Shown piece by piece: positions 1 to 64,000 of a stretch of DNA of 64,000 nucleotides. Position numbers and translations under genes: made by a program. The DNA comes from Halomonas halodenitrificans DSM 735. GTDB lineage: Bacteria > Pseudomonadota > Gammaproteobacteria > Pseudomonadales > Halomonadaceae. The notes under the pieces are model-generated. The model did not search any database. It had not been told where the DNA came from and was given only the letters and a program-made list of their open reading frames with translations. The stretch is from assembly GCF_000620045.1 (NCBI RefSeq), contig NZ_JHVH01000001.1:62001-126000 (forward strand), given 5' to 3'. Each line of letters starts with the position of its first letter. Position 1 is the stretch's first letter.

Positions 1-3000
1 GCCTGGCGCTGGCCATCTACTGCACGTCATGGACCTTCCATGGCGCGGTAGGCCAGGCCGCCAAGGGAGGCTGGTCCTTCGCCAGCATCTATATCGGTCC
101 CATCCTGACCATCCTGCTGTTCTGGCCGGTACTGGCCAAGATGATCCGCGTCGCCAAGCATCAGAACGTCACCTCCATCGCCGACTTCATCGCCTCACGC
201 TACGGCAAGACCCAGTCGCTGGCGGCCTTTGCCAGCCTGGTGGCCCTGGTCGGCACCCTGCCCTATATCGCCCTGCAGCTGAAGGCCGTCGCCACCTCCT
301 TCAGCGTCCTGACCGTCGACAGCGATATCACTCGAGCCCCCCTCTTCGCCGACACCGCCTTCTATGTGGCAGTGGTCATGGCGGTCTTCGCCATCCTCTT
401 CGGCACCCGCCACACCGACGCGACCGAGCATCACGAGGGGATGATTCACGCCGTGGCATTCGAGTCGCTGGTCAAGCTGGTCGCCTTCGTGGCCCTGGGG
501 GCCTATGTCACCTGGGGGATGTTCGACGGGCTCGGCGACCTGCTGACGCGCGCCGATACCCAGCTGGAGCTGCAGCGCCAGCTGGCCCAGCAGGACTTTG
601 GACATAGTTTCTGGGCCCAGACCCTGCTGGCAATGCTCGCGATCCTCTGTCTGCCGCGCCAGTTCCATGTGGCGGTGGTGGAGAACACCCACCGCGATGA
701 TGCCCGGACCGCACGCTGGTTATTCCCGCTCTACCTGCTGGCCTTTGCCTTCTTCGTGGTGCCGCTGGCGGCCGCCAGCCTGACCCTGTTCACCGACAGC
801 ACTGTGGAACCCGACACCTATGTGCTGGCGCTGCCCATGGCGGCAGATAGTGCCTGGCTGACCCTGCTGACCTTTATCGGCGGTTTCTCGGCGGCAACCG
901 GCATGGTCATCGTGGCCGCCGTCGCGGTCTCGATCATGATCTCCAACGAGATCGTCATTCCGGCGCTGTTCCGGCTACGCTGGTTCGATACCAAGGCCCG
1001 CGACTACGGGCGCCTGGTGCTGCGCGCCCGGCGCATCACCATCGGCGCCGTGCTGGCCATGGCCTATGGCTTCTACCACCTGATCGGCGAGCTGGCCTCG
1101 CTGGCCTCCATCGGTATGCTCTCCTTCGCCGCCGCCGCTCAATTCGCTCCGGCCCTGATCGGCGGGCTCTACTGGAAACGGGGGAACCGCCTCGGCGTGA
1201 TCGTCGGCATGAACGCCGGCTTCGCCATCTGGACCTACAGCCTGCTGATGCCGGCCATGGTGGGCGCCGACGTGCTGCCCGCCGACTGGCTGGCCGGCGG
1301 ACCACTCGACATGGCCTGGCTGTCACCCACCTCATTGTTCGGCCTCAATGTCGGCGACGACTTCACCCATGGCGTGATGCTTTCGCTAGGGGTCAACCTG
1401 TTCTGTTACATCTTCGTCTCTCAGATCACGTCCCAGCGGGTGGTGGAACGCATCCAGGCCTCGCTGTTCGTCGACAGCGTCGAGACCCGTCAGACCTCGG
1501 TGAACCGCCCCTGGACCGGCGCCACCACCGTGGGCGACCTCAAGGTACTGTGCGAGCGCTTTCTGGGGGCCAACCAGGTAAGCCGGGCCTTCGATGACTA
1601 TGCGAGACGCAGCGGCAAGCCGCTGGAGGATGGCACCCGAGCCTCCATCGATGTCATCCAGTTCACCGAACGCTTTCTTGCCTCGGTGCTCGGCGCCTCC
1701 TCGGCACGCATCGTGGTCAACTCGGCGCTTCAGGGGCGAGGCATCGGCATCTCCGATGTCATCTCCATCGTCGACGAGGCCTCCCAGGTGCTGGAGTTCA
1801 ACCGCGCCCTGCTGCAGGCCACCATCGAGAACATCAACCAGGGCATCAGCGTGGTCGACCAGAACCTGCGCCTGGTGGTATGGAACCAGCGTTACCTGGA
1901 GCTGTTTCGCTTCCCCGATCACCTGATCCGCGTGGGCGCCCCGATCGACAAGATCTTTCGCTACAACGCCCATAACGGCGAATACGGCCCCGGCGACCCC
2001 GAGGAGCATGTCCAGCTGCTGCTGGACAATATCCGCCAGGGCCAGCCCCACCGGTACGTGCGCTATCGCCAGGATGGCAGCGTCCTCGAGGTGCAGGGCA
2101 ATCCCATGCCGGGCGGCGGCTTCGTCTACACCTATCAGGACATCACTCAACAGAAGCGCGTCGAGGAGGCGCTGATCCGCTCGGAGAACAACATCCGCAT
2201 CTATACGGATAATGTCCCCGCGCTGATCGCCTACTTCGACAAGGAGTGTCGCTACCTCTTTACCAACCGTGCCTACGAGCAGGCCTTCGGCATCGATCGC
2301 AACGAGGTCATAGGCAGACGAATCCAGGAGGTCATCTCGCCCGAGATGAGCCAGGAGCGGAAACAGTGGATCGAGGGCGCGCTCGCCGGCGAACGGGTCA
2401 GCTTCGAGGTCTCGTTCAGCCTGCCCGAGGGACGCCGCCACATGCTGGTGACCTATACCCCGCACTTCGGGGACAGCGGCGCGATCCTGGGTTTCTTTGC
2501 CCTCTATCAGGACATCACCGAGCGACGCATGGCGGAGGTTGCCCTGAAGGAAACCAACGAGACCCTGGAGGAACGCGTACGGGAGCGCACCCAGGCTCTC
2601 TCCGAGGCCAACGCGGCGCTGCGCCAGGAGAACCGAGTGCGCGCCGAGGCGGAGCAGGCCCTGCGCCAGGCCAAGCAGGTGGCCGAGGACGCCAATGCCT
2701 CGAAGACCCGCTTCCTGGCTGCCGCCAGCCATGACCTGCTGCAGCCGCTCAACGCCGCACGCCTGTTCACCTCGGCACTCGCCCAGGAGGTGGATGCCAC
2801 GGACATGAGGCGCACCATCGGCCATATCGATGGCTCCCTGCAGGCCGCCGAGGAGCTGCTCGGCACCCTGCTCGATATCTCCAAGCTCGACGCCGGCGCT
2901 CTCACCCCCAGGCGCAGCCACTTCGCGCTGGCCGATATCGTCCGCCCCCTGCGTGCCGAGTTCGAGGTGATGGCCGAGAATCGCGGCCTGGATCTGACGG

Positions 3001-3815
3001 TAGTACCGACCGCCGCCTGGGTCGACAGTGATCCTCAGATGCTGCGTCGTATCGTGCAGAACTTCCTGTCCAACGCCATCCGCTATACCCAGGAGGGCCG
3101 AGTGCTGCTGGGCTGTCGCCGCCACGCGAACCGGCTCTCCATCCAGGTGTGGGACTCCGGACCCGGCATTCCCGAGTCCAAGCAGGCGGAGATCTTCCAG
3201 GAGTTTCGTCGCCTCGATCAAACCACGCGACACAAGGAGAGCGAAAAGGGGCTGGGGCTGGGGCTCTCCATTGCCGACCGCATGAGCCGGGTGCTCGAGC
3301 ATCCCATCACGGTTCGCTCCCGTGAGGGTCACGGCACCCTGTTTGCGGTCAGCGTGCCGGTCGTCGCCGCCCAGGCCCGGCAGCCCGAAGTCGCGGCTTC
3401 ACCGCGCCGCGCCGGCAACAAGCTGGCCGGCACGCGGATACTCTGCATCGACAACGAGAGCCTGATTCTCGAAGGCATGAAGGCGATGCTCTCCGGCTGG
3501 GGCTGCGACGTATTTACCGCCACCAGCATCGGTGGCGCCAAGTCGGTGCTGCGCCACCTGGACGGCGACCCGGACGCGATTCTGGCCGACTATCACCTGG
3601 ATAACGAGGTGACCGGCCTGATGGCCCTGGAGGCGCTCAGCGAACGCCTGGAAGGCGCGGTACCCGGCATCGTGATCACCGCCGATCGCACCGAGGAGGT
3701 GGCCGAGGAGGTAAGGCGTACGGGCTATCAGCTGCTGCTCAAGCCGGTGCGGCCCGCGGCCCTGCGTGCCCTGCTGACCCGCACCCTGCAGGCCAGCCGA
3801 GCACCAGGCGGTTAG
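1..3815 (+). CDS. crbS: CrbS-type hybrid sensor kinase with SLC5 transporter domain (5' truncated)
   Basis: Membrane sensor kinase that, in characterised relatives (CrbS of Vibrio, MxtR of Pseudomonas), signals acetate status to a LuxR-type regulator controlling acs. The reading frame is open from base 3, so the true start lies before the window. An SLC5/sodium-solute-symporter-like domain with many hydrophobic segments runs to about base 1450. A STAC-type linker follows (about 1500-1700), then two PAS domains (about 1800-2160 and 2190-2530), a charged coiled linker, a HisKA domain with motif SHDLLQPL (His codon at 2730), an ATPase domain (N box near 3060, DSGPGIP, GLGLGLSI) and a C-terminal receiver domain with the likely phospho-Asp in ADYHL (codon at 3588). 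It converges on crbR and acs, which supports the assignment. The exact stimulus is inferred from the family. Confidence 0.85.
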   Translation, partial: LALAIYCTSWTFHGAVGQAAKGGWSFASIYIGPILTILLFWPVLAKMIRVAKHQNVTSIADFIASRYGKTQSLAAFASLVALVGTLPYIALQLKAVATSFSVLTVDSDITRAPLFADTAFYVAVVMAVFAILFGTRHTDATEHHEGMIHAVAFESLVKLVAFVALGAYVTWGMFDGLGDLLTRADTQLELQRQLAQQDFGHSFWAQTLLAMLAILCLPRQFHVAVVENTHRDDARTARWLFPLYLLAFAFFVVPLAAASLTLFTDSTVEPDTYVLALPMAADSAWLTLLTFIGGFSAATGMVIVAAVAVSIMISNEIVIPALFRLRWFDTKARDYGRLVLRARRITIGAVLAMAYGFYHLIGELASLASIGMLSFAAAAQFAPALIGGLYWKRGNRLGVIVGMNAGFAIWTYSLLMPAMVGADVLPADWLAGGPLDMAWLSPTSLFGLNVGDDFTHGVMLSLGVNLFCYIFVSQITSQRVVERIQASLFVDSVETRQTSVNRPWTGATTVGDLKVLCERFLGANQVSRAFDDYARRSGKPLEDGTRASIDVIQFTERFLASVLGASSARIVVNSALQGRGIGISDVISIVDEASQVLEFNRALLQATIENINQGISVVDQNLRLVVWNQRYLELFRFPDHLIRVGAPIDKIFRYNAHNGEYGPGDPEEHVQLLLDNIRQGQPHRYVRYRQDGSVLEVQGNPMPGGGFVYTYQDITQQKRVEEALIRSENNIRIYTDNVPALIAYFDKECRYLFTNRAYEQAFGIDRNEVIGRRIQEVISPEMSQERKQWIEGALAGERVSFEVSFSLPEGRRHMLVTYTPHFGDSGAILGFFALYQDITERRMAEVALKETNETLEERVRERTQALSEANAALRQENRVRAEAEQALRQAKQVAEDANASKTRFLAAASHDLLQPLNAARLFTSALAQEVDATDMRRTIGHIDGSLQAAEELLGTLLDISKLDAGALTPRRSHFALADIVRPLRAEFEVMAENRGLDLTVVPTAAWVDSDPQMLRRIVQNFLSNAIRYTQEGRVLLGCRRHANRLSIQVWDSGPGIPESKQAEIFQEFRRLDQTTRHKESEKGLGLGLSIADRMSRVLEHPITVRSREGHGTLFAVSVPVVAAQARQPEVAASPRRAGNKLAGTRILCIDNESLILEGMKAMLSGWGCDVFTATSIGGAKSVLRHLDGDPDAILADYHLDNEVTGLMALEALSERLEGAVPGIVITADRTEEVAEEVRRTGYQLLLKPVRPAALRALLTRTLQASRAPGG

Positions 3816-3826
3816 CCGCAAGCCCT

Positions 3827-3930
3827 TTGGGGAACAGCCCCGGTCCCTTGGGGACAGTCCCCGGCGGAGGGAACACCGTAAGCCAAGTGCACCAGAGCGA
3901 ACCGGGGCGGCTTATTCGGGGACTGTCCCC
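3827..3930. repeat. GGGGACAGTCCCC element cluster (REP-like)
   Basis: A degenerate copy at 3827-3841 is followed by an intact TTGGGGACAGTCCCC at 3848-3862 and an inverted GGGGACTGTCCCC at 3918-3930. The last two bracket about 55 bases that share short blocks (AACACCG, GTGCA, AACCGGG) with the element at 61147-61225. The 13-base core is almost a perfect palindrome, GGGGAC-N-GTCCCC. It lies between convergent crbS and crbR, as expected of REP/MITE-like elements. No transposase lies in the window. Confidence 0.7.
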
Positions 3931-3943
3931 TGCAGGCGAGCCT

Positions 3944-3969
3944 CGGGCGAAAGCCCGGCTGGGGTTTTT
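3944..3969 (+). terminator. Possible terminator after crbS
   Basis: Stem CGGGC / GCCCG with a GAAA loop (3944-3957), followed after seven bases by a run of five T (3965-3969). The spacer to the T run is longer than ideal, so this is a weak call. A second hairpin, CCCGGC-AAA-GCCGGG, lies at 4000-4014. Confidence 0.3.
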
Positions 3970-4022
3970 CGTACAGCGTAAAGCGTACCGCTTACCGCTC
4001 CCGGCAAAGCCGGGTTTACGGC

Positions 4023-4685
4023 TCAGGATTGGACCTTCGGCGGCTCGACCTCGAGCTTCTGGGCGGCAATCACTGCCTGGGTGCGTGAGTGCACGCCCAG
4101 CTTGCGCAGAATGGCGGTGACGTGGGCCTTGATGGTGGCCTCGGAGACATTGAGTTCGTAGGCGATCTGCTTGTTGAGCAGCCCCTCGGTCAGCATGTTG
4201 AGCACCCGAAACTGCTGGGGCGTCAGCGACGCGATGGCCTCGGCGAACCGGGTCTCCTCCTCATCGGCGTCGCCTATGGCATCGGCCAGCTCCGCCGGCA
4301 GCCAGACCTCGCCATCGAGGATCTCGCCCACCGCCTCGGCGATCAGCTGAAGCGAGGAAGACTTGGGAATAAAGCCGGAGGCGCCGTAATCGATGGCACG
4401 GCGCACCACATGGGGCTCATCACTGCCCGAGACCACCGCCACCGGAATATCCGGCGTCTGGCCGCGCAACTGGATGAGGCCCGAAAAACCGTGGGCACCG
4501 GGCATATGCAGGTCGAGCAGGATCAGGTCAGCGTCGGGATGACGGGTCACCACCTCGGCGGTCGCCTCCATGGTATCGGACTCGACGATCTCGGCCTGGG
4601 GCGCCAGCTGGCGTAGCGCCTGGGTCAAGGCTGCACGGAACAGCGGATGGTCATCGGCGACGATGAATTTCTGGGCAAAGGCCAT
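4023..4685 (-). CDS. crbR: CrbR/ErdR-type LuxR-family response regulator
   Basis: Response regulator of 220 residues in the NarL/LuxR class, predicted partner of CrbS and activator of acs. An N-terminal receiver domain (about 5-125) has the acidic pair D11-D12 and phospho-acceptor D58 in LLDLHMPG. A C-terminal LuxR helix-turn-helix (about 150-212) shows LTPQQFRVLNMLTEGL and the recognition helix region VSEATIKAHV. The ATG at 4685 is preceded by GGAGGAG. It faces crbS convergently and lies downstream of acs in the same direction, separated from it by a strong terminator, so it should have its own promoter in 4686-4822. The CrbR name rests on synteny with acs and family similarity; a generic NarL regulator cannot be excluded. 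Confidence 0.8.
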   Translation of the reverse strand: MAFAQKFIVADDHPLFRAALTQALRQLAPQAEIVESDTMEATAEVVTRHPDADLILLDLHMPGAHGFSGLIQLRGQTPDIPVAVVSGSDEPHVVRRAIDYGASGFIPKSSSLQLIAEAVGEILDGEVWLPAELADAIGDADEEETRFAEAIASLTPQQFRVLNMLTEGLLNKQIAYELNVSEATIKAHVTAILRKLGVHSRTQAVIAAQKLEVEPPKVQS

Positions 4686-4822
4686 GGATTCTCCTCCGGT
4701 TCCTCTGGCAGCAGGTCAACGGCCGCCATGCGGCTCTTTTCATTTTACCGCATGTTACCTCATGCCGGAGGTGATCCCCAAGCGCTGCGCCTTCATTGTC
4801 GACAACATTCCTGATGTCCGAC

Positions 4823-4848
4823 AAAAAACCGGCCCCATGGGGCCGGTT
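4823..4848 (-). terminator. Strong intrinsic terminator after acs
   Basis: The perfect inverted repeat AACCGGCCCC-AT-GGGGCCGGTT (4827-4848) is followed on the minus strand by an uninterrupted T run (4828-4823). It lies 38 bases past the acs stop codon and ahead of crbR, separating the two transcripts. Confidence 0.9.
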
Positions 4849-4886
4849 CGTCAGGCTAGTAGCGACAAGGACCGAGCGCCGAGGCC

Positions 4887-6839
4887 TCAGAGATTGACGC
4901 GATGCTCGATCAGATCCTCGACCACGCTCGGGTCCGCCAGGGTGCTGGTATCACCCAGGCCATCCGTCTCGTTGGCGGCAATCTTGCGCAGGATACGGCG
5001 CATGATTTTGCCGGAGCGGGTCTTGGGCAGGTCATCGGCCCACTGAATGACATCGGGAGACGCGATGGGGCCGATCTCGGTACGAATCCACTTCACCAGC
5101 TCCTTCTGGAGCTCATCGCTCGACTCGTGGCCGTCGCTGAGGGTCACGTAGATATAGATCCCCTGCCCCTTGATATCGTGGGGGAAACCCACCACGGCCG
5201 CCTCGGCCACCGCATCATGGGCCACCAGCGCCGATTCGATCTCGGAGGTCCCCATGCGGTGTCCGGAAACGTTCAGCACGTCATCGACGCGGCCGGTGAT
5301 CCAGTAGTAGCCGTCCTCGTCGCGGCGGCAGCCATCACCGGTAAAGTACATGCCCGGGTAGGTGGAAAAATAGGTTTGGACAAACCGCTCATGGTCGCCC
5401 CAGATGGAGCGCGCGATGCCCGGCCAGGCATCGAGTATTACCAGGTTGCCCTCGGCTTCGCCTTCGAGGAGATTGCCATTGGTGTCGACGATACCCGGCT
5501 GCACGCCAAACAGCGGCAATGTGGCAGAACCGGGCTTGAGGTCGGTGGCACCGGGCAGCGGCGAGAGCAGGATGCCGCCGTTTTCGGTCTGCCACCAGGT
5601 ATCGACGATGGGACACCGGGAATTGCCGATCACACGATAGTACCACTCCCAGGCCTCGGGGTTGATGGGCTCACCCACCGAGCCAAGCAGGCGCAGGCTC
5701 TCCCGGGTGCTGGAGGCCATGACATCATCGCCATGGGCGCGCAGGGCGCGAATGGCAGTAGGTGCCGTATAGAGAATGCTGACCTTGTGCTTGTCGACGA
5801 TTTCCCCCATGCGGCCAGGCGTCGGATAGCTGGGCACGCCCTCGAACATCAGGGTGGTGCCACCATTGGCCAGGGGCCCATAGACAATATAGCTGTGACC
5901 GGTGACCCAGCCCACATCGGCCGTACACCAGTAGATATCGCCATCGTGATAGTCGAAGACATATTGGTGGGTCATGGCGACATGCACCAGATAGCCACCG
6001 GTGGTGTGCTTCATGCCCTTGGGGGCGCCGGTTGAGCCGGAGGTATACAGGATAAACAGCGGATCCTCGGCGCTCATTTCCTCCGCCGGACAGTCGGTAG
6101 ACTGGCCGGAGACGGCATCGCCGTACCAGATGTCACGCCCCTCCTTCCAGTCGACCTCGCCACCGGTACGCTTGACCACCAGCACGTTCTTGCAGACGTC
6201 GGTGTCTTTGCGAGTCAGGGCCGCATCGACGTTGTCCTTGAGCGGCACCTGCTTGCCGCCACGCACGGACTCATCGGCAGTGATGATCAGCTTGGATTGC
6301 GCGCCAATGACACGCTGCGCCACGGCATCCGGCGAGAAGCCGCCGAACACCACCGAGTGGATCGCCCCGATACGCGCACAGGCCAGCATGGCCACGGCCG
6401 CCTCGGGAATCATCGGCATGTACAGGGTCACCACATCGCCCTTGCCGATGCCCAGCTCCTTCAGCGCATTGGACAACTGACAGGTTCTGGCATGCAGGTC
6501 TCGATAGGTGATGTGCTCGGATTCGCCGGGATCGTCGCCCTCCCAGATGATGGCCGTCTGGTCGCCGCGCGTCTCCAGGTGGCGGTCGAGACAGTTGGCA
6601 CTGGCGTTGAGCGTACCGTCCTCGAACCACCGAATATCGACGTTGTGCGTGTCAAAGGAGGTATTCTTGATTGTTGTCGGCGCCTTGATCCAGTCGAGGC
6701 GCTTCGCCTGCTCTTTCCAAAAGCCTTCAGTGTCCTCGATCGACTGGCGGTAGAGTGCCTCGTACTTAGCCTTGTCTATCCAGGCATTCTTCGCCAATGC
6801 TTCGGGAACCGGATAAATGTTCTTGTGCAGCTCCGTCAT
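4887..6839 (-). CDS. acs: Acetyl-CoA synthetase
   Basis: AMP-forming acetate-CoA ligase of 650 residues, matching the usual length. It activates acetate to acetyl-AMP and then acetyl-CoA in the cytosol, for growth on acetate. Visible motifs are the P-loop-like [11 protein letters not shown], the core WWQTENGG and the C-terminal catalytic lysine in [11 protein letters not shown] (K611), a residue usually controlled by reversible acetylation in this family. The ATG at 6839 has AGAGG about nine bases upstream. About 160 bases separate it from the next gene and should hold a CrbR-dependent promoter; I could not assign a binding site. Its place beside crbS/crbR matches the acetate switch of Vibrio and Pseudomonas. 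Confidence 0.97.
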
Positions 6840-7001
6840 ACAAGTAGACCTCTTGATCAGAAAGAGAGTCGGTCAAACAGTCTCCAATCCCAAACGGACG
6901 GGACGTGCCGGCTCCAGGGAAAGCACTGCCAGCATATAGGTCTCTGAGCCACCTTCCATTTAGACCTTGGTAGAAAAATTATCCCATTTAATATCAGCTA
7001 C

Positions 7002-7562
7002 TTACCCATCCCTCTCGGACGCTTTTGAACCAAGATAGACCAACGTATGAGCGCAATGTCGGCAGCGATAGATGCGACCCCGCAATGCCAGGGCATGTCG
7101 ATGAGGCGTAAAACCATGTTCACGACAACTACAAGCATAGCGATATGGCGAAGGGCTCGCCCGTTCGACATCGAAGCGATGGGTCGTGCGAGGCTCGAGG
7201 CCGAAAAGCCGGCGCATCACCGTCTGCCACTCCCGGCCGTGAGGCCGAGCCCGCCGGCCATCTTCCAGATGATGGACCAGCCAGTGGGCCATCTCGTGGG
7301 GTACCACCTCGACCAGGAAGTCGACCCGGTTCTCGGCATACAGCACCGGGTTGAAGCGCAGCCCGCCGCGGCCAAAATGTGCCTGCCCCGCACTCCGCCC
7401 CCGCAGATCGAGCCATACGCCAGGCCTGGGCAACCGGGGGTGGACCTCCCGGCACAGTGTGAAGGCGTCGGCAACCCGCTCATGCAGGGCGTGCGAGAGG
7501 CCGGGGCCCGCGAGAGCGGCAAGCGCTTCGGGGTCGGGATGGGGCAAGGCGGCAGTCATCAT
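7002..7562 (-). CDS. SprT-like zinc metalloprotein
   Basis: SprT family protein, 186 residues from the ATG at 7562. A second in-frame ATG follows directly at 7559, and an upstream open extension has no convincing start signal. The metallopeptidase signature HEMAHWLVHH (HExxH) is present. A C-terminal zinc ribbon is seen as CSC...CRHC, the arrangement of SprT/Spartan-related proteins. In bacteria the family's role is poorly defined (linked in some species to growth-phase phenotypes); eukaryotic relatives cleave DNA-protein crosslinks. It diverges from the next gene with 84 bases between starts. Confidence 0.85.
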   Translation of the reverse strand: MMTAALPHPDPEALAALAGPGLSHALHERVADAFTLCREVHPRLPRPGVWLDLRGRSAGQAHFGRGGLRFNPVLYAENRVDFLVEVVPHEMAHWLVHHLEDGRRARPHGREWQTVMRRLFGLEPRTTHRFDVERASPSPYRYACSCREHGFTPHRHALALRGRIYRCRHCAHTLVYLGSKASERDG

Positions 7563-7646
7563 GAGTGCTAGAATGGCGACTCGCTCCCTGGGCGTAAAGC
7601 CCCCGGCCGCCAGCGTAAGCCCGTGAATCAGTGTGAGAGAACCACA

Positions 7647-8294
7647 ATGTCCGATACCCCACTGCCCGAACCCCTGCTGGACGATGACCAGCTCGACCGT
7701 CTCGACGATTTCCTGGCCTCGGAACGGGTTTCCGAGGACGCCCTCGACCTGATCGGCACCCACGGCTTTCTGGTGGCCCTGGCCGTCAGCCCCCGGGAAG
7801 TGACGCCGGCGGCCTGGGTGGCGGAGCTGTTTCAGGGGGAGCCGTCTTTCGCCGACGATGCCGAGCGCGAGACCATTCTCGGTTTGCTGGAGCGGCTACG
7901 CCACAATGCCATCGCCGCCATGGAACAGGGCCTGCTGCCGGAGCTGCCCTTCGAGCTGACCCTGGAGGGCATTGCGGCGGAAGAAACGCCCGTCGGAGAC
8001 TGGTGCGCCGGCTTCATGGAAGGGGTGTTTCTCGACGAGCCGGGCTGGTTCGAGGAAGACGAGGAAGCCGCCGCCACCCTGCTGCTGCCCTTCATGGCAC
8101 TCTCGGGCCTGTTCGATGACGAGCCGGACATGACCGAGTTCACGGCCGACACGGCTCGCCTCGAAGGCCTGGTCCGCCAGCTGCCCGAACTGGTACTGGA
8201 TCTCTACCTGCATTATCGCGTCCCCCCGGAGACACCCAAGCCGATGCCACGCAAGAAGAAACCCGCCGGCCGCAAGAAAGGCGGCAAGCGGTAG
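7647..8294 (+). CDS. UPF0149 (YecA/YgfB) family protein
   Basis: Acidic 215-residue protein of the UPF0149 family, whose molecular function is mostly uncharacterised. The N-terminal half carries the family pattern GTHGFLVALAVSP and the middle shows WCAGFMEGVF followed by an LLPFMALSGL helix. The C-terminus is strikingly basic (KKKPAGRKKGGKR), unlike the acidic body; some UPF0149 proteins carry a SEC-C zinc motif there, and this one has none. The start is the ATG at 7647, because the upstream in-frame ATG at 7623 has a poorer context. GGGGACAGTCCCC repeats follow its stop codon. Confidence 0.8.
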   Translation: MSDTPLPEPLLDDDQLDRLDDFLASERVSEDALDLIGTHGFLVALAVSPREVTPAAWVAELFQGEPSFADDAERETILGLLERLRHNAIAAMEQGLLPELPFELTLEGIAAEETPVGDWCAGFMEGVFLDEPGWFEEDEEAAATLLLPFMALSGLFDDEPDMTEFTADTARLEGLVRQLPELVLDLYLHYRVPPETPKPMPRKKKPAGRKKGGKR

Positions 8295-8301
8295 CTGGCT
8301 C

Positions 8302-8467
8302 TTGGGGACAGCTAACTCCGGGGGACAGTCCCGAATAGCGAGAAGGGACTGTCTCCCGGCAGTGGCGCCGATGCTGGCGAAGAGCAGAAAACACCGACCT
8401 GATGGCTCGGCCGGGGACAGTCCCTGACGGGAGGGAGACGGCGGCAGAGAGACTACCCCTGTCCCCT
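8302..8467. repeat. GGGGACAGTCCCC element cluster
   Basis: Several copies in 165 bases: a half copy at 8302-8310, GGGGACAGTCCC at 8321-8332, the inverted GGGACTGTCTCCC at 8345-8357, GGGGACAGTCCC at 8413-8424 and a partial CCCCTGTCCCC near 8457-8466. They fill the spacer between the convergent UPF0149 and cardiolipin synthase genes, the same context as the clusters at 3827 and 61147. Confidence 0.7.
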
Positions 8468-8479
8468 GTAAGGCTGAGG

Positions 8480-9601
8480 CTACTTGAGCCGGGTCAGCAC
8501 GCCGTCGAGGATGCCAAACAGCCACTCCCTGAAGCGCTGCAACAGCGGGCGCTTCGCCCAGGCCTGCGGCTCGATCTCGTGGCTGACGGCGAAGTGACGC
8601 TCGAACAGCATGGCCACTTCCTCGGCGAAGCGTCGGTCATCCACCTCCTGGTTGGCCTCCAGGTTCCAGTGCAGGCTCCAGTGATCGAAATTGCAGGACC
8701 CCAGGCTGACCCAGCCATCGACAAGCGAGAACTTGGCATGGATGAACGTGGGTTGAAACTCGTGGATATGCACCCCGGCCTTGAGCAGACGCCCGTAGAA
8801 GCGCTGCCCCGCATAGCGCACACCCGGATGGTCATGACGCTTGCCGGGCAGCAACAGGCGCACATCGACGCCCCGGCGAGCCGCCCGTGCCAGGCGTAGA
8901 CGCAGGCCGAGGGTAGGCGCGAAGTAGGGCGTGCAGATCCATACGCGCTGGCGTGACGCGGCTATCCGACCATGCAGCGAGTGGCGAATCGTCTGGTAAC
9001 GATAGCCCCGGCCCCAGACCACCCGCCCCCGCATGCCGCGATGGCCATTCTCCACGCGGGTCGCCGTCGAGAGCCCGCGCACCAGGGCCGCCGCCCCGTC
9101 ACCGCGGGTCAACGGGGAGTCCCACAGGCGGCAGAACAGGTGAACCCAGTCGGCTACCACCGGCCCCTGGATGCGCACCGCCACCTCGTACCAGGCGTCG
9201 AGAAACTCATCCACGACCCCGAAGCCACCGGTAAAGGCGAGGCGGCCATCAATAACGACCAGCTTGCGATGGTCACGGGTCAGGTTGCGCGCCAGGGAGT
9301 GCAGCCCCAGGGGATTGAAGAAGCGCAGGGCCAGGCCACCCGCCTGAAGGCGCTCACGATCATGCCTCGACAGTCCCATGGCCCCATAGCCATCGAGCAG
9401 CAGGAGTACCGTTACACCGCGCCCGGCGGCCCGGATCAGGGCATCGATCAGCGCCGCAGCCAGGCGTCCGGACTCCATCAGGTAAAGCTCGATCAATATC
9501 GAGGCCCGCGCCTGCTCGATGGCGTCGAACATGGCCGGAAGAAAGCGACTCGCTTCCGGCAGAAGCTCGAAGTCATTGCCGCCCCGCCAATTCCCGTGCA
9601 T
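8480..9601 (-). CDS. clsB: Cardiolipin synthase (ClsB-like phospholipase D family)
   Basis: Phospholipase D superfamily enzyme of 373 residues that should condense phosphatidylglycerol into cardiolipin at the inner membrane. Both HKD motifs are intact: HRKLVVID in the N-terminal half and HAKFSLVDGWVSLGS in the C-terminal half. There is no N-terminal transmembrane pair, which points to the ClsB subtype (about 410 residues in E. coli) rather than ClsA. It is divergent from plsB with 124 bases between, so two phospholipid genes share one promoter region. ClsB versus ClsC is not certain from sequence alone. Confidence 0.85.
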   Translation of the reverse strand: MHGNWRGGNDFELLPEASRFLPAMFDAIEQARASILIELYLMESGRLAAALIDALIRAAGRGVTVLLLLDGYGAMGLSRHDRERLQAGGLALRFFNPLGLHSLARNLTRDHRKLVVIDGRLAFTGGFGVVDEFLDAWYEVAVRIQGPVVADWVHLFCRLWDSPLTRGDGAAALVRGLSTATRVENGHRGMRGRVVWGRGYRYQTIRHSLHGRIAASRQRVWICTPYFAPTLGLRLRLARAARRGVDVRLLLPGKRHDHPGVRYAGQRFYGRLLKAGVHIHEFQPTFIHAKFSLVDGWVSLGSCNFDHWSLHWNLEANQEVDDRRFAEEVAMLFERHFAVSHEIEPQAWAKRPLLQRFREWLFGILDGVLTRLK

Positions 9602-9725
9602 GGCTATCCCCCTGTCCGCCCCCTCATATGCCTCCGTGACGCCGGGATCGAATCGTCACTGACCCGGAGGCTCACGACGACTATACTGGCCTCTCCTCTC
9701 CCTTTCCTGCACCCGGGGCAAACGG

Positions 9726-12182
9726 ATGGCCTTGCTGCACACCCTGACCACTCCCCTGCGCGCGTTGATGACCCGCATGATCGCCGCCTGGGTACGGCCG
9801 CGCCTGATCGAGCCGTCCCCCGACGACCTGGGGATTACCGCCGGCCAGCCGGTGATCTATGTACTGCCCCGCACCGCCTGGAGCGACGCCTGGCTGCTCG
9901 GTTCCTTGACCTCCTGCCATGGGCTGCCTGGCGCCGACAGGCGCTACCGCCTCGCCGGACGCCTGTTTCCCGGCTGCCTGGCGCTACCGCTGCCACGCCG
10001 ACGGCTGCGCCGCTTACCACGCGGCGAACCGCCCTTCGAGGCATTGATCGAACGCCTCGAAGCCGATCCCGAGCTCGAGATACAGCTGGTGCCGGTCAGC
10101 ATCTTCTGGGGCCGCGCGCCGGGCAAGCGGTTCGGCTTCTGGCGCCTGGTTGCCGCCGACAGCTGGCAGTTGACCGGTCGACTGCGCCGGCTACTGGCCG
10201 TGCTGGTCAATCGCCGCAGCGTGGAAGTGCACTTCGGCGCCCCGTTGATGCTCCGCGACCTCTGTCATGGCCGCGAGTCGGCGCTGACCAATCGCAAGGT
10301 GGCGAGACTGCTGCGCGTGCACTTCCGACGGATTCGCACCCGGGTACTGGGCCCGGACATCTCCCATCGCCGCACCCTGATCGAAGGCATGGCGTCGAGC
10401 CCCGGGGTCGGCCGAGCCATCGACGAGCAGACCGGTACGGGTCGCCAGTCGCGGCAACGGTTGAAGCGCCGTGCCCGCCGCTACGGCCATGAGATCGCCT
10501 CCAACATGACCTATCCGGTGCTACGCTTCATGGATGGCCTGCTTCGGCGACTGTGGAACCGTCTCTACGACGGCGTCGATGTCCGTGGCCTGGACGTGAT
10601 CAAGCCCCTGGCCGAGGACCACACCCTGGTCTATGTGCCCTGCCACCGCAGCCATGTCGACTACCTGCTGCTCTCCTATGTGCTCTATCAGGAGGGGCTG
10701 ATGCCGCCGCATATCGCCGCCGGGCGCAACCTGGACATGCCCCTGATCGGCCCGCTGCTGCGCCGCAGTGGCGCCTTCTTCCTGCGCCGCAGCTTTCGCG
10801 ACAATCGCCTGTATGGCGCGGTATTCAACGAATACCTGCATCGCCTGATCGCCCGCGGCCACCCCCTGGAGTATTTCATGGAGGGCGGCCGTTCGCGCAG
10901 CGGTCGCATGCTGCCGGCACGCCCCGGCATGCTGGCCATGACACTGCGCTCCTTCCTGCGCAGCCATGCGGCCGGCCAGGGCCAGCCACTGGCCTTTGTT
11001 CCCGTCTATATCGGCTACGAGAGGGTAATCGAAAGCGCCAGCTACCAGCGTGAGCTTCGTGGGGGCAAGAAGCACAAGGAGACCCCGCTGGCGCTGCTGC
11101 GGGTGCTGGGCAAGCTGCGCCAGCCCTTCGGTCGCGTCAGCCTGAACATCGGCGAGCCATTGCGCCTGGCCGACTACCTGGACCACGAGCTGGGCACGCA
11201 CTGGCGCCAGGAGCAGGCCTCACAGCCGGCGTGGTTCAACTCGCTGGTGCCACGCCTGGGCGAGACGCTGAGCCGACGCATCAATGCCGCCGCCGCCCTC
11301 AACCCGGTCAACCTCGTGGCCCTGGTGCTGCTGGCCACTCCCCACCATGCCATCGAGGAACGCCTGCTGGAGCGCCAGCTGTCACTGCTGGCGGCACTCC
11401 AGCGGAGAACGCCGGGTGCCACCCGGACGAGCCTGACGGCGGGCGAGCCCGCCGAGTGGATCACCCAGGCCTTGTCCCTGGGCATGATCCAGCGCCGCCA
11501 GCACCCCCTGGGCGACATCCTGCTCGCCGCCCCCCACCAGGCCGGCCAGCTGGGCTGGTATCGCAATAACGTGCTGCATCTCTTCGCCCTGGCCGGACTC
11601 ACCGCCTTCGCCTTCCGCCACCAGGCGCGGCATACACTCGACGACCTCGAGACCCTGCTCGCTCCCGGCTGGCCGATTCTCGCCCGAGAATTGATGGTTC
11701 CCACGCCCCCCGACCTGCGCCAGGCCCTGGCGGCGATGCTCGAGGCACTGGTTGAAGAGGGCCTGCTGGAGCGGGACGCTCAGGGAGGCTGGCGGCGCAT
11801 CGATGATTGCCTGGAGGCGGGTGAGAGCATCGAGCTGCTGGGTCAGTTAATGCAACCATCACTGGAGCGAGGCTACCTGCTGCTCGCGGTACTGATCCAG
11901 GCGGGGAGTGAAGGTCTCACGGCCGAAGAGCTGGCCGAGCATAGCCGACTGCTCACCGAGCGGCTGGCGGTGCTCTCGGGGCTCGACGCCCCGGAGTTCT
12001 TCGATACGCGGCTGTTCGTCAGCCTGGTGGAGAGCCTGGAGCTGGAGGGCTGGCTATGGCGCAACGCCGCGGACCGGCTGACGTTTGATGGGCGGCTGCG
12101 CGACGCGGCCAGGCGTTCGCGACGACTCTTCGACCCGGCGCTGCGCCATCGCCTGCAGCTGATCACGCGTCGCGACGACTGA
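9726..12182 (+). CDS. plsB: Glycerol-3-phosphate 1-O-acyltransferase
   Basis: PlsB of 818 residues, close to the enterobacterial length, catalysing the first acylation of glycerol-3-phosphate in phospholipid synthesis at the inner membrane. The acyltransferase HX4D motif is seen in PCHRSHVDYLLLS (near base 10640), followed by the family blocks GAFFLRRSF and FMEGGRSRSGR. The ATG at 9726 has only a weak Shine-Dalgarno, but nothing better is nearby. The stop codon abuts the stop of convergent rsmJ with no intervening base. Confidence 0.95.
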   Translation: MALLHTLTTPLRALMTRMIAAWVRPRLIEPSPDDLGITAGQPVIYVLPRTAWSDAWLLGSLTSCHGLPGADRRYRLAGRLFPGCLALPLPRRRLRRLPRGEPPFEALIERLEADPELEIQLVPVSIFWGRAPGKRFGFWRLVAADSWQLTGRLRRLLAVLVNRRSVEVHFGAPLMLRDLCHGRESALTNRKVARLLRVHFRRIRTRVLGPDISHRRTLIEGMASSPGVGRAIDEQTGTGRQSRQRLKRRARRYGHEIASNMTYPVLRFMDGLLRRLWNRLYDGVDVRGLDVIKPLAEDHTLVYVPCHRSHVDYLLLSYVLYQEGLMPPHIAAGRNLDMPLIGPLLRRSGAFFLRRSFRDNRLYGAVFNEYLHRLIARGHPLEYFMEGGRSRSGRMLPARPGMLAMTLRSFLRSHAAGQGQPLAFVPVYIGYERVIESASYQRELRGGKKHKETPLALLRVLGKLRQPFGRVSLNIGEPLRLADYLDHELGTHWRQEQASQPAWFNSLVPRLGETLSRRINAAAALNPVNLVALVLLATPHHAIEERLLERQLSLLAALQRRTPGATRTSLTAGEPAEWITQALSLGMIQRRQHPLGDILLAAPHQAGQLGWYRNNVLHLFALAGLTAFAFRHQARHTLDDLETLLAPGWPILARELMVPTPPDLRQALAAMLEALVEEGLLERDAQGGWRRIDDCLEAGESIELLGQLMQPSLERGYLLLAVLIQAGSEGLTAEELAEHSRLLTERLAVLSGLDAPEFFDTRLFVSLVESLELEGWLWRNAADRLTFDGRLRDAARRSRRLFDPALRHRLQLITRRDD

Positions 12183-12938
12183 TCAGTCGACCTTCAGGCT
12201 GCGGTGCACATAGACATCATAGCGGCTGGTCTTGCCCTCGAGCACATGGCGCGGGGCAACTCCTTCGATCGGCGGCGCCTTCCTCGATCGCTTGACCACG
12301 ACCCGGTGGCTGGCGACATCCAGTGCCGCCTCCAGCAGACGCGGCGCATCGGCATCGTCGCCGGCCAGGGTCCGGAACAGCCGCATCTCCTTCTTGACCA
12401 GCGCCGACTTCTCACGATGCGGAAACATCGGATCCAGGTGAATGACCTGGGGCGGGAACCCGGCCTCGGCCACCCGGGCCTCGAGATCACGGGCGGCATC
12501 GCCGTGCACCAGCTGCATGCGTGTGGCGATCTCGGTGGTATCGGCATCGGCCTGGGCCCTGGCCAGGCCATTCTCGAGCAGGGCGAAGATCGCCGGGACT
12601 CGCTCCACCATCAACACCCGCGCCCCCAGGCTCGCCAGCACGAAGGCATCACGTCCGAGCCCCGCGGTGGCATCCACCACCGCGGGCGTCACCCCCCGGG
12701 AAAAACCGCAGGCACGGGCGATCAGCTGGCCCCGTCCGCCACCGAAGCGCCGCCGGTGAGCGACGCGCCCCGCGGTAAAATCGACGACCAGCGGCTGTCC
12801 GAAGCGCCCGGGGTCACCACCAAGCACCAGACGGCCCTCTCGCCACATCAGCCGCAGCTCGGCATCCTCGGCGTCGGGGAGTCCCAGACGCTCGGCCAGC
12901 TCCATGTCATCCACCGCTATCGGCGAGCGGCCGCTCAT
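12183..12938 (-). CDS. rsmJ: 16S rRNA (guanine-1516-N2)-methyltransferase
   Basis: RsmJ (YhiQ) family methyltransferase, 251 residues. The SAM-binding region is seen as [19 protein letters not shown], and the family signature [19 protein letters not shown] contains the catalytic DPMFP motif. The start is fixed at the ATG at 12938 because it overlaps the tsaB stop codon in an ATGA junction, typical of translational coupling. The longer open frame upstream is antisense-type low-complexity sequence inside tsaB. Confidence 0.93.
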
Positions 12939-13654
12939 TTCACCTCGCCAGCGTTCATCTTCTTCCAGGCCACCTCGTTGCGCAGGTAGACCGGCTGAGC
13001 CAGATGGGCCGGCAGTCCCCTGCCTTCCTCCAGCGTCGGCATGGCCAGCAACGCCATCTCGGCGGCGGCGGCCTCCATCTCGGGAAGGCTTTGATCCACC
13101 CCCGCCTGCACCTCGGCCGACATCTGAGAGAGGAGGTTCCAGCCGGACCCCACCCCGACCCACGCCTGGCCGTCATGACCGGCTGGCAGGCGCAAGCGCT
13201 CGGGGGCCATCACCGCCTCATCGAGCAGCGGCGCCGGCAGGCCCTGCGCACAGTCCCAGGCGGCCACATAGATCTCTCCCATCCGGGCGTCCAGGGCCGT
13301 CGCCAGACAGCGAAACCCGTGGCGACGGTGGGCGCCAAGCGCCAGCGCCGCCAGGGTCGAGACGCCGATCAACGGGCGGTCGAGGCCGTAGGCGAGCCCC
13401 TGGGCGGCGCCCGCGGCGATACGCAGGCCGGTGAAGGACCCCGGGCCATGACCGTAGGCGATGGCGTCGAGCTCGGCGGGCCGCACCCCGGCGTCGGCCA
13501 GCACCTCATCGACCATGGGCAACAGGCGCCGAGTATGCTCACGGGGCGTCAGGGCGAAGCGGGAAATCAGCTCGTCGGCGGCGTCGGGGCGCCGCCGCAG
13601 CAGGGCCGCGGAGCAGGCGCTCGAGGAAGCATCCAGGGCCAGCAGGATCGACAT
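12935..13654 (-). CDS. tsaB: tRNA t6A biosynthesis protein TsaB
   Basis: TsaB (YeaZ), 239 residues, the scaffold partner of TsaD and TsaE in making N6-threonylcarbamoyladenosine at tRNA position 37. The ASKHA-type N-terminus is seen in [16 protein letters not shown], followed by the family block [16 protein letters not shown]. It is coupled by a 4-base overlap to rsmJ, so the pair forms an operon of RNA-modification genes. No TsaD or TsaE lies in the window. Confidence 0.95.
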
Positions 13655-13711
13655 GACAGCACCATCTCGGGAAAACGGGTTGTCATTATACGCGGTCGGG
13701 CCCCGAACGAC

Positions 13712-13737
13712 GATGGCCCGCTTTCAAGCGGGCCATC
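13712..13737 (-). terminator. Hairpin after adk
   Basis: Perfect 11-bp stem GATGGCCCGCT / AGCGGGCCATC with a TTCA loop, located between the adk stop and the tsaB start. There is no T run on either side, so termination is likely but may need help, or the hairpin may protect a 3' end. Confidence 0.45.
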
Positions 13738-13795
13738 CTGGTTGCCGGATCCGGCCGCAAGGTGCAGGCGCGGCGCCGTTTCGGCGAAAGGCCTA

Positions 13796-14479
<684 letters not shown>

Positions 14480-14643
14480 TCAAATCGGAAGAATTATTGG
14501 GGAAGGAACGATAACCGCGGCCCACGACCAGCACAAGCGCCGGACATTGCCGAGCCCCTTCCGGGACAGGAAAGCGCCTTTTATTTCAAGGATATCGGCT
14601 CGAATTGCACTTTGGTCTTGGCAGCCGAGCCAAGGCCGGAAAT

Positions 14644-14671
14644 GACGACGGCGCCCGAAGGCGCCGTCGTC
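14644..14671 (-). terminator. Terminator after aceEF
   Basis: Perfect 12-bp GC-rich stem GACGACGGCGCC / GGCGCCGTCGTC with a CGAA loop, 20 bases after the aceF stop. The downstream T content on the minus strand is modest (ATTTCC), but the stem is very stable. Confidence 0.6.
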
Positions 14672-14690
14672 TGGCGGCTGGACCCAGGCC

Positions 14691-16673
14691 CTACATCAGC
14701 AGTCGACGAATATCGGTCAACAGCTGACCCAGCAGCGCGGTAAAGCGTGCCGCATCGGCGCCGTTAACGGCTCGGTGATCATAGGACAGGCTCAACGGCA
14801 TCATCAGCCGCGGCTGGAAGGTCGCGCCATCCCATACCGGTTTCATCGAGGCCTTGGAGACCCCCAGAATGGCCACCTCCGGCGCATTGACGATGGGGGT
14901 AAAGGCGGTACCGCCGATGGAGCCCAGGCTGGAGATGGTGAAACAGCCACCGGTCATCTCCTCGCGCTTGAGCTTCTTCGACTGCGCCTTCCCGGCCAGC
15001 GCCACCGACTCCTTGGCCAGCTCGATCAGCGACTTCTGGTCGGCATCGCGAATCACCGGCACCATCAGGCCATCGGGCGTGTCCACGGCGATGCCGATAT
15101 GCACGTACTTCTTGTGCACCATGGTGTCGCCGTCGCTCTTCAGGCTGACGTTGAACTGCGGGTACTGACGCAACGCGAAGGCACAGGCCTTGATCAGGAA
15201 GGGCAGCGGCGTGAGCTTGGCTCCCTGGGCCTCCGCCTCGGCCTTCATGGACTTGCGGAAGGCCTCCAGCTCGGTGATGTCCGCCTCGTCGAACTGGGTG
15301 ACATGGGGCAGATTGACCCAGCTGCGATGCAGGTTGGTGGCCCCCATCTTCATCAGGCGGCCCATGGACGTCTCTTCCACCTCGCCGAACTGACTGAAGT
15401 CCTGATCCGGGATCGGCGGAATGCCCGAGCCCGACGCCGCCGGTGCCGCCTGGGCCTTGCCCTGACCGGCCATCACCTGCTGGACGTAGGCGTGCACATC
15501 CTCCTTGAGAACCCGACCCTTGGGTCCGCCGGGCTTGACCAGGGCGAGGTCCACACCCAGTTCGCGCGCCAGCATGCGCACCGCGGGACCGGCATGGACC
15601 AGCTTGCCGTCGCGGGGCTTGTGCGCCGCCATCTCGGCCTCCGGGCTCGGCGTGCCAGGCGCTCTCGGGGCGGGCCTTTCGGCCTTGGGCGATTCGGGCC
15701 GCGCTGGCTCGGGCCGCTTCTTCCCGGCCGCCGGCGTGGCGACGACGGTCTCGATATAGCCGATCAAGTCACCTTCGGAGATGCTGTCGCCTTCCTTGAC
15801 GGTGAGCTCCACCAGCTTGCCCTTGACCGGGCTCGGGACATCCATGGAGGCCTTGTCGGACTCCAGGGTGATCAGCGGCGCCTCTTTCTCGACCTCGTCG
15901 CCCTCGGCCACGGCCACCTCGATGATCGGCACATCGCTGGCGCCGCCCAGGTCCGGAACACGGACCTCCTGACGCTGGGGTTCACCCGCGCCCGGGGCCG
16001 CGTCTTCCTCGGCCTCTTCCGGCGCCTCCGAGCCGCCAGCGGTCTCGCCGGCAGAAGATGCCGGGGCCTCATTCGCGGCCGGCTCACCGCCCTCGTCGGC
16101 AATTTCCATGGTGCCGATCACATCGCCTTCCGAGACGGTGTCACCCTCCTTGACGCTCAGGCGGGTCAGCCGGCCGGCATGGGGGCTGGGCACATCCATG
16201 GAGGCCTTGTCGGACTCCAGGGTAATCAGCGCCGCCTCCGCGGCGACCTCCTCACCCTCGGCCACGACGACATCGATCACCTCGACATCGCTGTCACCCC
16301 CCAGGTCGGGTACGGTGATCTCAACGCTGCGCTTGCCACCGCCGCTGGCCGGCGGCTTTTCCGCGGCCGGCTCGGGCTCCTTCTCCGGCGCCGGGGCACT
16401 CTGCTGCTCGGCGGCCGGCTCGGGCTCACCCGCGCCTTCGACTTCCAGTTCGACGATGTCGTCTCCCTCCGAGACGGTATCGCCTTCCTTGACCAACACC
16501 CTGGCCACCTTGCCGCCCTGGGGAGACGGCACATCCATGCTGGCCTTGTCGGACTCCAGGGTGATCAGGGTGTCCTCGGCTTCGATGACATCGCCTTCCG
16601 ACACCCCGATCTCGATAATCTCTACATCGGTATCGCCGCCGATGTCCGGTACTTTGATGATTTCGCTACTCAA
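14691..16673 (-). CDS. aceF: Pyruvate dehydrogenase E2 (dihydrolipoyl acetyltransferase)
   Basis: E2 core of the pyruvate dehydrogenase complex, 660 residues. Three lipoyl domains are present, each with the same lipoylation segment TLESDKASMDVPSP (first lysine K43), joined by Ala/Pro/Glu-rich linkers. A peripheral-subunit-binding domain (HAGPAVRMLARELGVDL) and the catalytic domain ending in SYDHRAVNGADAARF follow. The start is taken as TTG at 16673: a strong AAGGAG lies seven bases upstream and the encoded N-terminus (SSEIIKVPDIGG) matches family proteins, whereas the in-frame upstream ATG would add an atypical basic extension. It lies 58 bases downstream of aceE in the same operon. Confidence 0.96.
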   Translation of the reverse strand: MSSEIIKVPDIGGDTDVEIIEIGVSEGDVIEAEDTLITLESDKASMDVPSPQGGKVARVLVKEGDTVSEGDDIVELEVEGAGEPEPAAEQQSAPAPEKEPEPAAEKPPASGGGKRSVEITVPDLGGDSDVEVIDVVVAEGEEVAAEAALITLESDKASMDVPSPHAGRLTRLSVKEGDTVSEGDVIGTMEIADEGGEPAANEAPASSAGETAGGSEAPEEAEEDAAPGAGEPQRQEVRVPDLGGASDVPIIEVAVAEGDEVEKEAPLITLESDKASMDVPSPVKGKLVELTVKEGDSISEGDLIGYIETVVATPAAGKKRPEPARPESPKAERPAPRAPGTPSPEAEMAAHKPRDGKLVHAGPAVRMLARELGVDLALVKPGGPKGRVLKEDVHAYVQQVMAGQGKAQAAPAASGSGIPPIPDQDFSQFGEVEETSMGRLMKMGATNLHRSWVNLPHVTQFDEADITELEAFRKSMKAEAEAQGAKLTPLPFLIKACAFALRQYPQFNVSLKSDGDTMVHKKYVHIGIAVDTPDGLMVPVIRDADQKSLIELAKESVALAGKAQSKKLKREEMTGGCFTISSLGSIGGTAFTPIVNAPEVAILGVSKASMKPVWDGATFQPRLMMPLSLSYDHRAVNGADAARFTALLGQLLTDIRRLLM

Positions 16674-16731
16674 GGTCGCGCTCCTTCCAAATCGTGCCTG
16701 GAAGGGGCGGGCATCCGCCCGCCCCACCGGA

Positions 16732-19410
16732 TCAGTCGGTCAGCGGATTCGGCTTGGCCGGATCGATGTTGTACTTGCTCAGCGCCTCGCCGATCAACTT
16801 GCGATCGATTTCACCACGTTCGGCCAGCGCCTTGAGCGCCGCCACCGTCACGAAATGGCGATCGACCTCGAAGAACTCGCGGAGCTTCTCTCGCGTATCC
16901 GAACGCCCGAAGCCGTCGGTACCCAGCACATGGAAGTCGGTCGGCACCCAGGCACGCACCTGATCGGCGAACAGGCGCATATAGTCGGTCGACGCAATGG
17001 CCGGCCCCTGGCGCCCCTCGAGGCAGCGCGTCACATGGGGCTTGCTCGGTTCGGCCTCGGGATCGAGGAAGGCCTGGCGATCCAGTGACAGCGCCTCCCG
17101 ACGCAACTCGTTGAAGCTGGTGACGCTCCAGATATCGGCACCCACGCCCCAGTCGTCGCGCAACAGCTCGGCGGCCGCCTCGACTTCGCGCAGGATGGTA
17201 CCGGAACCCATCAGCTGCACACGGGCCTTGTCACCCTGGGTCTCGCGCAGCAGGTACATGCCCTTGATGATGTCGTCGGCGGGCACCTCCTCCATCACGG
17301 GTTGCTCGTAGTTCTCGTTCATCACCGTCAGGTAGTAGAAGCAGGGCTCCTTGTCGACGAACATCCGCTGCAGGCCGCTCTGCACGATCACCGACACCTC
17401 ATGGGCGTAGGTGGGGTCGTAGCTACGGCAGTTGGGGATCATCGACGCCTGGAGATGGCTGTGACCATCCTGGTGCTGCAGGCCTTCGCCGTTGAGCGTG
17501 GTACGTCCGGCGGTACCGCCCACCATGAAGCCTCGCGCCTGCAGGTCGCCAGCGGCCCAGGCCAGGTCGCCGATACGCTGGAACCCGAACATCGAGTAGT
17601 AGATGTAGAACGGCAGCAGCGGCAGGCCATGGTTGGCGTAGGACGTTGCCGCGGCGATCCACGAGGACATGGCCCCGGCCTCGGTGATGCCCTCCTCGAG
17701 CACCTGGCCGGCCTTGTCCTCGCGATAGAACATCAGCTGGCCCTTGTCCATCGGCTCATACTTCTGGCCACCGGGGCTGAAGATACCCAGCTGACGGAAC
17801 ATGCCTTCCATGCCGAAGGTGCGTGCCTCGTCGGGCACGATGGGCACCACCTGCTTGCCGAATCCCTTGTGCTTCACCAGGCCGCTGAGGATCCGCACGA
17901 AGGCCATGGTAGTAGACACCTCGCGCCCCTTGGAGCCGCCCAGCTGGCTGGCGAAGATCTTGTCATCCAGGCCGGGAATATCGAGCGCCTCGAAGTCATG
18001 CTGGCGCGCCGGCAGATAGCCACCCAGGCGCTCACGCTGGAGATGCATGTACTTCATCTCGGGCGTGTCGTCGGCCGGCTTGTAATAGGGGATCTCGTGC
18101 TCGATCGCCTCGTCGGAAACCGGAATCCCGAAGCGGTCGCGGAAGCGCTTCAGCACTTCCGGGTCATCGATGGACTTGACCTGGTGCGCCTCGTTGTCGG
18201 CCTCGCCGCCATCGGCCCCCAGACCGTAGCCTTTGACGGTATGCGCCAGCACGACGGTGGGGCGTCCGTTGGCGTTGTTCATCGCCTCATGGTAGGCCGC
18301 ATAGACCTTGAACGGATCATGGCCGCCACGGTTGAGCTTCCAGATGTCTTCATCCGTCATATCCTTGACCATCTCGGCGGTCTCGGGATAGCGACCGAAG
18401 AAGTTCTCACGCGTGTAGGCGCCGCCGTTGGCCTTGTAGTTCTGGTACTCGCCGTCGACGGTCTCGTCCATCACCTTCTGCAGAACGCCCTTGTTGTCGT
18501 TCTCGAAGAGCTGGTCCCACAGGCGCCCCCAGACCACCTTGATGACGTTCCAGCCGGCACCACGGAAGACACCCTCGAGCTCATCCATGATCCGCGAGTT
18601 GCCGCGCACCGGGCCGTCGAGACGCTGCAGGTTGCAGTTGACCACGAAGATCAGGTTGTCGAGCTTCTCGCGGCTGGCCAGGTGGATCGCTCCCAGGGAC
18701 TCCGGCTCGTCACACTCACCGTCGCCCATGAAGCACCAGATCTTGCGGTCCTGCATCGGCTGCAGGCCACGCTGGTCCAGATACTTCATCACATGGGCCT
18801 GATAGATGGCCATGATCGGGCCCAGGCCCATGGAGACCGTGGGCAGCTGCCAGAAGTCCGGCATCAGCCAGGGGTGCGGGTAGGACGATAGTCCGTTGCC
18901 GTCGACCTCCTGGCGATAGTGGTCCATCTGCTCCTCGGTGAGGCGCCCCTCGAGGAAGGCCCGTGCGTAGATGCCCGGTGAACTGTGGCCCTGGATGAAG
19001 ACCAGGTCGCCCTTGAAGTCACCGTTGGCCGCGCGGAAGAAGTGATTGAACCCCACCTCATAGAGGGTCGCGCTGGACATGTAGCTGGCCAGATGGCCAC
19101 CGATGCCCTTGTGCTTGCGGTTCGCCCGGGTCACCATCGCCGCCATGTTCCAGCGAATCATGGAGCGAATCTTGCGCTCCATGAACATGTCCCCGGGCAT
19201 CGGCGCCTCGCGATGCACCGGAATGGTGTTGCGGTGGGGGGTGGTCGCCGAGAAGGGGGGCTGGGTACCGTCACGACGCAGGCGATCGGCCAGGCGGGTG
19301 AGCAGGTGCCGAGCACGCTCCTCACCCTCGTACTCCAGGACCGATTCGAGGGATTCCAACCACTCTGCTGTCTCGACCGGGTCGAGATCCTCTCTTGCCT
19401 CCAGACTCAT
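16732..19410 (-). CDS. aceE: Pyruvate dehydrogenase E1 component
   Basis: Homodimeric thiamine-diphosphate-dependent E1, 892 residues, the usual length for the AceE type. It decarboxylates pyruvate and passes the acetyl group to the lipoyl arms of AceF. The TPP-binding region GDGECDEPES and downstream NCNLQRLDGPV are visible, as are the conserved blocks QGHSSPGIYARAFLEGR and RRMFVDKEPCFYYLTV-like sequence near the C-terminus. The ATG at 19410 has GGAG upstream. Transcription presumably starts within 19411-19723. Confidence 0.98.
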   Translation of the reverse strand: MSLEAREDLDPVETAEWLESLESVLEYEGEERARHLLTRLADRLRRDGTQPPFSATTPHRNTIPVHREAPMPGDMFMERKIRSMIRWNMAAMVTRANRKHKGIGGHLASYMSSATLYEVGFNHFFRAANGDFKGDLVFIQGHSSPGIYARAFLEGRLTEEQMDHYRQEVDGNGLSSYPHPWLMPDFWQLPTVSMGLGPIMAIYQAHVMKYLDQRGLQPMQDRKIWCFMGDGECDEPESLGAIHLASREKLDNLIFVVNCNLQRLDGPVRGNSRIMDELEGVFRGAGWNVIKVVWGRLWDQLFENDNKGVLQKVMDETVDGEYQNYKANGGAYTRENFFGRYPETAEMVKDMTDEDIWKLNRGGHDPFKVYAAYHEAMNNANGRPTVVLAHTVKGYGLGADGGEADNEAHQVKSIDDPEVLKRFRDRFGIPVSDEAIEHEIPYYKPADDTPEMKYMHLQRERLGGYLPARQHDFEALDIPGLDDKIFASQLGGSKGREVSTTMAFVRILSGLVKHKGFGKQVVPIVPDEARTFGMEGMFRQLGIFSPGGQKYEPMDKGQLMFYREDKAGQVLEEGITEAGAMSSWIAAATSYANHGLPLLPFYIYYSMFGFQRIGDLAWAAGDLQARGFMVGGTAGRTTLNGEGLQHQDGHSHLQASMIPNCRSYDPTYAHEVSVIVQSGLQRMFVDKEPCFYYLTVMNENYEQPVMEEVPADDIIKGMYLLRETQGDKARVQLMGSGTILREVEAAAELLRDDWGVGADIWSVTSFNELRREALSLDRQAFLDPEAEPSKPHVTRCLEGRQGPAIASTDYMRLFADQVRAWVPTDFHVLGTDGFGRSDTREKLREFFEVDRHFVTVAALKALAERGEIDRKLIGEALSKYNIDPAKPNPLTD

Positions 19411-19723
19411 AGACGTCTCTCCGAATGACGATGGATGTTGCGTGCCCGCTGCGGTGCGGAAGGCAGGGCGTCCTCTCGCCAGAGAGGTCTATCACCCCGA
19501 GCTTTGTGTAATTTTATTACGTTACGACGCAAAAAAATCGTCGTTTCTGTGCGAAAGATACCGTATACCTCGCCTCCTGCCAAAGCAAGTTTATATGGAA
19601 CCTTTTTCCATATAAAAGATACTGCACCGCAACACAAAGAGTTAGCACTAGCCCCAGGAATAAACTCGACGAAGGTCAAGGAGATGTAGCTAAACTACCG
19701 TTTGAAGCAAGCAAGCGATTCAG
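19411..19723 (-). promoter_or_regulatory. aceE upstream region with stacked inverted repeats
   Basis: A 313-base AT-richer spacer between the aceE start and the ampD stop, both minus strand. It contains an 11-bp inverted repeat TTTATATGGAA / TTCCATATAAA with a 5-base centre (19590-19616), a short repeat GTAAT-TTT-ATTAC (19508-19520) and ACGACG / CGTCGT around an A tract (about 19524-19544). A possible promoter on the minus strand is TTGGCA, a 17-base spacer, then TATCTT (near 19581-19557). The large palindrome has no T run and does not look like an ampD terminator; an operator for aceEF is my inference. An open frame across the region shows no coding character. Confidence 0.5.
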
Positions 19724-20290
19724 TCACGACAACCGACGAGCACCGAGCCGCTGGTAAAAGTAGGCCCAGTCGAAGGCGGGTCCGGGATCCCTCTTGCGCA
19801 ACGGCGCCACCTGGGCATGGCCGGTAACACGCGATGCCTCCAGGTCGGGGTAGGCGGCGAGGAGCTCGAGGGCAACCTCGGCCAGGCGTTCATACTGGGC
19901 GGCGCTGTAGGCCGAGACCTCGTCGCCTTCCAGCTCGATGCCAATGGAAAAGTCGTTGAGGGCGGTGCGCCAACGATCACCGTCACGCCAGGAGGAGCGT
20001 CCCGCATGCCAGGCGCGACACTGGAAGGGCACGAACTGCACGCATTCGCCGTCACGGCGAATCAACAGGTGGGCCGAGACCCGTAACCCCTGAATGGACG
20101 CGAAGAAGGGATGGGCTTCGGGGTCGAGGCGATTGGTAAACAGCCGCTCGATATGTGGCCCACCGAACTCTCCCGGCGGCAGGCTGATGGAATGCAACAC
20201 CAGCAGCGACACTTCCCCGAGCGGGCGCTCATCACGGTTCGGAGACGGCACCCGCCGTGCTCCCGCCAGCCAGCCCTGTTCAATAGCCAT
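19724..20290 (-). CDS. ampD: 1,6-anhydro-N-acetylmuramyl-L-alanine amidase
   Basis: Cytosolic N-acetylmuramoyl-L-alanine amidase of 188 residues acting in peptidoglycan recycling on anhydromuropeptides. Zinc ligands expected for AmpD are visible in LVLHSISLP (His), VTGHAQVAPLRKRDPGPAFDW (His and Asp), with the fold region NDFSIGIELEG between them. There is no signal peptide, in agreement with the cytosolic enzyme. It is divergent from nadC, an arrangement common in Pseudomonas-like genomes (nadC-ampD neighbourhood). Confidence 0.93.
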   Translation of the reverse strand: MAIEQGWLAGARRVPSPNRDERPLGEVSLLVLHSISLPPGEFGGPHIERLFTNRLDPEAHPFFASIQGLRVSAHLLIRRDGECVQFVPFQCRAWHAGRSSWRDGDRWRTALNDFSIGIELEGDEVSAYSAAQYERLAEVALELLAAYPDLEASRVTGHAQVAPLRKRDPGPAFDWAYFYQRLGARRLS

Positions 20291-20341
20291 GCGTCTCCCC
20301 TGACGTCACCGGTGTGGATTGCCTATAATGAATGTCCTTGA

Positions 20342-21783
<1,442 letters not shown>

Positions 21784-21875
21784 GGAAGCCTCGCGAGATT
21801 GAATATTGTCGAAAGACTACACAACGCCGGTCGACAGGCCAACCACGCTCGCCGCCTCGGCAGGGGCCAGGCATA

Positions 21876-22610
21876 ATGACCGACATGAGCCAACACTGCG
21901 CCCCCTCAGCCGTTACCCTGTCGCCTCTCGGCATCCTCGATAGCGACTTTCCCGACAAGTTCGGCGTCCCCCGCCAGCCCGGCCTGGCCCCGTCGGCTCG
22001 CGCGACCCTCCGTCTTCTCTCCCCCTACGACGATCCGTTGACGGTAAGAGGACTGGATGCCTTCAGCCATCTCTGGCTCACCTTCGTCTTCCACCAGAGC
22101 CCCGAACGCTGGTCGGCGCTGGTGCGTCCGCCGCGCCTCGGAGGCAATCGTCGAGTCGGCGTCTTCGCCAGCCGCAGCACGCACCGTCCCAACCGCCTGG
22201 GGCTATCGCTGGTCGAACTGCTCGGGGTCGACACCCGAGACGGTGTCAGGCTCCATCTCGCCGGGGCCGACCTGGTAAGCGGCACCCCGGTGCTGGACAT
22301 CAAGCCCTACCTGCCCTGGGCCGAGGCCAGGCCCGACGCGCGCGCAGGCTTCGCCCCCGAAGCGCCCCGTCGGCTGCCGGTGCACCTTACCCATGCCGCC
22401 GAGACGGCACTGGCCAGGCGCGAAGACGCCGCCTCGCTACGCCGGCTGATCGAGGAGGTCCTGAGCCAGGACCCGCGGCCCGCCTACCGACATGACGACG
22501 AGGCGCGCCGCTACGGCGTCCGCCTGCGCGACCTGGACATACACTTTCGCGTCGCAACGAGGCCCGACGGCACCAGCACTCTGGAAGTGCTGGATATCCT
22601 GCCGGCATGA
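21876..22610 (+). CDS. trmO: tRNA (N6-threonylcarbamoyladenosine37-N6)-methyltransferase TrmO
   Basis: TrmO (TsaA/YaeB family), 244 residues, which methylates t6A37 of some tRNAs using SAM. Family blocks are LSPLGILDSDFPDKFGVPRQ near the N-terminus, LDAFSHLWLTFVFHQ, and NRLGLSLVELLGVD, then LDIKPYLPWAEA. The start is the ATG at 21876; a second ATG at 21885 is possible, and the open frame further upstream is antisense to the acetyltransferase gene. Its biology links to TsaB at 12935, which helps make the t6A substrate. Confidence 0.9.
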   Translation: MTDMSQHCAPSAVTLSPLGILDSDFPDKFGVPRQPGLAPSARATLRLLSPYDDPLTVRGLDAFSHLWLTFVFHQSPERWSALVRPPRLGGNRRVGVFASRSTHRPNRLGLSLVELLGVDTRDGVRLHLAGADLVSGTPVLDIKPYLPWAEARPDARAGFAPEAPRRLPVHLTHAAETALARREDAASLRRLIEEVLSQDPRPAYRHDDEARRYGVRLRDLDIHFRVATRPDGTSTLEVLDILPA

Positions 22611-22614
22611 ACGA

Positions 22615-22638
22615 CCAAGGGCCCCGCCGGGCCCCTGG
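22615..22638. terminator. Shared hairpin between trmO and purC
   Basis: Ten-base arms CCAAGGGCCC / GGGCCCCTGG (one G-T pair) around CGCC, in the 52-base gap between the convergent trmO and purC stops. No T run on either strand; it could serve both genes. Confidence 0.4.
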
Positions 22639-22662
22639 TGATACCTGCCCGACGCCTCGGCC

Positions 22663-23376
22663 TCAGTCGAAGCTGACCCCGATACGCCGCCCGACCTCCT
22701 CGTAGGCCTCGATCACGCCGCCGAGCCCCTGGCGAAAACGATCCTTGTCGAGCTTTTCGCGGGTCGCGGCATCCCACAGCCGGCAACCGTCCGGGGAGAA
22801 CTCATCGCCCAGCACGACCCGCCCCTCGAACAGGCCGAACTCCAGCTTGTAATCCACCAGCAGCAGGCCACCCTCGGCGAACAGCTCCTTGAGCACGCCA
22901 TTGACCTTGAAGGTCAGGGCCTTCATCTCGGCCAGCTGCTCTACGCTGGCCCAGCCGAAGGTTTCGGCCAGGGACTCATTGATCATGGGGTCGTGGAGGG
23001 CATCGTTCTTGAGGAACAGCTCGAAGGTAGGCGGCGCAAGCTCCTGGCCCTCGATGACCCCCAGACGCTTGACCAGGCTGCCCGCCGCGATATTGCGCAC
23101 CACACACTCGACCGGAATCATCTCCAGCGCCTTGACCAGGCTCTGGGTATCGGAGAGGCGCTTCTCGAAGTGAGTAGGCACTCCCGCTTCGCCCAGCTTC
23201 TCCATGATAAAGGCATTGAAGCAATTGTTGACCATGCCCTTGCGGGCCAGCGACTCCATGCGCTCACCGTCGAAGGCACTGGTGTCATCGCGGAATTGCA
23301 GTATCACGCGGTCGGAGTCATCGGTGGCGAAAACCGACTTGGCCTTGCCGGCGTAGAGTTCTTGACGCTTTTCCAT
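22663..23376 (-). CDS. purC: Phosphoribosylaminoimidazole-succinocarboxamide synthase
   Basis: SAICAR synthetase, 237 residues as in E. coli, joining CAIR and aspartate in purine synthesis. The N-terminal block [14 protein letters not shown], then [28 protein letters not shown] and the C-terminal LVDYKLEFG are visible. The ATG at 23376 has GGAGG six bases upstream, which decides the start over an upstream in-frame ATG. It is the last gene of the dapA-bamC-MBL-purC operon. Confidence 0.97.
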
Positions 23377-23417
23377 GGAAGCCTCCGGAGGGCTTGATGA
23401 GGTGGAAGATTGCAGGC

Positions 23418-24221
23418 TCAGGCGATGGCCTGCCACGCCAGACCATCGTCCTGGCAGGCGACCATCAGCCGTGATGTGTCACCGTCGAGCAGGGGCACCA
23501 GGGCCTCCAGCACCAGCTCGGGACGGTTATTGTGTTCAGACAAGTGGGAACAGGCGATTCGCTGAAGCCGATCGAGACCCAGCCGGGCCAGCAGCGTCGC
23601 CGCCTGAGTGTTGGCCAGGTGGCCCCAGTCGCCCCCCACCCGGCGCTTTAACCGCGGTGGATAGGGGCCCTCGGCGAGCATCCGGATATCATGATTGCAC
23701 TCCAGCGCCAGTGCATCACAGCCGGCGAAGGCCCGGACGACATGTTCGGTTGGGTGGCCGATATCGGTGAGTAGCCCCAGGTGACGTCCGCCCCCCTGGA
23801 TGCGGAACTGCACCGGTTCGCGAGCGTCATGCGGCACGGTCACGGGGTCGAAACACAGGCCCTTCACCTCGAATCGCACCTGGGGAGTGATCCAGCGACG
23901 CTCGGGCAGCTCACCCAGGCGGCCGCTGGCCCAGCTGCCCGGGGTCAGCCATACCGGCACCCCATGGCGTCGGGCCAGGGGCCCTACCCCTCGAATATGG
24001 TCGCCATGCTCATGGGTCACCAACAGGGCGTCAAGCTGCCGCGGGTGCAGGCCCAATCGGGCCAGCCGGCGCTCGGCGTCGCGCAGCGTAAAGCCGCAGT
24101 CCACCAGCACATGGGTCTCGCCATCGCTGACCAGGGTAGCGTTTCCCTTGCTGCCGCTGCCCAGTGATGCGAAGTGCAGCCGCCCGCGACACGCGGCGGC
24201 AGGGGGATTCGCCTGCGTCAT
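23418..24221 (-). CDS. Metallo-beta-lactamase-fold hydrolase (YycJ/WalJ-like)
   Basis: Protein of 267 residues in the metallo-beta-lactamase superfamily. The N-terminal [15 protein letters not shown] and the metal-binding motif THEHGDH are characteristic of the YycJ/WalJ-type group, some of which are nucleases. Further metal ligands are likely in LLTDIGHP and CSHLSEHNN. It is coupled to bamC by a 1-base TGATG overlap and precedes purC by 41 bases. The gene sits in the same place in related genomes, but its substrate is not known. Confidence 0.8.
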
Positions 24222-25177
24222 CAGCGCAACAGACTCGCCACGCGCTCCAGCAGCTCACGCTTGTCCTCGGCGCCGAGGTCACCCTCGTCGGCGGCCTCGG
24301 CGCGCAGCAGGGTCCGTTCGGGACCTTCGCTTTCCAGCATCAGGCGAATCTCCTGCGGCGATTCCGACGTCACCAGCCCCTTCCAGAAGCCCTCGCGACG
24401 CTCGGAAAGCGGCAGGTAGCGGATGCGATGGGAGTGATCCGTCGGCGTGCCTTCCAGCAGCTCGCGCCGCCCCTCGACGGTAAAGTCCTGCTTGAGCTGA
24501 TAGTCGAGCTCGGCCCAGGTGCGCTCCATATCCAGCGGCACCTCGACCCGCCACTCTCCGCCTCGCTGGACGAGGCCCAGGCGCTCCCCACCGGCCAGGC
24601 GCTGGGCCTGCAGGGAAGCGGTGCCGGACGCCGTGGCACTGCGGGCACTGAAGTACTGCTCGAGGGCATTCAGGCAGGCCTCCGCTGGACGCCCGGCCTG
24701 CTCGCAGCGTACCTCGCTGTCACCCGAGCGCACTCCCCGGCGCACGCTCAGGCGCCCCTGGCGAGTCTCGATCACCCCGCGGGCCGTGTCGCTGGCGACC
24801 ACGTCCAATCCTCGCCTGCGAGCAAACTCTTCCAGCTGGGGCCAGACGCTGTCCGGAGCCGCCGCCACGACCAGCCAGGCATCATCACCCACGCGCCGAG
24901 GCTCGACGAACTCACGCTGAATGCGACCGGCACCCAGTGGCTGCGGTGCGGGAGCCTCGAAGCCATCCGTTGACTCGCGGAAGCCGGAAGCCGCCTCGGG
25001 GACCGGCATGGCGTCACGAAAACGCCTGGGATCGCGTGTTTCGGGCAACACCAGGGGTTCCGCCTGGCGGGCGTCGGCATAGTCGATATTGCGGTCGTGG
25101 TAATAACCGTCGCCAAAGGCGCAGCCGCCCAGGGCGACGAGTGCCGCCCAGGGCAGCCATTTCAGCGCTGAGTTCAT
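24221..25177 (-). CDS. bamC: Outer membrane assembly lipoprotein BamC
   Basis: BamC (NlpB) lipoprotein of the beta-barrel assembly machine, 318 residues. A lipoprotein signal peptide is seen at the N-terminus with lipobox ALGGC, lipidated Cys near residue 18. After an extended N-terminal segment rich in prolines and charged residues come the two BamC helix-grip domains, with DDAWLVVAAAPDSVWPQLEEF marking the first. The start at 25177 gives a proper signal peptide; an upstream ATG at 25195 adds six residues. It lies 45 bases after dapA, the standard dapA-bamC order. Confidence 0.88.
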   Translation of the reverse strand: MNSALKWLPWAALVALGGCAFGDGYYHDRNIDYADARQAEPLVLPETRDPRRFRDAMPVPEAASGFRESTDGFEAPAPQPLGAGRIQREFVEPRRVGDDAWLVVAAAPDSVWPQLEEFARRRGLDVVASDTARGVIETRQGRLSVRRGVRSGDSEVRCEQAGRPAEACLNALEQYFSARSATASGTASLQAQRLAGGERLGLVQRGGEWRVEVPLDMERTWAELDYQLKQDFTVEGRRELLEGTPTDHSHRIRYLPLSERREGFWKGLVTSESPQEIRLMLESEGPERTLLRAEAADEGDLGAEDKRELLERVASLLR

Positions 25178-25222
25178 GGGGTTACCTTGCATCAAGTTGT
25201 TCAGAAGCCGGCACAGCGCCGA

Positions 25223-26107
25223 TCAGTCGTCGATCAGCCCGGCCAGCTGCAGGGCTTCGCTGATGGTGGAATGATACTTCTCGGAAAGCCAGGTCAGCGG
25301 CAGGCGGATCCCCGGCTCGAGAAGCGTCATGCGATTCAGCGCCCATTTGACGGGAATCGGATTCGCCTCGATGCCGAGGTTGGTATGCAGCGGCATCAGG
25401 CGGGTATTGAGCTGGTGGGCATGTTCGGCATCCCCGGCAACAGCGGCGGCACAGAGGTCATGCATGGCCTGGGGCGCCACATTGGCAGTCACCGAGATAT
25501 CGCCGTTACCGCCCATCAGCATGAAATCGCAGGCGGTGCCATCGTCGCCCGAATAGAGCATGAAGCCGCTACCCTTGAGGCGTCCGATCAGGTCCTCGGC
25601 ACGCTCAAGGTTGCCGGTGGCATCCTTGAGGCCAACGATATTATCCACCTCGGCGAGGCGCAGCACGGTCTCGTTGTAGAGATCGGAGCAGGTCCGGCCG
25701 GGTACGTTGTAGAGGATGACCGGCAGATCGCTGCCCTCGGCTACCGCCTTGAAGTGACGATAGAGCCCCTCCTGGGTCGGCTTGTTGTAGTAAGGGCATA
25801 CCGACAGGCAATAGTCGGCCCCCACTTCGTGGGCGTAGCGAGCCAGCTCGACGGCTTCGGAGGTAGCGTTCGCGCCCGTGCCGGCAATCACCGGAATGCG
25901 TCCGTTGACTTCATCCACCACGGCCCGAATCACATCGAAGTGCTCGGCAAAGGACATGGTCGTGGGCTCGCCGGTGGTGCCGGCGGCGACGATGCCATCG
26001 GTGCCGTGGTCGAGATGGAAGTTCACCAGGCGGCGCAGGGCCTCCCAATCGATATCGCCATTGACCTTCATCGGCGTCGCCAGGGCGACAATGCTTCCCG
26101 TGACCAT
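25223..26107 (-). CDS. dapA: 4-hydroxy-tetrahydrodipicolinate synthase
   Basis: DapA, 294 residues, condensing pyruvate and aspartate semialdehyde in the lysine/diaminopimelate pathway. The Schiff-base lysine is K161 in VGLKDATGN, the catalytic tyrosine Y133 in ILYNVPGRT, and the N-terminal [10 protein letters not shown] block is present. The ATG at 26107 has GAGG close upstream; a longer open frame lacks support. It heads the operon through bamC and the MBL gene to purC and diverges from bcp. Confidence 0.97.
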
Positions 26108-26327
26108 CCTCTCTATCCTCTCGATTCGACTGCTATCGGCTCGATTGGCCGCAGGGTGCTCCGGCCGCACCGGAGCCCAGAAAGGGGCAAAGCGTCCCCA
26201 AGGGTTAAATGGTACTCAGGCGGTCCAGACCTGTACAGCGGCGAGACCACATTCCGCGCGCCGCTTTGACAGCCGGCCAACGGTTGCGTGTAATCGACGC
26301 CTCGCCACCCTCATTCAGGAGACCCCC

Positions 26328-26816
26328 ATGAGTGTCAGCATCGGCCAGCCGGCTCCCGACTTCACGGCCCCCGCCACCGGTGACGCAAGCGTTACCCTCT
26401 CCCAGCTCAGGGGCCACCAGGTCGTGATCTACTTCTACCCCAGGGCCAGCACCCCCGGTTGCACCACCGAAGGCGGCGACTTCCGCGACCGCAAGGCCGC
26501 ATTCGATGCTGCCAACACCGTGATTCTCGGCGTTTCCCGGGACGGCATTCGCGCCCAGGAGAACTTCAAGGCGAAACAGGACTTCAACTTCGACCTTATC
26601 TCCGACAAGAGCGAGGAGGTGTGTCAACAGTTCGGCGTCATCAAGCTCAAGAAGATGTACGGCAAGGAACATCTCGGCATCGAGCGCAGCACCTTCCTGA
26701 TCGACAGCGAGGGTCGGCTGGCACACGAGTGGCGAGGCGTGAAGGTCAAGGGCCACGCCCAGGAGGTACTGGAAACGGCACAAGCCTTGAACACCGGCAC
26801 TCTTGGCGACGGCTGA
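26328..26816 (+). CDS. bcp: Thioredoxin-dependent thiol peroxidase (Bcp/PrxQ)
   Basis: PrxQ-type peroxiredoxin, 162 residues, reducing hydroperoxides in the cytosol. The peroxidatic cysteine is C45 in STPGCTTEG. E. coli Bcp has a resolving cysteine five residues later; here that position is glycine (G50). The only other cysteine is C99 in EEVCQQFGV, which could act as an alternative resolving residue as in some PrxQ proteins. AGGAG lies eight bases before the ATG. It is divergent from dapA with about 220 bases between starts. Confidence 0.93.
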   Translation: MSVSIGQPAPDFTAPATGDASVTLSQLRGHQVVIYFYPRASTPGCTTEGGDFRDRKAAFDAANTVILGVSRDGIRAQENFKAKQDFNFDLISDKSEEVCQQFGVIKLKKMYGKEHLGIERSTFLIDSEGRLAHEWRGVKVKGHAQEVLETAQALNTGTLGDG

Positions 26817-26843
26817 TACCCGATGGGGCGTCGCCGGCGCCCC

Positions 26844-27944
26844 CTACTCCTCCGCCGCCGCGTCATTGCCCTCACCCTGCCGGTGGCGGGTAACCCCCCT
26901 CGGCCAGGCATACACCAGCGCCTTGAGCAGGGTCGCCAGGGGAATGGCGAAGAAGATTCCCCAGAACCCCCAGATCCCGCCGAAGAACAACACCGCCACG
27001 ATGATCGATACCGGGTGCAGATTGACCGCCTCGGAGAACAACACCGGGACCAGCACATTGCCATCCAGCGCCTGAATGACGCCGTAGGCGACCAGCACGT
27101 AGAGAAATTCGTCGCTCATGCCGAAGTGAAAGCCCGCCACCGCGGCCACCGGCAGGGTGGCGACCGCCGCGCCAATATAGGGCACCAGCACCGAGAACCC
27201 GACCAACACCGCCAGCAGTGCGGCATAAGGCAGCCCGAAGAAGGCGAAGGTCAGGAAGGCCACGATGCCGACGATCATGATCTCGATAAACTTGCCACGC
27301 ACATAGTTGGCGATCTGACTGTCCATCTCGTGCCAGATACGGGTCATCAGGGTGCGCTTGCGGGGCAACAGCGACAGGATGAATCCCGACAGACGCTCAC
27401 GATCCTTGAGCAGGAAGAACACCAGGATCGGCACCAGCACCAGATAGATGATCAGCGCCAGGACGTTGCCCAGCGAGGCCAGTGACAGGGAGAGCGCTCG
27501 CTGTCCGAACTGAGTCATCTCTCGCCCGGCCGCGGCGATCCAGTTCTGGATCTGATCGGGGGTGATCAGCTGCGGATAGAGCTCCTGCAGATCATCCAGC
27601 AGCCGCTGTCCGCTGGCGAACATTCTTGGGGTCTCCTGCACCAGGGTCACCAGCTGATTCCATATCAGCGGCATCAGGATAAAGGCCATTGCCAGCAACA
27701 GCCCCACGAAGCCCAGAAATACCAGGGTCACGGCCAGAAAATGTGGCACGCGTCGCCGTTCGAGCCAGCTTACCGCTCCCTGAAGCAGGAAGGCGATCAC
27801 CAGGGCAGTCAGGAAAGGCGCCAGCATGCGACCCAGAAAGATCACCACGGCAAATCCCAGTACCAGCATCACCAGCAGGATCACCGCTTCCTCATCGGAC
27901 AGGTAGTGGTCGACCCAGCCCTTGAGTACGGCACGTAGCGTCAT
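26844..27944 (-). CDS. AI-2E family transporter (PerM-like)
   Basis: Integral membrane protein of 366 residues in the AI-2E transporter/PerM family. Hydrophobic segments occur at the N-terminus (about 20-75, two or three helices), at residue 160-180 and in a C-terminal cluster with the family features VPYIGAAVATLPV and GNVLVPVLFSE. The family is named for proposed autoinducer-2 export, but members include Na+/H+ antiporters, notable for a halophile; the substrate here is unknown. It overlaps tusA by four bases (ATGA). Confidence 0.85.
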   Translation of the reverse strand: MTLRAVLKGWVDHYLSDEEAVILLVMLVLGFAVVIFLGRMLAPFLTALVIAFLLQGAVSWLERRRVPHFLAVTLVFLGFVGLLLAMAFILMPLIWNQLVTLVQETPRMFASGQRLLDDLQELYPQLITPDQIQNWIAAAGREMTQFGQRALSLSLASLGNVLALIIYLVLVPILVFFLLKDRERLSGFILSLLPRKRTLMTRIWHEMDSQIANYVRGKFIEIMIVGIVAFLTFAFFGLPYAALLAVLVGFSVLVPYIGAAVATLPVAAVAGFHFGMSDEFLYVLVAYGVIQALDGNVLVPVLFSEAVNLHPVSIIVAVLFFGGIWGFWGIFFAIPLATLLKALVYAWPRGVTRHRQGEGNDAAAEE

Positions 27945-28189
27945 GTGGCGGGCTCCTCGCCCTTGCAGATCCAGTAAAAGTAAACGCTATCGCGCTCCTC
28001 CCTGGCCGGCATCTCGTGGATGCTCTGCTCGATATAGGTGGCAAAGTCTCGCCAGGAGCCGGCATCCGTGGCCCTCACCTCGAGAACCTGTCCGGCCTCG
28101 AGCCTGGAGAGTGCCTGTTTGGCCTTGAGCAGGGGAAGCGGGCACGGTAGTCCGCAGACGTCGAGCACTTGGTCGGGTTGCAGAGACAT
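27941..28189 (-). CDS. tusA: Sulfurtransferase TusA-family protein
   Basis: TusA/SirA-like protein, 82 residues, which relays sulfur as a persulfide, classically for tRNA 2-thiouridine. The active cysteine is in the motif CGLPCPLPLLKAKQAL (CPxP). The C-terminus reads VYFYWICKGE. The ATG at 28189 is the natural start of the family. It overlaps the PerM-like gene by four bases, and this TusA-PerM pairing recurs in related gammaproteobacteria, often next to bepA as here. Confidence 0.9.
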   Translation of the reverse strand: MSLQPDQVLDVCGLPCPLPLLKAKQALSRLEAGQVLEVRATDAGSWRDFATYIEQSIHEMPAREERDSVYFYWICKGEEPAT

Positions 28190-28320
28190 GTAGACTCCCG
28201 GAAGAATGCAGGATAGCGTCGCCGAAATTGAGCGGCGGGAAACCCTGGGATTTAAAGGCACTTTGCGGGGCGAATCAATGTCAGAGTATGGGCCCGCCTC
28301 GCCCCAAGGAGAGCTAGTCC

Positions 28321-29787
28321 ATGCTATCGCGCCCCTTCCCCCGCGCCACCGCCCTGCTGATGGGGCTGCTCCTGGCGCTGCCTGCCGCCGGCCAGTGGAC
28401 TGCTCCCGGCTGGGAAGATGACGCCGAGCTGCCCAGCCTGTCGGCGCCGGACAGCCGCGTCGCCAACGGCGAGGAATACCGGCTTGGACGCGCCTGGCTG
28501 CGCCAGTTTCGAGCCCGCGCTCCGGAGTGGCAGGATCCCATCGCCCAGGCCTATGTCGAGTCGCTTCTCGCCCGTCTGGCCTCCCATGGTGGGCTTGGCG
28601 GCACCCGGCTGATCGTGACCCTGGTCGACAGCCACCGCCTTAACGCCTTCGCGGTACCGGGCGGCGTGGTCGGCGTCAACGCCGGGCTGTTTGCCTTCGC
28701 CGATCAGGAGGCGGAGCTGGTCTCGGTCCTGGCCCACGAGCTCGGCCACCTCGCCCAGCGCCACTATTCGCGCGGCAAGGCTCGCGCCGAGCAGACCCAG
28801 GTTCCCGCCATGGCCGCCATGCTGGCCGGCATGCTGATCGCCGCCGCGGGGGGAGGCGACGCCGGCATCGGGGTCGCCATGGGCTCCCAGGCCGCCTTCA
28901 TCCAGGACCAGCTGGCCTACTCGCGGCGCTACGAGCAGGAGGCCGACCGCCTGGGCCTGCAGACCATGGTCGAGGCCGGCTACGACCCCGAGGCCATGAC
29001 ATCGATGCTCCGCGCCATGCAGCGCCTGGCGAGCCTCCAGGGTGGCACGCCCCCCGAATTCCTGCTGACCCACCCGCTTACCGAATCGCGCATCAGCGAT
29101 ACCGCCTCACGCGCGTCCCGGCTCTCCGGACAAGGCCGCCGCGATGATGTGCAATATCACCTGGTCCGCGCCAGGGCGCTGCTGGCCATTCACTCGCGAA
29201 CGCCCGACCAGGCGGCCACCCGACTGGCCCAGGACGAGGCGCCCCAGGAGGCGAAACGGTACCTGGAGGCCCTGATCAATGCCGAGCGAGGCAATACCGA
29301 CGCGGCGCTGCGCCGGCTAGATGCCCTGGCCCACGCGCTACCCGATATTACCCTGATTCCCGCCTCGGCGGCCGAAGTGGCCTTTTCCGCCGGCCGCATC
29401 GATGATGCCATCGAGCGCAGTCAGCGCCTGTTGCGCCTGGTGCCGGGACATGTGCCGACCACCCTCACCCTCGCCGAGGCGCAGTTGCAGCGCGACCCCG
29501 ATGCGGCATGGCACCTCCTGCGCGACCTGGCCAAGCGTCGCCCCGAGGACCATCGCGTGTTTGCCCTGCTGGCCGAGGCCGCGGGACGCAGCGGCCGAGA
29601 GGCCCTCGGCCACCTGGCCCGCGCAGAGCATCAGCAGCTGACCGGACGCATCACCGACGCCATCCGGCAGCTTGGTGTGGCTCGCCGCGTGGCCGAACGC
29701 GGAGGCAACGCCGCCGCCACGGCACGCATCGAGCAGCGTTACGAGGCGTTTCTCGGCTATCGAGAAACGCTGGAGAAATTTCAGTAA
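28321..29787 (+). CDS. bepA: Periplasmic M48 protease/chaperone BepA
   Basis: BepA (YfgC) family protein, 488 residues, involved in outer membrane protein and LPS-assembly quality control. An N-terminal signal peptide (LLMGLLLALPAAGQ) targets it to the periplasm. The M48 zinc site HELGHLAQRH is followed by the third ligand region in YEQEADRLGLQTM, and the C-terminal half is made of TPR-like helices. AAGGAG lies nine bases before the ATG. It is divergent from tusA and converges with nadA, one base separating the two stop codons. Confidence 0.92.
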   Translation: MLSRPFPRATALLMGLLLALPAAGQWTAPGWEDDAELPSLSAPDSRVANGEEYRLGRAWLRQFRARAPEWQDPIAQAYVESLLARLASHGGLGGTRLIVTLVDSHRLNAFAVPGGVVGVNAGLFAFADQEAELVSVLAHELGHLAQRHYSRGKARAEQTQVPAMAAMLAGMLIAAAGGGDAGIGVAMGSQAAFIQDQLAYSRRYEQEADRLGLQTMVEAGYDPEAMTSMLRAMQRLASLQGGTPPEFLLTHPLTESRISDTASRASRLSGQGRRDDVQYHLVRARALLAIHSRTPDQAATRLAQDEAPQEAKRYLEALINAERGNTDAALRRLDALAHALPDITLIPASAAEVAFSAGRIDDAIERSQRLLRLVPGHVPTTLTLAEAQLQRDPDAAWHLLRDLAKRRPEDHRVFALLAEAAGRSGREALGHLARAEHQQLTGRITDAIRQLGVARRVAERGGNAAATARIEQRYEAFLGYRETLEKFQ

Positions 29788-29788
29788 C

Positions 29789-30817
29789 TTAGCGCTGGAA
29801 GTTGAGCATCCGCTCCAGCGGCTTCAGCGCCGCCTGGCGCAGCTCGTCATCGACCCGGACTTCGCCATGACCGTGACGCAGGGCGTCGGCCAGGTTATCC
29901 AGGGCGTTCATCGCCATCCAGGGGCAGTGGGCGCAGCTTTTGCAGGTGGCGCCATTGCCGGCGGTAGGCGCCTCGAACAGGGTCTTCTCCGGCACTACCT
30001 GCTGCATCTTGAAGAAGATGCCGCGGTCGGTGGCTACGATCAGCTTGTCATTAGGCAGTTCCTTGGCCGCCTTGATCAACTGGGACGTGGAGCCGGTGAC
30101 ATCGGCCAGCTCCACCACCGAGGCCGGAGACTCCGGGTGTACCAGCACCGCGGCCTCGGGATAAAGCCCCTTGAGGTCCTCGACGCCCTTCGACTTGAAC
30201 TCCTCATGGACGATACAGGCCCCATCCCAGAGCAGCATGTCGGCCCCGGTCTGCTTCTGGATATATCCCCCCAGATGCTTGTCCGGGGCCCACAGGATCT
30301 TTTCGCCACGGGCCTGAAGATGCTCGATCACGTCCACGGCGATAGAGGAAGTCACCACCCAGTCGGCACGCGCCTTCACCGCCGCCGAGGTGTTGGCATA
30401 GACCACGACGGTGCGATCCGGGTGTTCATCGCAGAAGGCGCTGAACTCATCGCCCGGACACCCCAGATCCAGGGAGCACGTCGCCTCCAGGGTAGGCATC
30501 AGCACACGCTTCTCCGGGGAAAGGATCTTGGCGGTCTCCCCCATGAAGCGCACACCGGCCACTATCAGGGTGTCGGCGGAATGGCGTGCACCGAAACGCG
30601 CCATCTCCAGCGAGTCCGCCACGCACCCACCGGTCTCCTCGGCGAGCTGCTGGATGGCATCATCGGTGTAATAGTGAGCCACCAGGACGGCATTGTGGGC
30701 CTCCAGGAGCCGCTTGATCTCCTCGGCGCGCGCCTGATCCTCGGCGGGAATACGGGTAGGGCAATAGGTGCGGGTCAGATGCTCACGCACCTGGGCACGG
30801 GAAGTCGTGATTGTCAT
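29789..30817 (-). CDS. nadA: Quinolinate synthase
   Basis: NadA, 342 residues from the ATG at 30817, a [4Fe-4S] enzyme that condenses iminoaspartate with DHAP in NAD synthesis. Conserved pieces are [31 protein letters not shown], and the cluster cysteines in [22 protein letters not shown] and [10 protein letters not shown]. The Shine-Dalgarno is weak. An in-frame ATG at 30856 overlaps a leader hairpin and seems less likely. Its pathway partner nadC is 9 kb away; no nadB is in the window. Confidence 0.95.
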
Positions 30818-30837
30818 CGTGTCTACCACTGTGACCG

Positions 30838-30892
30838 GCAGGGGCTCCCCCTGCATGTTATGGGAGCATTTCCTCCACGCGCTCCGCGTGGA
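30838..30892 (-). promoter_or_regulatory. nadA leader with two stable hairpins
   Basis: Two perfect stems just upstream of the nadA start: GCAGGGG / CCCCTGC with a 3-base loop (30838-30854) and TCCACGCG / CGCGTGGA with a 3-base loop (30874-30892). Neither is followed by a T run on the minus strand. They would form in the 5' untranslated region, about 20 and 57 bases before the start codon. A structured leader is inferred; I do not recognise a known riboswitch. Confidence 0.35.
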
Positions 30893-31031
30893 AGAGTGCG
30901 CCAATGAGCCAGGCCGCGTCTGTCGCTTGCCCGCTCACCGGCCATTCTAGACCATAACAGTGGCGCATTGGCAGCCTCGCCCACAAAACGCCGCACGGTA
31001 CCGGCAACGTGATGACACTCGAGCGCCTACG

Positions 31032-31062
31032 AAAACGCCCCGACCTCAAGGAGATCGGGGCG
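31032..31062 (-). terminator. Terminator of the tRNA-Lys transcript
   Basis: Stem CGCCCCGA / TCGGGGCG (31036-31043 with 31055-31062), followed on the minus strand by TTTT. It lies eight bases past the 3' end of the second tRNA. Confidence 0.8.
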
Positions 31063-31069
31063 CTTGAAT

Positions 31070-31145
31070 TGGTGGGTCGTGTAGGATTCGAACCTACGAC
31101 CAATTGGTTAAAAGCCAACTGCTCTACCAACTGAGCTAACGACCC
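31070..31145 (-). tRNA. tRNA-Lys (anticodon UUU), distal copy
   Basis: 76 bases with 5' GGGTCGT pairing with the 3' ACGACCC, D-loop AGCTCAGTTGGTAGAGC, anticodon loop CTTTTAA, T arm GGTTCGAATCC and an encoded CCA end. It is identical to the copy 28 bases upstream and ends at the terminator at 31032-31062. Confidence 0.98.
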
Positions 31146-31173
31146 AAGCTTGCAGGCAAGCCGGCGTCCGGAA

Positions 31174-31249
31174 TGGTGGGTCGTGTAGGATTCGAACCTA
31201 CGACCAATTGGTTAAAAGCCAACTGCTCTACCAACTGAGCTAACGACCC
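31174..31249 (-). tRNA. tRNA-Lys (anticodon UUU), proximal copy
   Basis: Same 76-base sequence as the distal copy including encoded CCA, anticodon UUU. It is first in the two-tRNA transcript, 16 bases after the -10 element of the promoter at 31266-31294. Confidence 0.98.
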
Positions 31250-31265
31250 TTCCGAACGGGGGCAG

Positions 31266-31294
31266 ATAATACTGATACGCCCCCGACCTGGCAA
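31266..31294 (-). promoter_or_regulatory. Sigma-70 promoter for the tRNA-Lys pair
   Basis: On the minus strand: -35 TTGCCA (31294-31289), a 17-base spacer and -10 TATTAT (31271-31266), followed by a C/G-rich discriminator CTGCCCCCG before the first tRNA. Spacing is ideal and the GC-rich discriminator is typical of stringently controlled stable-RNA promoters. Confidence 0.75.
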
Positions 31295-31325
31295 GGACTT
31301 TTTTACTTAACCTTGCAACAGGTGA

Positions 31326-32177
31326 TCAGCGTCGCACTCTGGGCTTGCGCATCGTCTGCACCGGCTTGCGCTTGTGCTTATCACGACTCCAGCGATTCTT
31401 CTCATCCGGCGTCAGTTCGGGCACCTTGCGTGCCGGCAGGCTTGCGAGCTCGGCCAGATCATCGACCTCGTCCTGGGAGAGCTCTACCCACTCGCCGGCC
31501 TTGGCGCGCTTGTCGAGAAAGATATTGCCGTAACGGACCCGCTTGAGACGACTGACGGTAAGGCCTTGAGATTCCCAGAGCCGACGCACCTCACGATTGC
31601 GCCCCTCCATGATCACCACGTGAAACCAGGTATTGATACCCTCGCCGCCGAACTCCTGGACGTCGGTGAAGCGTGCCGGCCCGTCGTCGAGCATCACTCC
31701 CTCGACCATGGCGACCACCTGCTCCCGGGCCACCTCTCCCATGACTCGCACCGCGTACTCTCGCTCGACCTGAGTGGAAGGATGCATCAGGCGGTTCGCC
31801 AGCTCCCCGTCGGTGGTAAACAGCAGCAGGCCACTGGTATTGATATCCAGGCGCCCGATGGCGATCCAGCGCTCACCCTTGAGGCGCGGCAACCGGTCGA
31901 ATACGGTGCGGCGCCCCTCGGGATCCTTGCGCGTGCACAGCTCTCCCTCGGGCTTGTTGTACATGATCACTCGCCGCGGCACCTCCTCGGCGGCCCGCAG
32001 GGTCACCGGGCGACTATCGAAGAGGACCTTGTCGCGAGTCTCGATACGATCACCGAGGGTCGCCACCTGGCCGTTGACCTGGACTCGACCGGCGGCGATG
32101 GCCGCTTCCATCTCACGGCGCGAGCCGAGCCCGGCACGCGCCAGGACCTTCTGCAGTTTTTCGCTGGTATTGCTCAT
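31326..32177 (-). CDS. rluB: 23S rRNA pseudouridine synthase (RluB type)
   Basis: RsuA/RluB family pseudouridine synthase, 283 residues. An N-terminal S4 RNA-binding domain ([20 protein letters not shown]) precedes the catalytic domain, with the catalytic Asp in [14 protein letters not shown] and the block [15 protein letters not shown]. The C-terminal tail is short and basic. RluB modifies 23S rRNA position 2605 in E. coli; RluE or RluF cannot be fully excluded but the length and scpAB context favour RluB. The start overlaps scpB by four bases. Confidence 0.9.
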
Positions 32178-33037
32178 GAATCATCGTTCTCAATGGGTGT
32201 GGATTCCGCCCCCGGGGCAGCGTCATCATCGACGCGGCTCCGGGCACGTTCGGACAGGCGGGCCTCAAGATCGGCAAAGCTCGGCCCCGTCCGCTCGGAC
32301 GCCTTCCCGGCGTGTTCAAGGCTAGCCTGATCGGCCGCCGTTCCATCGGCACCGGTCACCGCCGGCACCTCTGATAGTGTACCGCCCTCGGACGCTTCAC
32401 CGGCACCCTCATCATGCACCGCATCGGCCTGGGCGAGAATGGCGGCCTGATCCGGCGGTGGCTCGTCCTTCTCCAGTGGGTACATCACCTCCGGATCCTC
32501 GAACTCCTTGAGCTCATGCATGGGCGGCAGCTCATCGAGGGTCTTGAGGCCGAAGTCATCGAGAAAGCCGCGAGTGGTGGCATAGACCGCGGGACGACCC
32601 GGCACGTCGCGATGCCCCACAACGCGAATCCAGCCGCGCTCGAGCAGGGTCCGCATGATAGAGCCGCTCACCGATACCCCACGTACTTCCTCGATATCCC
32701 CGCGGGTGACCGGCTGGCGATAGGTAATCAATGCCAGGGTCTCGAGCAGCGCCCTGGAGTACCGCTGGGGGCGTTCGTCCCATAGCCGCGACACCCAGGG
32801 CGAAAGCCGCGGGCGAATCCGCAACTGATACCCCGACGCCGTCTCGATCAGTTCCATGGCGCCCCGCTCATGGCGGAGACTCAAGCGCTCCAGCGCCTCG
32901 CGCAGGGCTCGCCGGGCCGGTCTGCCGCGCTCATCGAACAGCCCCTCCAGGCGCTCCATGGCCAATGGCTCACCCGCGGCCAGCAGCGCCGCCTCGAGGA
33001 TGTCGTCCAGCGCATCGGGATACTCCATGGCGGTCAC
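32174..33037 (-). CDS. scpB: Segregation and condensation protein B
   Basis: ScpB, 287 residues, winged-helix kleisin-partner subunit of the SMC-ScpAB condensin complex. The two winged helices span about residues 5-185, with [22 protein letters not shown] and [16 protein letters not shown] as family blocks. The remaining 100 residues are an acidic, low-complexity tail rich in Ala, Glu and Asp, longer than in many ScpB proteins. The start is taken as GTG at 33037, which overlaps the scpA stop (GTGA) and has GGAGGAG upstream; an ATG three codons later is the alternative. Confidence 0.92.
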
Positions 33038-33939
33038 GGCGACTCCTCCTCGAACGCGCCCTCGCCCTCACCCTCGAGGTCGTCCCGGTCGGCGCGGTCG
33101 GTCTCGCTCACTCGGGCACGCACATGCAGTGGCGATAGCGGTGCATTCTGGACGACCTCGATCATCGCCTCCTTGGCCAGCTCGAGAATCGCCATGAAGG
33201 TGACCACTACCCCTCCACGCCCTTCCTCGAGAGAAAACAGCGCCTCGAAGGGCACGAAGCGCCCTCCCTCGAGGCGCCCCATGATCGCCAGCATGCGCTC
33301 ACGCGTCGACAGCACCTCGCGGCTGATCTGGTGGGTCTGGTTGAGCTCGACCCGACGCAGGACCCCAGCCAGCGCACCCAGCAGCTGATCCAGCTCCACC
33401 TCGGGGTGGATGACCCGGCTCTCCAGCGGCGGCAATACCGCCCGGGCCGGAAACCAGTCTCGACCCAGGCGTGGCAGTTCGGCCAGGGACTCGGCGGCAC
33501 TCTTGAGCCGCTCATACTCCTGAAGGCGGCGAATCAGCTCGGCTCGGGGATCCTCTTCCTCGTCATCGCCCCCTTCCCTTGGGGGGCGTGGCAACAGGGT
33601 GCGTGACTTGATCTCGGCGAGCATTGCCGCCATCAGCAGGTATTCACCGGCCAGTTCGATTTCCATGGCCTTCATCAGCTCGACATACTCGATGTACTGG
33701 CGCGTAATGGCCGCCACGTCGATGGCCAGGATATCCAGGTTCTGGCGCCGGATCAGGTAGAGCAGCAGGTCGAGGGGCCCCTCGAAGGTCTCGAGGAAGA
33801 CACGCAGCGCCTCCGGCGGGATATAGAGATCCTCCGGCAGCTCGGTAATCGGCTCATCGAACAGCCTGCCGAGCACCTCGGCCTGGCCGGCGACGGCGGC
33901 CGTCTGTTCGAGGCTTGCGGTATCGGGGGTAACGCTCAC
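33034..33939 (-). CDS. scpA: Segregation and condensation protein A (kleisin)
   Basis: ScpA, 301 residues, kleisin subunit bridging SMC heads. The N-terminal domain shows LETFEGPLDLLLYLIRRQNLDI and YLLMAAMLAEIKSRTLLP, and the C-terminal winged helix has VVTFMAILELAKEAMIEV. The start is GTG at 33939 with GAGAGG upstream, as no ATG occurs within the first 80 codons. First gene of the scpA-scpB-rluB overlapping operon, whose promoter must lie in 33940-34242. Confidence 0.93.
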   Translation of the reverse strand: MSVTPDTASLEQTAAVAGQAEVLGRLFDEPITELPEDLYIPPEALRVFLETFEGPLDLLLYLIRRQNLDILAIDVAAITRQYIEYVELMKAMEIELAGEYLLMAAMLAEIKSRTLLPRPPREGGDDEEEDPRAELIRRLQEYERLKSAAESLAELPRLGRDWFPARAVLPPLESRVIHPEVELDQLLGALAGVLRRVELNQTHQISREVLSTRERMLAIMGRLEGGRFVPFEALFSLEEGRGGVVVTFMAILELAKEAMIEVVQNAPLSPLHVRARVSETDRADRDDLEGEGEGAFEEESP

Positions 33940-34242
33940 GCGTCGTGCCTCTCCAGGGACGCAGAATCAACGGCGCAGTCTAGCAAGAGCACGCCCCTGG
34001 AAACAGCGTGATCGAGGTGTCGCCCGAGGCCGTCTCAATCGGCCGCCCGGAAAATAAATCGCCAAGACCCGTTGACCCGGAACGATAAAAGTGAGACCGT
34101 ATTGCCAGTTGGTTAGCAAGCAGCATGGTTTCAGCAGCATTCGAATTCTTTCGACCGCCTGTAAGATCATTCTTGTTTTACCCGCTATTCATCTGGGTGA
34201 CACCAGGAACATTGCAAGGCGCTTAGCGCGAAAGGATTTATT
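33940..34242. promoter_or_regulatory. Divergent region between scpA and cold-shock gene
   Basis: 303 bases with no credible gene. The half nearest csp is AT-richer. A possible promoter toward csp is TTCGAA, 16 bases, TAAGAT (about 34140-34167), which would leave a leader of roughly 70 bases typical of cold-shock mRNAs; this is weak. The scpA promoter should read leftwards from here, but no clear elements were found. Confidence 0.35.
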
Positions 34243-34446
34243 ATGACAACTGGTACCGTGAAGTGGTTCAACGATTCCAAGGGTTTCGGCTTCATTTCTC
34301 CGTCCGACGGCGGTGATGACGTCTTCGCCCATTTCTCCGAGATTCAGGCTGAAGGCTTCAAGTCCCTCCAGGAAGGTCAGAGCGTCTCCTTCGACGTGAC
34401 CCAGGGCAAGAAGGGCCTTCAGGCCTCTAACATCAAGCCGCTCTGA
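34243..34446 (+). CDS. Cold-shock domain protein (CspA family)
   Basis: Single cold-shock domain of 67 residues, a nucleic-acid chaperone. RNP1 (KGFGFISP) and RNP2 (VFAHFSEI) are intact, starting from the canonical GTVKWFN. AAGGA lies six bases before the ATG. Which CspA paralogue it is cannot be told; it may be cold-induced or constitutive. A strong terminator follows. Confidence 0.95.
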
Positions 34447-34486
34447 TCCCCGGATCATAAGCGCACGAATCCTTCGGGGTTCGTTG

Positions 34487-34515
34487 AACAGGGCTCGCTT
34501 CGGCGAGCCCTGTTT
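34487..34515. terminator. Bidirectional terminator between csp and catalase
   Basis: Perfect 12-bp stem AACAGGGCTCGC / GCGAGCCCTGTT with a stable TTCG loop, flanked by TTT on the plus side and by A-rich sequence giving T on the minus side. It serves csp (40 bases after its stop) and the convergent catalase gene. Confidence 0.85.
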
Positions 34516-34532
34516 CGTTGTGTGCCCTGTCA

Positions 34533-35996
34533 TCACCCCTTGCCATTGGCCTTGACCCCCTGGGCGATGCGCTCGCCGAGCGTCGCATCGATATTGCGCC
34601 AGTAATCGAAGGCCCGCTCCAGCACCGGCGCGGAAACGCCGTCGGAGAGGTGCCCCACCACATTGGCCACCAGGCGGTCCCGGGCGGCATCGTCCATCAC
34701 CCGGTTGACCAGGGTATTGGCCTGGCCGAAATCATCGTCCTCCTCGCGTAGCGTATAGGCGGCACGCACCATGTCGCCGCCGGCCTCCCAGGTAGAATCC
34801 GGCGGATACCGCTCGCCGTCGGCCTGGGGCCCACCCTTGGAATTGGGCGCATATACCGGGTCGGTGGCGTTCTGTACCCGCATGGCACCGTCCTTGCTGT
34901 AACTGTGAACCGGTGACCTGGGGGCGTTGACGGGAATCTGCTTGTAGTTAACGCCCAGCCGATGACGATGCGCGTCGGCATAGGAAAACACCCGGCCCAG
35001 CAGCATCTTGTCGGGACTGATGCCGATGCCGGGCACCAGGTTATTGGGCTCGAACGCCGCCTGCTCGATCTGAGCATGGTTGTCCACGGGGTTCGTATCC
35101 AGGGTGAGCCTGCCCACCTCGATCAGCGGGTAATCCGCATGGGGCCATATCTTGGTAAGGTCGAAGGGATTGAAGCGATAGGCCTCGGCCTCCTTGAACG
35201 GCATGATCTGCATATAGAGCGTCCAGCTCGGATACTCACCGGCCTCGATCGCTCGATAGAGGTCACGCATATGATAGTCACCGTCCTCTCCCGCCAGGCG
35301 GTCGGCTTCCTCCTGGGCGAGGCACTCGACTCCCTGGTCGGTCTTGAAGTGATACTTGACCCAGAACTTTTCCCCCCGGGCGTTCACCCACATGTAGGTG
35401 TGGCTGGAATAACCATTCATGTGCCGCCAGGTCCTGGGGATTCCTCGGTCACCCATCAGCCAGGCGACCTGATGGGCGGATTCCGGCGACAGCGTCCAGA
35501 AGTCCCACTGCATATCATGGTCGCGCAGGTTGTTATCCGCCCGCCGCTTCTGGGAGCGGATAAAGTGCTGAAACTTCAGTGGATCACGAAGGAAGAAGAT
35601 CGGCGTGTTGTTCCCCACCATGTCGTAGTTGCCTTCGCTGGTGTAGAACTTGATGGAAAATCCACGGGGGTCACGCCAGGTATCCGGGCTCCCACGCTCC
35701 CCCGCCACGGTGGAGAAGCGAATCAGCACGTCCGTTCGAGTACCCGGCTGAAACACCGCGGCTCGCGTGTAGGCACTGACATCTTCGGTCACCTCGAAAC
35801 GGCCAAAGGCACCGCTGCCCTTGGCGTGGGGCTGACGCTCGGGGATCCGCTCCCGGTTGAACTGGGCCATCTGTTCAATCAAATAATGGTCATGAAGCAG
35901 GATAGGGCCATCGGGCCCCACCGTCAGCGAATGCTCGTCGCTGGCCACCGGAATGCCCGCATCGGTGGTGGTCGGCTTGGGTTTATCGGTCGTCAC
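34533..35996 (-). CDS. Monofunctional haem catalase
   Basis: Small-subunit (clade 3-like) catalase of 487 residues decomposing hydrogen peroxide. The distal histidine is in [12 protein letters not shown], the distal asparagine in [10 protein letters not shown] and the proximal haem-ligating tyrosine in [14 protein letters not shown]. No signal peptide, so cytosolic. The start is GTG at 35996 with a perfect AGAGGAGGT five bases upstream. The KatA or KatB name is not assigned because the paralogue cannot be decided. The promoter lies between the start and the tandem repeats at 36105. Confidence 0.96.
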
Positions 35997-36104
35997 GATA
36001 CACCTCCTCTACATGATGCATGCCTCTGGACGGGCGCATGGCGCCCACATCATCTGTAAGAGGTATAGCGACCCGGCCACGACCTGTCCAACTCCCGCAG
36101 CAAA

Positions 36105-36327
36105 CGGCGCCCAGGCCTCGCCCCGGCGTTAACCGAGGCTAGCGATGCAGCCTGATGACCCGGCGCCCAGGCCTCGCCCCGGCGTTAACCGAGGCTAGCG
36201 ATGCAGCCTGATGACCCGGCGCCCAGGCCTCGCCCCGGCGTTAACCGAGGCTAGCGATGCAGCCTGATGACCCGGCGCCCAGGCCTCGCCCCGGCGTTAA
36301 CCGAGGCTAGCGATGCCGGGCCTGACC
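36105..36327. repeat. 56-bp tandem repeat, about four copies
   Basis: Three identical 56-base units at 36105-36160, 36161-36216 and 36217-36272, then a fourth at 36273-36316 whose last bases diverge. Each unit starts CGGCGCCCAGGCCTCG and contains GTTAACC and GGCTAGCGATGC, with a small hairpin GCCTCG / CGAGGC around the HpaI-like centre. The fourth copy carries the symporter stop codon and last codons, so the array looks like expansion of the gene's 3' end away from it, toward catalase. The rest of the 310-base spacer (35997-36104) holds the catalase promoter region. Confidence 0.95.
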
Positions 36328-37581
36328 CGGCGCCCCGGCCGCCTGGGAGGCGGCTCGCCTCTCCTCGCTGCGACCGATGACCGCCGTGCCGACCAGATCA
36401 CCGGTCACGTTGAGGGCGGTGCAGCCCATGCCCACCAGGGCATCGATGGCGGTCAGCAGCGCCACGGCCTCGATCGGCAGGCCCACCTGGGAGAATACCG
36501 TGGCGATCATCACGATGCCGGCGCCGGGCACCCCGGCGGTGCCTACCGAGATCAGCGTGCCGACCACCACGATCTGCAGCATGCTTAGCCAGTCCAGGGG
36601 AGCCCCCATCACATTGGCGGCAAACACCGCCGAGATGGCGATGCGGATGGCCGCCCCATCCATGTTCAGCGTCGCCCCCAGCGGCAGGCTGAAGCCGTAG
36701 ATGCTGCGCGGCAGGCCCAGGCGGCTCGCGGCGTCCAGCGTCAGCGGCAGGGTACCGGAGCTGCTCTGGGTGGCGAAGGCGGTGGCCGTGGGCGTGCGCG
36801 CCTCGCGGAAGAAGGCGCCCACGGGCACACCGAAGCCCTTGAGCAGGCCGAGGTAGACCAGCAGCTGCGCGCCCAGCGCCAGGTAGAGCACCACCACCAT
36901 GTCGCCCAGGGACAGCAGGGTCGCGAGGCCCTGATCGGCGACGGTTCCGACCACGATGGCGAAGACGCCGATCGGCACGACATGCAGGATACCGTCCATC
37001 ACCCTGAGGGTGGCGGCGTTGAGCGCCTCGATCAGGCCGTGGAGCCGCTCCCCCAGCGCCGCCTGGGAGTCGGACTGACGCATCTTCATCACGGCCAGGC
37101 CAAAGACCAGCGCCACGAAGATGATGCCCAGCAGGTCCTGCTCGGCGAAGGCGGCCACCATATTGTTCGGCACGATGCCCAGTACCACCGAGAGAATACC
37201 GGGGTTATCCGGCACCGAGATGGCATCGACCCCCTGCAACGACATGCCCTCCCCCGGCGCCAGCAGGGTCGCCACGGCGAGCCCCACGGCGATGGCCAGG
37301 GCCGAGGTGGCCAGGTAGTAGACAAACACCTTTCGGCCGACCCGCCCGAGGCTGCCGGCGGCGCCCTGGTTGACCCCCGACATCAGGGTAAACAGTACGA
37401 TGGGCAGGATGATGAACTTCAGCAGCCGCATCAAAAGCTCGCCCAGCGGGGCCAGCCATTCGGCCACGACAGGCCCGCCGACCAGGCCGACCACCACGCC
37501 CAGCACCAGGGCAATGCTCACGCGCAGGATCAGCGAGGTGGCGCAGTAACCGCGCCACAGGGATGTCAGGAGCGTCGACAT
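36307..37581 (-). CDS. Dicarboxylate/amino-acid:cation symporter (DAACS family)
   Basis: Secondary transporter of 424 residues in the glutamate/C4-dicarboxylate symporter family, inner membrane, driven by Na+ or H+. Family hallmarks are the serine-rich re-entrant loop TQSSSGTLPLTL, the substrate/ion motif LNMDGAAIRIA (NMDGTA in most members), and GVPGAGIVMIATVFSQVGLP. About eight hydrophobic segments precede and surround these. The ATG at 37581 has AGGT upstream; the longer frame is unsupported. Substrate is not determinable. The 3' end lies in the last unit of the 56-bp tandem array. Confidence 0.9.
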   Translation of the reverse strand: MSTLLTSLWRGYCATSLILRVSIALVLGVVVGLVGGPVVAEWLAPLGELLMRLLKFIILPIVLFTLMSGVNQGAAGSLGRVGRKVFVYYLATSALAIAVGLAVATLLAPGEGMSLQGVDAISVPDNPGILSVVLGIVPNNMVAAFAEQDLLGIIFVALVFGLAVMKMRQSDSQAALGERLHGLIEALNAATLRVMDGILHVVPIGVFAIVVGTVADQGLATLLSLGDMVVVLYLALGAQLLVYLGLLKGFGVPVGAFFREARTPTATAFATQSSSGTLPLTLDAASRLGLPRSIYGFSLPLGATLNMDGAAIRIAISAVFAANVMGAPLDWLSMLQIVVVGTLISVGTAGVPGAGIVMIATVFSQVGLPIEAVALLTAIDALVGMGCTALNVTGDLVGTAVIGRSEERRAASQAAGAPGQARHR

Positions 37582-37704
37582 GGGGACCTCGTTACAATGA
37601 AAGGGCGTCGCGGACCTTAGACACACGGGGCCCGGCATGCAAAGACTGGAAAGTTAATTGCTTATAACACTCCGAGCCTTGCACTCGACGCCGCGGGCCC
37701 GGGG

Positions 37705-38151
37705 CTAGACCACGCCCTCCCCCCAGCCATAGACGGCCCCGATCACCGCCCCGAAGACGAGGTGGGCGATCAGCATGGAAAGCGGTGCCACCAGCCCGAG
37801 GCCCAGGCCGAACAAGCCGGAGCCGGCCAGGGGAAACACAGAGATCATCACCACCAGCCAGCTTCCCACACCGAACTCCAGGCCCCGCCGAGTGGACGTG
37901 TGGCCCGGAAGATAGGGTACCAGCAGCGCGAACAGCAGCCCCCAGATCAGCGTACCCACGGCGAAATGAATACCCCAGGCCAGCATATGGCTGTCCGGCG
38001 TGCCGAGCAGATCCTGAGCGGCAAGATTCATGACCTCGATGGGGTCATACCAGGGAATAATGCCCGCCGCCAGGCGCAGCACCAGGATCAACGAGATGAC
38101 CAGGGTGGCCGTGAATCCGGCCATCAACCCACGTAATAGGCGATTACTCAT
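37705..38151 (-). CDS. Small four-helix membrane protein (DUF6789-like)
   Basis: Protein of 148 residues with four predicted transmembrane segments (about 7-30, 58-82, 92-112 and 120-142) and a short loop with WYDPIEVMNLAAQDLLG. GGAAGAG precedes the ATG. It resembles small membrane proteins annotated DUF6789 or as hypothetical; I do not know its function. It lies upstream of the symporter in the same direction, 123 bases away, and could be co-transcribed with it. Confidence 0.65.
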   Translation of the reverse strand: MSNRLLRGLMAGFTATLVISLILVLRLAAGIIPWYDPIEVMNLAAQDLLGTPDSHMLAWGIHFAVGTLIWGLLFALLVPYLPGHTSTRRGLEFGVGSWLVVMISVFPLAGSGLFGLGLGLVAPLSMLIAHLVFGAVIGAVYGWGEGVV

Positions 38152-38231
38152 GGCGCTCTTCCGGCTGTCACTGTGACTCTCAGTGTAGCCATTACTCGGG
38201 AGGTGAGGAGCGGACCCCAGAGCGGGTCGCC

Positions 38232-39107
38232 TTATTTACGCACCAACCGGGTCAGGCGCACGTCCACGGTGAGGGCGAGCGAGGACAGGGCCGCGGCCTT
38301 CTCGCGCCCCTCGGCACTGGCCCGATGCAGGTGCGGCGTCATCGCCAGCAGGTCGGCGATGGACTCGGCATCCTCGAGCTCGATGGCGAAGCGCAGCGTC
38401 TCCCCGGACCGCCGGGTGAAGCCCTCGGGCACCGCCTCGCGGCCCTCGCGGGGAGGCTTGAGGCTCGGATAGATAATCTCGCGCAGTTCGCGCAGATGGT
38501 CCGGTCCGGCCTCGACCATCACAAGCTCCCCGCCCGGCTTCAGCACGCGGGCGAACTCCGGATAGACGGGGAAGCCGAACAGGCACAGCACGCGGTCGAG
38601 CCAGCCGGCCTGAACCGGCAGATGAGCGTTGGTACCCACTACCCAGGTGGCGGCCTCCTGGCGCTTGGCGGCGGCGAGCACCGCCCACTTGGAGATGTCC
38701 ACACCCAGCAGCGATAGCGCCAGCGCCTCGCCTCGGGCTTGCCCACCCTCTCTCTCGGCCTCGATTGCAGTCTCGGCCAGCCGACGCAGGTAATACCCCT
38801 CGCCGCAGCCGGCATCCAGGCAGCGAAGCGTATCGTCACCCGATGCCTCATCCAGCACGGCGCGGCCGACCGCCTCGGCAATGGGACGATAGTGGCCCGC
38901 CTCGAGGAAGCGCCGCCGCGCCGCTACCATCGCCTTGCTGTCGCCGGGGTCGCGGGAGCGCTTGTTCTGCACCGGCAGCAGGTGAACATAGCCCTGGCGG
39001 GCGATATCGAAGCTGTGCCCGGCCGCACAGCGCCAGGTGTTACCGCTCTTGTGCAGGACATCGCCGTCCAGCGGGCAGGCCAATGCCTGAAAGGGATGGA
39101 TACGCAT
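38232..39107 (-). CDS. rlmA: 23S rRNA (guanine-745-N1)-methyltransferase
   Basis: RlmA-family rRNA methyltransferase, 291 residues. An N-terminal zinc finger (CPLDGDVL...WRCAAGHSFD) is followed by the SAM domain with LDAGCGEGYYLRRL, LLGVDISKWAVLAAAKR and the NAHLPV segment. The start is the ATG at 39107, giving the usual FQALACPLDG N-terminus; an upstream in-frame start would add 29 atypical residues. The E. coli enzyme modifies G745 in helix 35. Confidence 0.92.
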   Translation of the reverse strand: MRIHPFQALACPLDGDVLHKSGNTWRCAAGHSFDIARQGYVHLLPVQNKRSRDPGDSKAMVAARRRFLEAGHYRPIAEAVGRAVLDEASGDDTLRCLDAGCGEGYYLRRLAETAIEAEREGGQARGEALALSLLGVDISKWAVLAAAKRQEAATWVVGTNAHLPVQAGWLDRVLCLFGFPVYPEFARVLKPGGELVMVEAGPDHLRELREIIYPSLKPPREGREAVPEGFTRRSGETLRFAIELEDAESIADLLAMTPHLHRASAEGREKAAALSSLALTVDVRLTRLVRK

Positions 39108-39259
39108 AGCTCGTCGCCTTGATGATAAATACCATGACCCAACAAGCTGTCGCAGTCGCGAAGCCTCGTTGTCCCGTGGCGAATGATGACACAATGATAC
39201 GCTCTGGCGGACCAGGGCCCTGGTCCGCCACTGGCTTTCGCGTCATTCTGGCGACTCGA

Positions 39260-40209
39260 TCACACTCGTCCTCCCTCGCGGGCTTCCTCGGTTTTTTTCG
39301 CGACACCCCGTCGCCAGAGCCGCCCATCGATGGCGGACAGGCCCAGTGCAATCAGCGCCATACCCATGAAGTGAGCTACCTCCATTGTCTCGTCGAGGAA
39401 CAGAAAGCCCAGCAAGATCGCCGAGGCCGGTACCAGCAAGGTGACCAGCAGCAGGTTGGTGGCACCTGCCGTTTCCAGTATCTTGAAATACAGCACATAC
39501 GCGACCGCCGTGGACAGAACGGCGAGCCCGGCAACGGCGCCCCAAGTCGCCATGCCAGGTGCGGTGATATCGAGTGGGCCGTCTACCGTCAGGGCAACGG
39601 GCGTCAACAGGAGGGCGGATGCCGTGACCTGGCCCGCGGCCGTCAGCAGGGGGTTTATTCCCATGGCCTTGAACCGGCGACCATATACCCCCGCCAAGGC
39701 GTATGACAGCGTTGCGGCGATGACGGCGACCTGTCCAATCAGGCCGGCGTCTCCACCGATGGCGGGTAGCCCTATCATCACAACGACCCCGACAAACCCC
39801 GCCATCACGCCGGCGAGTTTCAGTGGCGTGATACGCTCGTCGGGCAACAGAATGCCGGCAACGACGACAGTGAAGATGGGCGTGGCGGGTTAAGGGTCGA
39901 TGCCAACCCGGAGGCGATGAGGGTCTGCCCCCACACGATGAGGGCGAAGGGGATGGCATTGTTCAGCAACCCCATTATCCCAAAGGCTCCCCATACCCGC
40001 GGGCTCGTTGGCGGTCGCAATCCTATGACAAGGGCGATGCACCATAACGCCATGGCCGCGAGCCCCACCCTCAAGGCCACAATGGTCAATGGCGGCAGAT
40101 CCGCTACCGCCACGCCGACGAAGAAGAAGGATCCCCCCCACAGCATGGACAGAATGATCAGCATCGCCCACTCACGAGCGCCCATGGTGGTGTTGATTGA
40201 TGATGCCAT
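39260..40209 (-). pseudogene. EamA/DMT-family exporter, frameshifted
   Basis: Two adjacent minus-strand frames together encode one EamA-type transporter of about 315 residues with ten hydrophobic segments. The N-terminal part (start 40209, LIILSMLWGGSFFFVGVAVAD ending at ...LASTLN) runs out of frame near 39884-39891. The C-terminal part resumes as TPIFTVVVAGILLPDERITPLK, exactly where an intact EamA protein would continue, and stops at 39260. A single lost base (or two gained) in the CCCGCC stretch explains it. It may be a genuine inactivation or a sequencing error. Codon third positions are less GC-rich than in the neighbours. Confidence 0.85.
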
Positions 40210-40258
40210 AGCGAGCAGCGCCCCCTGTTCATGGATGTGAGGGTCAGGTTAGCGGGCG

Positions 40259-40477
40259 TTAAACATCCGAAACATCCGATTCTTGCGCGCTAGTTCCGCT
40301 ATTTCTCGCGACCCACTCGCCCAGGCGACTCTCGATGGGCCACAGGACGGGCAACCCGGCGCCTGTCTCGGCATCAGGGATGCCATATCCCACCAGCGAC
40401 CGGCGTTCGGTAACCCGACAACAATCGGATGGAAGTGCCGGGAGCAGCCGGGTCCCATAACGAGTATCAAGATGCAA
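40259..40477 (-). CDS. Possible small hypothetical protein
   Basis: Open frame of 72 codons from a TTG between the DMT exporter and ada, encoding pieces such as SLVGYGIPDAETGAGLPV and LWPIESRLGEWVARN, which read like natural protein, and ending with a duplicated SDVSDV made by a 9-base tandem repeat (40262-40279). There is no clear Shine-Dalgarno. The frame may be the remnant of a longer gene. I do not recognise a family. Confidence 0.3.
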   Translation of the reverse strand: MHLDTRYGTRLLPALPSDCCRVTERRSLVGYGIPDAETGAGLPVLWPIESRLGEWVARNSGTSAQESDVSDV

Positions 40478-40491
40478 CGGGAGATCGCGTC

Positions 40492-41556
40492 ATGTCGATG
40501 CCATCTGAACAGGAAATGCGCAACGCGATAGCCGCCCGGGACGAGTCCCGTGACGGCCAGTTTGTCTATGGGGTCATCACGACGGGGGTCTTCTGCCGGC
40601 CGTCGTGCTCCGCGCGCCCGGCGAGACCCGAGAACCTGAGATTCTTCTCCAGCGTGGAGAGCGCCATGCTCTCCGGTTTCAGGCCCTGCAAGCGCTGCCG
40701 GCCTGCCGACGACCTATCCCGTGTCGAGCGACTGGTGGAGGTCGCCCGTCACATTGAACAGCATGCGGATGAGCGACTGACACTGGCACACCTGGCCGAC
40801 ATGGCCGGGTTGTCGCCATCGAGGCTACAACGAATCTTCAGGGAAGCCTTTGGTGTCTCGCCCAAGGCCTACCAGGATGCGGTGAGAATGCGGCATTTCA
40901 AGCACTCCCTGAGAGAAAGCGACAGCGTGACCGAGGCGATTTTCTCCTCCGGGTTTGGCTCCATTAGTCGAGTCTACGGCGAAGCGAATCGCAAGATCGG
41001 CATGCCCCCCAGGGTCTATCGAGCGGGCGGGGCCGGCGAGGACATCGCCTATGCGTGTCGCACCACGGCCCTTGGCCTGATGGCCATGGCGGCCACCGAT
41101 AGCGGTGTCTGCTTTGTCCAGTTTGGTGATGATAAGGCATCACTCATCACCCAACTGAAAGCGGAATTTCCCAATGCTGAATTGCGCGCCTCCCCCGCCC
41201 AGAATGCCCCCGAGCTCGATGCCTGGATGGAAGCCCTCGATCGGCATATCAGCCAGGGCGCTCCTCGGCCGGACCTGCCCCTTGATATGCGGGGCACCGT
41301 GTTTCAAATGAAGGTATGGCAGTTCCTGTTGAGCATTCGGGAGGGTGACGTTCTCAGCTATGGCGAGGTCGCGGCCCACATCGATAACCCCAAGGCCGTA
41401 CGGGCGGTCGCATCGGCCTGTGCCAAGAACCGCATCGGTGTGCTGATCCCCTGCCATCGCGTCTTAAAGGGCGATGGCGGCCTGGGCGGATACCGCTGGG
41501 GCCTGGCGCGCAAACAAGCTCTACTGGACGCAGAGGGGGAACGCTTCACTGGTTAG
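40492..41556 (+). CDS. ada: Bifunctional regulator/O6-methylguanine-DNA methyltransferase Ada
   Basis: Ada protein, 354 residues, repairing methyl phosphotriesters and O6-methylguanine and activating the adaptive response. The N-terminal zinc domain has C35, C39, C66 and C69, where the first is the expected methyl acceptor; an AraC helix-turn-helix follows (about 85-180, LAHLADMAGLSPSRLQRIF); the C-terminal methyltransferase carries LIPCHRVLKGDGGLGGYRWG with the active cysteine. The ATG at 40492 has GGGAG upstream. No alkB or aidB neighbour. I could not find a clear Ada box. It is divergent from the DMT pseudogene. Confidence 0.95.
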   Translation: MSMPSEQEMRNAIAARDESRDGQFVYGVITTGVFCRPSCSARPARPENLRFFSSVESAMLSGFRPCKRCRPADDLSRVERLVEVARHIEQHADERLTLAHLADMAGLSPSRLQRIFREAFGVSPKAYQDAVRMRHFKHSLRESDSVTEAIFSSGFGSISRVYGEANRKIGMPPRVYRAGGAGEDIAYACRTTALGLMAMAATDSGVCFVQFGDDKASLITQLKAEFPNAELRASPAQNAPELDAWMEALDRHISQGAPRPDLPLDMRGTVFQMKVWQFLLSIREGDVLSYGEVAAHIDNPKAVRAVASACAKNRIGVLIPCHRVLKGDGGLGGYRWGLARKQALLDAEGERFTG

Positions 41557-41616
41557 AAAACCACCTGCCGAATTATTGCCGGGCGGCGCAGGCGCTAGAA
41601 ACGCCGCATATACTAC

Positions 41617-41645
41617 AAAAAAAGCCCATGAAAACATGGGCTTTT
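41617..41645. terminator. Bidirectional terminator between ada and guaA
   Basis: Perfect stem AAAAGCCCATG / CATGGGCTTTT with an AAAA loop (41620-41645); the minus strand has seven T in a row after the stem (guaA side) and the plus strand ends in TTTT (ada side). Confidence 0.88.
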
Positions 41646-41687
41646 CAATTTATTGCTGATCAGTACCCGCTAGTGCCTAACGGGGGG

Positions 41688-43265
41688 TCACTCCCACTCG
41701 ATGGTCGCGGGCGGCTTGCTCGAGACATCGTAGGTGACACGGGAGACGCCGGTGATCTCGTTGATGATGCGGTTGGAGACGGTCTCCAGGAGCTCGTAGG
41801 GCAGGTGCGCCCAGCGGGCGGTCATGAAGTCGATGGTCTCCACGGCACGCAGGGCGATCACCCACTCGTAGCGGCGGGCGTCGCCGACCACGCCGACGGA
41901 CTTCACCGGCAGGAAGACGGCGAAGGCCTGGCTGGTCTTGTGGTACCAGCCGGCGTTGTGCAGCTCCTCGATGAAGATGGCGTCGGCCTCGCGCAGGATG
42001 TCGGCATATTCCTTCTTCACCTCGCCGAGGATGCGCACGCCCAGGCCCGGCCCCGGGAAGGGATGGCGATAGACCATGTCATAGGGCAGGCCGAGCTCGA
42101 CGCCGAGCTTGCGCACCTCGTCCTTGAACAGTTCGCGCAGCGGCTCGACGAGCTTGAGCTTCATGGTCTCGGGCAGCCCGCCCACGTTGTGGTGCGACTT
42201 GATCACGTGCGCCTTGCCGGTCTTGGCAGCGGCGGACTCGATCACATCCGGGTAGATGGTGCCCTGGGCCAGGAAGTCGACGCCCTCGATCTTGGCGGCC
42301 TCGGCATCGAACACCTCGATGAAGGTATTGCCGATGATCTTGCGCTTGGCCTCGGGCTCGGCCTCGCCCTCGAGCTTGCCGAGGAACAGGTCCTCGGCGT
42401 CGACGCGAATCACCCGCACGCCCATGTGCTTGGCGAAGGTCTCCATCACCTGGTCGCCCTCGGCCTTGCGCAGCAGGCCGTTGTCGACGAACACGCAGGT
42501 CAGCTGGTCACCGATGGCCTTGTGCAGCAGCGCCGCGACCACCGAGGAGTCCACGCCGCCGGAGAGACCGAGCAGCACGTGGCGGTCGCCCACCTGATCG
42601 CGCACGCGGGCGATCTGGTCCTCGATGATACGGGCCGGCGTCCAGTTGCGCTCGGCTTCGCAGATGTCCAGCACGAAGCGCTCGAGGATACGCTGGCCCT
42701 GCAGGGTGTGGGTCACCTCGGGATGGAACTGCACGCCGAAGAAGCGCTTCTCCTCCCAGGCCATGGCGGCCACGGGGCAGCTCGGGGTGGAGGCCGTCAC
42801 GCTGAATGCGTCGGGAACCCGAGAGACCTTGTCGCCGTGGCTCATCCAGACGTCGAGCAGGTTCCTGCCGGTATCCGGGTCGATATGATCGGCGATATCG
42901 CAAAACAGCGCCGTCTCCGTGTCGAGGCGGATCTGGGCATAGCCGAACTCATGGACATGCGAGCCCTCGACGGCACCGCCGAGCTGCTCGGCCATGGTCT
43001 GCATGCCGTAGCAGATGCCCAGCACCGGCAGGCCCATCTCGAACACGCACTGCGGGGCGCGGGGTGAACCCAGCTCGGTGACCGACTCGGGGCCGCCGGC
43101 GAGGATGATACCGTTGGGGGCGTACTCGCGAATCTCGGCCTCGGTGATATCGAAGGCACGCACCTCGGAGTAGACCCCGATCTCGCGCACGCGACGGGCG
43201 ATCAGCTGGGTATATTGAGAGCCAAAATCGAGGATCAGGATCTTGTGGGCATGAATATCGGTCAT
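41688..43265 (-). CDS. guaA: GMP synthase (glutamine-hydrolysing)
   Basis: GMP synthetase, 525 residues as in E. coli, converting XMP to GMP. The class I amidotransferase domain has the nucleophile C85 in LGICYGMQT; the ATP pyrophosphatase domain has the PP-loop [13 protein letters not shown], followed by the dimerisation domain ending [15 protein letters not shown]. The start is the ATG at 43265. It follows guaB after 82 bases, a standard guaBA operon, with a stable intercistronic hairpin at 43307-43328. Confidence 0.98.
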
Positions 43266-43347
43266 GGGAGCGTCTCGGTGTGGCGGCGGGCCGGATCCAA
43301 AAGCGAGCGGCGGGGATTCCCCCGCCGCGGTAGCACTGGGGTCGGGA

Positions 43348-44817
43348 TCACCCGGCCCGGTAGTTCGGGGCTTCCTTGGTGATCTGCACATCGTGCACGT
43401 GGGACTCGTTGAAGCCGGCCCCGGTGATCTGCACGAACTGCGGCTTGGTGCGCATCTCCTGGATGTCGCCACAGCCGGTGTAGCCCATGGAGGCACGCAG
43501 GCCACCCATCAGCTGGTGGACGATGGCGCTCATCATGCCCTTGTAGGGCACACGGCCCTCGATGCCTTCGGGCACCAGCTTCTCGGCACCCTCGCTCTTG
43601 TCCTGGAAATAGCGGTCGGCGCTGCCCTGGGTCTGGGACATGGCCCCCATGGACCCCATGCCACGGTAAGCCTTGTAGGTACGGCCCTGAAAGAGCTCGA
43701 TCTCGCCCGGAGATTCCTCGGTGCCGGCCAGGAGGCCACCGGCCATCACGGTGCTGGCACCGGCCGCCACGGCCTTGGCCAGGTCGCCGGAGAAGCGCAC
43801 GCCGCCGTCGGCGATCAGCGGGATATCGTAGGGGACCAGCGCCGCGGCAACGTTGGAGACGGCGGTGATCTGCGGCACGCCGACCCCGGCCACCACGCGA
43901 GTGGTGCAGATGGAGCCGGGGCCAATGCCGACCTTGACGGCGTCGGCCCCGGCCTCGGCCAGCGCCTCGGCGGCCTCGGCGGTAGCGATGTTGCCGCCGA
44001 TCACCTGGATCTGGGGGAAGTTCTCCTTGACCCAGCGTACTCGATCGACAACGCCCCTGGAGTGACCATGGGCGGTATCGACCACCACCACATCGACGCC
44101 GGCCTCGACCAGGGCGGTCACGCGGTCAGGCGTCTCGGGGCCGGTGCCCACCGCGGCACCGACCAGCAGGCGGCCATCGGCGTCCTTGGCCGCCAGGGGG
44201 AAGGTGCGGGCCTTCTCGATGTCCTGGAAGGTGACCAGGCCACGCAGGCGCTGCTCGTCATCCACCACCAGCATCTTCTCGATGCGATGCTCCTGCATCT
44301 TGGCCTTGATGACGTCGAGAGTCGTGCCCACCGGCACGGTCACGAGTTTTTCGCCGGGGGTCATGATGTCGGCGACGCTATCGCCGTGGTTGGGCTGAAA
44401 GCGCATGTCACGCTGGGTCACCAGGCCCACCAGCGTTTCCCCCTTCACCACCGGAAAGCCCGAGAAACCGTGCTCGGCGGCCATGGCCAGCAGGTCGGCC
44501 AGCTTGGCCTTGGGCCCGACGGTGACCGGGTCCTTGACGATGACGCTCTCGTGTTTCTTGACCTTGCGCACCTCGGCCGCCTGCTGCGCCATGGTCATGC
44601 TCTTGTGGATGATGCCGATGCCCCCTTCCTGGGCCATGGCGATGGCCAGCCGCGCCTCGGTGACGGTATCCATGGCGGCGGAGACCAGCGGGATGTTCAG
44701 GTAGAGATCCCGGGTCAGGCGAGTCCGGAGACTGACATCGTTGGGCAGGACCTCGGAGTATCCGGGGACGAGTAATACGTCATCGAACGTAAGAGCTTCT
44801 TGGGCCATACGTAGCAT
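43348..44817 (-). CDS. guaB: Inosine-5'-monophosphate dehydrogenase
   Basis: IMP dehydrogenase, 489 residues, the first committed step to GMP. The catalytic cysteine is in [15 protein letters not shown], two CBS domains sit in the insert (about 95-205) and the N-terminus [19 protein letters not shown] closely matches the E. coli protein, which favours the ATG at 44817 over an ATG at 44808 or a GTG at 44829. The Shine-Dalgarno is weak. It is divergent from xseA with about 130 bases between starts. Confidence 0.98.
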
Positions 44818-44949
44818 ATGCGGCAACACCCATGGAGGTAGGAGGGAGTAAAGTTAATTCCCCATTATAGCGGCCGAATGCGGGTCACGTCACGAACCAA
44901 CGAAATAGCATGCTACCCTGCCCCCTCCATTGTCCGGCGAGCCAGCATC

Positions 44950-46314
44950 ATGCCCCCTTTCGACGCCCCGCCCCTGTCCGTCAGCGAACTCAACCTCAGC
45001 GCCCGCCGGCACCTGGAAGGGCGCTTCGGCGACGTCTGGGTGGAAGGCGAACTCTCGGGGGTGTCTCGGCCGAGCTCGGGACATGTCTACTTCACCCTCA
45101 AGGATGACCAGGCTCAGCTGCGCGGCGCCCTGTTTCGCAACCGGGCCCGCTTCGTGGGCGCCCCCATGCGCGACGGCGACCGGGTCAAGGTCCGGGGGCG
45201 GCTGTCGATCTTCGAACCCCGGGGTGACTATCAGTTAATCGCGGAAGCGGTGCAGGCCACCGGTATGGGGGAACTGCTGGCAGCCCTCGAGCGACTCAAG
45301 TCACGACTCTCGAGCGAAGGCCTGTTCGCCAACGCGCGTCCCCTGCCCTACCCGCCACGCCACCTGCTGGTGATCACCTCGCCGAGCGGTGCGGCGATTC
45401 GTGACGTCATGGCGGTGCTTGCCCCACGCTGGCCCATGGTCAGGGTCACGCTGATCCCGGTGGCGGTGCAGGGGCGCGAGGCGGCACCGGCCATGATCGC
45501 GGCACTCGGACTGCTCAACCGCCAGTCGAGCCTGGATCCGAGCCGCGACGCCGTCCTGCTCACCCGGGGTGGCGGCAGCCTGGAAGACCTCTGGGCCTTC
45601 AATGACGAACACCTGGCCCGAGCGATCTATCATTCCCGGCTGCCGGTGATGTCGGCGGTGGGCCACGAGACGGATACGACCCTGGCCGATTTCGCCGCCG
45701 ATGCCCGCGCGCCCACGCCGTCGGCCGCCGCCGAGCGGCTGGTGCCGGACCGCCGCGACCTCACCCATCGCCTGGCAATGCTCGAGGCGCGCACGACCCG
45801 TGCGGTTCAGACCCGTCTCGATGCCGAGGGCCAGCGCCTGGACCACCTGCGGGTACGGCTGCGCCACCCCGGCGAGGGGCTGGACCGCCAGCGCCAGGCG
45901 CTGGCACAGCTGACCGGGCGACTGACGCGCGCCATCCAGGCACGCATGGCCGAGGCCCAGCGCCGCCAGACACAGCTGGCACGGCGACTGGCGGCACACC
46001 CTCCCGGCCGCCAGCTGACGCTGGCCGAGCACCGGCTCGCAGCAGTCAACCAACGACTCGTGGCCGCCGCACCACGGTCGCTGAGGCCTCACCGCGAGCG
46101 CCTGACGGCCGTCGCTAGGGAGCTACAGGCCGTCAGCCCGCTGGCGGTGCTCGGCCGCGGTTATGCGATCCTCGAGGACCCTCGGGAGCGCGTGGTGCGC
46201 CGCGCCGATGATGCCGCCCCCGGTGACCGGCTGACCGCACGCCTGGGCGATGGCCACCTGACGCTCGAGGTCCTCCCGGGTGATACCCACGCCCGGAAAC
46301 GGTCGAATCGGTAG
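44950..46314 (+). CDS. xseA: Exodeoxyribonuclease VII large subunit
   Basis: XseA, 454 residues. An N-terminal OB fold (SVSELNLSARRHLEGRFGDVWVEGELSG) and the catalytic domain with ITSPSGAAIRDVMAVL, LTRGGGSLEDLWAFNDE and SAVGHETDTTLADFAAD are seen, followed by a long coiled coil rich in Arg, Gln and Leu and the C-terminal VLGRGYAIL motif. The small subunit XseB is not in the window. The ATG at 44950 is the family start. The guaB-xseA divergence is common in gammaproteobacteria. Confidence 0.96.
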   Translation: MPPFDAPPLSVSELNLSARRHLEGRFGDVWVEGELSGVSRPSSGHVYFTLKDDQAQLRGALFRNRARFVGAPMRDGDRVKVRGRLSIFEPRGDYQLIAEAVQATGMGELLAALERLKSRLSSEGLFANARPLPYPPRHLLVITSPSGAAIRDVMAVLAPRWPMVRVTLIPVAVQGREAAPAMIAALGLLNRQSSLDPSRDAVLLTRGGGSLEDLWAFNDEHLARAIYHSRLPVMSAVGHETDTTLADFAADARAPTPSAAAERLVPDRRDLTHRLAMLEARTTRAVQTRLDAEGQRLDHLRVRLRHPGEGLDRQRQALAQLTGRLTRAIQARMAEAQRRQTQLARRLAAHPPGRQLTLAEHRLAAVNQRLVAAAPRSLRPHRERLTAVARELQAVSPLAVLGRGYAILEDPRERVVRRADDAAPGDRLTARLGDGHLTLEVLPGDTHARKRSNR

Positions 46315-46458
46315 CCCGGGGTAAGCATGATTTCCCTGGTGCCATCTAAGCTTAGTCGCAAGTCGTCTTGACCTTAGCGGCCAGATGCCGTTTCGTCGAC
46401 GGTTCCTGCATCGTTCTCGCCAAGGGCGGGACCTCACCCTCACATCAAGGAGCAATAC

Positions 46459-47115
46459 ATGTCCCTGCGCATCAATGACCTCGTTCCGGACTTCAACGCC
46501 GACACCAGCCAGGGCCCCATCCGCTTTCACGAGTGGCTGGACGGCAAGTGGGCCATCCTGTTCTCCCACCCCAAGGACTTCACGCCGGTCTGCACCACCG
46601 AGTTCGGCGCCGTGGCCAAGCTGAGCGAAGAGTGGAAGAAGCGCGACACCAAGGTGATCGGCGTCTCGGTGGATGGCGTGGAAGATCACCAGGGCTGGGT
46701 CAAGGATATCGCCAGCTTCGCCAGCTGCGACGTTGACTTCCCGATCATCGCCGACGAGAAGCTCGAGGTCGCCAAGCTGTTCGACATGCTGCCGGCCGAC
46801 GCCTACCTTCCGGACGGCCGCACCCCCGCCGATAGCGCCACCGTGCGTTCGGTATTCATCATCGGTCCGGACAAGCAGCTCAAGCTTGCCATGACCTATC
46901 CGATGAACGTCGGCCGTAACTTCGCCGAGGTGCTGCGTGCCCTGGATGCCCTGCAGACCGCCAGCGGCGAAAATGTCGCCACCCCGGCCGACTGGAACCC
47001 GGGCCAGGACGTGATCATTCCCCCCGGCGTTTCCGACGAGGATGCCAAGACGAGGTTCGGCGAGTTCGAGACCATCTTCCCCTATCTGCGCCGCGCCAAG
47101 CTGCCACAGAAGTAA
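46459..47115 (+). CDS. Prx6-type (1-Cys) peroxiredoxin
   Basis: Peroxiredoxin of 218 residues in the Prx6/AhpC-TSA group. The peroxidatic cysteine is C45 in DFTPVCTTEFG, and the longer C-terminal arm typical of Prx6 includes NPGQDVIIPPGVSDEDA and ETIFPYLRRAKLP. AAGGAG precedes the ATG. Such enzymes remove peroxides using glutathione or other reductants. It stands alone between xseA and a terminator; a 144-base upstream spacer should hold its promoter, with no OxyR site that I could identify. Confidence 0.92.
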   Translation: MSLRINDLVPDFNADTSQGPIRFHEWLDGKWAILFSHPKDFTPVCTTEFGAVAKLSEEWKKRDTKVIGVSVDGVEDHQGWVKDIASFASCDVDFPIIADEKLEVAKLFDMLPADAYLPDGRTPADSATVRSVFIIGPDKQLKLAMTYPMNVGRNFAEVLRALDALQTASGENVATPADWNPGQDVIIPPGVSDEDAKTRFGEFETIFPYLRRAKLPQK

Positions 47116-47138
47116 GCGATCCGCCAGGCGTCATCCCC

Positions 47139-47165
47139 GGCCCCCGCCCCATGGCGGGGGCCTTT
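47139..47165 (+). terminator. Terminator after the peroxiredoxin gene
   Basis: Ten-base stem GGCCCCCGCC / GGCGGGGGCC with a CCAT loop, followed by TTTCGTT, 24 bases after the stop codon and ahead of the convergent glrR. Confidence 0.8.
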
Positions 47166-47179
47166 CGTTGGGCAAGACA

Positions 47180-48595
47180 TCAGCGCTCGGGCTTGAAGGG
47201 GCCGGGCTCCAGGTCGTGTCGCGCCAGCAGCTTGTAGAAATCGGTGCGATTGCGCCCGGCGATACGCGCCGCCTGGGTCACGTTACCCGCGGTAAGCTTG
47301 AGCACCTTGATCAGATAACGGCGCTCGAAAGCCGCCCGGGCACCATTGAACGTCGGCAGGGCACGCTCCTCGGCCGCCAGCGCCTGGGCCACCAGCGCCT
47401 CGGGTATGATGGCGGTCCCGGTCAGCGCCACGCACTGCTCCACCACGTTGAGCAGCTGGCGGACATTACCCGGCCAGGCGCTCGCGGCAAGCAGCTTCAA
47501 CGCCTCCGGCGAGAACCCCTTGACGAAGGGCTTGTGGCGCTCGGCCGCCTGGGCCACCAGATGCTTGGCCAACAGTGGTATATCCTCGGCGCGCTCCTTG
47601 AGCGGCGGAAGGCGCAGATTGACGACATTGAGTCGATAGTAGAGGTCTTCACGAAACTCGCCCTCGGCCATGGCGCGATCGAGATCACGATGCGTTGCCG
47701 AGATGACCCGCACGTCCACGGGTATCTGGGTGGTAGACCCCAGCGGACGGACCTGGCGCTCCTGAAGGACACGCAACAGCTTGACCTGAAGCGCCAGCGG
47801 CATGTCACCGATCTCATCGAGAAACAGGGTTCCGCCATCGGCGGCCTGGAACAGGCCGCGGTGCTCGCTGACCGCACCGGTAAAGGCCCCCCTGGCATGC
47901 CCGAACAGCTCGCTCTCCAGCAGCTGTTCGGGCAGTGCGCCACAGTTGATCGCGACGAAGGGCTTGTCGGCTCGCCGACTGGCACGGTGAATCGCCTTGG
48001 CCATCAGCTCCTTGCCGGAACCGGAGGGGCCAGTGACCAGCACGCTGACGTCGGAAGCCGCCACCATGCGCGCCTGTTCCAGCAACCGCTCCATCTCGGG
48101 ACTGTGGGTAATGATCTCGGCACGCCACGCCTCGTCGCCTTCGGGTACCACGCCCGGGGCCTGGGCCAGGGCCTCCTCGATAGCGGTGAAAAGCTCGTCG
48201 CGATCCACCGGTTTGGTCAGGAAGCTGAACACGCCCTCTCGCGTGGCGGTGACCGCATCGGGAATCGAACCATGAGCGGTCAGCAGAATCACCGGTAGCC
48301 CCGGTGCCTCGCGCTGCACCTCACGGAACAGCATCAGGCCGTCCATCTCGTCCATGCGCAGGTCGGTAAGCACCAGGTCGGGACGCTCGATTTCCAGCGC
48401 CTTGAGCGCCTCACGGCCGCTTTCGGCGGTCGTCAGCCGGTAGCCACGACTCTCCAGGCGCATGCCCAACAGCTTGAGCAGACTGACGTCGTCATCCACC
48501 AGCAGGATATGCGCCGGTTGCCGACGCCTGGCACTCCCGGCATCCGCCACCCGGGTCGAGTCGGCACGAGATTGCAGGGGGGGCAGTATTCTCAC
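47180..48595 (-). CDS. glrR: Sigma-54-dependent response regulator GlrR (QseF)
   Basis: NtrC-type activator, 471 residues. A receiver domain (about 28-145) has phospho-acceptor D78 in [12 protein letters not shown]; the AAA+ domain has Walker [16 protein letters not shown], the sigma-54-contacting GAFTGA loop and Walker [14 protein letters not shown]; the C-terminal Fis-type helix-turn-helix has [21 protein letters not shown]. The start is GTG at 48595 with GGAGG upstream. It closes the glrK-qseG-glrR operon. E. coli GlrR binds TGTC-N10-GACA sites upstream of sigma-54 promoters, a pattern found at 51474-51491. Confidence 0.93.
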
Positions 48596-48608
48596 GTCGG
48601 GGCCTCCG

Positions 48609-49178
48609 TCACTCTTCGATCTGCTTGCGCATGTTGATACTTTGCTCGATAGCCGTCAGCGCCTCGAGTTTCTTCTGAAGGTCGGCATTCTCTTCCTCCA
48701 GTGCGGCACGACTGGCCTCGCTATCGGCCCGGGACGACTGGGCGGCACTCAGCCGCCCGACCATGGCGCGTCGACGCTCCAGCTCATTGAGCCAGTAGCG
48801 TAGCAGCGGCTGCAGGGACCGTGGCGCGGCACTCAGATCGGCCTTGAAGAGTTCCGAGGCCTGCTTCCACTGCCGCTGGTTGCCCCAGGAGAGCGCCACG
48901 GCACGAGCCAGGCGTCGCTCGGCGGCTTCTCCCTCCAGGCGCTCGAGCATGGTGTTGCGCCAGGCACGGTCACCACGCTGTGACGCCAGCCCGAAATCGA
49001 CCCAGTTACTCAGCAGGCACCCCTCGTCGACAAAGCTCGGCCGTTCGGCGTAACAATCGTTGGAGGGTGTCACGGCACTGTTTCGCTCGGAAGGCGACTC
49101 GAAGGAGGGCCGGGGGAGCATCTCGCAGCCGGCAAGCCAGATGGCCAGCAGACAGACCACCAGGGGACGAAGGGTCAT
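48609..49178 (-). CDS. qseG: QseG-like outer membrane lipoprotein
   Basis: Predicted lipoprotein of 189 residues with signal peptide TLRPLVVCLLAIWLAGC (lipobox LAGC). The mature part has a helical TPR-like region and a long C-terminal coiled coil (LERRRAMVGRLSAAQ to about 175). In E. coli QseG occupies the same place and controls GlrK activity from the outer membrane. Two more cysteines (NDCYAE, EGCLLS) may form a disulfide. The start at 49178 gives a proper signal peptide; an upstream ATG at 49196 would overlap glrK by 14 bases. Sequence is poorly conserved, so the name relies on synteny. Confidence 0.75.
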   Translation of the reverse strand: MTLRPLVVCLLAIWLAGCEMLPRPSFESPSERNSAVTPSNDCYAERPSFVDEGCLLSNWVDFGLASQRGDRAWRNTMLERLEGEAAERRLARAVALSWGNQRQWKQASELFKADLSAAPRSLQPLLRYWLNELERRRAMVGRLSAAQSSRADSEASRAALEEENADLQKKLEALTAIEQSINMRKQIEE

Positions 49179-49182
49179 CGCA

Positions 49183-50727
49183 TCAGTTCCTTTCATCTTG
49201 GCCTGCCATCTCGTCAGGCATAGGGTTTGTAGAGGCTCGGGGTGACGTGCCCTGGGGCAGGGTAAGGCGGAAGCAGACCGCCAGGCGCGAATCCTCCACC
49301 AGGGACAACTCCCCCCCTTGCAGACGCGCGCTGTCTGCCGCCACCGAGAGACCGATGCCCGAGCCCTTTAATGGCCCCTGGCGGCGCATGCTGCCCTGAT
49401 AGAAGGCCTCGAACAGCCGCGGACGGTCCACTTCGGCGATAGGATCGCCGCTGTTGGCCACCTCCAGTTCCAGGCGGTCGCGGCGCCGGCTGGCACGAAC
49501 CTCCAGTACACCGCCATCCGCCCCGTAGGCGATGGCATTGGAGACCAGATTATCCAGGATATGACCGGTGGCGGTGCTATCCAGCGACCACTCCACCGGG
49601 CCGTCGAAGACGTCTACCCGCATTCCCTTGTTGGCTAGTGCCAGGCGGTGCTTGGCCAGGACTTCGCGCACCAGGGTAGCCACATCGAGCCGCTCGATTT
49701 CTACACGCCGGTTATGCTGCAGCAGGTTGTAGTCGAGCAGCTGCTCGATCAGCCGTTGAAGCTCGCGGCCGCTGCCATCGATCAACTCGAGGATCTCCAG
49801 TTGCTGGGTGGCCAGCTCCCCCGCCACGCCATCGGCAAGCAGCGCAGCCCCCTCGCGCACGCTGGCCAGCGGCGTCTTGAGCTCATGGGACATATGGCGT
49901 AGAAACCGCTGTTTCTCGGCCTCGAGCTCATCCAGACGCGAGGCCAGCCAGTCGAGGCGTTCATCCAGCTCGATCAGTTCCGCCGGCCCCTGTACCGGCC
50001 GCGGCGACTCGTCCCGGGTTCCACTGCCGATCCTCAGGATACGCCGCTCCAGGTGTCGCACCGGCCGGATGATCAGCCAGGAGAAAAGCAGCATCAAGAC
50101 CAGGCTGGCCGAGACCAGGGCGCCGGTCTGCCACCATAGCTGACTCTGAACCATGCGGGCCCGTTCGCGGATCACATCGATACGAGCATCGATCCGCTGG
50201 TTGGTCGCCTGACGCAGCGCTTCAGTACGCTCGGCGAACGCCGGAAAGGCATCGAGTCGCGACTCCAGGGCCTCGGCCGTCAGTTCAGGCAGTTCGCCGA
50301 GGCTCTCGAGCTGCTCCTCCAGGGCCGCCACGACCGGGTCTTCCGGCAATAGCCGTCGCTGCAGCGCCAGCAGTTGACGATACTCCTCGAGGCGCTCGGC
50401 GTAGATTTCCAGCAGGCTATCCTGTTCCAGCACGGCATACTGACGAGCGCTACGTTCCATCTCAAGCGCCAATGCACCCAGGGTCCGGGCGCGGCGCGTC
50501 TCCTCCACCGCCTGGCGAGCGCTGATGTCGGCCAGGCGTGTCAGCTCGGTAACCGCCTGAGCCGCCTGAAACATCAGCACGCCCAACGGCAGCATCACCA
50601 CCACGAAGGCGATCAGCACGAGTTGCAGCAGGGAACGGGGGCGCCAACGTCGCGCGACTCGGGAGGTCATATCCAGCGTTCTTTGCAGGAAGCCAAAAGG
50701 CGAGGTGGTGGATGGGTTTGCCATCAT
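49183..50727 (-). CDS. glrK: Sensor histidine kinase GlrK (QseE)
   Basis: Membrane sensor kinase, 514 residues, partner of GlrR. Two transmembrane segments (about 32-53 and 202-221) flank a helical periplasmic domain; a HAMP-like linker follows, then HisKA with H281 in RHMSHELKTPLASV, an ATPase domain with LDNLVSNAIAYGAD and GSGIGLSVAADSARL. The start is the ATG at 50727 with AAGG eight bases upstream; an in-frame ATG at 50670 lacks a Shine-Dalgarno. First gene of glrK-qseG-glrR, and directly downstream of the sigma-54 transcript described at 50868-51351. The signal is unknown. Confidence 0.92.
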   Translation of the reverse strand: MMANPSTTSPFGFLQRTLDMTSRVARRWRPRSLLQLVLIAFVVVMLPLGVLMFQAAQAVTELTRLADISARQAVEETRRARTLGALALEMERSARQYAVLEQDSLLEIYAERLEEYRQLLALQRRLLPEDPVVAALEEQLESLGELPELTAEALESRLDAFPAFAERTEALRQATNQRIDARIDVIRERARMVQSQLWWQTGALVSASLVLMLLFSWLIIRPVRHLERRILRIGSGTRDESPRPVQGPAELIELDERLDWLASRLDELEAEKQRFLRHMSHELKTPLASVREGAALLADGVAGELATQQLEILELIDGSGRELQRLIEQLLDYNLLQHNRRVEIERLDVATLVREVLAKHRLALANKGMRVDVFDGPVEWSLDSTATGHILDNLVSNAIAYGADGGVLEVRASRRRDRLELEVANSGDPIAEVDRPRLFEAFYQGSMRRQGPLKGSGIGLSVAADSARLQGGELSLVEDSRLAVCFRLTLPQGTSPRASTNPMPDEMAGQDERN

Positions 50728-50867
50728 GTTAGACCTTCAGGATACCAGAATTTGCCTGGGAGCCGTGCACCGGGCACGGAGCCGGCACCGGCATCATGCC
50801 CGGCGCGCCTTCGACTTGTCGGGCCTACGCGAAGCCCTGCTGACGTCATGCCAAATGACGATGAGTC

Positions 50868-50892
50868 AAAAAAAAGGCCGGCAAGGCCGGCC
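50868..50892 (-). terminator. Strong terminator just upstream of glrK
   Basis: Stem GGCCGGC / GCCGGCC (50876-50882 with 50886-50892), followed on the minus strand by eight T (50875-50868). It lies 140 bases before the glrK start, in the same direction, so it must end a transcript that begins in the argA-glrK gap. Confidence 0.88.
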
Positions 50893-50955
50893 CAAGTACG
50901 CAGGGAACTGAAGGGTCTGAAAGAATTGCCGGTGGCGGCCTGGTCCAACCACCGC

Positions 50956-51241
50956 TCAGCCTTCCAAACGGGCCGGGGAAGGCCCTCGAAGCCATGCATC
51001 GGCCATCTGCCACCAGGGGCTGGCCTCCTCATGCGGGCGGCGTGCCATCTCCCGGCTCACCGCCCCGCTTCGTGCTTGGCAATGTCGCCCGACCTGATAA
51101 AAAGAGCGTCAGGCCGCGGCGCCACTGCGCTGTTCGATCCCCCGCAAGGGGGAGAGGCATCCATGCCGGGGCATCCTTGCCCTTGGGGTACGCGTCCGTG
51201 AGCGTATCGGTACCCGTCTCATCGCAACCTAAATCACACAT
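50956..51241 (-). pseudogene. Possible RMF-like small protein gene, frameshifted at a T5 tract
   Basis: If one T of the TTTTT tract at 51103-51099 is removed, a continuous 94-residue frame runs from the ATG at 51241 to the TGA at 50956. Its C-terminal half (SREMARRPHEEASPWWQM then ADAWLRG) resembles the SKEMCPY...WLGGW region of ribosome modulation factor, and the first half repeats the theme as AYPKGKDA...DRTAQWRRG. As sequenced, the frames are split; shorter pieces are ORFs at 51057-51164 (AAGGA nine bases upstream) and 50956-51060 (GTG, overlapping by GTGA). Third-position GC is lower than in neighbouring genes. Coding status is uncertain. Confidence 0.35.
51099..51131 (-). terminator. Possible internal terminator/attenuator
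   Basis: Minus-strand AGCGCAG (51131-51125) can pair with CTGACGCT (51112-51105, one bulged A), enclosing a GC-rich loop, followed by CTTTTTA. It would end the sigma-54 transcript at about 250 nt. The same T tract interrupts the possible small-protein frame. Confidence 0.35.
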
Positions 51242-51361
51242 CGCTAGAAGCAGACGCTGATCGCCGAAGAGGCAGGGCACAGGGCAGTGTCGTTTCCACC
51301 TCCTGGGCGATCGAAACGGTTCGAGCCGTAGTGAACCATTTCCGTTGCTCACCAAGAATAT

Positions 51362-51377
51362 TGCGACCATCGTGCCA
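51362..51377 (-). promoter_or_regulatory. Sigma-54 (-24/-12) promoter
   Basis: Minus strand TGGCACG-ATGG-TCGCA, against consensus TGGCACG-N4-TTGCA: the -24 element is perfect, the -12 element has one mismatch and keeps GC, and the GG-to-GC spacing is the required 10 bases. An IHF-like site and GlrR-type boxes lie upstream. Confidence 0.8.
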
Positions 51378-51397
51378 GAAATAAAAAACCCATTTAT

Positions 51398-51410
51398 TTT
51401 CAATGAATTA
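51398..51410 (+). promoter_or_regulatory. IHF-like site
   Basis: TTTCAATGAATTA matches WATCAANNNNTTR except at the second base, inside an AT-rich stretch. It lies between the sigma-54 promoter and the GlrR box, where IHF usually bends DNA at such promoters. Confidence 0.5.
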
Positions 51411-51473
51411 AAATATAATACGGATTGTCTTACAGGAAGAAGGCGGGCAATGGCGGCGGCGAGACGGGCATTA

Positions 51474-51491
51474 TGTCATCGAAAAGCGACA
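51474..51491. promoter_or_regulatory. GlrR-type box (exact TGTC-N10-GACA)
   Basis: TGTC-ATCGAAAAGC-GACA, an exact match to the pattern reported for E. coli GlrR sites. Its centre is about 132 bases upstream of the predicted start at 51351, a normal distance for a sigma-54 activator. A half site TGTC lies at 51426-51429. Confidence 0.65.
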
Positions 51492-51539
51492 CATCAGGGG
51501 TGTGCCCTACAAAAATTCTTTATTTTCAAGGGAATAACG

Positions 51540-51557
51540 AGTCGCAAAAAAGCGACA
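51540..51557. promoter_or_regulatory. Second GlrR-type box (one mismatch)
   Basis: AGTC-GCAAAAAAGC-GACA, one base off TGTC-N10-GACA, centred 66 bases from the exact box. It overlaps the T run of the presumed argA terminator and may simply be part of it. Confidence 0.35.
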
Positions 51558-51578
51558 ACTGCGCTCCGGGTGGCGCAG
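51546..51578 (-). terminator. Probable terminator after argA
   Basis: Minus strand CTGCGC / GCGCAG stem (51578-51559) with an 8-base loop, then TTGTCGC and six T (51551-51546), just past the argA stop. The gap between stem and T run is long, so confidence is moderate. Confidence 0.5.
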
Positions 51579-51595
51579 CGCGGCGACACCCATGA

Positions 51596-52909
51596 TCAGC
51601 CCAGCGGCTTGAGCAACACCTTGGATTTGCGGGCATGATTATAGGTATCCCGACGCAGCGGGGGCAGCGCCTCGAAATCGGCCAGGCGGAAGCCGTGTTC
51701 GAAGAACCAGTGCGTGGTATGGGTGGTCAAGGCAAACAGCGAGGACACCCCCTCACGCCGGGCACGACGCTCGACCTCGGCCAGCAACAGCTCCCCCCGG
51801 GCACCGCCACGATAGTCGTCATGAACCGCCACGCAGGCCAACTCTCCCACCTCGGAATCGGCGAAGCGATGCAAGGCCGCGCAGCCGATCATCATGCCAT
51901 CACGCTCGATTACCACGTAATCGTCGATCTCGTGCTCCAGCCGCTCTCGCGAGCGGGGCACCAGCATGCCGCGCTCCTCGAGAGGCTCGAGAAGCTCGAG
52001 CAGGCCGCCAATATCCGCCAGCTCGGCCGGACGCAGCTGCTCGTAGCGATGCCGGGTGATCATGGTGCCAACGCCGTCACGAGTAAACAGTTCACCGAGC
52101 AAGGCATCATGGTCATGCCATGAGAGCAGGTGGGTACGCGCCACGCCGTGACGAGCCGCCTGACACGCCGCCTCCAGATGGCGAGCCGGCTCGCTGCCGG
52201 GAGCGGCCCGGGCCAACAGCGGCCCCGCCTCGGCGGGGGTCAGCTGACGCTGCAACTGACCGCTGGCATCGAACAGGCCGCTGGCCCCGCCAAGCAGAAT
52301 CAGCTTGTCGGCCGACAGCGCCATGGCGGCATGCTGGGCCACGTCAGAGGCATCGAGGTCGAACACCTCGCCGGTGCTGGAGAAGCCCAGCGGTGGCAGC
52401 ACCACCAGCGTCCCCTTTTCCAGCAGCCCCTCGATGGCCTGAGTACGCACCCGACGCACCTCGCCGCTATGGTCGAAGTCGACACCCTCGCGCACACCCA
52501 GCGGCTTGGCCATCACCAGATTGCCCGACACGGCGGTGAGTTCGACGCCATGCATGGGGGTATTGGGCAATCCCAGCGAGAAGCGTGCCTCCAGCCACAA
52601 CAGCTGCTCGGCGGCCACCCGCTCGATACACGCCATGACGGTATCGTCGGCGATCCCTCGCCCCTGATGCTGCCCCGGGGAGATCCCCGACGCCTTCAGT
52701 ACCTGACACACCTGGGGGCGAATGCCGAACACCACCACCAGCCGCACTCCCAGGGTGTGGAGTAGCGCCAGATCCTGGACCAGTTGCTCGCCACGCCCCC
52801 GCGCCATCGCCTCGCCCTCGATCAGGATGACGAAGGTGCGTCCTCGATGAGCGTTGATATAAGGCGAAGAGTTGCGAAACCAGTCGACGAAGGGGAAACG
52901 TGTATCCAA
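51596..52909 (-). CDS. argA: N-acetylglutamate synthase
   Basis: Classical ArgA, 437 residues: an amino-acid-kinase-like N-terminal domain (about 1-285, VVVFGIRPQVCQVL, GASGLFD) and a C-terminal GNAT domain (VGELACVAVHDDYRGGARGELLL). It makes N-acetylglutamate, the first step of arginine synthesis. The start is TTG at 52909, with GGAG eight bases upstream and the usual family N-terminus FVDWFRNSSPYINAHRG; no ATG is available upstream. It lies downstream of pitA but is separated by a hairpin. Confidence 0.95.
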   Translation of the reverse strand: MDTRFPFVDWFRNSSPYINAHRGRTFVILIEGEAMARGRGEQLVQDLALLHTLGVRLVVVFGIRPQVCQVLKASGISPGQHQGRGIADDTVMACIERVAAEQLLWLEARFSLGLPNTPMHGVELTAVSGNLVMAKPLGVREGVDFDHSGEVRRVRTQAIEGLLEKGTLVVLPPLGFSSTGEVFDLDASDVAQHAAMALSADKLILLGGASGLFDASGQLQRQLTPAEAGPLLARAAPGSEPARHLEAACQAARHGVARTHLLSWHDHDALLGELFTRDGVGTMITRHRYEQLRPAELADIGGLLELLEPLEERGMLVPRSRERLEHEIDDYVVIERDGMMIGCAALHRFADSEVGELACVAVHDDYRGGARGELLLAEVERRARREGVSSLFALTTHTTHWFFEHGFRLADFEALPPLRRDTYNHARKSKVLLKPLG

Positions 52910-52995
52910 GGGCCGCTCTCCGGCAGCGGGTGAACGAAAGAGACGAAAGAAACAAAAGAGACGAGAGCGCCACGACTATAGCAGAGCGACGCAAA

Positions 52996-53023
52996 CGGCG
53001 GCACCACTGCCGTGGTACCGCCG
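52996..53023 (-). terminator. Probable terminator after pitA
   Basis: Twelve-base arms CGGCGGCACCAC / GTGGTACCGCCG with one mismatch and a TGCC loop, 60 bases past the pitA stop; followed on the minus strand by GTTTGCG only, so the T run is weak. Confidence 0.45.
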
Positions 53024-53082
53024 CTTCGCGTCCGGGGCTCGAGAGCGACCCGGTCTGCCCTGCTCCTGACGCTTCGCCGGGG

Positions 53083-54348
53083 CTAGCCGAACATGCCCTT
53101 GAGCATGAAGAAGAACAGAGTGGCCAGGCCCGCACCGGCCGGCAGGGTGATCAGCCATGACATGGCGATGGTGCCGATCACTCGCAGGTTGAGAGCCGCC
53201 ATGCCGCGGGCCAGCCCCACCCCCAGCACGGCCCCCACCAGGGTATGGGTGGTGGAAATCGGCAGGCCGGTGCCCGAGGCCAGCACCACGGTGACCGCGG
53301 CCGCCAGGGTCGCGGCGAAACCGCGGCTGGGGGTGAGCTCGGTGATGCCGGTGCCCACGGTGGCGATCACCTTGTGGCCGTAGGTGACCAGGCCGACGAC
53401 GATACCGCTGCCGCCCAGCACCAGCACCCACCAGGGTACCAGGGCGGCGCCTTCTATCTCGCCGCCGCTCTGTACCACACCGATCACCGCCGCCAGGGGC
53501 CCCACGGCGTTGGCCACATCATTCGAGCCGTGGGCGAAGGCCATGGCACAGGCGGTAAAGATCATCAACACGCCGAACACACGCTCGACTCCGCTGAAAC
53601 CAAACTGGTCTGTCTTGCGGTGACTCGCCTGCACCCGGCGCTCCATAAAGGCACCCAGGGCGGCAAACAGCAGACCGGCGAGAATCGCCAGCAACAGGCT
53701 GGTGCCGAAGCCGAGGTCCAGGCCGACATGCTTGAGCCCCTTGACCAGGGTCACCATGGTCACCGCGAAACCGACCAGAAAGACGTACATCGGCACATAG
53801 CGCTTGGCGGCGGCGAAGGGGTCGCGTGCCTCGAAGATCAGATGCTGTACCGACTTGAACAGGGTAAAGGCGATGGTCCCGGCGAGCAGCGGCGAGACGA
53901 CCCAGCTGGCGGCAATCTTGCCGACGCTGGCCCAGTCAACCGACGCGGCGCCCAGCCCGGCCACCGAGAAACCGACGATGGCCCCCACCACGGAGTGAGT
54001 CGTGGAGACCGGCCAGCCCTTCATGGAGGCAACAAACAGCCAGGTGGCGGCCGCCAGGAGCGCGGCCAGCATGCCGTAGACAAGTAGCTGCGGGTCATCC
54101 TGAAGGAGCTCGGGGTCGATGATCCCCTTGCGGATGGTATTGGTCACCTCGCCGCCGGCCAGCCAGGCGCCGAGGAATTCGAAGACCACGGCGATAAGAA
54201 TCGCCTGCTTGATGGTAATGGCGCGAGAGCCAACCGAGGTGCCCATGGCATTGGCGACATCGTTGGCCCCTACCCCCCAGGCCATGAAGAAGCCGAATAG
54301 GCAAGCCAGGATGATAAAGATCTCGCCGTGCTGCGCAATGATCGACAT
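53083..54348 (-). CDS. pitA: Low-affinity inorganic phosphate transporter (PiT family)
   Basis: PiT-family permease of 421 residues, inner membrane, transporting phosphate with H+ or Na+. Both halves carry the family repeat: GANDVANAMGTSVGSRAI near the N-terminus and HGSNDVANAVGPLAAVI in the second half, with VSTTHSVVGAIVG and ISTTHTLVGAVLG after them. About ten hydrophobic segments are seen. It is 74 bases downstream of the DUF47 gene, the usual PhoU-like/PitA pair. Confidence 0.93.
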   Translation of the reverse strand: MSIIAQHGEIFIILACLFGFFMAWGVGANDVANAMGTSVGSRAITIKQAILIAVVFEFLGAWLAGGEVTNTIRKGIIDPELLQDDPQLLVYGMLAALLAAATWLFVASMKGWPVSTTHSVVGAIVGFSVAGLGAASVDWASVGKIAASWVVSPLLAGTIAFTLFKSVQHLIFEARDPFAAAKRYVPMYVFLVGFAVTMVTLVKGLKHVGLDLGFGTSLLLAILAGLLFAALGAFMERRVQASHRKTDQFGFSGVERVFGVLMIFTACAMAFAHGSNDVANAVGPLAAVIGVVQSGGEIEGAALVPWWVLVLGGSGIVVGLVTYGHKVIATVGTGITELTPSRGFAATLAAAVTVVLASGTGLPISTTHTLVGAVLGVGLARGMAALNLRVIGTIAMSWLITLPAGAGLATLFFFMLKGMFG

Positions 54349-54422
54349 GAGGATTCGTCCCCTCGTTGCGGTCGTTTGATAGCGGACTGGTGGCGACTCC
54401 GGATCTACCGGAGCAGCGGCAT

Positions 54423-55103
54423 TCAGTTGGCGGTCATGATCTGCAGGCGGCTGCCCACGCGCTCGGCACGGTCGGAAAGCTCACCCACCCAGTCGATGAT
54501 CTTGTAGAGAAACATCACGTCGACCGGCGGCATACGCTCCTCGAGGTCGAACAGCTGGCGACGGATGGCGACCTGCTGATCGTCGGCCTGCTGCTCCAGG
54601 CGGTCCAGCTCGCGAATCAGCTTTTGCATCACGTCGCTGACATTGCGACCGAAACCGGAGTCCAGCAGGTCGCGGAGCTCTTCCAGGGCGTGACGTGCCT
54701 GGGCGACGCAGGCCACGGCGGTACGCATGTAGTCACGCATCGGCTGGGCCAGCTCCTCGGGGATCTGCATGCGCCTGCCGAGCATGATGCCGGTAATATC
54801 GCGAACCTTGTTGGCGATCTTGTCCTGCACGCTGATCAGGTCGAGCAGGTCGGAGCGTGACACCGGCAGGAACATGGTATTGGGAAGATTGAGGCGCAGC
54901 TCGGTCTTGAGCTCATCGGCCTCATGCTCGAGGCGCGTCACCGACTCGCGGTGGACGGCGGCCGCGTCCCAATCACCCACGAGGGTAGCCTCGAAGAACG
55001 GCAGCAGCTGATCGGCACACTCGCTCGTCTTGACGATATGGGTCAGCAGCGGCTGGAATGGCGAACGACCGAACATCGCGGAGAAGGGATTGGATGTCAC
55101 CAT
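54423..55103 (-). CDS. DUF47/PhoU-like phosphate transport accessory protein
   Basis: All-helical protein of 226 residues in the DUF47 (TIGR00153-type) family, related to PhoU. The family blocks LFDLEERMPPVDVMFLYKII and VSRSDLLDLISVQDKIAN are visible. Members are encoded next to Pit transporters and are thought to modulate them. The start is the ATG at 55103; the open frame extends further but into the divergent promoter region shared with the CYTH gene. Shine-Dalgarno is weak. Confidence 0.88.
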   Translation of the reverse strand: MVTSNPFSAMFGRSPFQPLLTHIVKTSECADQLLPFFEATLVGDWDAAAVHRESVTRLEHEADELKTELRLNLPNTMFLPVSRSDLLDLISVQDKIANKVRDITGIMLGRRMQIPEELAQPMRDYMRTAVACVAQARHALEELRDLLDSGFGRNVSDVMQKLIRELDRLEQQADDQQVAIRRQLFDLEERMPPVDVMFLYKIIDWVGELSDRAERVGSRLQIMTAN

Positions 55104-55205
55104 GGGGGCATCTCGAAACCTGGAAAATGGCGGCGTCAGTATAATGACCCCCGCCGCTAACGTCATGAACTATTCACTCTCTCACCGAAACGAGGCCGCC
55201 ACCGC

Positions 55206-56072
55206 ATGAGTCAAGAGATCGAACTGAAGCTTGCCCTGGGCCCGGAAGGCCCCGACGCCCTGCGTCACCATCCCCTGCTCGGCGAGGTGGAACCGCGCCT
55301 TACCTACCTCGGCAACACCTACTACGACACGGCCGCGGGCGAGCTGGAAGCGGCGCGCATGGCATTGCGCCTGCGCCGAGTCGATGACCTGCTGCTGCAG
55401 ACGGTCAAGACACGCGGCGAGGGCGGCGGCGGCCTGTCGCGTCGCGGCGAGTGGGAGTGGCAGGTACCCGGGCCCGGGCTGGACCTGGCGGGTCTCGAGG
55501 AACTCCCCCCGGCCTCGCTGGGCCGAGGGGTGCTGGATCGGCTCGAGGCGCGCTTCACCACGGACTTTCATCGCACCACATGGCATCTCGAGCACCGAGG
55601 GGCGCATATCGAGCTGGCCCTGGACGAGGGCGGCATCTCGGCGGCGGGAAGCCGGGTGGCGATCCGCGAGCTGGAGCTGGAGCTCACGTCCGGCGAACCG
55701 GCGGCATTGTGGTCACTGGCCGAGGGACTGGCCGAGAGCGTGGCCCTGCGCCCCTCGGATACCAGCAAGGCGGCACGCGGCGGCGCCCTGCTGGCGGGAG
55801 AATGGCGCCTGCCGGCCGGCGGCACGCCACACGGCTGGCTGCACCGCGCCGTGACGGCGCTGGACGCCCAGGCCGACAGCGGACTCGCCGAGTGGCGCGA
55901 CGCCGCCCGCGATGCCTTCTGCCAACTCGCCGACCTGGGCGACGCGCCGATACGCGACGCCGCCAGCGCCCTTGCCGATGCGGTGAATGACGACGCCTGG
56001 CTGACGCCCGACAACGGCCGGCGTCTGTTAGGGTTGGCGCACCGCCTGTCGGGCCAGATACCCCTGGCCTGA
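55206..56072 (+). CDS. CYTH-domain inorganic triphosphatase (YgiF-like)
   Basis: Protein of 288 residues beginning with the CYTH signature EIELKLAL (ExExK). The tunnel residues are spread through the N-terminal 200 residues (YYDT, LRLRR, VKTRGEG, ELELELTSG). The E. coli homologue YgiF hydrolyses inorganic triphosphate. The C-terminal 80 residues look like a shortened CHAD-type helical region. It is divergent from the DUF47-pitA pair, so phosphate transport and polyphosphate-type chemistry share a promoter region. Confidence 0.85.
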   Translation: MSQEIELKLALGPEGPDALRHHPLLGEVEPRLTYLGNTYYDTAAGELEAARMALRLRRVDDLLLQTVKTRGEGGGGLSRRGEWEWQVPGPGLDLAGLEELPPASLGRGVLDRLEARFTTDFHRTTWHLEHRGAHIELALDEGGISAAGSRVAIRELELELTSGEPAALWSLAEGLAESVALRPSDTSKAARGGALLAGEWRLPAGGTPHGWLHRAVTALDAQADSGLAEWRDAARDAFCQLADLGDAPIRDAASALADAVNDDAWLTPDNGRRLLGLAHRLSGQIPLA

Positions 56073-56094
56073 TCTCACCACGAGGACGTCACCC

Positions 56095-57024
56095 GTGAAT
56101 CACCTGCCCCGCCCCGCCGGTGAAGGCCTGCGCACGCGAATCTTCCAGGTCATATTCGAGTCCGACACCCGCTCCGCCAAGGGCTTCGATATCGCCTTGA
56201 TCGTGGCAATACTCGCCAGCGTGCTGGTGGTCATGCTGGAGAGCATCGTGAGCCTGCGTGCCGAGCACAGCGCCCTGTTCTTCTGGCTGGAGTGGGGCTT
56301 CACCATCGCCTTCACCCTCGAGCTGGCGGTGCGCCTCTACTGCCTGGAACGCCCGATACAGTATCTCAAGAGCTTCTACGGGATGGTCGACCTTGTCGCC
56401 GTGCTGCCCACCTGGCTGGCGCTGATCGTGCCGGGAGCCCAGACCCTGGTCATGGTGCGCCTGCTGCGTACCCTGCGCATCTTCCGGGTACTGCGCCTGA
56501 TGGAGTTCGTCGGCGAGGGACGCCTGCTGGTCGGCGCCCTGCAGCGCAGCAGCCACCAGATTTTCCTGTTCCTGTTCACCGTCTTCATGCTGGTCACCAT
56601 CCTCGCCGCGATCATTTATCTGATCGAGCCTTATTCGGCCGGCTTCACCAGCATCCCCAGGGCGATCTACTGGGCCATCGTTACGCTGACCACGGTGGGC
56701 TACGGCGACATCGTCCCGGTAACGCCACTGGGTCAGGCGATCTCGGTGATGGTGATGCTCATCGGCTACTCGATCATCGCCGTGCCCACCGGGATCTTCT
56801 CGGCCGAGGTGATCCGTTCGATCCGCGCCGATCGTTACTCCGACGAGGCCTGTCCCGGCTGCGGCCATGACCGCCACGAGCAACGCGCCAAGTACTGCCT
56901 GGTGTGCGGCACCTGGCTGGATGAGCACTCCCCCGACCCCAACCTGGCCGAGGAGGAGCAGGCGGCCTGGTGGGAGGCTCACACTGATGAGGGGAATGGC
57001 AGCCCCCCGAAGGGAGGCCATTGA
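56095..57024 (+). CDS. Voltage-gated-type K+ channel with C-terminal zinc ribbon
   Basis: Ion channel of 309 residues with six transmembrane segments. A voltage-sensor-like S4 has arginines at every third position (R122, R125, R128, R131, R134). The selectivity filter is T200-V-G-Y-G-D205, giving K+ selectivity. After S6 comes a soluble tail with a rubredoxin-like zinc ribbon: C253, C256, C268 and C271. The start is GTG at 56095 with GAGG upstream, 22 bases after the CYTH gene. What the ribbon does is unknown; it might regulate gating or oligomerisation. Confidence 0.88.
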   Translation: MNHLPRPAGEGLRTRIFQVIFESDTRSAKGFDIALIVAILASVLVVMLESIVSLRAEHSALFFWLEWGFTIAFTLELAVRLYCLERPIQYLKSFYGMVDLVAVLPTWLALIVPGAQTLVMVRLLRTLRIFRVLRLMEFVGEGRLLVGALQRSSHQIFLFLFTVFMLVTILAAIIYLIEPYSAGFTSIPRAIYWAIVTLTTVGYGDIVPVTPLGQAISVMVMLIGYSIIAVPTGIFSAEVIRSIRADRYSDEACPGCGHDRHEQRAKYCLVCGTWLDEHSPDPNLAEEEQAAWWEAHTDEGNGSPPKGGH

Positions 57025-57050
57025 CAGACCGCGTCGACGACCGGCCGGAG

Positions 57051-57674
57051 TCAGTCCTGGAAGGGCTCGACGTCGCCGCGGCCTTCCCGCAGAACCACCG
57101 GCGGAAGGGCGCGCAGGTCCACCACACTGGTCGGCTCCAGGTGGCAGGCACCGCCATCGATGATCAGATCGAGGTGATTGCTGAAGCGTTCGCGAATCTC
57201 CTCGGCATCGGTCATCGGCAGCTCCTCGCCCACCGGGATCAGGGTCACACTCATCAGCGGTTCCCCGAGCGCCTTGAGAAGTTCATGGGTAATGGCGTGG
57301 TCAGGCACGCGCACGCCGATGGAGCGACGCTTGGGGTGCAGCAGCAACCGAGGCACCTCGGTGGTGGCATTGAGAATAAAGGTATAGGCACCCGGGGTAT
57401 GGGCCTTGAGCAGGCGGAAGACGGCATTGTCCACCTTGGCGTAGGTGCCGATCTCGGAAAGGTCGGAGCACACCAGGGTAAAGTTGTGCTTGTCATCCAG
57501 GGAGCGCAGCCACTTGATCTTGTCGATGGCCTTCTTCTCGCCCAGATGGCAGCCCAGGGCATAGCCGGAATCGGTGGGATAGGCCACCACGCCGCCGGAC
57601 CGAATGATGGCAATAGCCTGATCGATCAAGCGCTTCTGGGGGTTCTCGGGATGAATCTGAAAGAACTGGCTCAT
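57051..57674 (-). CDS. yciO: YciO/Sua5/YrdC-family protein
   Basis: YrdC-fold protein of 207 residues in the YciO group (FFQIHPENPQKRLI at the N-terminus, GGVVAYPTDSGYALGC, KHNFTLVCSDLSEIGTY, GEPLMSVTLIP). YciO is related to the threonylcarbamoyl-AMP synthase TsaC but lies in a separate branch of uncertain role. The ATG at 57674 is two bases past the stop of the PHP gene, so the two are co-transcribed. Confidence 0.9.
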   Translation of the reverse strand: MSQFFQIHPENPQKRLIDQAIAIIRSGGVVAYPTDSGYALGCHLGEKKAIDKIKWLRSLDDKHNFTLVCSDLSEIGTYAKVDNAVFRLLKAHTPGAYTFILNATTEVPRLLLHPKRRSIGVRVPDHAITHELLKALGEPLMSVTLIPVGEELPMTDAEEIRERFSNHLDLIIDGGACHLEPTSVVDLRALPPVVLREGRGDVEPFQD

Positions 57675-57676
57675 GA

Positions 57677-58582
57677 TCACGCTCCTGCATTGAGCCGCGG
57701 CGCCAGCCGCGGGTGAGTCCATACCGGTGGCGTGGCAGTACGCGGCACCGGGCTCATGCTCCCCGGTGCCAGATGGCCGCCGGGGAAGTGAAAGTCGCTC
57801 CCCAGGGAAGCATAGAGTCCTCGCTCCTGGAGCTGACGAGACAGGTCACGGGTCACGTCGGGATTCTGGAAGCCGCTGACCAGCTCGGCGGCCTGGCCAC
57901 CGGCGGCGGCGAAATCATCGAGCAGCAGGCCGCGCTTGCGGCGCGTCAGGGAATAGCGCACCGGGTGTGCCAGGACCGCCACCCCTCCCGCGGCGAGAAT
58001 CCAGCGTACCGCCTCGGCCATGGCCGGCCACAATGCCTTGACGTCCCCGGGCTTGCCGGCTCCCAGGTGTTTCCTGAAGGCGGTCGCGACATCCGGGACC
58101 AGCCCCGCCGCCACCAGAGCCCGGGCGAAGTCCGGCCGACCCAGGGGGCGTTCGCTGCCGGCCTGCTCCCGGGCCCTGGCCAGGGCGTCGTGAAGACCGA
58201 CCCTCTCCATGCGCGAGGCAATGGTCGCGGCACGCTTCTCGCGGGCCACGGCCAGGGCCCCCAGGCCCTCGACCAGCTCCCCCCGCACCCCTTCGGGCAA
58301 CAGCCCCACCACATGGATACCCATGCCTCGCCACTGAGTGGAGAGCTCGGCGCCGGGCATCAGCACGAGGCCTTCTCGCCGGGCGGCTGACGCCGCCTCC
58401 GCCACACCATCCAGGGTATCATGGTCGGTCAGCGCCATATGCGTCAGGCCCCGGGAGGCACCCAGCGCCACGGCCCTTGCAGGTGACAGGGCGCCATCCG
58501 AGGCGGTGGAATGCATATGTAGATCGATGCGGAGGGGCTCGGGGTCGCCCTCGAAGCGAACGGGAAGTGGGGGCATTGGCAT
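57677..58582 (-). CDS. rnm: PHP-domain phosphoesterase (RNase AM/YciV-like)
   Basis: PHP phosphoesterase of 301 residues. Metal-binding motifs DLHMHSTASDG, LTDHDTLDG and GAELSTQWRG (histidines and glutamate of a PHP site), plus GGVAVLAHPVRY and SDFHFPGGH. E. coli YciV (RnaAM/Rnm) removes 5' nucleotides from RNA and 3'-phosphoadenosine phosphates. ATG at 58582, or an alternative ATG at 58576; the Shine-Dalgarno is weak. It is upstream of yciO in the same operon and divergent from yciI. Confidence 0.85.
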   Translation of the reverse strand: MPMPPLPVRFEGDPEPLRIDLHMHSTASDGALSPARAVALGASRGLTHMALTDHDTLDGVAEAASAARREGLVLMPGAELSTQWRGMGIHVVGLLPEGVRGELVEGLGALAVAREKRAATIASRMERVGLHDALARAREQAGSERPLGRPDFARALVAAGLVPDVATAFRKHLGAGKPGDVKALWPAMAEAVRWILAAGGVAVLAHPVRYSLTRRKRGLLLDDFAAAGGQAAELVSGFQNPDVTRDLSRQLQERGLYASLGSDFHFPGGHLAPGSMSPVPRTATPPVWTHPRLAPRLNAGA

Positions 58583-58692
58583 GACGCCGACCGGCGACTT
58601 TGTCAGAATGGCTTTCCATGGTGCGCCCCGGGCCGATGCCGGTCAATGGCGCCACCCCATGGCCCAGCCGTCCATAGAAGGAAATCAGCCCC

Positions 58693-58992
58693 ATGCTCTA
58701 CGCGATCATCAGCGAGGATGTGAACAACAGCCTGGAACGCCGGCTCGCCGCCCGCCCCGACCACCTGGCTCGCCTGGAGGCACTACGCGATGAGGGCCGC
58801 CTGGTTCTCGCCGGCCCTCATCCGGCGATCGACAGCGCCGACCCCGGCGAGGCCGGTTTCTCCGGCAGCCTGGTCGTCGCCGACTTCGACAGCCTCGAGG
58901 CGGCTCAGGCCTGGGCCGACGCCGACCCCTACATGATCGCCGGTGTCTACACGGGCGTAACGGTAAAGCCCTTCAAGAGGGTTCTTCCCTGA
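58693..58992 (+). CDS. yciI: YciI-family protein
   Basis: Small ferredoxin-like-fold protein of 99 residues ([54 protein letters not shown]). The family's enzymatic role is unsettled; a His-Asp pair typical of it could be R/H-D here (D25-H26). AAGGAA lies upstream of the ATG. It is divergent from the PHP-yciO pair, an arrangement seen widely in gammaproteobacteria. Confidence 0.9.
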
Positions 58993-59130
58993 ACAACCCG
59001 CTTATCAACAGCCGGTTTTGCACAGACACTGTGGACAACTCTGTTGAAACGCCGCGGACGCCTGCCGCCAGCCCCCTTGCAGCGGCCCCGCGGCACCACT
59101 GATCAAATATTGAACGCCCCGGAGCCTCTC

Positions 59131-61197
59131 GTGACCGCCGCCCCCGATGGCCTGCCGCCGCTCGCCGCCCTCGATAACGCCCGCCTCGACTGGCGACACG
59201 ATGCGAGTGGCGAGGCCGCGCCCCACTCCCCCGCCTTCGACGACGTCTACTTCTCTCGTCATGACGGTCGAGCCGAGACCGAGCATGTCTTTATCGCCGG
59301 CAACCGCCTCGCGGAGCGCCTCGGTGCGTGGCAGGCACCGCGGGCCTTCGTGATCGGCGAAACCGGCTTCGGTACCGGGCTCAACATGCTGTGTGCCTGG
59401 GCCTGCTTCGACGCCCACGCCGCCCCCGGGGCCCGGCTGCACCTCGTCTCTACCGAGAAGTTCCCGCTCGACCGCGAGGACCTGGCCCGGGCACTGGCCT
59501 CCTGGCCCGACCTCGCCGAACGCAGCGAGAGGCTCGTGGCACAGTGGCCCGAGCCGGTGGCCGGCGTACACCGGCTATGGCTCGACGAGCGTGTCACCCT
59601 GGACCTGCATTTCGGCGATACCGCCGAGCGTCTGGCGCTGCTCGACGGCCGGGTCGATGCCTGGTTCCTGGACGGTTTCGCCCCGGCGAAGAACCCGGAG
59701 ATGTGGCATCCGGCACTGTTCCAGGCGATGGCGGCCCGCTCACGGCCGGGTGCCACCTTCGCCACCTTCACTTGTGCCGGCGTGGTCAAGCGGGGCCTCG
59801 CCGCGGCCGGTTTCACCTGGCACAAGGCGCCGGGTTTCGGGCGCAAGCGCGAGATGCTGTGCGGCGAGATCACCGAGCCTCCCATCGATGACCGCCGTCG
59901 ACGAACCCCCTGGTTCACACCACCCTTGCCCCGGCCCCCGCGCCATGTCGCGGTCATCGGCGCCGGCATCGCCGGTGCCAGCGCCGCGGCCGCCCTGGCC
60001 AGGCGTGGCATCGCCGTGACCCTGGTCGACCGCCACGCGCGTACCGAATTCGGCACCACTCATCTGCAGGGTGCGCTCTACGTCAAGCTGGCCGCCGACA
60101 CCAATCGACAGAGTCGTACCTACCTGGCCGGGCTGTTGCACAGCCGCCGCTGGCTGGCATGGCTCGACCCCCAGCAGGCGCTATGGCGGGCCTGCGGTGT
60201 GCTGCAACTGGCGATGAACGCGAAGGAGCAGGCGCGCCAGGCGCGCTTCCTGGCCAACCATTCGCTCCCCGAGAGCGTGGTGCGGGGGCTGGACGCCGAG
60301 ACGGCCAGCGCCTGTGCCGGCATCGAGATCGAGACGCCGGCACTGGACTACCCCAACGCCGCCTGGGTCAAACCCGTGGAGCTCTGTGTACGCCTGGCCG
60401 AAACGCCAGGCATTGCCTTCCATCGCGGCGAGGTGACGGCGCTGCGGCGACAGGCCATCGGCTGGACGCTGGAGATGGCCGACGGCGAAACCCTCGAGGC
60501 CGACCAGGTCATCGTCGCCGGTGCCGCGGAAACCGCCACCTTCCCCCAGACGGCCTCCCTGCCGCTACAGCCGGTTCGCGGACAGCTTAGCCAGCTCGAA
60601 CTGCCCTCCGGGTCGCCGCGACTGAATCGCGTGGTCTGTGCCGGCGGCTACGCGCCCCCGGCAGCCGACGGTATTCTCAATTTCGGCGCCACCTTCGGCC
60701 CCGGCGATACCGACGCGGACCCGCGCGATGCCGACCATGACGCCAACGTGAAGGAGATCGAGAGGGGCCTGCCCCACTTCGTCGCCGCCCTGCGCGACGC
60801 CGGCGCCGACCTCGCCCCCGAGCGGCTCACCGCCCTGGTCGGGGTCCGCGCGGCGAGCCCCGACAAGAGTCCCTACTGTGGCCCCGTGCCCGATGCCGAC
60901 GCCTGGCGGCAGGCCTATGCCGTGCTGGCCAAGGACGCCACCCGCATTCCCGAAACGCCTGGGCCGCATCACCCGGGACTCTGGGTCAGCACCGCCCATG
61001 GTTCCCGCGGCCTGGCCAGCGCCCCGCTGTGTGCCGAACTGCTGGCCTCACGGATCTGCGACGAGCCCCTCCCCCTGGAGCAGCCCCTGGCGGACCACCT
61101 GCACCCCGGGCGCAGGGTCATCCGTGACCTGATAAGGGCTGCCTCCGGGACAGTCCCCAACGGCAGGCAACACCGCCAACAACGTGCATCCGAATAA
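59131..61197 (+). CDS. mnmC: Bifunctional tRNA 5-methylaminomethyl-2-thiouridine biosynthesis protein
   Basis: MnmC, 688 residues, finishing mnm5(s2)U at wobble uridines. The N-terminal methyltransferase domain (about 1-250) contains GETGFGTGLNMLCAWACF and DAWFLDGFAPAKNPEMW; the C-terminal FAD oxidase domain begins with VAVIGAGIAGASAAAAL. The start is GTG at 59131 with GGAG six bases upstream; an in-frame TTG at 59044 would add 29 low-complexity residues. The last 16 residues are encoded by a GGGGACAGTCCCC repeat, so the original C-terminus has been replaced or extended. Confidence 0.94.
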   Translation: MTAAPDGLPPLAALDNARLDWRHDASGEAAPHSPAFDDVYFSRHDGRAETEHVFIAGNRLAERLGAWQAPRAFVIGETGFGTGLNMLCAWACFDAHAAPGARLHLVSTEKFPLDREDLARALASWPDLAERSERLVAQWPEPVAGVHRLWLDERVTLDLHFGDTAERLALLDGRVDAWFLDGFAPAKNPEMWHPALFQAMAARSRPGATFATFTCAGVVKRGLAAAGFTWHKAPGFGRKREMLCGEITEPPIDDRRRRTPWFTPPLPRPPRHVAVIGAGIAGASAAAALARRGIAVTLVDRHARTEFGTTHLQGALYVKLAADTNRQSRTYLAGLLHSRRWLAWLDPQQALWRACGVLQLAMNAKEQARQARFLANHSLPESVVRGLDAETASACAGIEIETPALDYPNAAWVKPVELCVRLAETPGIAFHRGEVTALRRQAIGWTLEMADGETLEADQVIVAGAAETATFPQTASLPLQPVRGQLSQLELPSGSPRLNRVVCAGGYAPPAADGILNFGATFGPGDTDADPRDADHDANVKEIERGLPHFVAALRDAGADLAPERLTALVGVRAASPDKSPYCGPVPDADAWRQAYAVLAKDATRIPETPGPHHPGLWVSTAHGSRGLASAPLCAELLASRICDEPLPLEQPLADHLHPGRRVIRDLIRAASGTVPNGRQHRQQRASE

Positions 61198-61225
61198 ACC
61201 GGGCGCCTTGGCCGGGGACTGTCCC
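61147..61225. repeat. GGGGACAGTCCCC repeat pair overlapping the mnmC 3' end
   Basis: GGGACAGTCCCC at 61147-61158 and inverted GGGGACTGTCCC at 61214-61225 enclose about 55 bases matching the pair at 3848-3930 in short blocks (AACACCG, GTGCAxC, AACCGGG). Total length is about 80 bases in both, which suggests one mobile-element family. Confidence 0.75.
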
Positions 61226-61245
61226 GGAGGGGCTCGAAGGGGCTC

Positions 61246-63644
<2,399 letters not shown>

Positions 63645-63655
63645 TTACCAAAGCA

Positions 63656-63689
63656 ACAACCCTCGTGGGGCCAGTCCCACGAGGGTTGT
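63656..63689 (-). terminator. Hairpin terminator after zipA
   Basis: Fourteen-base perfect arms ACAACCCTCGTGGG / CCCACGAGGGTTGT with a 6-base loop, 28 bases past the zipA stop. On the minus strand the sequence after it is TGCTTTGG, so the T run is weak but the stem is very strong. Confidence 0.65.
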
Positions 63690-63717
63690 CTTCGAGCGTC
63701 AGGCGTCAGGATGGCGG

Positions 63718-64000
63718 CTAGTTCACCTGATAGCGATGCAGGCGATTACGCCGCACGAAATCCTGAACACGCTGGCGGGCAAATTCCACCGTCTGGGCGG
63801 TCATCACGCTCTGGTGTTCATCCTTCAGCTCACCCCCCAGATGCCGCACGACCACCATGGCGGTCTCCACCATCGCCTCGAAGGCGGCACCGCAGTCCTC
63901 GGCACCCGGCAAGGGCATCAGCAGCGTGACGCCCGGTGTACGGAAGTCGTCGATCGCCTCGATGGGGAAGGTCCCGGGCTTGACCACATTGACCATGGAG
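63718..64000 (-). CDS. zipA: Cell division protein ZipA (C-terminal part, truncated by window)
   Basis: The frame is open to the window edge and encodes the FtsZ-binding C-terminal domain of ZipA: VNVVKPGTFPIEAIDDF, TPGVTLLMPLPGAEDC and VRHLGGELKDEHQSVMTAQ. ZipA anchors FtsZ to the membrane during Z-ring assembly. The N-terminal transmembrane helix and Pro/Gln linker lie outside. zipA-ligA adjacency is conserved in gammaproteobacteria and supports both calls. Confidence 0.92.
   Translation of the reverse strand, partial: SMVNVVKPGTFPIEAIDDFRTPGVTLLMPLPGAEDCGAAFEAMVETAMVVVRHLGGELKDEHQSVMTAQTVEFARQRVQDFVRRNRLHRYQVN

Follow-up and report, generated by a model that had tools for sequence, protein, structure and literature searches.

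The window analysed here, a stretch of 64,000 nucleotides corresponding to positions 62001-126000 of contig 1 in a 3.46-Mb Halomonas genome, carries argA on its minus strand, followed by the genes of a GlrK-QseG-GlrR system (Table 1); the product of the qseG-like gene has no NCBIfam or Pfam match. The argA-glrK gap of 868 bases, which we compared with 57 related genomes and with its own genome, holds a putative sigma-54 control region and, downstream of it, a predicted RNA gene. Matching sequence was found in 35 of the 36 same-genus relatives. The exception is the 2.9-Mb genome G001 (locus L129), in which argA and glrK nearly abut, the RNA gene is absent and GlrKR is kept. The sole blastn match outside the genus (G040) proved to be an AT-rich stretch without the RNA and was set aside as spurious. 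Within the family, genus g23 (loci L126-L128) has the gene with its boxes, 3' motif and terminator and with a diverged core, the promoter of L126 starting with CGGCA, and in the four genomes of genus g24 neither a GlrR at E <= 1e-150 nor a match to the core model was found. The counts given below draw mainly on 45 loci from same-genus relatives, named records and three other genera of the family; owing to seven other named loci, a species may be represented more than once. Excluded from this set were L018, L022 and L024 (apparent repeats of G027, G003 and G031), L028 (29% identity), the truncated L061 and the unrelated L065. L057, with a shorter 3' part, is absent from the full-length alignment, and L021, which has no upstream sequence, from the count of box offsets.

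Table 1. Features of the argA-glrK region; coordinates are positions in the window
Feature	Position	Strand	Remarks
argA, upstream neighbour of the RNA gene	51596..52909	minus	
Distal GlrR-type box, TGTCGCCGCGCTGCGCCA	51571..51588	minus	1 mismatch; offset 211 from the -24 element, just past the argA stop
Middle GlrR-type box, TGTCGCTTTTTTGCGACT	51540..51557	minus	1 mismatch; offset 180 from the -24 element
Proximal GlrR-type box, TGTCGCTTTTCGATGACA	51474..51491	minus	exact; offset 114 from the -24 element
IHF-like site, TAATTCATTGAAA	51398..51410	minus	1 mismatch to YAAN4TTGATW; offset 33
Sigma-54 promoter TGGCACG-ATGG-TCGCA (-24/-12), TGGCACGATGGTCGCA	51362..51377	minus	assigned from sequence and conservation
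Predicted non-coding RNA, about 484 nt	50868..51351	minus	ends placed by the -12 element (5') and the terminator (3')
Conserved core	51132..51263	minus	basis of covariance model R1
CANGGA motif 1 (CACGGA)	51195..51200	minus	loop or single-stranded part
CANGGA motif 2, hairpin GGGC-AAGGAU-GCCC	51174..51179	minus	ANGGAN hexaloop
CANGGA motif 3, hairpin GGC-AUGGAU-GCC	51160..51165	minus	ANGGAN hexaloop
3' single-stranded motif, CUUCAGUUCCCUGCGUACUU	50894..50913	minus	common to the second RNA; up to CUUCAGUUCCCUGCGUA also to L126-L128
Intrinsic terminator, GGGCCGGCCTTGCCGGCC + T8	50868..50893	minus	GC-rich; before glrK
glrK, sensor kinase, downstream of the RNA gene	49183..50727	minus	named by position and GlrR neighbour; HisKA and HATPase_c domains
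qseG-like gene	48609..49196	minus	named by position
glrR, sigma-54-dependent response regulator	47180..48595	minus	NF011695, 798 bits against a cut-off of 763

Two further elements lie between the RNA terminator and glrK. A dispersed repeat occupies 50767-50838, with other blastn copies at G000:C8:64658-64715 in the same genome, at four places in G027 and at one in G002. Directly upstream of the glrK start, a conserved stretch that looks sigma-70-like by eye (TTCTGGTATCCT, 50739-50750, minus strand) suggests that glrK has a promoter of its own.

An earlier note on this DNA had described the -24/-12 element, the IHF-like site, and an exact and a one-mismatch TGTC-N10-GACA box; all four are present, and a third, distal box had been missed. 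It had also proposed that relatives should keep both the promoter element and the boxes, and they do. The pattern TGGCAYG-N4-TNGCW was found 140-161 nt upstream of the RNA core in all 45 loci, the best-scoring site being taken in a 90-nt stretch per locus and fitting the consensus every time; a first, looser regular expression had missed the promoter in more than half of the loci. At up to two mismatches, the proximal, middle and distal boxes were detected in 42, 40 and 27 of 44 loci, compared with means of 1.3-1.5 and maxima of 5-6 in 200 base shuffles, a test that is not independent because the offsets were chosen on the same data. When each locus was put in the better-fitting of two sets of offsets, 15 loci had boxes at about 115/180/211 and 29 at 126/191/222 upstream of the -24 element, the two sets thus lying 11 bp, or roughly one helical turn of DNA, apart. 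The box arms are frequently extended to TGTCGCC-N4-GGCGACA in the aligned loci, and the IHF-like site is present at up to one mismatch in 38 of the 45, all except one of these at 33-34 nt before the -24 element.

Single elements are common in the genome. Exact matches to TGGCACGNNNNTYGCW number only three in 3.46 Mb; tolerating one mismatch raises this to 84, where the reversed control gives 52, and the -24/-12 element alone is therefore weak evidence. Likewise, exact TGTC-N10-GACA occurs at 28 places in this genome and the reversed control at 19. Conservation is what we take to be the strong evidence for boxes and promoter, either element alone meaning little. A sigma-54 score of at least 15.5 at 60-300 nt downstream was reached for just two of these exact boxes, namely the window's own and L162, which lies within a coding stretch; the survey covered exact boxes, so that mismatched ones may mark other GlrR targets. 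We rejected a nearly identical box at G000:C6:54188, which sits between ruvC and ruvA (genes assigned by eye) and has no sigma-54 site, and also L161, where a perfect palindrome precedes a lipoprotein-like gene and no sigma-54 site scores at least 15.5 at 60-300 nt downstream. Beside the ruvC/ruvA box runs a series of short repeats containing GTGGCGGC (L005, about 7980-8140, minus strand).

This layout resembles that of enterobacterial glmY, for which a QseF/GlrR site and the promoter are described in the accessible parts of PMC6075780 and PMC8745638. There, as here, the small RNA gene lies just upstream of glrK-qseG-glrR and has a sigma-54 promoter, an IHF site and three TGTC-N10-GACA boxes. 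Run on E. coli K-12 glmY, the same script returned exact boxes at offsets 107/170/203 and an IHF-like site at 31 (one mismatch), compared with 114/180/211 and 33 in the window, so that the box spacings are 63 and 33 bp in E. coli and 66 and 31 in Halomonas. These offsets support the likeness to glmY that the earlier note had pointed out, and its suggestion that GlrKR controls its own local transcript gains from the conserved spacing of promoter, IHF-like site and boxes in Halomonadaceae, from the E. coli layout and from the GlrR score. The two regions differ in the orientation of the IHF-like site, which is opposite, in the upstream gene (argA in Halomonas, purL at enterobacterial glmY) and above all in the product, since the Halomonas RNA would be about 480 nt long compared with 184 nt for E. 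coli GlmY and is unrelated to it in sequence. What lies here is a glmY-type control region in front of an RNA other than GlmY, the transcription of which would depend on GlrR, sigma-54 and IHF.

Between 51351 and 50868, the comparison of loci points to a non-coding RNA of about 480 nt that is conserved and structured and is presumably transcribed from this promoter. The predicted fold of the window RNA has a z-score of -3.27, none of 100 shuffles being equally stable, and across the 44 aligned loci RNAalifold gave -238.3 kcal/mol, compared with -155.0 +/- 5.1 in 25 alignments with shuffled columns. Changes on both sides affect 60 of the 130 consensus pairs, compared with 31-42 when partners were slid and a mean of 40.7 (maximum 48) when they were permuted; 90.7% of cells are able to pair, against 35-43% and 84.9%, respectively. 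Pairing reaches 99.7% of cells in the core, where six pairs change on both sides, compared with 0.8 in shuffles. A search of 293 genomes of the order with the core model R1 recovered five true loci; these belong to the 12 family genomes in the set, of which the other seven, without a match, are those of g23 and g24. Three matches outside the family (E about 1e-4) were discarded by eye, L123 and L125 as coding and L124 as group II intron-like. No Rfam family matches the RNA at its gathering score, and at E <= 10 there are only scattered matches far below family cut-offs. Taken together, we hold it to be very nearly certain that an RNA gene of the GlrR/sigma-54 type is real.

The most constant feature of this RNA is a set of three CANGGA motifs, in which GGA and the C at -3 are present in all 45 loci and the N base varies; A at -2 is kept in 45, 45 and 44 loci for motifs 1, 2 and 3. 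Motifs 2 and 3 form the hairpins GGGC-ANGGAN-GCCC and GGC-ANGGAN-GCC across loci, two of the four pairs of the motif 2 stem changing on both sides and the motif 3 stem being invariant, so that two A-N-GGA motifs are predicted in hexaloops beside a third CANGGA. Mean unpaired probability in single-sequence folds is 0.61 for motif 1, 0.77 for motif 3 and 0.94 for motif 2, motifs 1 and 3 not being open in every fold. The CsrA SELEX consensus RUACARGGAUGU, six-base loops, and ANGGAN as the site in RsmE complexes are reported in the accessible text of PMC7652899, and motifs 2 and 3 come close to that consensus. CsrA is encoded in all ten genomes tested, the window's own included, and CsrA of Halomonas hydrothermalis is listed as 86% identical to E. 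coli CsrA in a table of a preprint available in part (PMC12889724). From these sequence features, we lean, by a small measure, towards an RNA that acts through CsrA.

Some members of the RNA family do without GGA hairpins, however. A GGA hairpin loop is lacking from the predicted folds of all three of L126-L128, of which only L127 and L128 keep GGCAUGGAUGCC, by eye, and from those of four of seven second RNAs (L066, L069, L070 and L071; see below). The small number of sites, the incomplete opening of motifs 1 and 3 and these missing loops argue against a simple sponge. CsrB takes up to 9 copies of CsrA, and McaS carries four GGA motifs, two of them CsrA sites, and binds CsrA while also regulating mRNAs (accessible parts of PMC10729762). 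Two or three sites are far too few for a CsrB-like load of CsrA. The Halomonas RNA shares ANGGAN hexaloops and invariant GGA with variable neighbours with CsrB/C and McaS, and resembles McaS in its low site number combined with another functional part; it differs from the CsrA/RsmA-binding RNAs, RsmX/Y/Z included, in having two to three sites rather than many, a larger structured body and predicted GlrR/sigma-54 control in place of GacA/UvrY-type control. Vibrio Qrr and Pseudomonas CrcZ are sigma-54-driven small RNAs and share control by an activator together with sigma-54 with what is predicted for the Halomonas RNA, whereas activator and layout differ and the Halomonas RNA has no Rfam match at gathering score.

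A second copy of the 3' motif with its terminator was found at E <= 0.001 in seven of the 36 same-genus relatives (L066-L072). Each of these loci has a sigma-54-like site, and five have a GlrR-type box with up to one mismatch at offsets of 116 or 179-181, none being detected at that threshold in L069 and L072. The second RNAs have predicted lengths of 128-236 nt and the same 3' end as the glrK-side RNA. In all seven, a GGDEF gene on the same strand starts 105-163 nt past the motif (six identified by Pfam, L066 by eye from the translated frame). The genes on the other side differ, with a HIT-domain gene in five of the seven and otherwise a DPBB_1 lytic transglycosylase and RibD_C, which suggests that the RNA and the GGDEF gene stay together. 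When R1 was run with filters off on 13 loci, four of the six best matches fell, weakly, at the RNA positions of L072 (E 0.0027), L128, L066 and L127. The motif itself has a single copy in the window's genome at up to three mismatches, and its pattern was found in eight of the 293 genomes, five of the family and three of another family; the latter matches lie within coding sequence and were rejected. CsrA does not explain why the motif is present in all the RNAs.

Could the RNA nevertheless be a highly diverged relative of GlmY/GlmZ, acting via RapZ on glmS? Its place beside glrK, the similar promoter layout, the presence of rapZ (in 37 of 38 genomes, including those of other families) and, in some species, a further RNA locus under GlrR-type control would all fit such an origin. 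The GlmY/GlmZ families of Rfam, however, give no match at E <= 10, and neither nhmmer nor R1 with filters off found a match between the RNA family and glmY of E. coli, whose product contains one GGA. Furthermore, the frame upstream of glmS (glmU by eye) ends 9-25 nt before it in 20 of 20 loci (12 nt in the window's genome), and a GlmZ-type glmS leader is therefore absent in Halomonas. The window's RapZ ends in GTQDTLPAPDDIPHQGR and so differs from E. coli RapZ, which we take to have the basic C-terminal end KRK, in lacking the basic end linked to GlmY/Z. The accessible text of PMC7073468 ties the RNA-binding C-terminal domain of RapZ to Enterobacteriaceae with GlmY/GlmZ. We have rejected membership in GlmY/GlmZ on the absence of Rfam and nhmmer matches and of a glmS leader and on the different RapZ end, and consider even a distant relationship very improbable; the earlier note was right to see no evidence for a GlmY homologue, and its caution is strengthened by these results. 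Still closer to negligible is the chance of a small protein gene in the conserved stretch: some loci have a conserved ATG with which MCDLGCDETG starts, but the frame from this best conserved ATG stops within 8 codons in 22 of the 45, the rest diverge after about 11, and the window's frame has no Pfam match.

A base-pairing small RNA of the Hfq type, with the GGA hairpins serving structure only, is a stronger contender, which we nevertheless judge unlikely. Its seed would be the 3' motif, CUUYAGUUCCCUGCGUAC, which resembles an anti-Shine-Dalgarno sequence, is the one clear part common to the glrK-side RNA, the second RNA and L126-L128, and is unpaired in the predicted fold with the T8 terminator next to it. 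However, a search of 12 genomes for the complement of 17 nt at up to three mismatches gave 69 matches, of which 14 are the RNAs themselves, and the 55 others compare with 161 in the reversed control, so that no target signal was seen; the 13 sites checked that recur in two or three genomes all lie deep inside long open frames, at least 107 codons from the frame start. Pairing through this seed would also leave the invariant GGA with its variable N unexplained. Alternatively, the conserved stretch could be a long 5' leader with an attenuator, in which the GlrR promoter drives glrK or, at the second locus, the diguanylate cyclase gene, with read-through set by the 3' motif and terminator. The constant GGDEF gene past the motif in all seven second loci speaks for such an arrangement, as does the report, in the accessible part of PMC8745638, of glmY and qseEGF as one operon in Proteus mirabilis. 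Against it stand the strong terminator after the motif in the aligned loci and the sigma-70-like stretch seen by eye just upstream of glrK, and we regard a leader as distinctly improbable.

We therefore return to CsrA and, building on what the comparison of sequences supports (promoter layout, conservation and structure of the RNA, invariant GGA, presence of CsrA), propose the following model. Window positions 51588-50868 would make up a regulatory RNA gene, at which phosphorylated GlrR would bind the three boxes and IHF would bend the DNA between boxes and promoter; sigma-54 polymerase would start at about 51351 and transcribe a structured RNA of about 480 nt as far as the terminator in front of glrK. 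This RNA would offer CsrA/RsmA two or three conserved CANGGA sites, so that with GlrK-QseG-GlrR active the RNA would bind CsrA and alter which targets are repressed or stabilised by CsrA; the 3' motif, which is conserved and single-stranded, would be a second functional element, probably a pairing seed. Binding of CsrA, an effect on the cell and a link between an envelope sensor and the Csr network may follow from this arrangement.

The promoter is also seen with another kind of product. In G041, one genome of another family of the order, locus L130 (G041:C1:2787200-2793400, at about 2108-2465) has a sigma-54 promoter of the glmY type upstream of glrK, with two boxes of one mismatch each at 92/157 and an IHF-like site at 32, followed by a small protein gene rather than an RNA. 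The predicted product has 84 residues, an EF-hand pair (Pfam EF-hand_7, E 1.3e-8) and, by eye, a start resembling a signal peptide.

It seems reasonable to suggest, tentatively and with somewhat less than even confidence, that one ancestral sigma-54 output promoter was kept beside glrK while its product was swapped by lineage: GlmY in enterobacteria, a CsrA-binding RNA of about 480 nt in Halomonadaceae and, in another family, a small secreted protein with an EF-hand pair. The Halomonas output would link envelope sensing to the Csr network and, through the second copy of the promoter upstream of a diguanylate cyclase gene, to cyclic-di-GMP. Our search of the literature on GlrR in Halomonas, which lay mostly outside subscription journals, returned no prior report; with the same coverage, the titles and opening parts of abstracts on Halomonas small RNAs do not describe this RNA, and the accessible parts of PMC3162934 and PMC13414033 contain nothing on this RNA gene. 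A control region of the glmY type joined to an unrelated RNA suggests that promoters of regulatory RNAs can outlive their RNAs, and the locus makes it possible to study directly the role of GlrKR in the absence of GlmY. If CsrA binding is true, it would also represent a GlrR/sigma-54-controlled entry into the Csr network, made by a regulatory RNA without any Rfam model in a genus used in industry.

Elsewhere in the window, a tandem pair of tRNA-Lys(ttt) genes, both with the same Rfam score, lies at 31070-31249 on the minus strand.
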